Positions 1 to 32,471 of a DNA stretch of 32,471 nucleotides are shown one piece after another. The position numbers were made by a program, and so were the translations under genes. The stretch covers positions 1 to 32,471 of the forward strand of contig JAHYJD010000033.1 in the NCBI GenBank assembly GCA_019429365.1, given 5' to 3'. The number at the start of each line of letters is the position of its first letter. Positions within the stretch are counted from its first letter, which is position 1. Source of the DNA: Bacteroidales bacterium (GTDB taxonomy: Bacteria > Bacteroidota > Bacteroidia > Bacteroidales > UBA7960). A model generated the notes under the pieces. It saw only the letters and a list, made by a program, of their open reading frames with translations. It was not told where the DNA came from and made no database searches.

Positions 1-1245
1 AATCCCTTCAAGAGGCGTTATTTCGTAAAGGGATCTTACCTGGGAGCTGCCACCTCTTTCGGCAAAATGCCTGGTAGCGTTGTGGCCAATTACTGCAATG
101 GTTTTTATCTCCTTTTTATTTAGCGGTAGCAGGCCGTCGTTTTTGAGCAGCACCATGCCTTCGCGAGCCACCTCCAGCGCAATTCGCTGGTGCTCTTCAA
201 CATTTCTTTTCCCCGGGCCATGGTCGGTCAGGGCTGTGGTCCGATACATCAAACGCAAAATGCGCCGCACTTTATCGTCCAAATAGCTTTCATCAATCTC
301 GCCACTTTCAATCAATTCTTTAGCCGGCCGTGCCAGATAGAATTCTTCATATACGGGATTGAATAAATCACGGAGCAATTCGGTGCCCATTTCGATATCG
401 GTGCCATAAAGCAGCGCTTCCCGGGTATCGTTCACAGAGCCCCAGTCGCTTATTACCACGCCATCGAAGCCCCATTCACCCTTTAGCATAATATTGTTGA
501 GGTATTCGTGATGGGTGGTATGCTGCCCGTTTATTTTGTTGTATGCTCCCATGATGCTCCAGGCCCCGCCATCCTGCACTACCGCCCTGAAAGCGGGGAA
601 ATAGATTTCGTTCAGCGCGCGCTTACTGATAATTACATCTATGTTGTGGCGGTCGGTTTCCTGGTTGTTGGCAGCAAAATGTTTGGGACAGGCGGCCACA
701 CCCTGATCCTGCAGACCTTGCACATACCCTGTTCCCATAATCGCAGTAAGGAAGGGGTCTTCACTGAGGTATTCAAAATTTCGTCCGTTCAAGGGACTGC
801 GAATAATGTTAATTCCGGGCCCCAGCAAAACATGCTTACCTCTCTCTTTGGCTTCATTGCCCAACACCACGCCATATTCATATCCCAAATCTTTGCTCCA
901 TGTTGAGGCGAGGCAAATTCCGACAGGCAGATAAGTTGCTTCGTCGTCAGCACCTTCCAGGGCGAACCAGCCGCGGCCATGTTCATGACGCACACCATGG
1001 GGGCCGTCAGAAAAAACAAGCTCTGGAATGCCAAGCCTCGGAACACCTCCTGATGTAAAGGACGAACTGGCATGGATAAGTTTTATTTTTTCATCAATTG
1101 TCATAAGGTTAATTAAAGAGTCAATTTTTTCTTCGGAAACTTCTGCCGGGCTTTTTCCCCCGTTAGCCTGGTCACGGCCCGATTGGCATGAAATGAAAAA
1201 AAAGGTGACAGCAAAAACGGCGAAAAGAAACAATCTGAATTTCAT
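1..1245 (-). CDS. Glycoside hydrolase family 3 (beta-glucosidase-like) lipoprotein, C-terminus cut by window edge
   Basis: The minus frame is open from an ATG at 1245 to base 1, giving 415 residues with the C-terminal part outside the window. Residues 1-20 form a lipoprotein-type signal (hydrophobic run ending FFISC, Cys20), so the enzyme is probably anchored in the periplasm or outer membrane. The GH3 N-terminal TIM barrel is clear: SDGPHGVR (79-86), GRNFEYLSEDP (154-164), CPKHFAANNQETDRH (186-200) and VISDWGS (264-270), where Asp267 matches the family's catalytic nucleophile. The second alpha/beta domain starts near residue 365 (VAREGMVLLKNDGLLPL). GH3 enzymes remove terminal beta-linked sugars from oligosaccharides; the exact substrate cannot be read from the sequence. 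Family call is very secure, substrate unknown. Confidence 0.95.
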   Translation of the reverse strand, partial: MKFRLFLFAVFAVTFFFISCQSGRDQANGGKSPAEVSEEKIDSLINLMTIDEKIKLIHASSSFTSGGVPRLGIPELVFSDGPHGVRHEHGRGWFALEGADDEATYLPVGICLASTWSKDLGYEYGVVLGNEAKERGKHVLLGPGINIIRSPLNGRNFEYLSEDPFLTAIMGTGYVQGLQDQGVAACPKHFAANNQETDRHNIDVIISKRALNEIYFPAFRAVVQDGGAWSIMGAYNKINGQHTTHHEYLNNIMLKGEWGFDGVVISDWGSVNDTREALLYGTDIEMGTELLRDLFNPVYEEFYLARPAKELIESGEIDESYLDDKVRRILRLMYRTTALTDHGPGKRNVEEHQRIALEVAREGMVLLKNDGLLPLNKKEIKTIAVIGHNATRHFAERGGSSQVRSLYEITPLEGI

Positions 1246-1394
1246 AAAAAGTTAGTTTTGGTGGTTAATAATAAATTCTTTAAAAAGTTCGTTTTTCCAA
1301 GGCCGTATCTCTTGAAACCCTGTAAAACAATGCTTTGTGCCAAACTTTTGCCACCAAGGCAAGGTGTAAATATCGGCAATTTATTCTTTGTTTT

Positions 1395-1760
1395 TTATGC
1401 GGTTCTTAAAATCTTCTCCATCTTCCGGCCTTTGGCCAGTTCGTCCACCAATTTGTCGAGATACCTTACCTGTTTGGTCAAAGGGGTTTCAATTTCTTCC
1501 ATCCGGTAACCACAAATTACGCCAGTTATCAACTGAGCGTTGGGGTTCAGTTTTGCATTCTGGAAAAAATATTCAAAAGTGGCTTTCTGGTCGATCAATT
1601 CTTCAAGCTTCTTTTGGTCAAAACCGGTAAGCCATTCAATAACCTGGTGCAACTCTTCCTTTGTGCGGCCTTTGCTCTCAACCTTTGTAACGTAGTGCAG
1701 ATATACTGATGCAAAGGTCATTTTTGCCATTCGTTCATCGTGTGCGGGTGTTGTTTTCAT
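1395..1760 (-). CDS. DUF2200 family protein
   Basis: A 121-residue protein starting at an ATG (1760) with the near-invariant opening of the DUF2200 family ([20 protein letters not shown]) and its characteristic core [20 protein letters not shown] and the C-terminal [15 protein letters not shown]. It has no signal peptide or membrane segment, so it is a small cytoplasmic protein of unknown function. Family assignment is from recalled sequence pattern; no activity is known to me. It lies between the GH3 gene (149 bp downstream) and the FISUMP gene with no overlap, so it may be a single transcription unit. A possible minus-strand -7 box (TAGATTTG) at 1933-1940 is about 170 bp upstream. Confidence 0.85.
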
Positions 1761-1953
1761 GTTAATTCAATTCATTCAAATTCATTTTATTGTAAAAAGG
1801 AAGCAATTTGCAAACTGGAATATAGCCAAAAGCAAATCGTAAATTGCTTAATAAACCGGAAGTTTGTTATAAAGTGGCATTTCTTAAAAAAAATGGACAG
1901 CTCCGGGATAATTAACAAATAACTTAAAAAGTCAAATCTATCAAGTAAATTAA

Positions 1954-2601
1954 TTAATCCCTCAAACAGCGAACAGCAAAACCATTGCCCTTATCGTAGT
2001 TGTTCCGGTACACATCGCTCCGGTTGTAGCCCAGGCTCAGGTACAAGGCCTTGCCGGCATCCAACTCAGTTGCACTCCACCAGATACCATAGGAGCCAAG
2101 GCTGCCGAAAGCACCATTGTGGTAACGGCCGCCGCCCGGAAGGGCTGTGAAGCCGGTTTCGTTGGTTGCTCCGGTGTTTGGGGCATGCCATAAACCTGTT
2201 CCTGCTTCGATGGTTCCGGTTGCTTTTAATTTGCCTCCTGCAACATCCTCTCCACCAAGAAAACCGATTAGTTGTGTCCACTCTGCATCGGCAGGCAAAC
2301 GCCACTCTGCGGGGCAAACATCCAGGGCTGTTTGCCAGTCGTACAGATAGCCGTAAGTTTCCACATATGCGTTAAGATTGCCATAAGCCCAATAATTGCC
2401 GCCTGATGGCTTGAAGGCAAGATTCTCCGCCATCCAAACCTGATCATCAATGGTTACTGTTCTGTAAATCCTGCCATCCCGCGAATCTTTAAATGTATTG
2501 GCGATATCGATATCGTCTTCTTTATCGCAACCCATTGCAAATACCAAAAGAAAACCCATAAATAACAACAACAATCGTTTAAATCTTTTTTTGCTTTTCA
2601 T
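1954..2601 (-). CDS. FISUMP-domain lipoprotein (Fibrobacter major paralogous domain type)
   Basis: From the ATG at 2601 this gives 215 residues beginning MKSKKRFKRLLLLFMGFLLV and ending its signal at FAMGC (Cys25), a good lipoprotein signal. Longer starts exist upstream (ATG 2646, TTG 2652) but would put over 20 extra residues before the hydrophobic core, so 2601 is preferred. The mature part carries the FISUMP pattern: DSRDGRIYRTVTIDDQVWMAENL, YLYDWQTALDVCPAEWRLPADAEWTQL, a GGG-rich loop, WWSATE, and the ending GNGFAVRCLRD. Such domains are common in surface proteins of Fibrobacter and Bacteroidota, with no established activity. Probably a surface-exposed or periplasmic lipoprotein; function unknown. 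Confidence 0.85.
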   Translation of the reverse strand: MKSKKRFKRLLLLFMGFLLVFAMGCDKEDDIDIANTFKDSRDGRIYRTVTIDDQVWMAENLAFKPSGGNYWAYGNLNAYVETYGYLYDWQTALDVCPAEWRLPADAEWTQLIGFLGGEDVAGGKLKATGTIEAGTGLWHAPNTGATNETGFTALPGGGRYHNGAFGSLGSYGIWWSATELDAGKALYLSLGYNRSDVYRNNYDKGNGFAVRCLRD

Positions 2602-2869
2602 TTTGAATAATTTAATTGTCAGTGATGGTTTTAATTTATTTTTCATTTCCAATCATTTAATGCCGAAGGAGGCGAAAGCATGGTCAAAATATTTTCCTTT
2701 TTCATTAGAAATAAAGGCTGAAGGGGCGGTAACTAGGCCACAACGTCAGTCCGTCTCAAAACCCCGGTTGAGTCTGCCATTTGGTTTCAAATTTAAACCA
2801 ATTTTCTAAACTGGAGTGGCGGTCAGCCACCCACCTATAAATAGCAGCGAAGTTATGGTGTGGCGTTTT

Positions 2870-3889
2870 TTATAATGGCCGGTTCAAAAACATTAGCAAT
2901 AAAGTAATTATTAATGGAATAGTAAATGAAAAAAGCCAAATTAAAAAGAAAAACACCTTACCCCAAACCCCTAAAGTTTCTACGGGTGGTTTTTGAACTA
3001 TGCTTTTCATGGTCTTAATGATGGTTTTTTCATCTGGTACTTCAGAATAATTGTCGGGGGTGGTCAAATTTCCTATCACACGCATATTTGAAGCCATAAC
3101 TCCCCTGATTTTCCAATACTCTTCGTTTGTAAGTTCTGAAAAACTTTTATTCGTATCAAAACCTTTCTCTTTCAAATTTTTTTTCACTTTAATATTCTTT
3201 GTCCTGGCATTTATCTGCATAAAAATCAGGAAACATACTAATAAAATTATCCAGTTCTCTGTATAAATGCCATAAAACCCAAATAATCCAATCGAAACCC
3301 ACAGCAAAACAATGGTAATAGTTTCTTTTTGATGAAAGAAAAGTGTTTGTATAATTCGTCCTCCGTCCATGGGTAGCACAGGAAGCAGATTGAATAAGTT
3401 TAATAATAAAAATATTGCCCCTGGTTTATACAATAGGTTATTTTCAGTTACCAAGCCAAAATAAACAAGTAATGAGCCTATAATAATTCCTGGAACGGGA
3501 CCGGCTAAGGAAATTAAAATTTGTTGCCTTTGAGAAACTTCATCAATTTCGCCTGATGCATAGGCGCCCACAAGTGGTATAAAGAAAATGCCAAGGTCTT
3601 TATAATTAAATAATTTCATGGCAACAAAATGGCCTAATTCATGAACAAGAATTACCCCTATTAGCATGGTAAGGGAAATGACATCCCAGCCAAATAAAAA
3701 ATAGAATGCAATACCAAAAATCACTATGCTAAATAGCGATTTTAAAATGGATTGGTTTTTATCAATAATTATAGGTTTGGAAGGATATTCAGATAGTTCT
3801 TCCGGGAAATCGACATCGTTATTCTCAAATTCATCAACCGATGTTACTCTATAGTTTTGCTCTAATTCATGGCCTGATTTTATTTCCAT
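2870..3889 (-). CDS. Site-2 protease family (M50) membrane metalloprotease
   Basis: A 339-residue protein from the ATG at 3889. The zinc-binding motif HELGH lies at 83-87 within a hydrophobic segment (LIGVILVHELGHFVA), and the third ligand motif is present as LPMDGGRI (Asp175), the usual order for M50 site-2 proteases. About six hydrophobic segments occur between residues 50 and 230, plus one near 311-334 at the C-terminus. The ~45-residue polar N-terminus is presumably cytoplasmic. The family cleaves membrane-spanning substrates such as anti-sigma factors, but no sigma/anti-sigma pair is visible here. The gene is clearly more AT-rich than genes beyond 5 kb, a trait shared with the next gene (3953-4858). 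Confidence 0.88.
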   Translation of the reverse strand: MEIKSGHELEQNYRVTSVDEFENNDVDFPEELSEYPSKPIIIDKNQSILKSLFSIVIFGIAFYFLFGWDVISLTMLIGVILVHELGHFVAMKLFNYKDLGIFFIPLVGAYASGEIDEVSQRQQILISLAGPVPGIIIGSLLVYFGLVTENNLLYKPGAIFLLLNLFNLLPVLPMDGGRIIQTLFFHQKETITIVLLWVSIGLFGFYGIYTENWIILLVCFLIFMQINARTKNIKVKKNLKEKGFDTNKSFSELTNEEYWKIRGVMASNMRVIGNLTTPDNYSEVPDEKTIIKTMKSIVQKPPVETLGVWGKVFFFLIWLFSFTIPLIITLLLMFLNRPL

Positions 3890-3952
3890 TTTCTTTCCAA
3901 TTTATTTATGAAAAAACCCCCGCTTTTGCTTAAAGGCTGTTATGAGGTATTA

Positions 3953-4858
3953 TTAATCCTTGACTATGTCTGTGAGTCCTATTCCAATATCAGATAGAGG
4001 AGGAATATTAAGTTCCCATAGGTCAAATTCTATGTTAAGTTGATTTTCTTGATTAAGCTTCCATTCGTAAATTTTGGAGTCCACTATTACTTTGTCTATG
4101 TTTCCATTTCCCGGTCCAGGGTCTCTCCTGAAATGAAGTAATTCGAACGTGGATATTGAATTCGATACCAAATTAAATTCATTGCTGGTGGGAATCTCAT
4201 AATTAAAAATAGCCGGATAACTCAATGTTAAGGACTTGTCAAAAAAGCTTTTGTTGCTTATTGAAGGAATAATTTTTTTGAAATCTCTTGATTTGATTTG
4301 AATATTTATCTCAGTGAATGAATTGTCTGTTAATTGATCTTTGTCGAGCATAACTGATAAGACTCCATTATTAAGGTCAGCACTTATGGCTGATTTTCTA
4401 ATCCTTTTTTCCTTAAGTTTGCCCTTTCGGTCAACAAAATAATTTACAATTCTGATATCGTCAACAAAACCTCCTGTTGAAAGATTAATTTCTGGAATAT
4501 TTTCATTAATCAGATCTTTTGATTGACAATAAATTCTGAAAGTGTATTCGTAGATTAAATATATATCCATGAGTTTCCTGGGTGGGTTAAATAATTCTCT
4601 ATCGCTCATACTATTTCTTCCCAATGTCGAGTCCATTTCGTAAACGACATAAATATTTATTTCTTCTTTGCTTAATTTCTGGTCAAAGTCTTGAATGTTT
4701 GGTTTTATTTGCTTAAAAGTATGACTTATAGCCTTGTGTTGCATACTAAATAGTCGAGGAACCGTAGGGTTATAACCTGGCTGAGATACTGCTGGATGTT
4801 GTCCGTAGGTGCAAATTATTGTTAAAAATAAAATTGCTGTTGTAATAAATTGTCTCAT
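3953..4858 (-). CDS. Secreted protein of unknown function
   Basis: A 301-residue protein from the ATG at 4858 with a clear Sec signal (MRQFITTAILFLTIICTYG, probable cleavage before QHPAV). I recognise no family. The mature part is mixed charged/hydrophobic, looks beta-rich, and contains no cysteine after the signal region except one near residue 113 (RIYCQSKD). There are no catalytic motifs I can name and no T9SS-type C-terminus; the protein ends IGIGLTDIVKD. It lies 63 bp upstream of the M50 protease gene on the same strand and shares its AT-rich composition, so the two may be co-transcribed or have arrived together. Periplasmic location is inferred from the signal only. Confidence 0.7.
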   Translation of the reverse strand: MRQFITTAILFLTIICTYGQHPAVSQPGYNPTVPRLFSMQHKAISHTFKQIKPNIQDFDQKLSKEEINIYVVYEMDSTLGRNSMSDRELFNPPRKLMDIYLIYEYTFRIYCQSKDLINENIPEINLSTGGFVDDIRIVNYFVDRKGKLKEKRIRKSAISADLNNGVLSVMLDKDQLTDNSFTEINIQIKSRDFKKIIPSISNKSFFDKSLTLSYPAIFNYEIPTSNEFNLVSNSISTFELLHFRRDPGPGNGNIDKVIVDSKIYEWKLNQENQLNIEFDLWELNIPPLSDIGIGLTDIVKD

Positions 4859-5062
4859 ATTTATTTGTTTCTCTGAGTTAATTATACTGTTGGCAATAAG
4901 GCTCTAACAATAACCGACAACTCGTTGATGACATTGATAAAACCATACAAATTTCTTTCACGGTTTAAAAATATGTAATTACCCTAAATTTTCAAAGGGA
5001 AAAGGAAATTTTCGGACTTTTTTACGAAGCCTGGAAATAAGCAAGGAAGGGAAATGGGAGGT

Positions 5063-5881
5063 TTACTCTATCACCATTTCCACCTCCGACACGGCGGAGG
5101 CGAGGAAGAACCCGAGGGCGCCATTGTTGATGTTGCCGGGCACGTTGGCCGGGGGGCCGGTGAAGGGTCCGCCCACGGTGCCCTGGTTGCGGCGCAGGGC
5201 AATCATAAACTGAAAGTATTCTTCGGAGATGCTGAACTTCTGCACGCGGATGCGGTCGCCGGGCTGCGGGGCTTCTTCGCCCGCGCGGAAAAGGTAAACG
5301 GGAATGCTGAGGTAGCGGCCGTTCACCCCGTCATCATCGCCGAAAGGCACCTTGTTGATGGAGTCGGTTACCAGCGAGTCGTTGAAGAAAATGTGGTACA
5401 TGTAAAAGTCGCGGGTTTGGGGTGGCTCCTGGAAGTGGATCACCAGAAAATCGCGATCGGGCAGTATGGGGTGCGGAAGCCGTGACAGGCTGTCGATCAT
5501 GGGCACTTCGCGCAAATGCGCGCTGGCCTCATACTGGGTGTTCTGATGCTGTATGCTGAGCTGGTAGGTGGTGCCGGGTATGCCGGCAAAGCCCTGGGGC
5601 AGCAAGTAGTGCCCGGCGCTTTCCTGCGTTAGTTGCCATTCCTGGCCGCCATCCGTTAGGGTTACAAGGGCATCAGTTACACCGGGGGCCGGCTCATTGA
5701 AAAAATAGCTACTGCTTTGGGTTAAGATCACCCCCTGCGGGCCGGCCTGATCGGTGATCAGCCCTTCGACCACCAGGCGGGTGTTGCTGCTGTTCAGATC
5801 TAGCTCTATCTTTTCACTGCAAGAAACGAAGCTCGCAAGTGCGATCAAAACCAGGGCGATATACTTAACAATGCGTTTCAT
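5063..5881 (-). CDS. DUF4249 family lipoprotein, partner of the upstream TonB receptor
   Basis: A 272-residue protein from the ATG at 5881. The N-terminus MKRIVKYIALVLIALASFVSC is a lipoprotein signal (Cys21), followed by the DUF4249 opening (EKIELDLNSSNTRLVVEGLITDQ), which resembles a small beta-sandwich with an ALVTLTDGG strand. Length and layout fit the family. It begins three bases after the stop of the TonB receptor gene, so the two are almost certainly one operon. DUF4249 lipoproteins regularly sit directly after TonB-dependent receptors in Bacteroidota, and a role as an outer-membrane accessory to substrate capture is inferred from that. No ligand can be named. Confidence 0.88.
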   Translation of the reverse strand: MKRIVKYIALVLIALASFVSCSEKIELDLNSSNTRLVVEGLITDQAGPQGVILTQSSSYFFNEPAPGVTDALVTLTDGGQEWQLTQESAGHYLLPQGFAGIPGTTYQLSIQHQNTQYEASAHLREVPMIDSLSRLPHPILPDRDFLVIHFQEPPQTRDFYMYHIFFNDSLVTDSINKVPFGDDDGVNGRYLSIPVYLFRAGEEAPQPGDRIRVQKFSISEEYFQFMIALRRNQGTVGGPFTGPPANVPGNINNGALGFFLASAVSEVEMVIE

Positions 5882-5884
5882 GGC

Positions 5885-8233
5885 TTAGAAAAAGAAGTTG
5901 TAGGTTACGGCCGGGATAATGGGGAACAGGTATACCTTGAAGGCATCCACTTTGCCGGGTTCGCTGCTGTCGGTCCGGAAATCGAACATCCAGGTGTTTT
6001 TACGGTAGTAGGCGTTGTAAACCGACAGGTTCCACTCGCCGTAGAAACGCCGGTCGGGCCTTTCTCTGCCGCGCAGGGTGGCCCCCACGTCGAGGCGGTG
6101 GTAGTCGGGCAGGCGGTAGGCGTTGCGCTGGGTATAAACCGGCACGATCTGGCCGCCGTATTCGAAACGCCCCGAAGGCAGGGTAACGGGTGCGCCCGTG
6201 GTATAGACCCAGGTGGCCGAAAGGCTCACCCGCTGCGAAAGCTGGTAGTTGGCCACCAGGTTGAGGTTATGGGTGCGGTCGAACGACGAAACGTAGGGAT
6301 TGCCATTGTTAATGCTTTCGATCTGGCGCTCGGTGCGCGACAAGGTATAGCTGATCCAGCCCGTGAGGCGCCCCTCGAGCTTGCGCAACAGGAACTCAGC
6401 ACCGTAGGCCCATCCGCGCCCAAAACGAAACTCCCCTTCAATCCTGGGGTTGAGCATGAGCCAGGCGTTGTCCTTGAAGTCGATCTGGTTTTGCATGTCT
6501 TTGTAAAACAGTTCCACCGACGACTCTATGATCCGCTGGTTTAGCCTGATATTCTGAAAATAACCCACCGCAAACTGGTTGGCGATCTGCGGCCTGATCA
6601 TTTTCGATGAGGGCACCCAGATGTCGAGCGGGTTGCCGCCATCGCTGTAGCTGGCAAGGTGCAGATACTGCATGTTGCGGTTGTAGCTGGCTTTGAGCGA
6701 GGCATTCCCCGAAAGGGAAAACCGCAGGCCCAGCCTGGGCTCGAAACCCGTCCAGGTATTGTAAATCTCGCCCCGGCGATACACGGTACTGTCGGTGTAG
6801 TTGAAGTCGCTGTCGAAGTTGTAAACCGTGGTGGGCCCAATGCTCTGGAATGCAGAGAAGCGCAGCCCGTATTCGGCCGACCAGCGCTCACCCATTTTTT
6901 GCTCGTTGCTAATAAAAATACCGTGTTGCAGCGCGCCCGAACTTTCAGCGCCGATTTCCCCGAAAGGGCTGTCATCGTCAAGGCCCTTGAAAACGCCGGG
7001 GTTGAAGCGGTGGAAAAAGCTGGAGAAGCCGAATTTCACAGAATTGTTTTCGTTGGGATACCAGGACAGGCCGGTTTTGAGGCCGAGGTCGTTATTGCCC
7101 GCTTCCCACAAAAAGCTGGTGCTGCTTCCCTCCTGCCGCAGCGAATAGTCGTAGCCGCCGTACACCAGGCTGGCATCGAGCAGCCAGTTGGGGTGCAGAA
7201 TGTTGTTCCACGAAAGTGCCAATGTAGTGTTTCCCCAGCCCATGGTAAAGGGCGACTGATCGCCGAAGCGGAATATATCACGCCCATTATAGGCGGTAAT
7301 GTTCATCCGGTTTCGCTCGTTAATGCGGGCAAACACCTTCATGTTGAGATCGTAAAAAAACAGGCGGTTGTCAATAATGTCGGGGTTGTTGGCAAGGGGT
7401 ATGAAAATGTCGGCATAGGAGCGCCTGCCAGCGGCAATGAAAGAAATCCTGTCTTTAATGATGGGCCCTTCGAGCATGAGCCTGCTGGAAATGCTGCCGA
7501 TGCCACCCGAGCCGCCAAAGCGCTGCAGGTCGCCTTCCTTTACGCGCACGTCGAGCAGCGAGGAGAGCCGCCCGCCGTATTCGGCAGGGATGTTTCCCTT
7601 AAAGAGGCTGATGTCCTTTAGCACATCGTTGTTGAACACCGAGAAGAAGCCCATGAGGTGGGAAGCGTTGTAAATTGGGGCTTCGTCCATGAGTATGAGG
7701 TTTTGATCAATGCCGCCGCCGCGCACATTAAACCCTGAGGAACCTTCGCCGGCCGACTGCACCCCGGGCAGGGTCTGGATGACTTTCAGTATATCCACTT
7801 CGCCCATAAATGCCGGTACCTGCCGAATGGTCTGGCTGGGCAGGCGCACCACGCCCATCTCGGTGCGCTCCACATGCTGGCCCGGGCGCTGGTCCTGTAT
7901 CACCACTTCCTTCAACAGCTGGTCTTCGGGTTCGAGGGCAATGTCGATATTGTACTGGGTGCGGACTTCAATGTTCAGCACTTTGGTTTGGTACCCTACA
8001 AATGAAATTTCCAGTAAATGGGTTCCTGATGGAAGAGAAATGTTGTAGTAGCCACTGGGGTCGGCGGAGGCGCCAATGCGCAGTTGGCGGGCAAAAACCG
8101 TAGCGCCCGGCAAAGGCTCGCCGGTGGCGGCATCGGTAATGCGGCCACGCACTAAACCTTCGGGCAAGGTTTCAGCAGTAACTAACCCACCGGCCAGAAA
8201 AAAAAGGAATAATATGAATAATAAATTTTTCAA
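5885..8233 (-). CDS. TonB-dependent receptor with carboxypeptidase-D-like N-terminal domain
   Basis: An outer-membrane active-transport barrel. With the TTG at 8233 as start it has 782 residues and a normal Sec signal (MKNLLFILFLFFLAGGLVTA). A second TTG at 8275 would add 14 polar residues and lies in the T-tract of the upstream terminator, so 8233 is preferred; no in-frame ATG precedes the signal. Domains: carboxypeptidase-regulatory-like fold at about 27-108 (VRGRITDAATGEPLPGATV...), plug at about 134-235 (LPGVQSAGEGSSGFNVRGGG, DEAPIYNASHLMGFFS, GGRLSSLLDVRVKEG), then the beta-barrel with alternating aromatic strands, ending in NFFF. There is no SusD homologue next to it; the DUF4249 lipoprotein follows instead, so this is not a classic polysaccharide locus. 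Substrate unknown. Confidence 0.92.
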   Translation of the reverse strand: MKNLLFILFLFFLAGGLVTAETLPEGLVRGRITDAATGEPLPGATVFARQLRIGASADPSGYYNISLPSGTHLLEISFVGYQTKVLNIEVRTQYNIDIALEPEDQLLKEVVIQDQRPGQHVERTEMGVVRLPSQTIRQVPAFMGEVDILKVIQTLPGVQSAGEGSSGFNVRGGGIDQNLILMDEAPIYNASHLMGFFSVFNNDVLKDISLFKGNIPAEYGGRLSSLLDVRVKEGDLQRFGGSGGIGSISSRLMLEGPIIKDRISFIAAGRRSYADIFIPLANNPDIIDNRLFFYDLNMKVFARINERNRMNITAYNGRDIFRFGDQSPFTMGWGNTTLALSWNNILHPNWLLDASLVYGGYDYSLRQEGSSTSFLWEAGNNDLGLKTGLSWYPNENNSVKFGFSSFFHRFNPGVFKGLDDDSPFGEIGAESSGALQHGIFISNEQKMGERWSAEYGLRFSAFQSIGPTTVYNFDSDFNYTDSTVYRRGEIYNTWTGFEPRLGLRFSLSGNASLKASYNRNMQYLHLASYSDGGNPLDIWVPSSKMIRPQIANQFAVGYFQNIRLNQRIIESSVELFYKDMQNQIDFKDNAWLMLNPRIEGEFRFGRGWAYGAEFLLRKLEGRLTGWISYTLSRTERQIESINNGNPYVSSFDRTHNLNLVANYQLSQRVSLSATWVYTTGAPVTLPSGRFEYGGQIVPVYTQRNAYRLPDYHRLDVGATLRGRERPDRRFYGEWNLSVYNAYYRKNTWMFDFRTDSSEPGKVDAFKVYLFPIIPAVTYNFFF

Positions 8234-8267
8234 CTTCAGATAAACGGGTGGATGGATCCCGTTTACC

Positions 8268-8302
8268 TCAAACAAAAACCGGGGGCAAAAGTTTGCTCCC
8301 GG
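8268..8302 (-). terminator. Rho-independent terminator behind the DUF3127 gene
   Basis: On the minus strand a hairpin of CCGGG-A-GCAA, loop ACTT, TTGC-C-CCCGG (one A/C mismatch) occupies 8279-8302 and is followed directly by TTTTTGTTT. It lies about 20 bp past the stop codon of the gene at 8323-8679 and only about 35 bp before the probable start of the TonB receptor, so it separates the two transcription units. Confidence 0.75.
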
Positions 8303-8322
8303 CAGGCCAAAACAAGTATGTT

Positions 8323-8679
8323 TTAGAAGGGAAGGTCATCCTGACCCTCCATGGGCTCCAGGGGTGGCTCGCCCGGAGGAGGAAAATCAGGGGCTTCATT
8401 CACTGCTGAGGAGGCCTGGGTTTTGTCGACCTTCCAGGCCTTCACGGAAGTGAACCATTTGCCATTGTATTCCCGGCTTTCAATATCGATATGAGCGGTC
8501 ACTTCTTCACCCTCCTTAAGGGCTATCTGGTCAATCTTTTCACCCCAAAGGGCAATGCACACCTTTCGGGGGTACTGCCCCGGGATTTCCAGGATAAATT
8601 CCTGACGGCGCCAGGTGCCGTTGCGTCCTTGTCCGCTTTGTTCCTGCAAAATTTCAACTACTTTTCCGCTGATTTCCAT
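8323..8679 (-). CDS. DUF3127 OB-fold-like protein with SSB-type acidic C-terminal tail
   Basis: A 118-residue protein from the ATG at 8679. The first ~85 residues resemble a small OB-fold (MEISGKVVEILQEQSG..., RRQEFILEIPGQYPRKVCIALWGEKIDQI, VTAHIDIESREYNGKWFTSVKAW) and match DUF3127 as I recall it. A proline-rich linker (PPPGEPPLEPMEG) leads to the terminal residues DDLPF (114-118). That tail is the hallmark by which single-stranded DNA-binding proteins recruit repair and replication partners. Cytoplasmic nucleic-acid binding is a reasonable inference but not shown. It is monocistronic: promoter-like boxes lie upstream (8710-8743) and a terminator downstream. Confidence 0.85.
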   Translation of the reverse strand: MEISGKVVEILQEQSGQGRNGTWRRQEFILEIPGQYPRKVCIALWGEKIDQIALKEGEEVTAHIDIESREYNGKWFTSVKAWKVDKTQASSAVNEAPDFPPPGEPPLEPMEGQDDLPF

Positions 8680-8709
8680 TCTTAATTTAATTTTGATTGA
8701 TTAAAGGTT

Positions 8710-8743
8710 CAAAATTACAATTATTATTGCAGCAGGCATCAAA
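8710..8743 (-). promoter_or_regulatory. Candidate Bacteroidota promoter for the DUF3127 gene
   Basis: On the minus strand TAATTTTG (8710-8717) fits the Bacteroidota -7 consensus TAnnTTTG, and TTTG (8740-8743) lies 22 bp upstream at the -33 position. Transcription would start about 25 bp ahead of the ATG at 8679. Pattern match only. Confidence 0.5.
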
Positions 8744-8771
8744 ATGATTCTTGTCAGTAAACAACAGGTCT

Positions 8772-9737
8772 ATGATTTTAAAAATTGTTGGTAATAAAAA
8801 AGTTATTTTCATTTTTTTGATCTTGCTGATTGCCAGCGGCTGCCAGTCCCAAAAGGGCTTGTCGGAAAAGTTGCCGCTTCCTTATCCTAACAGCCGTTTT
8901 TCAGAAAGCAGTGGCGTGCTGATCCATTATCGCATCTGGACGGTAGCGCAAGATCGCCGTAAGGGCAGCGTGCTCTTTTTGCATGGCTTCAGTGGCTCCA
9001 CCTTCTCGTGGGAAAAGGCAGTGCCGGCACTGCAAGCCGAGGGCTTTGAAGTGGTTGCCCTGGATATTCCGCCCTTTGGTTTCAGCGATAAATCGCCAAA
9101 AGTAAATGCATCGGTCACGGCAAGAGCAGCGCTTTTGCTTCAGTGGCTCGATGAAAATTTTCCCGCGAGGGAGTGGCACCTGGTAGGCCACAGCATGGGT
9201 GCGGGTGTAGTGCAGGCTATGGCCCTGATGCAGCCCGAAAAAACAGCCAGTGTGGTGTTTGTGGCAGGAGCCATTTTTAACCAGCTTAAACCCAGCGAGA
9301 GACAAAGTAATTCGTTATTGAGATTCAGGCCGGTACAGGCTTTTGTGGGAAACCTTGCGGAGACTCATTTTATTTCCCGCCGCCGCATTGCCCAACTCCT
9401 TGAGTCAGCTTATGGAAGCAAGCCCGAACAAGAAGCCATTGAGGCCTACTACCGTGCCCTGAAAATTCCGGGAACTGCCAGAGCCGTGCTTGCCGGATCT
9501 AACAGCAGTATGGAGATAGCATCATTGAATGCGGCCGATTTGCAACTGCCTGTGCTGGCCATTTGGGGTGAAAATGACACCTGGGTGCCATTGGCTTCGC
9601 GCCAGAATGTTCTAGACCGGATGCCAAATGTGATGCTGAAAATCATTGAGAATGCAGGACACAACCCCATGGAAACTCACCCTGAAGCATTCAACAAATA
9701 CCTGCTGGATTTTTTACTGCAAATAAAAGAACAGTAA
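8772..9737 (+). CDS. Alpha/beta-fold hydrolase lipoprotein
   Basis: A 321-residue protein. The ATG at 8772 is chosen over an upstream TTG (8751) because it places a lipoprotein signal at the very N-terminus (MILKIVGNKKVIFIFLILLIASGC, Cys24). The hydrolase fold shows the oxyanion loop HGFSGSTFSW (71-80), the nucleophile elbow GHSMGAG with Ser141, the acid GENDTWVP with Asp269, and AGHNPMETHP with His297, a complete Ser-Asp-His triad in normal order. Esterase, lipase or C-C hydrolase activity is possible; the substrate is not evident. The lipid anchor places it in the periplasm or on the outer membrane. It ends four bases before the stop codon of the convergent aminotransferase gene. Confidence 0.88.
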   Translation: MILKIVGNKKVIFIFLILLIASGCQSQKGLSEKLPLPYPNSRFSESSGVLIHYRIWTVAQDRRKGSVLFLHGFSGSTFSWEKAVPALQAEGFEVVALDIPPFGFSDKSPKVNASVTARAALLLQWLDENFPAREWHLVGHSMGAGVVQAMALMQPEKTASVVFVAGAIFNQLKPSERQSNSLLRFRPVQAFVGNLAETHFISRRRIAQLLESAYGSKPEQEAIEAYYRALKIPGTARAVLAGSNSSMEIASLNAADLQLPVLAIWGENDTWVPLASRQNVLDRMPNVMLKIIENAGHNPMETHPEAFNKYLLDFLLQIKEQ

Positions 9738-9741
9738 GAAA

Positions 9742-10587
9742 CTATTCACCCTGACCTGCTTGCCTTTTCGACTGAAGATAATTTTCCACTTCGCGGTTAA
9801 AGGCCGCCTGTAATTTCCTGACTAAAGGGTAATCGGGCGGATAAAGCCATTCGTCAATGCGGCAGGCTGGCAGTACCTTGCGCGAAGTGCCAGTAATGAA
9901 CACTGCATCCATTTGACCCAGGCTGTTTTCGGAAACTTTTTCTTCCCTGAGCGGAATAGCCAGCTCCTGACAAAGTTTCATCACGTGCTTGCGCGTAATA
10001 CCGGGCAACACATCGGCCAGCGGAGGCGTGATCAATTCCTCACCCCGCACAAAGAAAACGTTGGAGCGGCTGCCTTCCGTAATGCAATGGTCCTGATCGA
10101 CCAGAAGGGTTTCATACACCTGCTGCTTCTTTTTTATTTGGTTGGTATTACTGCGCAACTCCACATCCATCACCTTGGCATTGGGATTTCCCCTAAGACC
10201 GTAATGCAGCGCCAGCTCCACTCCGTTTTCAAATTCTGACGCAGAAGGGTACTGATGTTCCATAATGTAAATCATGAAAGCCAACTCCCGGTCGTTTTCC
10301 GCGGGCAGCACAACAACCTTGATATTCCCTTCCTGCAATTCGTTGGCATGGATAAGGCTGGCTACCTGCTTTTCAAAATCAGCCGGAATCAGTTCAGCCG
10401 GAAAACCGCTCAACTCAACGGTCTGCTTAAGTCGCTCTTTGTGGTCTTCAATAAACAATGGCAAGCCGTCAATAACCCTGAAAACTTCATAAATATAATG
10501 TGGTTTCGAAAGAAAGGACTCGTCGAAAAACGTCGTTTCGAGCAGCTGCCCATTTTTCATGTAAAATTTTCCAAGGCATTCGGTCAT
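9742..10587 (-). CDS. Class IV (fold type IV) PLP aminotransferase or aminodeoxychorismate lyase-like enzyme
   Basis: A 281-residue cytoplasmic protein from the ATG at 10587. Fold type IV features are present: the early YEVFRVIDGLPLFIEDHKERL (R/H near 48-52), NPNAKVMD where Lys138 aligns with the catalytic lysine of the family pattern PxxKxxN, ITEGSRSNVFFV with Glu171, PGITRKHVM in the phosphate-binding region, and VFITGTSRKVLP near the C-terminus. Related enzymes include branched-chain and D-amino acid aminotransferases and 4-amino-4-deoxychorismate lyase (PabC). The sequence does not let me choose between them, and no pab or ilv genes are nearby. A strong -7 box lies just upstream (10604-10611). 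Confidence 0.85.
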   Translation of the reverse strand: MTECLGKFYMKNGQLLETTFFDESFLSKPHYIYEVFRVIDGLPLFIEDHKERLKQTVELSGFPAELIPADFEKQVASLIHANELQEGNIKVVVLPAENDRELAFMIYIMEHQYPSASEFENGVELALHYGLRGNPNAKVMDVELRSNTNQIKKKQQVYETLLVDQDHCITEGSRSNVFFVRGEELITPPLADVLPGITRKHVMKLCQELAIPLREEKVSENSLGQMDAVFITGTSRKVLPACRIDEWLYPPDYPLVRKLQAAFNREVENYLQSKRQAGQGE

Positions 10588-10603
10588 ATCCGATATTTTG
10601 CGG

Positions 10604-10611
10604 CAAAGGTA
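10604..10611 (-). promoter_or_regulatory. -7 box of the aminotransferase promoter
   Basis: The minus strand reads TACCTTTG followed by C, an exact fit to TAnnTTTG, 16 bp ahead of the ATG at 10587. The -33 TTTG is not perfect (nearest match about CTCTGG). Confidence 0.5.
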
Positions 10612-10726
10612 AGGGTTTTTGATTTTTATGGCCAGAGGTGGGATAAGACCAATTAATTAATTTTTAAAAAAATTTAAACCTCTTTTATTCAGTGTTTTAC
10701 TATACAAATGCAGATAAAAGAATTTC

Positions 10727-10754
10727 TTTGTTATCATATATGTGCTTATTTTTG
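10727..10754 (+). promoter_or_regulatory. Candidate promoter for the 917-aa T9SS protein
   Basis: TTTG at 10727-10730 and TATTTTTG at 10747-10754 (an exact TAnnTTTG) are separated by 16 bp, slightly shorter than usual. The implied leader is about 130 nt. Confidence 0.35.
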
Positions 10755-10891
10755 GGCAATCCTAACTCTTTTTCCTTCAGGAAACTAAGGGTAAAAAGAG
10801 GTCTAATTAAAAGCTAAAAACGACTAATCTTGTTTCATTTCTACTAAATAGCCATTTAAATTCATATTTTTTTTACCAAAAACAACACACA

Positions 10892-13645
10892 ATGAAGAGA
10901 ATCTTTACTTTTTTGATCATTTTGCTTATTGCAGCAAGCGTTGCCGGTCAACAAAACAATTACCGTTGGACACTGACCGGCGGAGGTTTAGGCGCAGAGA
11001 TTGCCGAAGGGGTTACAACCGATAATGCGGGTAATGCATACATTACTGGGGCATTCAGGTCTCCAATGACAATTAATGGTGCAGAATTTCTTTCAGCCAC
11101 CACATTAAATACCATGTTTCTGGCCAAAGTTTCACCAGAGCAGGAGATGATTTGGTTGGTTACAGCTGAGGCCGATGGGAACACTGGCGCAAGTGGTTTT
11201 AAAACCGTTTACCAGAATGGCTTTGTTTACCTAATGGGTGACTTCAGGGGCAATGCCACTTTTTTCTCAGCCGACTTTTCTGAAATAAACCTTACCTCAA
11301 CAACTCGAGCCCTGTTCATTGCCAAATATACTGACTCGGGCATACTTGAATGGGTCCGCAAAATGGAGTCAAGCAATACTATTGGGATTATTCCAACAGG
11401 TACTGCAAATAATATGGTTGTGGATGATGCCGGGGCAGTTTATTTCACCACTCATTTCCGCAACGACATTGACTTATCCGGAACACTGGTTGAACCTGAC
11501 GCAGAACTTGGCGGGACAAATTATTTCTTCGTGGTAGCCAAGTTTGATGCCCTTGGTGCATACCAGTGGCACTGGAACTCGACCAATACAGGCGACGACC
11601 GGGGCGAAGCCATTACCCTTACCCCAGATGGAAACGTTTTATTTGCAGTAAGGTATGCCAGTTCGCTTTCGGTAAATGGCGTGACCACTGAAAATGGAAC
11701 CGGGGGTTTGGCGCTGATCGAACTTGAAGCCGACGGAACTTATGTTTGGGATCATCACCTTCTAACCGGAGCTACAAACCAGTCGGCTATTACCGGCCTG
11801 GAAAGCGATGCCGATAACAATATTTACGTGGGAGGTCAAAGCCGCACTACCCTTACATGGGACGAAGAAACGGTTTTCGAACCTATTAATGCCACCCGCC
11901 TAAGCGCAATGCTCATTAAATTGAACGCCGAGCGGGAAATAGTCTGGGCCAACTTCTTCGGTAATCCCGACCAACACGACAACCTCGCCACCGTTAAACT
12001 GTCGGCCGAAGGCAAGGTTTATGTGGCAGGCGTAGTAAGAGGGCTGGTAGAATTTAATAATGACCTGAGTATTGAAACCAATGGGGAATCAAATGATGCC
12101 TTTTGGGCTGCATTTACTCCCGAAGGACTGGCCATTGAAGCCGGTACTTTCGGAGGACCCAGTGCGGAGGTTCTCTCAGATATGGCCATTTCGCCCAATA
12201 ACGACATTTATCTTTTCGGGCGTTTCCAGAATGATTTCCATGCTGGGGAAGACACATTCACTTCGGCCGGAAGCTTTGATTTCTACCTTGTAAAAATGGG
12301 CGACCTGAGCAGCAATGCTTTACTGGCAGAAATTCATATTGATGAAGAACCACTTGCTGGTTTTGATGCGGAAGTATTTTCCTATGAGCTTGCCCTTCCT
12401 GCTGCAGCCACCGATGTTCCGATTGTTGCAGCCCTTGCAGCCCATCCCCTTGCAGAAGTTACCGTGACACAGGCGCAAAACCTTGATGGAACGCTGGAAG
12501 AACGCACTGCCGTTATTACCGTAGTGGCAGAAGACCCGGAATTTACCAGCGAATATACCATAACCTTCCGCCTGAAAAGCAGCGATGCAAGCCTGGCTGC
12601 AATTCACATTGATGATGAGCCCCTTGCTGATTTCGATGCAGAAATCTTTGAATACCTTGTCAGCCTGCCCTTTGATACTCAGCAAGTACCTGTGGTAGCG
12701 GCCTTAGCCACAGATCAAAATGCCCAGGTCACGGTTGTGCAGGCGCAAAACCTCTTTGGCACTGAAGAAGAGCGCACCGCTGTGATTACCGTGGAGGCAG
12801 AAGAACCGAATTTTACCAGCGAATACACCGTCACCTTCCGCCTGAAAAGTAATGACGCCACCTTGGCCGACATCTTGCTGGATGGTGTTTCCCTCGAAGA
12901 ATTTGACCCTATGGATGTACAGTATTTCTTCTCATTGAATCATGATGAAGAAATTCCGGTTGTGACCGCTTTGGCGGCAGATGAGAATGCCAACGTGTTG
13001 GTGGGTGAGCCCGAAGACATTACCGGCGACCAATACACCACACGCTTAGTTATTACCGTAACCGCCGAAGACGACACCTACTGGCTTGAATATTTCCTTT
13101 GGTTCCGTTACAAGGACACTGACGCCAGCCTGGCCGAGATTACCCTGAATGATGTGGCCCTGGAAAGTTTTGACCCTGAAGTATTCGCCTATCAGGTAAC
13201 ACTTCCTGCTGGCTCAACCCAGGTTCCCCAAGTAGACGCTTTGGCTTCCAGTGAGTTTGCAGGCGTAGAAATAACCCAGGCCACCGATCTTCTGGGCGAT
13301 GAGGCTGCCCGCACGGCCACCATTGTGGTAACAGCAGAAGATATGGCCTTTACCCAAACTTATTCCATTGTTTTCGATCGAGACGAAACCAGTGTAAGTG
13401 ACCCGAACAGATTGGTTATTAAGGTGTTCCCTAACCCTGCAACCAATTTGCTGAATGTAACCGGTTTAAGCCCCGAAGTGAAACAAATCAGCTTAATTGA
13501 CATTACCGGGCAAACCATCTGGAATAGCTCTAATGTTTCAGAAAGTGAGCTGATTGACCTCAGCAGCGTTACAGGCGGCATTTTTATGCTTCGGATCATA
13601 AACAATGATGGAGGCATTCAGGTAATCAAAGTTGTAAAAAGATAA
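10892..13645 (+). CDS. T9SS-secreted protein with SBBP-like propeller repeats and four beta-sandwich repeats
   Basis: A 917-residue secreted protein from the ATG at 10892, with signal MKRIFTFLIILLIAASVAGQ. Residues ~30-470 hold repeated motifs of the SBBP/beta-propeller type: GVTTDNAGNAYITGAF, MVVDDAGAVYFTTHF, GLESDADNNIYVGGQSR, AISPNNDIYLFGRF. Residues 474-833 are four tandem 90-residue cadherin-like beta-sandwich repeats (described separately). From about residue 840 comes a T9SS type A sorting domain (VFPNPATNLLNVTGLS...GGIFMLRIINNDG...IKVVKR), predicting export by the type IX system and anchoring to or release from the cell surface. No catalytic motif is seen; an adhesin or structural surface role is inferred. 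It is followed by a strong terminator, so it is separate from the protease gene downstream. Confidence 0.88.
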   Translation: MKRIFTFLIILLIAASVAGQQNNYRWTLTGGGLGAEIAEGVTTDNAGNAYITGAFRSPMTINGAEFLSATTLNTMFLAKVSPEQEMIWLVTAEADGNTGASGFKTVYQNGFVYLMGDFRGNATFFSADFSEINLTSTTRALFIAKYTDSGILEWVRKMESSNTIGIIPTGTANNMVVDDAGAVYFTTHFRNDIDLSGTLVEPDAELGGTNYFFVVAKFDALGAYQWHWNSTNTGDDRGEAITLTPDGNVLFAVRYASSLSVNGVTTENGTGGLALIELEADGTYVWDHHLLTGATNQSAITGLESDADNNIYVGGQSRTTLTWDEETVFEPINATRLSAMLIKLNAEREIVWANFFGNPDQHDNLATVKLSAEGKVYVAGVVRGLVEFNNDLSIETNGESNDAFWAAFTPEGLAIEAGTFGGPSAEVLSDMAISPNNDIYLFGRFQNDFHAGEDTFTSAGSFDFYLVKMGDLSSNALLAEIHIDEEPLAGFDAEVFSYELALPAAATDVPIVAALAAHPLAEVTVTQAQNLDGTLEERTAVITVVAEDPEFTSEYTITFRLKSSDASLAAIHIDDEPLADFDAEIFEYLVSLPFDTQQVPVVAALATDQNAQVTVVQAQNLFGTEEERTAVITVEAEEPNFTSEYTVTFRLKSNDATLADILLDGVSLEEFDPMDVQYFFSLNHDEEIPVVTALAADENANVLVGEPEDITGDQYTTRLVITVTAEDDTYWLEYFLWFRYKDTDASLAEITLNDVALESFDPEVFAYQVTLPAGSTQVPQVDALASSEFAGVEITQATDLLGDEAARTATIVVTAEDMAFTQTYSIVFDRDETSVSDPNRLVIKVFPNPATNLLNVTGLSPEVKQISLIDITGQTIWNSSNVSESELIDLSSVTGGIFMLRIINNDGGIQVIKVVKR
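12311..13390 (+). repeat. Four in-frame tandem repeats of exactly 270 bp (90 codons)
   Basis: Units start at 12311, 12581, 12851 and 13121, each opening with SSNALLAEI / SSDASLAAI / SNDATLADI / TDASLAEI-type residues and continuing DxxPLxxFDxExFxYxxxLP, P(V)VxALAxxxxAxVxVxQAxxLxG, AVITVxAEDxxFTxEYxxTF. Units 1 and 2 are very similar at the DNA level, especially in the second half (for example the shared CAGGCGCAAAACCT and ACCAGCGAATA), indicating a recent duplication. Units 3 and 4 have diverged more. The pattern resembles a cadherin-like beta-sandwich. Confidence 0.9.
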
Positions 13646-13653
13646 ATTGACAG

Positions 13654-13700
13654 ATCAGGCCGCGCATAATTTTTTTCGCGGCCTGATTTATGTTTTTTTA
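13654..13700 (+). terminator. Strong rho-independent terminator
   Basis: An 11-bp perfect stem, ATCAGGCCGCG (13654-13664) pairing with CGCGGCCTGAT (13677-13687), is followed by TTATGTTTTTTT. It lies just past the stop codon at 13645 and separates the two large T9SS genes. Confidence 0.9.
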
Positions 13701-13736
13701 TCAGAATAATTTTCCTTCCAAATTAATACCCGCACA

Positions 13737-16700
13737 ATGAAACCTTTTTTAAAATCTTTGCAGCTGGCAGGTTTACTTTTTCTGCTTATAGGGTGGCAAA
13801 CCATCCAGGCTCAAACAGCTGCGCAAAAAGTTATTGAAGCGACTGAAAAAAACCAGCTCCACCACTTGTATGTGGAACAAAGCGCAAAGTGGGAGATGTT
13901 CGGAGAGCAGGTCATTCGTTTCAACCAGCGACAACCCGAAAAATCTCAATTTCTTGACTCAGCCAGGGTGGTTCGGCTGATGGGTTTCAGTAAGCGGGGA
14001 GAGCCCATTTATTATCAAACCTTTAACCTCGATGCTGCCCGGAGCATTAACACCCATCGACTCTGGACAGGCGGTTTTTCGGAATTGAACCTCAATGGAG
14101 AAGGCATCACGCTGAACCTTTGGGATGGTGGCTCAATAAGAGCCACTCACCAAGAGTTTGGAGGCCGGACCACGCAGATGGACGGCACCCCCATAATGAA
14201 CGGTCACGCCACCCATGTGGCCGGCACCATGGTGGCTGCCGGCATGGTGCCCACCGCAAAAGGTATGGCTCCGGCTGCCAATTTGCATGTGTACGATTTT
14301 GGAAATGACGAAGAAGAAATGATTCAGGCTGCTGCAAGCGGGGCACTGCTTTCTAACCACTCTTATGGCAGACCTACCGGCTGGCTCTTCCAAACCAACC
14401 AATGGTGGTGGTATGGCGACACCCGAATTAGCAGCACCATCGATTATAAATTTGGTTATTACGGCGATGAAACCCGGGTTCGCGATGAAATCACCTATCT
14501 GGCACCCTTTTACCTGCAGGTGCATGCATCGGGAAACGACCGCCTCGACACTGGCCCGATCCCCGGGGAGGAACATAATGTATTTGACCACGACCTGGGT
14601 ATTTGGGTAAAATCAACGGATCCTCGAGAAAGAGATGGTGGCGAGGATGGCTTTGACAGCACTACCGGTCTGGTAATTGGAAAAAACGTTTTGACAGTAG
14701 GTTCAGTAGCCGACGTGGTGGAATATATTGGACCGGAAAGTGTGATTCTGAGTGAATTCAGCAGCATGGGACCCGCCGACGACGGTCGCATTAAACCCGA
14801 TGTGGTGGCTAACGGACAAAGCTTGCTTTCTACATGGGTGGACAATAATAACAGCTATGAAGGACGTACCGGTACTTCCATGGCCGCTCCAACCATTACC
14901 GGATCACTGGGCTTGCTGCAACAGTTAAACAGCAGGCTTTTTGGAAGTTACCTGAGGGCAGCAACCATTAAGGCCCTGGTAATACATACTACCCGCGAGG
15001 CCGGACAGCACCCCGGACCAGATTACAGGCACGGTTGGGGCCTTGCCGATATTGAAGCTGCTGCACGCATTATTCCCGAAAAGGGAAACAATACCCTTAT
15101 TGAAGAAAGAAACCTGGTACAGAATACCGTTCCAACCTATACCAAAACGGTATATGCCACCGGTCAGCAACCATTGGTTGTGACGCTGGCCTGGAGCGAC
15201 GTGCCCGGCACTCCGCTTGAGCCTTCCTTAAATAACCGTACTCCCCTGCTGGTGAACGACCTGGATGTGCGGCTGACGAGAATTTCTGACGGACAAGTTT
15301 TCTATCCATGGAAACTGGATCCGGACAATCCCGCTGCTGCTGCCACCCAAGGCGACAATCTTGTGGATAATGTGGAAAAAATTCAGCTATTGGCACCCGA
15401 GCCGGGTCAGTACCAGATAGTGGTGTCGCATAAGGGGACCATTGTCGACCCGGTAAATGCCACCAACAAAAGACAAGCATTTTCTTTGGTTGTTTCGGGC
15501 ATTGCCGAACGTGCCACCGATCTCGCTATCACTAATGCTTATGTGCTGGGCTCGGGTTGCGATCTTGGTGTAAATACACCCGCAATAATTGTGGTTGAAA
15601 ATAAGGGCCAGCAAAATGCAAGCAATATCCCCGTAAGCTACATTGTAAAAAATGCTGAAGGACTGACCGTTGACAGCGGGGTTATAGAGCTGCCCGAGCT
15701 GGCTGCCGGACTTTCTGCGGAAATGGAACTTGAGATAAATCTCAGCCAGGGCCTGGCCTTTGAGTTTATTGCCACGGTCAATTACCCAGGCGATCAGTTA
15801 CCTTCAAATAATACCTTTATCAGGGAGATAATAAGTGAGAACTGGATCGTTAGCGAGGAAAGTTACCATACCAGCTTTGAAGGCATCTTATACCTGGAGG
15901 ACATAGGCTGGACCCCGATAAATGCCAATAACGATGAGGCAGGTTGGAACCTTCGCATTGCCACAGCGCCCTCGCAATGGTCGAGCGATGGAAGCAATTC
16001 GGCCCGCTACGGCGTTTTTAACACCAGCGGAGAACTGGAAGTTCCCCAACAGGCCGACGACTGGCTGGTATCGACCTGCATGTACCTGCAAACCGGCGAA
16101 ACCTACCGCCTGAGTTTCGATTACCGTTCGTGGAACAGTGATACTCCCGGGTCAATGAAAATCATGATGGGATTCGGATCAAGTCCCGAAGATCTCGACA
16201 TTGAGCTTTTAGACCTGGGGAGTTTTGCCATGGATGCTTACACTTCTGACCAGGTTCAGTTTACTGTTCCGGTTAACGGCACCTATTACTTTGCTTTTCA
16301 CGTGTACAGCCCGCCCGGACACTATTTCATTTACCTTGACAATATTACCCTGGAGAGAATGGTCTTTGCCGATATTGCTGCAACCGATATTGTGGTTGAA
16401 GCTGAGGGCTGTGAGTTCACGGACGAAACGCCTGTAACGGCCACTCTTACCAATCTGGGGATGGAAGCACAGTCTGATTTTGCAGTGGAATTACTTGTTA
16501 CCCACCTGCCGAGCCAGACCCAGCAAGTCATTCCCTATACTTTTTCCCAAACCCTTCAGCCCGATGAATCCTTCAGTGTAGAACTCCTTGCTGACATGAG
16601 CTTGAATGGGAAATACAGCGTGAAACTGGTAACCCTGCTCGAAGGCGATGAACGGCCTGAAAACGACACCCTGAATATCACGATAAACAATACCAGTCAA

Positions 16701-19700
16701 AACCTGGCCGAGGACAATTATTTTACCGACTTCAACGGGTTCTCTGGTTTGGAAGAAATGGGCTGGAGTGCATGGAGTGGTACCACTGATGGGACCGGAT
16801 GGCGCTACTATTCTGTTCCAGGTCAGTCCTATTCTCCGCCAAATAGCCTAAACATGTACAGAGCGGGCGAGGACCCCGACGAGTGGGCTTTCTCCAATTG
16901 CCTTAAATTGGAAGAAGGTGAGTTTTATCGCGTTAAGTTCTTCACCGCCACCCAGGGCAGCGATTCTGAAGAAATGTTTAGCGTTCACCTGATGCAGGAA
17001 CCAAGCCCTGATGGATCTTTAATGCTTTTAGGAAATGTGTGGGTTAATACCGTCGACTATGTAAGAGAGGAATTTGTTTTCCAGGCGCCCTACACCGGGA
17101 ACTTTCATATTGGATTCTACACCGACTTTGTTGGACCAAACACTTTCCAGATTTTTGTTGATGATTTTACAGTTGAATCCTTGCTCGATCATGATGCAGA
17201 GGTTCATAGCATAATACAAACAACATGGGGTTGCAATGCCTTTGATACCGAAACCCCGGTAAAGGTGGTGATTGAAAACAAAGGCAAAGAGCCCCTGATA
17301 AATGCCCTTGTAGAACTGAGCGTGGAAGCCGAACCAGGAATCCTGATCAACTATTCGCTGAACTCGACCAAAACTTTAACGACTACCGAACGCGACACCC
17401 TGATTTTCCAGGCAGACTTTTCGCAGTTAAATACCATTTTTACCCTCACAGCTGAAGTTGTGCTTGACGAGGACCAAGACTTAACAAACAATTTAAAATC
17501 CAGATTTATCAGAAATACGACCGTGGATTTAACTGCAGGTCAGGTTTATTTCAATGATTTTGAATTGGAAACCATTGATGGCACCTCGGCCCAGGTTGAC
17601 CCAGCTTCTGGCTGGTGGTTTGAAAACACCAACAATGATTTCGACACCCAGGGCAACCCCATTTCTTGGATCATTCGAAAATATGCCCCCTTTGCATACA
17701 GCGGGGAGGTGTCCATGCGCAGTGGCCGCAGCCTCGAAGTAGCCGCCGACGACTGGCTTTTCTCAAACTGCCTGATTATGCAGGCCGGAGAAAGTTACTT
17801 GCTTACTTTTTATTACACAGGCAGAACAACCTCTAACGAGGAGAAAATGTCAGTGTATTACGGTACAGGGCAAACTTCGGCCGATATGGAAAATTTCCTG
17901 TGGTCAAAGACCTTTAAACTCGGCCTGAACTACCAAAAAGCAGTGGTGGCCTTTTCCCCTCCCGAGGATGGAATTTATTACATTGGCTTCCAGGCCGAAA
18001 GTGAACCCAACCAGGGCTGGATCTACCTGGATGATTTCAAAATAATGAAAAACCATGATGTGGACATCAGCCTTGATGAAATTGAAGTGCTTGCCGAAAC
18101 CTGCGATTTTTCTGAGGAAACCCCGGTGCGTATATATTTCCGCAATTCCGGAAATCAGGATATAGACCACCCCTTGGTCATTTCCTACCAAATACTTAAC
18201 CCGGCAGGTCAGCCGGCGGGTGCTGGTGAGCTGACTTTTGATCAGCCCCTGGCTTCGAATGAAACCCAGTATGTGGACATTGTTGCTGATCTTCGTCAGT
18301 ATGGCATTTATACGATCAATGCATCCGTCAGCCTTTCAGAAGGCCTTTCTGAGCCGGAAACGGGCAATAACGCCAAGACGCTTGAGGTTCTGAGCAGTTC
18401 TCTGAATCCTGAGGCCGGTGATTTGTATCTTACTTTTGAACAATTTGAAAGGTTCGACCAAACTGGATGGACGGTTCATGATGTGAACAACGACGGTTTC
18501 ACCTGGGATCTTGGTGTAAATTACACCACCTATTCATTTTCAGGCAACCGGGTAATGTATTACTCCTTCAGCTCTTTAAATAATGCAAACGACTGGCTGT
18601 TCTCAGGCTGTGCCAACCTGCAGGCCGGTTCGGTTTACAATGTGGGCTTTTATTACCGTGTGTACGACGGCGACTATCCCGAAAAAATGTCGTTTGGCAT
18701 CGCCAGCGAACCACATCCCGACGCACTCATTGAGTTTTTTGAAGTGCATGAAGAACTGGTAAATTACAATTACCGCAGGGTCATTTATGCCTTTTCTGTG
18801 GAAGAAGATGGGCAGTATTTCTTTGCGTGGCACGCTCAAAGCCCCAAATACCAGCGCTTTCTGTTTGTTGATGATTTCTCATTGCGAAAGGCCAGCCAGG
18901 TTGATGGCATGGTGCATAATGTTTTGGCCAATGCCGAAGGCTGCGGTTTCAGTGAAGAAACCCCGGTCATTCTGACCTTATCCAACCTTGGCAACCAGCC
19001 ATTGCCAGAAGGCAGTTTGCAACTTAATATTCAGGGACCCGACGGCAACCAGTCGCTGAGCATTCCAACCCCAGCCATCGATGTGCTTGGCATGACTGAT
19101 GTGAACATAACCGCCCCTATGAACCTCCATGGCAAATATACTGTAGGATACAACCTTCAGGTTGAGGGCGATCAGCAACCCGCAAACAACACCGGCAGCA
19201 GAAACCTGTTCAACACACGCCTCGACCTGGATCAGCCTGGCAAATGGTATATTCAGGACTTTGAAACCATTTTTGCTTTACGCGAAATTGGCTGGAAAAT
19301 TTTCAACCTGAACAACGATAACCGATATTGGGGACTCAGGGTGAACGACCCGCCTCTTGCTCATAGCGGACACAATTACCTGATTTATTTTACCGGTAAT
19401 ACCACGCAGGCGGCAAACGACTGGCTCATCTCCGGCTGTTACATGCTCGAACCCGGCCGCAAATACACGGCAGGATTCTTTTACCGGCTTGGATCAGGCA
19501 CACACAGAATGCGGCTTGCCACCGGAATGGAACCAGTTCCAACAGCCATGGATAACATTATTTGGGAAGCCACTAACCTGGTACCCCCTGATCATTCCGA
19601 CTATATACCTGTTAGTGGAGTTTTTGAACCCACCTTACCCGGCCCGTATTATTTCGGCATCCATCAGTTCAGCCTGGCTGGTCAAGGATCATCCATTCTG

Positions 19701-20225
19701 GATGACCTGGTCGTAATTGCTCAACCAGAAATTCTGCCCATTGAAGAGATCATCGACTTTGGGCAGGAGATTACCATTCATGCGCTGGCAAGTGATTCGT
19801 TGCGCTGGTTTGCTGATGCCGCCCTGACCCAGGAAATTGGAACAGGGACGAGCCTTACCCTTACCGCCAATTACAATGCTCATTTCAGCATCTTTGCTGC
19901 AGAATATGTGTATGGCATCATGGGGCCGGCCGACAGCATTACGGTGCAAATGTCAGTGGGAATCGATCAGTTGCTCACAGCAGGTAAACTGAACATTTAT
20001 CCCAACCCTGCCAAAACCGATCTTACCATTCTCACTGGTGATCAATTCAGCGGGAACCTTTTTATTGAGGTTTTCAATGCCATGGGCGACAGAGTGCTTG
20101 CCACCACTATGCATGAAGCGGGAAATGGTCTTAACCTGAACATCGCTGGTTTACCATTAGGAACCTACATGATCAGAATCACCGATGGGAAGCACCTGGC
20201 CTTGGGTAGGTTTGTAAAATTGTAA
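13737..20225 (+). CDS. Giant T9SS-secreted subtilisin-like (S8) serine protease with five C-terminal modules
   Basis: A 2162-residue exported protease from the ATG at 13737 (signal MKPFLKSLQLAGLLFLLIGWQTIQA). The S8 catalytic domain spans about 110-450: Asp130 in LNLWDGGS, His157 in NGHATHVAGT, oxyanion Asn267 in HASGND, Ser381 in GTSMAAP. A beta-sandwich follows (~460-590, TVYATGQQPLVVTLAWSDVPG), as in many S8 proteases. Residues 595-2000 are five modules, each a CARDB-like Ig domain plus a jelly-roll resembling the cleaved-adhesin / choice-of-anchor-J type (DDWL(V/F)S(T/N/G)C...). After a short linker domain comes a T9SS type A sorting signal (LNIYPNPAKTDL...LPLGTYMIRITDGK...GRFVKL). It probably degrades extracellular proteins while bound to the surface or a polymer. 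All catalytic residues are present. It is flanked by terminators on both sides, hence monocistronic. Confidence 0.93.
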   Translation: MKPFLKSLQLAGLLFLLIGWQTIQAQTAAQKVIEATEKNQLHHLYVEQSAKWEMFGEQVIRFNQRQPEKSQFLDSARVVRLMGFSKRGEPIYYQTFNLDAARSINTHRLWTGGFSELNLNGEGITLNLWDGGSIRATHQEFGGRTTQMDGTPIMNGHATHVAGTMVAAGMVPTAKGMAPAANLHVYDFGNDEEEMIQAAASGALLSNHSYGRPTGWLFQTNQWWWYGDTRISSTIDYKFGYYGDETRVRDEITYLAPFYLQVHASGNDRLDTGPIPGEEHNVFDHDLGIWVKSTDPRERDGGEDGFDSTTGLVIGKNVLTVGSVADVVEYIGPESVILSEFSSMGPADDGRIKPDVVANGQSLLSTWVDNNNSYEGRTGTSMAAPTITGSLGLLQQLNSRLFGSYLRAATIKALVIHTTREAGQHPGPDYRHGWGLADIEAAARIIPEKGNNTLIEERNLVQNTVPTYTKTVYATGQQPLVVTLAWSDVPGTPLEPSLNNRTPLLVNDLDVRLTRISDGQVFYPWKLDPDNPAAAATQGDNLVDNVEKIQLLAPEPGQYQIVVSHKGTIVDPVNATNKRQAFSLVVSGIAERATDLAITNAYVLGSGCDLGVNTPAIIVVENKGQQNASNIPVSYIVKNAEGLTVDSGVIELPELAAGLSAEMELEINLSQGLAFEFIATVNYPGDQLPSNNTFIREIISENWIVSEESYHTSFEGILYLEDIGWTPINANNDEAGWNLRIATAPSQWSSDGSNSARYGVFNTSGELEVPQQADDWLVSTCMYLQTGETYRLSFDYRSWNSDTPGSMKIMMGFGSSPEDLDIELLDLGSFAMDAYTSDQVQFTVPVNGTYYFAFHVYSPPGHYFIYLDNITLERMVFADIAATDIVVEAEGCEFTDETPVTATLTNLGMEAQSDFAVELLVTHLPSQTQQVIPYTFSQTLQPDESFSVELLADMSLNGKYSVKLVTLLEGDERPENDTLNITINNTSQNLAEDNYFTDFNGFSGLEEMGWSAWSGTTDGTGWRYYSVPGQSYSPPNSLNMYRAGEDPDEWAFSNCLKLEEGEFYRVKFFTATQGSDSEEMFSVHLMQEPSPDGSLMLLGNVWVNTVDYVREEFVFQAPYTGNFHIGFYTDFVGPNTFQIFVDDFTVESLLDHDAEVHSIIQTTWGCNAFDTETPVKVVIENKGKEPLINALVELSVEAEPGILINYSLNSTKTLTTTERDTLIFQADFSQLNTIFTLTAEVVLDEDQDLTNNLKSRFIRNTTVDLTAGQVYFNDFELETIDGTSAQVDPASGWWFENTNNDFDTQGNPISWIIRKYAPFAYSGEVSMRSGRSLEVAADDWLFSNCLIMQAGESYLLTFYYTGRTTSNEEKMSVYYGTGQTSADMENFLWSKTFKLGLNYQKAVVAFSPPEDGIYYIGFQAESEPNQGWIYLDDFKIMKNHDVDISLDEIEVLAETCDFSEETPVRIYFRNSGNQDIDHPLVISYQILNPAGQPAGAGELTFDQPLASNETQYVDIVADLRQYGIYTINASVSLSEGLSEPETGNNAKTLEVLSSSLNPEAGDLYLTFEQFERFDQTGWTVHDVNNDGFTWDLGVNYTTYSFSGNRVMYYSFSSLNNANDWLFSGCANLQAGSVYNVGFYYRVYDGDYPEKMSFGIASEPHPDALIEFFEVHEELVNYNYRRVIYAFSVEEDGQYFFAWHAQSPKYQRFLFVDDFSLRKASQVDGMVHNVLANAEGCGFSEETPVILTLSNLGNQPLPEGSLQLNIQGPDGNQSLSIPTPAIDVLGMTDVNITAPMNLHGKYTVGYNLQVEGDQQPANNTGSRNLFNTRLDLDQPGKWYIQDFETIFALREIGWKIFNLNNDNRYWGLRVNDPPLAHSGHNYLIYFTGNTTQAANDWLISGCYMLEPGRKYTAGFFYRLGSGTHRMRLATGMEPVPTAMDNIIWEATNLVPPDHSDYIPVSGVFEPTLPGPYYFGIHQFSLAGQGSSILDDLVVIAQPEILPIEEIIDFGQEITIHALASDSLRWFADAALTQEIGTGTSLTLTANYNAHFSIFAAEYVYGIMGPADSITVQMSVGIDQLLTAGKLNIYPNPAKTDLTILTGDQFSGNLFIEVFNAMGDRVLATTMHEAGNGLNLNIAGLPLGTYMIRITDGKHLALGRFVKL
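15519..19730 (+). repeat. Five tandem ~280-residue modules in the protease, two cysteines each
   Basis: Modules begin near residues 595, 879, 1153, 1441 and 1722. Each has a CARDB-like half with one cysteine (Cys608, 892, 1166, 1456, 1736; motif GC-x(2)F(S/T)xETPV in most) and a jelly-roll half with one cysteine (Cys781, 1055, 1345, 1625, 1901; motif W(L/A)(V/F/I)S(T/N/G)C). I find no other cysteine in the protein. Spacing from each jelly-roll Cys to the next module's Cys is 111 residues in all four cases, while spacing within a module varies from 163 to 179. Confidence 0.85.
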
Positions 20226-20252
20226 AAAGAACATTAGAAATTTTAATAAATG

Positions 20253-20284
20253 AAAACAGGGCTTTAATTCGGCCCTGTTTTTTT
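20253..20284 (+). terminator. Rho-independent terminator after the giant protease
   Basis: The stem AAAACAGGGC (20253-20262) pairs with GCCCTGTTTT (20272-20281) around a 9-nt loop, and the T-run continues to 20284. It lies about 30 bp past the stop at 20225. Confidence 0.88.
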
Positions 20285-20330
20285 ATACACAATATTTTTT
20301 ATTTTTAAACCCTCATTAAATTTCGCTGTC

Positions 20331-20338
20331 TATATTAG
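20331..20338 (+). promoter_or_regulatory. Candidate -7 box of the amidohydrolase operon
   Basis: TATATTAG followed by C lies 12 bp before the ATG at 20351 and differs from TAnnTTTG by one base. No convincing -33 TTTG is seen. The preceding terminator implies that a promoter must lie in this short gap. Confidence 0.35.
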
Positions 20339-20350
20339 CAAACCTATCCT

Positions 20351-23320
20351 ATGCAACTGAAGAGACTTTTTTTCCTGACCATTTTTTTAACGCTTTCCGC
20401 CCTGGCTATTTCACAAACCGCCAGGGTTGTTGGTTTGCGCGACAACACTCCCGCGGTGTTTGCATTTACTGGTGCACAGATCGTTACCGAGCCGGGAAGA
20501 GTACTTGAAAACGCCACCCTGGTTATCCGCGATGGCATCATCATAGACATCGGAACCGGAGTCAGTATCCCGGCTGATGCTGCCATTATCGACCTGTATG
20601 GCAAGATTATCTACCCCGGCTTCATCGACATGTATGCCGTTTGGGGTCAGAACGACACTGTACTAGCTTCACTAACAGGCACCGCTTACTGGAACCCACA
20701 GGTAAGAAGCGATTTTAGCATGGCATCGGCCATGAAACCTTCAGAGAAAGATGCCGCATCCTTGCGCTCACAAGGTTTTGTAGCAGCTCACCTGGTGCCG
20801 GCCCACGGCATTTTCCGGGGCGCTGGCGCCGTGGCCATGCTTGGCGATGGCGACCCCACCCGACTGATTGTTAAGCCCCAAACGGCGCAGGTGATCAACT
20901 TTATGCCGCCGCGAGGACCCTCGCGCGGGTATCCCACTTCCGTTATGGGAGCCATGGCCCTAATGAGGCAAACCCTATACGATGCCCAGTGGTACAAGCA
21001 GGCGCACGCTTCCTATACCGCCCGCCCGCAGGGGCAGCAAAGACCGGAAGTCAATAAAAGTCTTGATGTGCTTTCAAAAGCACTGGATACCAGAACTCCT
21101 TTCATTGTGGAAGCCACCAACGAACATTACTTCATTAAAACCCAGGAGATCGCACAAGAGTTTGACCTGAACCTCTGGATCAGGGGCAGTGGCTACGAAT
21201 ACCGAAGACTCGATGCCATTGCCGCCACAAAAGTTCCGGTAATTTTGCCGCTGAACTTTCCGGCACCACCCGCCGTAGATGCCCCCGAAGACGCCATGAA
21301 CCTTTCGCTGGAGGTGATGCGCCACTGGTACCTCGCCCCTCAAAACCCCGCCAGGCTGGCCGGTGCCGGAGTAAGCATGGCTTTCACCACCGATGGACTG
21401 CGCGATAAAAGCGATTTTCTGAAGAACTTGCAGAAAGCCGTTAAGAACGGCCTCGATGAACAAGTTGCCCTGGCAGCCCTAACCACCAATCCGGCGCAAA
21501 TGCTGGGTATACAAAGCAAATATGGCACCCTGGCAAAAGGCAAATCAGCCAGTTTTGTCATCACGGCCAAAAACATTTTTGAAGAACAATCGGCTGTCGA
21601 ACAGGTCTGGATCGACGGAAAACAATACGAAGTGAAGCCGCAGCGCGAAGAGCCGCGTGGCAACTGGACGGTTACCACACCCGGCCAATTGTTTAACGTG
21701 CAGTTCAGCATCCGCGGCGAATCACCACGTTTCACTGCCGAGGTTAAGCTGGGCGAAAAGAGCGTTCGCGCCCAAACAGTCCGCTTCGACAACCAGCGGC
21801 TCATCCTTGCATTCTTAGGCGACTCCCTTGGCCTTACAGGTCACATTCGTCTCTCGGCCAACCTCGCCGGCGATGAATTGCTGGGCGTGGCCGAAACAGC
21901 CGCTGGCAGCATTTATTCCTGGACCGGCCACCGCAATGAAGCTCCCCGCGAGGAAAGGCGGCAGACCGAAACACCCAAAACCGTCCTGAACCTCGAAGAT
22001 CGCTTCCCATCCATGGAGTATGGCCTTACAGGCATTCCGGACCAGCCCCGCCATGTGTTGATTCAAAACGCCACCATCTGGACCCAGGGTTTGCATGGAC
22101 GCATCGACAATGGTGACCTGCTCATCAGCCAGGGCAAGGTAGTTCGGGTGGGCCACGATTTGGTGGCGCCCTCGGGTTCCATCATTATCGATGCCACCGG
22201 CAAACACATCACCCCTGGCCTCATCGACCCCCACATGCACTCGAGCATTGGCGGAGGTGTAAATGAAACAGGCGACGCCATCACCTCCGAAACGCGCATC
22301 AGCGATGTGTTCAATGCCGACGAGATTTGGACTTATCGCCTCCTGGCCGGGGGCATGACCGCCGGAACGCTTTTCCACGGATCGGCCAACCCCATTGGCG
22401 GGCAAAACACCATCATCAAGATGCGCTGGGGCAGCCTGCCTTCGCAAATGATCATTGAAGATGCCAAACCCGGCCTCAAATTCGCCCTGGGCGAAAACGT
22501 AAAGCGCAGCCCCAACCGCTACCCCAACACCCGCCTGGGCACCGAACAGATCATAAAAGATGCCTTCCTGGCTGCCCTTGAACACGAGAAGCAATGGAAA
22601 AACTACAATCCCCGATCGGGCCTGATACCACCCCGCCGCGACCTGCAGCTAGAGAGCATTCTGGAAGTTATAAAGGGTGAACGCCTGGCCCATGTGCATG
22701 TGTATCGCGCCGACGAAATGCTCATGATGATGCGCCTGGCCGAAGAATTTGGCTTCAGGGTAGCTTCTTTCGAACATGCAATAGAAGGCTATAAAGTAGC
22801 TGATGAGCTACGCGAGCACGGGGCCGTGCCCATCGTATGGACTGACTGGTCGTCGTTTAAGGTGGAAGCCGCCGATGGCATTCACCATAACGCTGCACTG
22901 CTTAACCGCGCCGGGGTAACTACCACCCTGCACAGCGACAACACCCAGCTGTCGACCCGCATGAACTGGGAGGCTGGCAAAACCCTGGCACAGGGCGTCA
23001 GCGAAGAAGATGCGCTCAACTTCATCACCTTGAATCCCGCAAAGGTGCTGGGCATCGACCATCGCGTGGGCTCCATTGAACCCGGCAAGGACGCCGACTT
23101 CGTGATCTGGAGCGGGCACCCCCTGTCAGGTTTCACCCATGCCGAACAAACCTGGATCGACGGCCGCAAGTATTTCGACCGTGAAACCGATCGGCAGCTG
23201 CGAGATCAGTTACAGCACGAGCGTGCCATCCTCATTCAGCGCATTTTAGAAGAGCCTGCCGAAAGCCGGCAGCAGGCCGCACCCACCCGCGGACGCAGAC
23301 CCATGGAAGACGATCAGTAA
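20351..23320 (+). CDS. Exported double-domain amidohydrolase; first domain lacks metal ligands, second domain intact
   Basis: A 989-residue protein with a Sec signal (MQLKRLFFLTIFLTLSALAIS). Two amidohydrolase-superfamily domains are fused in tandem. Domain 1 (~25-440) has the usual beta-sandwich and GKIIYPGFIDMYAVWG, but the HxH metal motif is missing after GFID; only an Asp-containing FTTDG loop and the C-terminal NPAQMLGI / GTLAKGKSASFVI pattern remain. Domain 2 (~565-965) is complete: GLIDPHMHS with His628/His630, GENVKR with Lys718 (candidate carboxylated lysine), HVYRADE with His783, FEHAIEG with His809 and LHSDN with Asp863, then NPAKVLGIDHRVGSIEPGKDADFVIW. It probably hydrolyses a C-N bond (imidazolonepropionase- or dipeptidase-like) in the periplasm; substrate unknown. 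It is the first gene of an operon with the gene at 23351. Confidence 0.9.
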   Translation: MQLKRLFFLTIFLTLSALAISQTARVVGLRDNTPAVFAFTGAQIVTEPGRVLENATLVIRDGIIIDIGTGVSIPADAAIIDLYGKIIYPGFIDMYAVWGQNDTVLASLTGTAYWNPQVRSDFSMASAMKPSEKDAASLRSQGFVAAHLVPAHGIFRGAGAVAMLGDGDPTRLIVKPQTAQVINFMPPRGPSRGYPTSVMGAMALMRQTLYDAQWYKQAHASYTARPQGQQRPEVNKSLDVLSKALDTRTPFIVEATNEHYFIKTQEIAQEFDLNLWIRGSGYEYRRLDAIAATKVPVILPLNFPAPPAVDAPEDAMNLSLEVMRHWYLAPQNPARLAGAGVSMAFTTDGLRDKSDFLKNLQKAVKNGLDEQVALAALTTNPAQMLGIQSKYGTLAKGKSASFVITAKNIFEEQSAVEQVWIDGKQYEVKPQREEPRGNWTVTTPGQLFNVQFSIRGESPRFTAEVKLGEKSVRAQTVRFDNQRLILAFLGDSLGLTGHIRLSANLAGDELLGVAETAAGSIYSWTGHRNEAPREERRQTETPKTVLNLEDRFPSMEYGLTGIPDQPRHVLIQNATIWTQGLHGRIDNGDLLISQGKVVRVGHDLVAPSGSIIIDATGKHITPGLIDPHMHSSIGGGVNETGDAITSETRISDVFNADEIWTYRLLAGGMTAGTLFHGSANPIGGQNTIIKMRWGSLPSQMIIEDAKPGLKFALGENVKRSPNRYPNTRLGTEQIIKDAFLAALEHEKQWKNYNPRSGLIPPRRDLQLESILEVIKGERLAHVHVYRADEMLMMMRLAEEFGFRVASFEHAIEGYKVADELREHGAVPIVWTDWSSFKVEAADGIHHNAALLNRAGVTTTLHSDNTQLSTRMNWEAGKTLAQGVSEEDALNFITLNPAKVLGIDHRVGSIEPGKDADFVIWSGHPLSGFTHAEQTWIDGRKYFDRETDRQLRDQLQHERAILIQRILEEPAESRQQAAPTRGRRPMEDDQ

Positions 23321-23350
23321 TCCCAATCCCAAAAAGCAAAATCATTGACA

Positions 23351-24616
23351 ATGAAATTAAAGCAATATATTTTCGCACTACTATCGGTTTTATTTTTACC
23401 CCTTTCGGGGAACACCCACACCCCTGCACCAAGCCAGCAGCAACCTATAGCCTTGGTAGGCGGCACGGTTCACACCCTTTCGGGAGAAGCCATTACCGGG
23501 GGTACTGTGCTGATGGTCGGTGGTAAGATTGAAGCAGTGGGGCTGAACCTTGACCTCCCTGCAGGCACGGAAGTGATTGACACCCGGGGCAAGCATGTGT
23601 ATCCCACCCTCATCCTGGGCCGCACCACATTAGGCCTTACCGAAATTGGGGCCGTACCCGTAACATCCGACCTGAATGAGACAGGCAACATAAACCCCAG
23701 CATCCGGGCTGAAGCGGCCTTTCACCCCGAAAGTAACCATATCCCCGTGGCAGCTGTCAATGGCATTGGCGTGGCCATTACAGGACCCACAGGCGGCATT
23801 ATTTCAGGCTTAACTGCCGCCATGCTTACCGACGGATGGACCTGGGAGCAAATGACGCTGAAAGCGCCCACCGGACTGAGCATCAACTGGCCTAATATGG
23901 CCGATGCCAGCGCCCGCGACCAGGCCATGAAAGAACTCAACGATGCTTTCGACAGCGCCCGCCGCTACATGCTGGCGCGCAAAGCTGCCCAAAGCAAGCA
24001 GGCCATCGACATCCGCTGGGAAGCAATGATTCCGGTGCTGGAAGGCAATCTTCCGGTTATGATCAATGCCGCTGAGCTTCGCCAGATACAGGCGGCCATT
24101 GCCTGGGCAGAAAAGCAGCAGGTGAAAATGATTCTGGTAGGTGGGCGCGATGCTGCCTATGTGGCCGACCAGCTCAAAGCCAAAGACATCCCGGTGATGA
24201 TCTCCCCGGTGATCGGCGCACCTTCCAGGCAGTGGGAAGCATACGATCAATCTTACAGCCTTCCGCTAAAACTGCATCAGGCAGGTGTGAAATACAGCAT
24301 TGCCGGCGAAGGTTCGGCCGCCGGGGCATCCAGACTGGCGAAACATGCCGCAGCAGCCGTGGCCTTTGGTTTACCGCAGGAAGAAGCCCTGAAAGCCATC
24401 ACCATTTATGCCGCCGAGATTTTGGGTATTGATGACCAGGTGGGAACCATAGAAGCCGGAAAAGACGCAAGCATTATGATCACCACCGGCAACCCACTTG
24501 AGTTAAGCACCCAGATCGAACAAGTCTTTATCCAGGGCCGTACGATCGACATGACCGACAAACACCGACAGCTTTATGAAAAATACCTGGAAAAGCACCG
24601 CCAGGCAGGAGAGTAA
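23351..24616 (+). CDS. Exported amidohydrolase-like protein lacking metal ligands (probable pseudo-enzyme)
   Basis: A 421-residue protein starting at the ATG at 23351 (a TTG six bases earlier is possible), 30 bp after the previous stop codon, with signal MKLKQYIFALLSVLFLPLSG. The frame of an amidohydrolase is plain: ALVGGTVHTLSGEAITGGTVLMVGGKIEAVG, GKHVYPTLI, and the end NPLELSTQIEQVFIQGR preceded by ILGIDDQVGTIEAGKDASIMI. However, where HxH is expected it reads YPTLILGRTTLGL; the later His positions are replaced (PVMINAAELRQ, IPVMISPVI) and the Asp loop reads IAGEGS. It therefore probably lacks hydrolytic activity and may act as a subunit or stabiliser of the preceding double-domain protein. 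Confidence 0.88.
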   Translation: MKLKQYIFALLSVLFLPLSGNTHTPAPSQQQPIALVGGTVHTLSGEAITGGTVLMVGGKIEAVGLNLDLPAGTEVIDTRGKHVYPTLILGRTTLGLTEIGAVPVTSDLNETGNINPSIRAEAAFHPESNHIPVAAVNGIGVAITGPTGGIISGLTAAMLTDGWTWEQMTLKAPTGLSINWPNMADASARDQAMKELNDAFDSARRYMLARKAAQSKQAIDIRWEAMIPVLEGNLPVMINAAELRQIQAAIAWAEKQQVKMILVGGRDAAYVADQLKAKDIPVMISPVIGAPSRQWEAYDQSYSLPLKLHQAGVKYSIAGEGSAAGASRLAKHAAAAVAFGLPQEEALKAITIYAAEILGIDDQVGTIEAGKDASIMITTGNPLELSTQIEQVFIQGRTIDMTDKHRQLYEKYLEKHRQAGE

Positions 24617-24617
24617 A

Positions 24618-24646
24618 AAAAAAACCGGCCCTGAGCCGGTTTTTTT
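24618..24646. terminator. Bidirectional terminator between the amidohydrolase operon and tRNA-Arg
   Basis: A GC-rich stem ACCGGC (24624-24629) / GCCGGT (24635-24640) with a 5-nt loop is extended by A-T pairs and has an A-run on the left and a T-run on the right. It therefore gives a U-tract on either strand, serving the plus-strand operon ending at 24616 and the minus-strand tRNA-Arg at 24660-24733. Confidence 0.88.
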
Positions 24647-24659
24647 ATTGATTTTCAAG

Positions 24660-24733
24660 CGATTCCGGCAGGATTCGAACCTGCGACCCACAGCTTAGAA
24701 GGCTGTTGCTCTATCCAACTGAGCTACGGAACC
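24660..24733 (-). tRNA. tRNA-Arg (anticodon TCT)
   Basis: A complete 74-nt cloverleaf on the minus strand: acceptor GGTTCCG / CGGAATC (one G-T pair), D-arm GCTC...GAGC, anticodon arm ACAGC-CTTCTAA-GCTGT giving TCT (reads AGA), variable GGGTC, T-arm GCAGG-TTCGAAT-CCTGC, discriminator G. CCA is not encoded. It ends 14 bp before a bidirectional terminator. It may be expressed in the same transcript as tRNA-Val upstream. Confidence 0.95.
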
Positions 24734-24755
24734 AATATTATTTTATTTTTTCAAA

Positions 24756-24813
24756 GAACCAGCGACCCATCCCGAAGGTTCGGGATTGCTCTATCCAACT
24801 GAGCTACGGAACC
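24756..24813 (-). pseudogene. tRNA-Arg remnant with replaced anticodon arm
   Basis: A partial copy of the neighbouring tRNA-Arg, 80 bp away. Its 5' part is identical for 29 bp (24786-24814 versus 24706-24734: acceptor 5' strand, D-arm and D-loop). On the minus strand the intact gene's anticodon arm ACAGC-CTTCTAA-GCTGT is replaced by ATCCC-GAACCTTC-GGGAT, built on a 16-nt near-palindrome (24770-24785). After this GGGTCGC-x-GGTTC is retained with one mismatch, then homology stops, so the T-arm and 3' acceptor strand are missing. It cannot be a working tRNA. Confidence 0.85.
24770..24785. repeat. 16-nt palindrome inside the tRNA-Arg remnant
   Basis: TCCCGAAGGTTCGGGA: 7-bp arms around GG, replacing almost exactly the anticodon arm of the tRNA-Arg copy. 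Flanks GACCCA and TTGCTC are those of the intact gene. It shares length and TCC/GGA ends with the palindrome at 24863-24878. Confidence 0.85.
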
Positions 24814-24821
24814 ATTATTCG

Positions 24822-24893
24822 TGGGACGTGGCAGGATCGAACTGCCGACCTCATGCCTGTCATCCGCTGGCCAGCGGACTAAACCAACTGAGC
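24822..24893 (-). pseudogene. tRNA-Val remnant with palindrome in place of anticodon-arm 5' side
   Basis: A damaged copy of the tRNA-Val gene at 25208-25282. The 3' part (anticodon GAC through T-arm and acceptor 3' strand) is identical, within a 45-bp exact match. The D-loop segment (24879-24893) is also identical. Between them ten bases of the intact gene are replaced by the 16-nt palindrome at 24863-24878, removing the D-stem 3' strand and anticodon-stem 5' strand. The 5' acceptor strand is absent (AAATCG in place of GGGACGT). Only eight bases separate it from the tRNA-Arg remnant, the tight spacing of a normal tRNA pair. Confidence 0.85.
24863..24878. repeat. 16-nt perfect palindrome inside the tRNA-Val remnant
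   Basis: TCCGCTGGCCAGCGGA equals its own reverse complement. It sits between exact tRNA-Val sequences (TGTCA on the left, CTAAACC on the right). Its half-site with one flanking base, ATCCGCTGG, recurs at 24920-24928 overlapping the stop codon of the GIY-YIG gene. Confidence 0.9.
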
Positions 24894-24916
24894 CGATTTA
24901 AAAACCAGCAAAAAGT

Positions 24917-25177
24917 TTAATCCGCTGGTAGTTTATTTATTATTTCTGAATAAATAAACGCCCTGCCATTTGCTGATTTCAACTGCTTTTCCCTTTTCAT
25001 GGCATCAGTCTTTTCTTCAATTTCCTCAAAATAAACCAATGACCATGGCTGAAACTTTTTCGTCCATCCCTTATTTCTTCCATCATTATGAGAAGCAAGG
25101 CGTTTTTCTAAATCAGAAGTAAAACCTATATAAATTTTCTCAAACCTCTTGGAGTAAAGAACGTAAGTGAAATACAT
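24917..25177 (-). CDS. GIY-YIG nuclease domain protein between tRNA-Val and its broken copy
   Basis: An 86-residue protein from the ATG at 25177. A longer frame reaches back into tRNA-Val but is not a plausible protein. It contains the single-domain GIY-YIG core: YVL (5-7) and YIG (16-18), catalytic-type Arg26 in DLEKRLASHN, and Glu63 in MKREKQLK, the usual metal-binding glutamate. This size is typical of the stand-alone UPF0213-like GIY-YIG proteins common in Bacteroidota. It begins 30 bp after the tRNA-Val 3' end on the same strand with no terminator between, so it is probably transcribed from the tRNA promoter. Related enzymes make strand cuts in DNA, and free-standing members include homing endonucleases; action at tRNA genes is inferred from location alone. 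Confidence 0.9.
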   Translation of the reverse strand: MYFTYVLYSKRFEKIYIGFTSDLEKRLASHNDGRNKGWTKKFQPWSLVYFEEIEEKTDAMKREKQLKSANGRAFIYSEIINKLPAD

Positions 25178-25207
25178 ACTCAAGAAAAAAAGATCGTTCT
25201 GTTTTCG

Positions 25208-25282
25208 TGGGACGTGGCAGGATCGAACTGCCGACCTCATGCCTGTCAAGCATGCACTCTAAACCAACTGAGCTAACGTCCC
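25208..25282 (-). tRNA. tRNA-Val (anticodon GAC)
   Basis: A 75-nt cloverleaf on the minus strand: acceptor GGGACGT / ACGTCCC (perfect), D-arm GCTC...GAGT, anticodon arm CATGC-TTGACAG-GCATG giving GAC (reads GUC/GUU), variable AGGTC, T-arm GGCAG-TTCGATC-CTGCC, discriminator A. CCA is not encoded. A good -7 box lies 15 bp upstream. Confidence 0.95.
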
Positions 25283-25296
25283 GAAAAATTTGACTG

Positions 25297-25304
25297 CAAA
25301 GTTA
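25297..25304 (-). promoter_or_regulatory. -7 box of the tRNA-Val promoter
   Basis: The minus strand reads TAACTTTG followed by C, an exact TAnnTTTG, placing the transcription start a few bases before the tRNA 5' end at 25282. It may drive tRNA-Val, the GIY-YIG gene, both remnants and tRNA-Arg, since no terminator is visible until 24646. Confidence 0.5.
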
Positions 25305-25410
25305 CACTTTTTCTCAATTTTTATCAGCGCCCCGAACCAAGTTTGTTGAAACTTGAACCAGGCATTGATTCCCAAAACAGATTTCTCATTTCCCGTTAAG
25401 GAAAAACAGC

Positions 25411-25418
25411 TATTTTCG
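25411..25418 (+). promoter_or_regulatory. Possible -7 box for the GHL10 hydrolase gene
   Basis: TATTTTCG (one base off TAnnTTTG) lies 25 bp ahead of the ATG at 25444. No clear -33 TTTG accompanies it. Weak call. Confidence 0.3.
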
Positions 25419-25443
25419 GGAAAACTTTGAAAGGAAAAAACGC

Positions 25444-26946
25444 ATGCAAAGATCCATCCTTATTGCAACCATTCTGCTGGCAACCATTTTTCAGACGAAG
25501 CTCCATGCGCAGCAAATCCCGCAGGAAATGCGCGGCATTTGGGTGGCCACAGTAGCCAACATCGACTGGCCATCGCGCCCGGGACTGGATGCCCTCTCAC
25601 AGCAAGCCGAAGCCATTGAAATACTGGACCGGCAGAAGGAGCATGGCATGAACGCGGTGTACCTGCAGATCCGCCCGGCTGCTGATGCCCTTTATGCATC
25701 GGAACTGGAGCCCTGGTCGCGCTTTCTGAGCGGACGGCAGGGAACACCCCCTGCTCCTTACTACGATCCGCTGCAGTTCTGGATTGAAGAAGCCCACAAG
25801 CGCGGGCTGGAACTGCATGCCTGGATAAACCCCTTCAGGGCTACCTTCAGTGCCGGTGAGTACCTGCACCCCTCCCACTCCATGAACCGACACCCCGAAA
25901 GGCTGCTGCAATATGGCGAGCGCTATTACTATGATCCCGGCATTCCTGAAGTGAGGCAACACCTTTTCAATGTGGTGGCTGACATCGTGACCCGCTACGA
26001 CATTGATGGCATGCACATGGACGATTATTTTTACCCCTATCCCCTGGCGGGGATTGAATTTCCTGATTCTTTATCCTTTCAGCAATATGGTTCGGGCATT
26101 TTGGAAGAGCGCGACGACTGGCGGCGCGACAACATCAACAAAGTGATCAAAGGTCTGAACGATACCATTAAGCATCATAAGCCCTGGGTGAAGTTCGGGG
26201 TAAGCCCCTTCGGGGTGTGGCGCAACAAAGCCACCGACCCGCGCGGCAGCGATACCCGGGCAGGCGTGCAATGCTACGACGACCTGTATGCCGATATCCT
26301 GCTGTGGGAAAAGGAAGGCTGGGTAGACTATGTGCTGCCGCAAATTTACTGGACCACCCAGGATATTCCGGCCAACTTCATTAAGCTAATAAACTGGTGG
26401 AACGAAACCGCCCACCACCGCCATTTATATATCGGCCACGGTTTTTACCGCATTGGGCAAAGTGGTTTCTGGGAAAATCCTTCAGAGATTCCAAACCAGA
26501 TCCGCATGACCCGCGATTTAAAAAACGTGCTGGGCAGCGTGCATTTCAGCGAGCGCCACTTCAAACGAACGGATATCTATTCGGTGAACGATAGCCTGAA
26601 AAATGACCTGTATTGCATGCCCGCGCTCACGCCAAACATGGCCTGGATCGACACCAAAGCACCCGATCCGGTGTATATTTTGAGCCAAAGAGGGAGGAAT
26701 ATCAATTGGCAACCAGCATTGGCAGATACGCCGCTTAACGAAGGCAAACGTTTTATCATCTACCTTGAGCCTTCCAGCTCAAAAGCCGATGCCTGCGGGC
26801 CAGTTTGGTTCATAACAGGCGAAAATCATTTTGAACTACCCCGCAGACCCTGGCTGCAACGCGCCCGATACAACATGAGCGTTATAGCGGTTGACAGGAT
26901 GAGCAACCAAAGCCCAAAAAGCCAAACCGTGAGAGTGAGATATTAA
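25444..26946 (+). CDS. Secreted family-10-like glycosyl hydrolase (GHL10 / DUF187)
   Basis: A 500-residue protein from the ATG at 25444, with signal MQRSILIATILLATIFQTKLHA. It matches the GHL10 pattern: EMRGIWVATVANIDWPS (28-44), HGMNAVYLQIRPAADALYASELEPWS, GLELHAWINPFRA, DIDGMHMDDYFYPYP (around 186-200, with Asp193/Asp194 as likely active-site acids), VKFGVSPFGVWRN and DYVLPQIYW. These are (beta/alpha)8-barrel landmarks of proteins described as glycosyl hydrolase-like, some of which act on peptidoglycan- or polysaccharide-derived sugars. A C-terminal ~100-residue beta-domain follows. The likely location is the periplasm. The substrate cannot be told. It converges on msrB with about 40 bp between. 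Confidence 0.92.
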   Translation: MQRSILIATILLATIFQTKLHAQQIPQEMRGIWVATVANIDWPSRPGLDALSQQAEAIEILDRQKEHGMNAVYLQIRPAADALYASELEPWSRFLSGRQGTPPAPYYDPLQFWIEEAHKRGLELHAWINPFRATFSAGEYLHPSHSMNRHPERLLQYGERYYYDPGIPEVRQHLFNVVADIVTRYDIDGMHMDDYFYPYPLAGIEFPDSLSFQQYGSGILEERDDWRRDNINKVIKGLNDTIKHHKPWVKFGVSPFGVWRNKATDPRGSDTRAGVQCYDDLYADILLWEKEGWVDYVLPQIYWTTQDIPANFIKLINWWNETAHHRHLYIGHGFYRIGQSGFWENPSEIPNQIRMTRDLKNVLGSVHFSERHFKRTDIYSVNDSLKNDLYCMPALTPNMAWIDTKAPDPVYILSQRGRNINWQPALADTPLNEGKRFIIYLEPSSSKADACGPVWFITGENHFELPRRPWLQRARYNMSVIAVDRMSNQSPKSQTVRVRY

Positions 26947-26965
26947 TCTTAATTGATAATTTTTT

Positions 26966-26987
26966 ACCCTGAGCGGAGTCGAGGGGT
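26966..26987. repeat. Copy of a widespread intergenic motif (CTGAGCGGAGTCGAGG)
   Basis: This 22-bp element between two convergent genes has imperfect inverted ends (ACCCT...GGGGT) around GAGCGGAGTCGA. From memory, very similar sequences recur between genes in many environmental bacteria, including Bacteroidota. Only one copy is seen in this window, so repeat status rests on recall. Confidence 0.4.
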
Positions 26988-27593
26988 TCATTCTTCACTT
27001 TTCTTTTTAAAGGCTTCAATAGCCTTAATTTCCTCTTCGGTGGCCAGGCTGGCCATATATTCCTTGACTCGTGCGGGAGGTTCTTCATTTATGCCCACAA
27101 AGATCATGGCCCCGCTGTTCATGCAGTAGCGCAGGCCGGTTGGAGGTGGGCCGTCGTTAAATAAGTGTCCCAGGTGTGAACCGCTGCGCGAGTCGACCAC
27201 CTCGGTGCGGATCATGCCATGAGAGCGGTCGGTACGGTAAAAAACGGCTCCCGGCACAATGGGTTCGAAAAAGCTGGGCCAGCCGCAACCCGAATCGTAT
27301 TTGGTGTCGGAAACAAACAAGGGCTGCCCGGTAGCTGCCGAATAGTAAATACCAGCCTGCTTGTTATCGAAATATTTGCCGGTATAAGGCCGCTCGGTGC
27401 CTGCGTTGCGCAAAATGTAGTATGAATCAGGTGCCAGCAAGGCACGCCACTCGGCCTCGGTTTTCGAGACTTCATACTGTCCGGGGTCGTTGTCTTTTAT
27501 TTTAACAGTCATATCATTGGTGTTTTTTTGGTTCTGACAAAAGGAAAAAAATGGAATGCTCAAAACAAGCGCAAACACAAAAAGTCTGTTCAT
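26988..27593 (-). CDS. msrB: Exported peptide-methionine (R)-S-oxide reductase
   Basis: A 201-residue protein from the ATG at 27593. MsrB reduces methionine-R-sulfoxide in oxidised proteins. It shows the domain in full: EAEWRALLAPDSYYILRNAGTE, CGWPSF with Cys103 as likely resolving cysteine, MIRTEVVDSRSGSHLGHLFNDGP (substrate pocket), and GLRYCMNS with catalytic Cys157. The two CxxC pairs that bind structural zinc in many MsrBs are absent. An N-terminal signal (MNRLFVFALVLSIPFFSFC) indicates export; the Cys at 19 could be a lipidation site although the lipobox (FSFC) is poor. It therefore probably repairs periplasmic or envelope proteins. No msrA is fused or adjacent. Confidence 0.95.
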   Translation of the reverse strand: MNRLFVFALVLSIPFFSFCQNQKNTNDMTVKIKDNDPGQYEVSKTEAEWRALLAPDSYYILRNAGTERPYTGKYFDNKQAGIYYSAATGQPLFVSDTKYDSGCGWPSFFEPIVPGAVFYRTDRSHGMIRTEVVDSRSGSHLGHLFNDGPPPTGLRYCMNSGAMIFVGINEEPPARVKEYMASLATEEEIKAIEAFKKKSEE

Positions 27594-27817
27594 GACAAAT
27601 CAGATTTAGTTATTCAACTATATGAATGATAAACAGTAAGACAAAGGGGCTTGTTCAATAAAATTCATTAAATTGGCAGCAGAAAATCGCCGATTTTCAT
27701 GTGCATTTACGGTCAAATGTTTATATTTACCGCACAGCCGGGGCAAACACGAGTAACGCTCGCCTGGCTTTTACGGCAGAGAATAAGTAAGGGGATTCAA
27801 ACCAAAAGCAAACCAAA

Positions 27818-28495
27818 ATGAACGATGTCATTCAAACCCACACGCGGCGCGATTTTATACGCAAGCTGGCCATCGGTGCCGGCGGGCTGGCGCTGGTAGG
27901 TAATTTCGGGGTGGTGTTTCGCCTGCATGGCGCCACTGGCAATATGCTGCGGGGCATTGTGGTCGATTTTACCAAATGTACCGGCTGCCGTACCTGCGAA
28001 ACCGTTTGTTCGGCCTTTAACCACCCCATAGAGGTTGATGGCGAAATGCTCAACGGCCTGGGCAACCCCTGGCTGTCGAACATCAAAGTGCACTGGTACA
28101 ACCCCGATGTGGACATCCCCATGGTTTGCTCGCTTTGCGAAGATGCGCCCTGCATCGAAGCCTGCCCGGTGGAGCCTGATGAAGTGACCGGCCTGAAAGC
28201 CATGTACCGCGACCCCCTCACCCAAACCATCCGCAACAATCCCAACACCTGCATTGGCTGCCGCCGATGTGCGCGGGCTTGCAGCCGACAACGCACCGGA
28301 GTGATACAAATGGACGCCAATCGCAGGCCCTTTGGCATGTGCTCGCTGTGCAACGGTGACCCCAAATGTGTGAAGTACTGCTCTTTCGATGCCCTGAAAT
28401 ACGTGGAACTGAATGAAGATACCGAGTTCCGTAAAATGTCGCCCGATGCCGTGGCGCGCATCCTGATCGAGAGGTTTTACGATATCAGGATATGA
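27818..28495 (+). CDS. Tat-exported four-cluster [4Fe-4S] ferredoxin subunit (YdhY/AOR-partner type)
   Basis: A 225-residue protein from the ATG at 27818. The N-terminus carries a twin-arginine motif TRRDFIRK (9-16) followed by a hydrophobic stretch (LAIGAGGLALVGNFGVV), suggesting Tat export or a Tat-type membrane anchor. Sixteen cysteines form four [4Fe-4S] motifs: 54/57/60/64, 104/107/112/116, 145/148/151/155 and 175/178/184/188. This is the layout of DmsB/HycB-like electron-transfer subunits. It sits 56 bp upstream of an aldehyde:ferredoxin oxidoreductase gene, the same pairing as E. coli ydhY-ydhV, so it should pass electrons to or from that enzyme. Confidence 0.9.
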   Translation: MNDVIQTHTRRDFIRKLAIGAGGLALVGNFGVVFRLHGATGNMLRGIVVDFTKCTGCRTCETVCSAFNHPIEVDGEMLNGLGNPWLSNIKVHWYNPDVDIPMVCSLCEDAPCIEACPVEPDEVTGLKAMYRDPLTQTIRNNPNTCIGCRRCARACSRQRTGVIQMDANRRPFGMCSLCNGDPKCVKYCSFDALKYVELNEDTEFRKMSPDAVARILIERFYDIRI

Positions 28496-28551
28496 TTTTC
28501 CCCGAAAGGGAAACAAAAAAAGAAAAACTGTAAAAAACAAAGCAAGAAATA

Positions 28552-30363
28552 ATGAGCGCCAACGGATATTACGGAATTTTGCTTGATGTAAACCTCACCA
28601 CCCGAGAGGTGAACCGCTTTCAGGTGCCTGAAAATGACCTGAAAATGTTTGTGGGTGGACGTGGACTGGGTATGAAAATATTATGGGATCGCCTGAAGGA
28701 ACCAGGCATTGACCCATTGGCACCTGAAAACCCGCTGATGATCATGCCAGGGCCATTTTTAGGACTGCCCATCCCTTCTGCTTCGCGCACCACGGTCATT
28801 TGCAAATCGCCACGCACCTCGCCGATCAGTTCGCCATTTGAAAAAGCCTCTGGCATAAGCTATGCCAGCATGGGCGGCTTTATCGGGCCCGAGATTCGCT
28901 TTGCCGGCTATGATGGTATCATCATCCAGGGCAAAGCCGACACACCGGTTTACCTTTATATTAACAATGACCAGGTGGAGATACGCGACGCCAGCCAGTT
29001 CTGGGGCATGGACACCGACGAGTTTGATAGAAAATTCATCGAACACCTTGGTGATCGCCGGTTCCGCAGCTGCTACATTGGAACGGCCGGCGAAAGGCTC
29101 AACCCCATGGCCTGCATCATCAACACGGCGGCACGTGCGGCCGGACGTGGCGGCACCGGCTGCGTAATGGGCTCCAAGAACCTGAAAGCCATTGCGGTGC
29201 GAGGCACCGGGCAGCCCAACGTGGCCAATCACAAGTACTTTTTGGAGCTGCTCGAAAAGGCCAGGGCCGCTTTCGCGGAAGATACCGAAAGCCGCCGAAA
29301 CTGGCGCTATGGAGGCACGGCCAACTCCATCACCTCTGCCAGCGACCGTGGCGTGCAGGCCGTGAAGAATTTCCAGGAAGGCACGTTTGAATACGCCCAC
29401 AAGATCGGCGCCAAAGCTGCCCGCGAACAAATCTGGAAACGCGATTTCTCCTGCTTCTGCTGCAAGCTGGCCTGCAAAAAGAGTGGTGTAGCCAAAGGCG
29501 CATACGGCGGACTGGTGCATGATGGCCCCGAATACGAAACCGGCACCATGCTGGGCGCTAACCTGCTGATTGACGACATCAATGGCTTGAACAAGGCAAT
29601 ATTTATTGCTGACGACTACGGCATGGACATTATTTCGGTGGGCAATGCCATTGGTTTCCTTATGGAAGCCTACGAGAAAAAACTTGTTACCAAAGAATTT
29701 CTGAATGGCATTGACCTGAAATGGGGCAACGTGGATGCCACCATTGAAATGGTTCACCTGATGGGAAGAATGGAAGGCATTGGCAAAGAGGCCTCGCAGG
29801 GAGTGAAGCACCTTTCAAAGCTGATTGGTCAGGAATCGCACAAGTTTGCTATTCATGTTAAAGGCCATGAAGTGGCTGCCTGGAACATTCATGCCCGCCC
29901 CGAGTGGTTTGGCATCTCATATGCCACCTGCAACCGCGGCGCCTGCCACATGCATGGCGGGAGCCCTTCGGCGCAGAACCAGCTGGCCCTGCGCGACTCC
30001 ATTGGCGCCTGCAACTTTGCCAGTAGCTGGTTCCGCAACGAACTGGCATTCCATAATTTCATGTCGGCCATTACCGGCATTGAATGGACCGCCGAATCGT
30101 TCGAACAAGCTGGTGAGCGTATCATAAACATGGAGCGAATCTTTAACCACCGTGAGGGATTCTCAAGGGCCGACGACGCAATCCCCGACCGCTTCTTCGA
30201 AGACGCCCCCACCCATGGGCCTTCAAAAGGCATACTGGTAGAAAGGGACGCCTTCAGCAAAATGCTCGACGACTACTACACGCAACGGGGTTGGAACCCT
30301 GAAACAGCATCACCTTTGCCAGAAAAGCTGTCAGAGCTCGGACTGGAGTTTGCAAGAACTTAG
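28552..30363 (+). CDS. Aldehyde:ferredoxin oxidoreductase family (tungsten-pterin) enzyme
   Basis: A 603-residue protein from the ATG at 28552. Known family members bind a tungsten bis-pterin and one [4Fe-4S] cluster and oxidise aldehydes or carry out related low-potential reactions. Seen here: the N-terminal GGRGLGMKILWDRL, the pterin-domain SPFEKASGISYASMGGFIGPEIRFAGYD region, the cluster ligands CFCCKLAC (Cys301, 304, 308) with the fourth Cys487 in DSIGACNFA, and the late ATCNRGACHMHGGSP motif. The length is normal. It has no signal peptide of its own, whereas the partner ferredoxin has a Tat motif. Substrate is unknown. No tungstate transporter or molybdopterin genes are in view. Confidence 0.93.
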   Translation: MSANGYYGILLDVNLTTREVNRFQVPENDLKMFVGGRGLGMKILWDRLKEPGIDPLAPENPLMIMPGPFLGLPIPSASRTTVICKSPRTSPISSPFEKASGISYASMGGFIGPEIRFAGYDGIIIQGKADTPVYLYINNDQVEIRDASQFWGMDTDEFDRKFIEHLGDRRFRSCYIGTAGERLNPMACIINTAARAAGRGGTGCVMGSKNLKAIAVRGTGQPNVANHKYFLELLEKARAAFAEDTESRRNWRYGGTANSITSASDRGVQAVKNFQEGTFEYAHKIGAKAAREQIWKRDFSCFCCKLACKKSGVAKGAYGGLVHDGPEYETGTMLGANLLIDDINGLNKAIFIADDYGMDIISVGNAIGFLMEAYEKKLVTKEFLNGIDLKWGNVDATIEMVHLMGRMEGIGKEASQGVKHLSKLIGQESHKFAIHVKGHEVAAWNIHARPEWFGISYATCNRGACHMHGGSPSAQNQLALRDSIGACNFASSWFRNELAFHNFMSAITGIEWTAESFEQAGERIINMERIFNHREGFSRADDAIPDRFFEDAPTHGPSKGILVERDAFSKMLDDYYTQRGWNPETASPLPEKLSELGLEFART

Positions 30364-30437
30364 GTTCTGCATATGTTACCGGCCGATTTTTTACTTTCTT
30401 AAAAGCATCCAGGGGGTACTCGTTTAAGTTAGAAATT

Positions 30438-32036
30438 ATGAAAAAAGCCATCTCATTTTTTGTTGCTTGCTTATTGCTTGCAGGAGGTTTAAAAGCACAG
30501 GCAGAATTTGAATACACTGTATCGCTGACTCCTGTCGATGTGTCGGAATTCCCGGGATTGCACTCTTTTGCTTTTGGTCAACACAACGGCAAATGGTTGC
30601 TGATTGGAGGTCGGCGCGATGGTCTGCACGCCAGGCAACCCTTTGCCAGTTTTCCGGCCGATTTCAACAATACCGACATTTTTGTAATCGACATTGCCAC
30701 GCTGCAAACCTGGACGGCATCGGTGAGCCAACTTCCTGCCAGTATTGCCGAACAACTGCAAGCCACCAATATGAACTTCTTCCAGGCCGCCGACACCCTG
30801 TATATCATTGGCGGGTATGCCTATTCCGCTTCGGCTGGCGATCATATCACCTTTCCTAAGCTGACTGCAGTGATGGTGCCGGGTCTTATCGATGCCATCA
30901 TCAACCAGGAATCCATCCAGCCCTTTTTCCGTCAGATTGAAAACGACATCTTTGCCGTGACCGGAGGCCAGCTCGGAAAAATTGGCAATACTTTTTATTT
31001 GGTTGGAGGGCACCGTTTCGACGGAAGATACAACCCCATGAACAACCCCACCTTTGAGCAGGAATACACCAACCAGATCAGAAAATTTACCATTGACAAC
31101 AGCCAGAAACAATTGTCATTCGGCAATTACGAAACCATTACCGATGAGGTACATTTAAGGCGGAGAGACTACAACCTGCTGCCTATGGTTTTTGAAGATG
31201 GCACTCCTGGCTACGCCGTTTCTTCCGGGGTGTTTCAAATCAACTTCGATCTGCCTTTCTTGTATCCAGTGGAGATCAGGCCCGATGGATATACCCCGGT
31301 GACTGATTTTAACCAATACCTGAGCAATTACCACGGTGCCAAAGTAAGCCTTTTCGACAGTGATCAGAACAGCATGCATGCCCTTTTCTTTGGGGGCATC
31401 AGCCAGTTCTTTTTCGAAGACGATATATTTTATCAGGACGACCTCGTACCCTTTGTGAAAACCATAAGCAGGCTGACTCGCGAAGCCGATGGCACCTGGC
31501 ACGAATTTAAACTGCCCGTTGAAATGCCTTTCCTGCAAGGTGCCAGCGCAGAATTTATCCCCAACAAGAATCTGCCCCATTTCGATCATGAAGCAATCAA
31601 ACTCAGCCAGATCAGCTCCGACACCATCATCCTGGGACATGTGGTGGGAGGCATTTTCAGCCCCGAGCCCAATCCTTTCAGCTTCAATCAAACCCATCTT
31701 ACCGAAGCCGATTATTCCATTTTTGAGGTTAAGTTGATCAAGGTACCCGAAACCACAGAAGTAGGGATAAATGGCATAAACCCTTACGAAGTGGAGGTTT
31801 TCCCTAATCCTGCCAAAGACCAGGTTCGCATCAGGTATCATCTCAGAAATGCTAAACCCACCGAATATTTTATCACTACCCTTGACGGCCGCCTGCTGGA
31901 CAAAGGCATTTTCAGGAATCAAACCCAGGGAGAGAATGTTCAAACCCTCAGCCTGCCCCCCGAGCCTGGCTTGGTGCTACTTACCCTGGTTTTCGAAAAC
32001 AGATTTTTCGTAACAAAACAAATAATTAAGCATTAG
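30438..32036 (+). CDS. T9SS-secreted kelch-like beta-propeller protein
   Basis: A 532-residue protein from the ATG at 30438 with signal MKKAISFFVACLLLAGGLKA. Kelch-type blades are visible: KWLLIGGRRDGLHARQP, DTLYIIGGYAYSAS, NTFYLVGGHRFDGRYNPMNN and MHALFFGGISQFF, with intervening strands naming sub-sentences such as NTDIFVIDIATLQTW. The C-terminus is a T9SS type A sorting domain (VEVFPNPAKDQVRIRYHL...TEYFITTLDGRLLDKGIF...NRFFVTKQIIKH). It is predicted to be at the cell surface or outside. No catalytic residues are recognised; binding or a structural role is likely. It lies 74 bp after the oxidoreductase gene without an obvious terminator, so read-through is possible. Confidence 0.85.
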   Translation: MKKAISFFVACLLLAGGLKAQAEFEYTVSLTPVDVSEFPGLHSFAFGQHNGKWLLIGGRRDGLHARQPFASFPADFNNTDIFVIDIATLQTWTASVSQLPASIAEQLQATNMNFFQAADTLYIIGGYAYSASAGDHITFPKLTAVMVPGLIDAIINQESIQPFFRQIENDIFAVTGGQLGKIGNTFYLVGGHRFDGRYNPMNNPTFEQEYTNQIRKFTIDNSQKQLSFGNYETITDEVHLRRRDYNLLPMVFEDGTPGYAVSSGVFQINFDLPFLYPVEIRPDGYTPVTDFNQYLSNYHGAKVSLFDSDQNSMHALFFGGISQFFFEDDIFYQDDLVPFVKTISRLTREADGTWHEFKLPVEMPFLQGASAEFIPNKNLPHFDHEAIKLSQISSDTIILGHVVGGIFSPEPNPFSFNQTHLTEADYSIFEVKLIKVPETTEVGINGINPYEVEVFPNPAKDQVRIRYHLRNAKPTEYFITTLDGRLLDKGIFRNQTQGENVQTLSLPPEPGLVLLTLVFENRFFVTKQIIKH

Positions 32037-32086
32037 CGAGCCAATGATGGCAACAGGCAAAATGTAATAATGACACAAGGAAAATT

Positions 32087-32368
32087 ATGATCATTTACAG
32101 CAACGACAACATTCACAAATGGGCCTGGTGGCGAAAGAAAAGCAAATTTCTCTTTTGTGTCAGCTCAGGACTGGTTTTTGGGGCAGGTGTTACCTTGCTT
32201 ACGCTGATCCTTAAACTGTTGCGGGAAGGCGGTATGGATGTTACCAGCTCCTGCCTGGCGGTTTTTGGTGGCAGTTTTGTGGCCTGGGCCCTGTTCAGCA
32301 TCATTCTCTGGTACCAGAACGACGACCGCTACCGCGAATACCTCAGGAAAAAGCAAACAGAGGAATAA
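32087..32368 (+). CDS. Small two-helix membrane protein of unknown function
   Basis: A 93-residue protein from the ATG at 32087. It has an aromatic/basic N-terminus (IHKWAWWRKKSKF), two hydrophobic segments (about 21-44 and 53-75), and a charged C-terminus (NDDRYREYLRKKQTEE), giving a helical hairpin in the inner membrane. I recognise no family. It lies 50 bp after the kelch-like gene and is followed by a terminator, so it may be the last gene of that transcription unit. Moderate confidence that it is a real gene, from its coherent membrane topology. Confidence 0.65.
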   Translation: MIIYSNDNIHKWAWWRKKSKFLFCVSSGLVFGAGVTLLTLILKLLREGGMDVTSSCLAVFGGSFVAWALFSIILWYQNDDRYREYLRKKQTEE

Positions 32369-32390
32369 TGGCATTTCCTGCAATAGACAT

Positions 32391-32437
32391 AAGCCTTTTC
32401 GGTGATTCATTCCACGAAAGGGCTTTTACTTTTTTCC
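32391..32437 (+). terminator. Rho-independent terminator after the small membrane protein
   Basis: AAGCCTTTTCG (32391-32401) pairs with CGAAAGGGCTT (32415-32425) with one G-T pair and a 13-nt loop, followed by TTACTTTTTT. It lies about 20 bp past the stop at 32368. Confidence 0.8.
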
Positions 32438-32471
32438 CTTACGGGAAACTATTTGTAACTTTATGTTTCAT

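Follow-up and report, generated by a model that had tools for sequence, protein, structure and literature searches.

Integrases and integrase islands restore the 3' end of the tRNA gene that they enter, the replacement half being supplied by the insert and the displaced half lying at its far end. Group I introns with a homing endonuclease insert in the anticodon loops of tRNA genes without loss of the tRNA, and REP elements with RAYT transposases are small dispersed palindromes found near a small nuclease gene. Ssn of Neisseria is a small, single-domain GIY-YIG nuclease that acts on ssDNA and is linked to repeats. As for UPF0213 proteins and Slx1, we know of no link to tRNA.

Judging from the passages on SegB in the source cited, the known system nearest to the one described below is SegB, a free-standing GIY-YIG homing endonuclease of phages T4 and T6 (PMC13096335). 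According to these passages, several of the SegB cut sites lie inside tRNA genes, the nuclease gene adjoins tRNA genes, and SegB causes, through recombination, a segment that carries a tRNA together with a truncated nuclease gene to be amplified in tandem (PMC13096335).

We analyzed a tRNA-associated GIY-YIG gene of a Bacteroidales genome (the window hereafter denotes the whole stretch of DNA analyzed, 32,471 nucleotides in length). We propose, with a probability of about 0.62, that the locus bears a mobile, free-standing homing-like element with a minimal GIY-YIG nuclease as its sole gene; homing, namely cutting and copying, is what we infer from genome comparison. A GIY-YIG gene adjoining tRNA genes, tandem amplification and, in our interpretation, cutting within tRNA genes are the features shared with SegB, which cuts tRNA genes and drives amplification and thus gives a precedent for both steps in the passages cited (PMC13096335). 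SegB is phage-borne and cuts several tRNA genes, whereas the present nuclease is chromosomal and comprises 86 aa. Furthermore, restored tRNA halves, pseudo-tRNAs with hairpins and lineages linked to an isotype, all features of the present element, do not appear in the SegB passages (PMC13096335). No published description of a tRNA-splitting nuclease arrangement was found in a search of open papers.

Structure of the locus

The features of the locus are as follows, in the order of the minus strand.

25207..25282, minus strand: intact tRNA-Val(GAC), called by ARAGORN, with the same sequence as Val at the empty site described below
24917..25177, minus strand: GIY-YIG nuclease gene, 86 aa, catalytic domain alone (PF01541, E 5e-19; pLDDT 94)
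24879..24893, minus strand: remnant of the Val 5' part, Val positions 10-24 (sequence comparison)
24863..24878: 16-nt perfect palindrome TCCGCTGGCCAGCGGA replacing Val positions 25-34
24821..24862, minus strand: displaced Val 3' half, positions 35-76 (sequence comparison, empty site)
24814..24820: 7-nt spacer, counterpart of the 6-nt Val-Arg spacer at the empty site
24786..24813, minus strand: displaced Arg 5' half, positions 1-28 (sequence comparison, empty site)
24770..24785: hairpin TCCCGAACCTTCGGGA within the Arg anticodon arm
24734..24769, minus strand: Arg T-arm remnant (24768-24756) and short AT-rich leader, belonging to the putative nuclease-less insert
24659..24733, minus strand: intact tRNA-Arg(TCT) (ARAGORN, empty-site comparison)
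24615..24649: terminator-like inverted repeat past tRNA-Arg

The gene order originally predicted for the minus strand, in which a GIY-YIG gene, a broken Val copy and a broken Arg copy are enclosed by intact tRNA-Val and tRNA-Arg, was confirmed by sequence comparison and ARAGORN, the latter calling the two intact tRNAs and neither of the broken copies. The broken Val copy spans 24893-24821 and the broken Arg copy 24813-24756 on the minus strand, as counted by hand on the sequence; they are closely adjacent as predicted, albeit separated by 7 nt and not by 8 bp. The tRNA repeats measure 45 nt (100%) and 34 nt (97%), and other genomes show the same layout (see below); thus, the broken copies are not a matter of chance. 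Both contain a hairpin in the anticodon-arm region, and the Val palindrome (TCCGCTGGCCAGCGGA) has no spacer between its arms. The 3' end of the nuclease gene (24921-24928, CCAGCGGA) has the same sequence as the Val hairpin in its right half.

No recombinase was detected by Pfam on the 16 larger ORFs of the window (14 with a family and two without), in agreement with the original prediction, and an integrase-type tRNA element was set aside on this ground. Insertion in the middle of the tRNA, the hairpin and the units of 315-450 bp in three arrays also differ from integrase islands; the restoration of a tRNA half by integrases is a precedent for the restoration step proposed here. A group I intron was likewise set aside, as no intron family matched the window at the gathering threshold and both tRNAs are uninterrupted; the tRNA appears to be rebuilt in the DNA, not spliced. 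The locus differs from REP elements with RAYT transposases in that the protein is of the GIY-YIG type, not a Y1 transposase, and in that the hairpins sit inside tRNA copies.

The nuclease

The window ORF (25177-24917, minus strand) encodes a protein of 86 aa that matches Pfam PF01541 with an E of 5e-19. Across 11 proteins, Y5, Y16, G18, R26, H30 and E63 are invariant, which we take to be the catalytic residues of GIY-YIG; the domain and these residues together identify the protein as a GIY-YIG nuclease. Among five family proteins subjected to Pfam, all had GIY-YIG, two had a weak T5orf172 match and none had a Y1 (HUH) transposase. In NCBIfam, the window protein had no match, and two of the five proteins had sub-cutoff matches to a group I intron endonuclease. 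The AlphaFold model shows a compact fold (pLDDT 94). UPF0213 proteins (1zg2, 1ywl) and Slx1 are nearest to the nuclease among solved sequences and again among folds, where I-TevI and UvrC matched more weakly; E was below 0.001 for 1zg2 alone and 0.0035 for Slx1. No DNA-binding part beyond the 86-aa catalytic fold was found in the sequence, by Pfam or in the predicted structure. Among 32 close nuclease pairs, dN/dS was computable in 12 and ranged from 0.08 to 0.39, which suggests purifying selection on the nuclease, with dS above 1 in eight of the 12 pairs and sequences shared between pairs.

Empty sites

A sister species of the same genus (genome G044, locus L328) possesses a plain tRNA-Val(GAC), 6 nt and tRNA-Arg(TCT) without the nuclease gene, adjoining an orthologous neighbour gene (protein 86% identical). 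A BLAST comparison of about 200 nt of this empty site with the window gave three main pieces: the left flank plus the complete Val, the right flank plus the complete Arg, and a middle piece composed of the Val 3' half, the spacer and the Arg 5' half, which lies between the two hairpins in the window. The window is best read as the ancestral Val-Arg site with two inserts, one per tRNA gene. In this simplest reading, the Val insert would consist of a replacement 3' half followed by the nuclease gene, the 5' remnant and the hairpin, and the Arg insert, which lacks a nuclease gene, of its own hairpin, the T-arm remnant and a replacement 5' half, each insert carrying the tRNA half lost by the gene it interrupted. 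The intact tRNA-Val would then have a native 5' half and an insert-borne 3' half, and the intact tRNA-Arg an insert-borne 5' half and a native 3' half.

The original prediction suggested that a Val-Arg tandem had been split and duplicated on arrival of the nuclease gene, and that relatives should retain a simple tandem. Such an empty tandem does exist in the sister species, but the pair was probably not duplicated as one piece: the middle piece, flanked by the two inserts, seems to keep the ancestral Val-spacer-Arg contact, and the Val-Arg pair is probably not a single duplication unit. The orientation of the pair relative to the neighbour gene is opposite in L328 and in the window (24600-25450), so that an inversion also separates the two species.

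Occupied and empty alleles of the same site were found not only between the window and G044 but also at tRNA-Asp in genus g13. In that genus, 15 of 19 genomes were matched and 14 Asp loci were cut out; the site was occupied in five genomes and empty in seven, and the remaining two of the 14, at contig ends, could be assigned to neither class, it being possible in each case that a second Asp gene was matched, since the matches are mostly of the tRNA and its leader. Genus g218 was represented by 30 Ser-Pro-Arg tRNA loci, the best from 61 genomes, and 28 of these loci included tRNA-Arg(TCT); in none of the 30 did a nuclease gene start at positions 1000-2800 of the stretches of about 3.3 kb. The nuclease is present at the Ser-Pro-Arg site of Chryseobacterium indologenes AA5, of which g218 need not be the genus.

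Recurrence beside tRNA genes

The genome of the window has two further nuclease copies, which are divergent and flank one tRNA-Asp. By a Pfam search of 47 genomes of the family, small GIY-YIG genes were found to be either tRNA-linked or tRNA-less, the latter sort comprising 12 loci with a tRNA or tRNA fragment nearby in none; five short or truncated matches (L044-L048) were excluded from the counts. A second group of genes is tRNA-less (L003, L009, L014, L016, L017, L019 and L037), and several of its members lie, by eye, amid repeats of the TGTCATTTCGA.. type, often with GGCGGCGC..GCCGCC palindromes. A third small GIY-YIG group (L005 and L015) has the C-terminus NPTG in both members, with ACCCGTTGG / CCAACGGG type repeats close to both ends of the ORF.

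A profile built from 11 tRNA-linked proteins (A1), which is biased to tRNA-linked members, found matches in 183 of 393 order genomes at E 1e-10 and, in a phylum sample, in 181 of 296 at E 1e-12. The order census covered 128 of the listed places, leaving uncounted the listed neighbours in the same stretch and unlisted weaker matches. In this and the other locus counts, Ile(TAT), Cys(GCA), Leu(TAA), Phe(AAA), Stop(TTA) and '???' calls of ARAGORN were taken as pseudo-tRNAs, as was Tyr(ATA) in the census of named genomes. An intact tRNA on the same strand was present within 700 bp in 105 of the 128 loci: at most 250 bp upstream in 79 (median gap 44), at most 150 bp downstream in 15 and at 250-700 bp upstream in 11. 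The remainder had tRNA fragments only (18 loci, several at contig ends) or neither (five loci). For the loci from the phylum search (n=29), the same classes held 22, 2, 1, 2 and 2, an intact tRNA thus adjoining 25 of 29. Control loci of UvrC or exonuclease GIY-YIG genes, about 2.5-3.2 kb each, had a tRNA in 0/19.

Named genomes were scanned with eight Val(TAC)-lineage proteins (A2), and the best 80 of 330 relatives gave 79 loci. Of these 79, 48 had an intact Val(TAC) at most 700 bp upstream, six Arg(TCT), one Met and one Lys; 13 were cut by a contig end within 400 bp, and 10 were without an intact tRNA yet with fragments. Two records titled complete genome, those of C. indologenes AA5 (Arg) and Marivirga arenosa (Val), have the layout. 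The MAG records L260 and L278, titled Bifidobacterium breve and Streptomyces griseus, carry a Bacteroidota-type element, and we regard their titles as doubtful. GIY-YIG relatives in phages and plasmids (13 and 25 records, respectively) were all below 60% identity, and IMG/VR gave a single relative (58%) near a contig end with no tRNA called.

Altogether, related nucleases repeatedly adjoin tRNA genes with duplicated tRNA pieces across the order, the phylum and the named genomes, as had been anticipated. The contrary outcome, a lack of association between homologues of the nuclease and tRNA genes, was not observed in the order, where a tRNA or tRNA fragment is near 123 of 128 loci. A mirrored layout, in which a 5' part with a hairpin is followed by the nuclease gene and an intact tRNA close behind or overlapping the 3' end of that gene, was seen at Arg (L074, L083, L091, L104, L132, L143 and L149) and, as an array, at Ser (L312).

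Nuclease lineages and tRNA isotypes

In the nuclease tree, 134 labelled rows with 21 isotype labels required 39 label changes, compared with 85-100 in 100 shuffles; when restricted to the 96 rows with a called tRNA, 31 isotype changes were required versus 62-73. The tree is poorly resolved (152 proteins, 82 columns, 11 of 148 inner branches starred), and the isotypes of seven rows were set by hand, mostly as Val-like where ARAGORN took the hairpin for the anticodon arm. Host family (56 labels) gave a weak signal on the same tree, with 106 changes versus 112-120 after shuffling. We conclude that a nuclease lineage largely keeps to a single tRNA isotype. The link is not absolute: nucleases of the Val(TAC) lineage were found at Arg(TCT) in six of the 79 named loci (from the best 80 of 330 relatives). 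Mapping host order on the tree of Val(TAC) nucleases (62 rows, five orders) gave 18 changes, with a minimum of 4 and a shuffled range of 30-41. The isotype-linked lineages are partly, not wholly, mixed among hosts, and vertical inheritance therefore matters too.

Hairpins in the broken copies

Inserts were defined by the tRNA breakpoints alone, which gave 143 in 83 loci, of which 110 were distinct per locus and at least 12 nt long. A perfect stem of at least 6 was present in 90 of the 110 (shuffled mean 2.6, maximum 7) and one of at least 7 in 65 (shuffled mean 0.65, maximum 3). In the 56 inserts of 14-22 nt, the arms covary: pairs 3-7 are Watson-Crick in 39-49, versus 14-26 expected from independent arms, and pairs 1-2 are more uniform (46 and 50 versus 32 and 44 expected). 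The breakpoints recur by isotype among distinct inserts, at 25|36 in 14 for Asn, 38|51 in nine for Asp, 24|35 in five for Val(GAC) and 28|46 in five for Val(TAC), and those of Met are scattered. Besides the anticodon arm, hairpins occur in the D loop or T loop.

The homing-like unit originally predicted, which keeps the host tRNAs intact and leaves damaged copies behind, is supported by the recurrence of an intact tRNA with damaged copies and by the empty tandem of the sister species. The hairpins of the copies demand an explanation of their own, and it is here that the strongest rival arises, namely a structure-driven ssDNA or hairpin element. A Slx1-like nuclease would act on branched or hairpin DNA, the hairpin would be the mobile or nicked part (cf. 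REP-RAYT), and tRNA strands would be favoured for their cloverleaf folding. The placement of the hairpins in the D loop, anticodon arm or T loop and the covariation of their arms are in line with this explanation, as are the top rank of UPF0213 and Slx1 by both sequence and fold and the location, by eye, of several tRNA-less relatives amid other palindromes. In addition, the same 18-nt hairpin type is dispersed in other repeats of some genomes, two being in the loop of a palindrome by eye: TCCCGA..TCGGGA hairpins, relative to the reversed pattern, are enriched in genomes G346 (41 vs 1) and G258 (58 vs 0) and weakly so in G000 (15 vs 5) and G355 (21 vs 11). However, no such excess is present in G239 (5 vs 7) or G329 (0 vs 0), both with matches to the nuclease family, and the fold match to Slx1 has an E of 0.0035. 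This explanation alone also leaves the isotype-following lineages and the restored tRNA half unaccounted for, and we consider it possible but rather unlikely.

By eye, many of the G346 loci L179-L198 have 18-nt hairpins (TCCCGATNNNNATCGGGA) inside other repeats, and in L196 and L198 the hairpin apparently lies in the loop of a larger palindrome. In L040, the ORF is followed by a Thr pseudo-tRNA in which a longer MITE-like piece, ending in TGAGGCTGTAT / ATACAGCCTCA, takes the place of the anticodon arm.

Tandem arrays and flanking sequences

Tandem arrays of the element were found in single-contig genomes. The Asp array (5.0 x 315 bp, 99% matches) and the Leu array (5.3 x 450 bp, 98%) consist of units of a tRNA 3' part, the nuclease gene and a remnant with a hairpin, and the Ser array (3.1 x 323 bp, 100%) of mirrored units (5' part with hairpin, nuclease gene) ahead of the intact tRNA. 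Among the 43 loci in which the downstream copy reaches the tRNA 3' end, the same 3' flank follows both copies in 24; in the other 19, a crude BLAST comparison of the 40 nt past the intact tRNA and past the displaced half found no similarity, as expected if the insert came from elsewhere.

The flank shared in 24 of 43 loci can be explained as well by local tandem duplication of the tRNA, with one copy decaying and the nuclease gene as a passenger, and the direct repeats of tRNA halves and the tandem arrays are also compatible with such an origin. We nevertheless regard it as improbable, because nuclease lineages follow the isotype across 134 rows and 56 host families, breakpoints recur per isotype (Asn 25|36 in 14, Asp 38|51 in nine), the hairpins are in excess, and flank similarity is undetectable in 19 of 43 loci.

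Slightly further down in our estimation, and quite improbable, is a tRNA-cleaving toxin with pseudo-tRNA decoys as its RNA antitoxin, in a ToxIN-like layout of repeats, terminator and nuclease. By eye, many loci do show upstream pseudo-tRNAs in tandem, with a terminator-like hairpin ahead of the nuclease gene, and the isotype link would suit a toxin of this sort. A toxin would not have to reside at its cognate tRNA gene, but a tRNA or fragment is near 123 of 128 loci, and no family or fold of the ToxN-type endoribonuclease was found among the Pfam, NCBIfam and fold matches. To our knowledge, GIY-YIG enzymes are DNA nucleases, which also counts against this explanation. Finally, although the window comes from an assembly of 224 contigs and many family loci lie at contig ends, an assembly artefact has practically no likelihood, as the same layout occurs in single-contig genomes and in the two records titled complete genome.

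Proposed mechanism

We return to the homing-like element with the nuclease as its sole gene. The nuclease most likely cuts the tRNA gene of its cognate isotype mid-way, in the anticodon arm or, in some lineages, in the D or T loop. Repair from an element-bearing copy would then insert the 3' half, terminator, nuclease gene, 5' remnant and hairpin, or, in the mirrored form, the hairpin, leader or nuclease gene, and 5' half. Since the insert would supply a fresh tRNA half, the host would retain one intact tRNA and the displaced half would be left behind. The damaged copies are disrupted by the hairpin, while one intact tRNA remains at the locus; the hairpin likely breaks the cut site in the leftover tRNA copy. 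If the rebuilt tRNA can still be cut, repeated cutting and repair would yield tandem arrays. Cleavage, copying driven by repair and the purpose of the hairpin are thus envisaged from comparisons of genome sequences.

Several points count against the homing reading. The rebuilt tRNA is expected to stay a target, so donor immunity is a difficulty, and the protein has no DNA-binding part beyond its 86-aa catalytic fold. Inserts without a nuclease gene, such as the Arg insert of the window, would need help in trans, and a search of the window's assembly found no separate Arg-linked nuclease among seven matches. Since any break at random would destroy the site no less than a hairpin does, the paired stem needs another reason.

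Implications

We lean somewhat toward the view that these loci represent an undescribed class of chromosomal selfish elements of Bacteroidota, in which isotype-specialised nucleases split tRNA genes mid-way, rebuild them by supplying the half that was lost, mark the displaced copy with a hairpin whose arms covary, multiply as tandem arrays and spawn nuclease-less derivatives. The element is probably a variant of homing elements, and a class of its own may be warranted if the hairpin proves mechanistic. Relatives of the nuclease occur in 181 of 296 phylum-sampled genomes. If the proposal is true, a nuclease gene can reside within essential tRNA genes and needs neither splicing nor a recombinase to do so, and a natural series of nucleases with matched targets is at hand; the question would then be what the hairpin does. 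False and broken tRNA calls in Bacteroidota genomes would likewise be accounted for if the proposal holds. At L011, L140 and L150, the ARAGORN calls tRNA-Ile(TAT), Leu(TAA) or Cys(GCA) fall on pseudo-tRNAs with a hairpin, and calls of this sort in Bacteroidota may be false.
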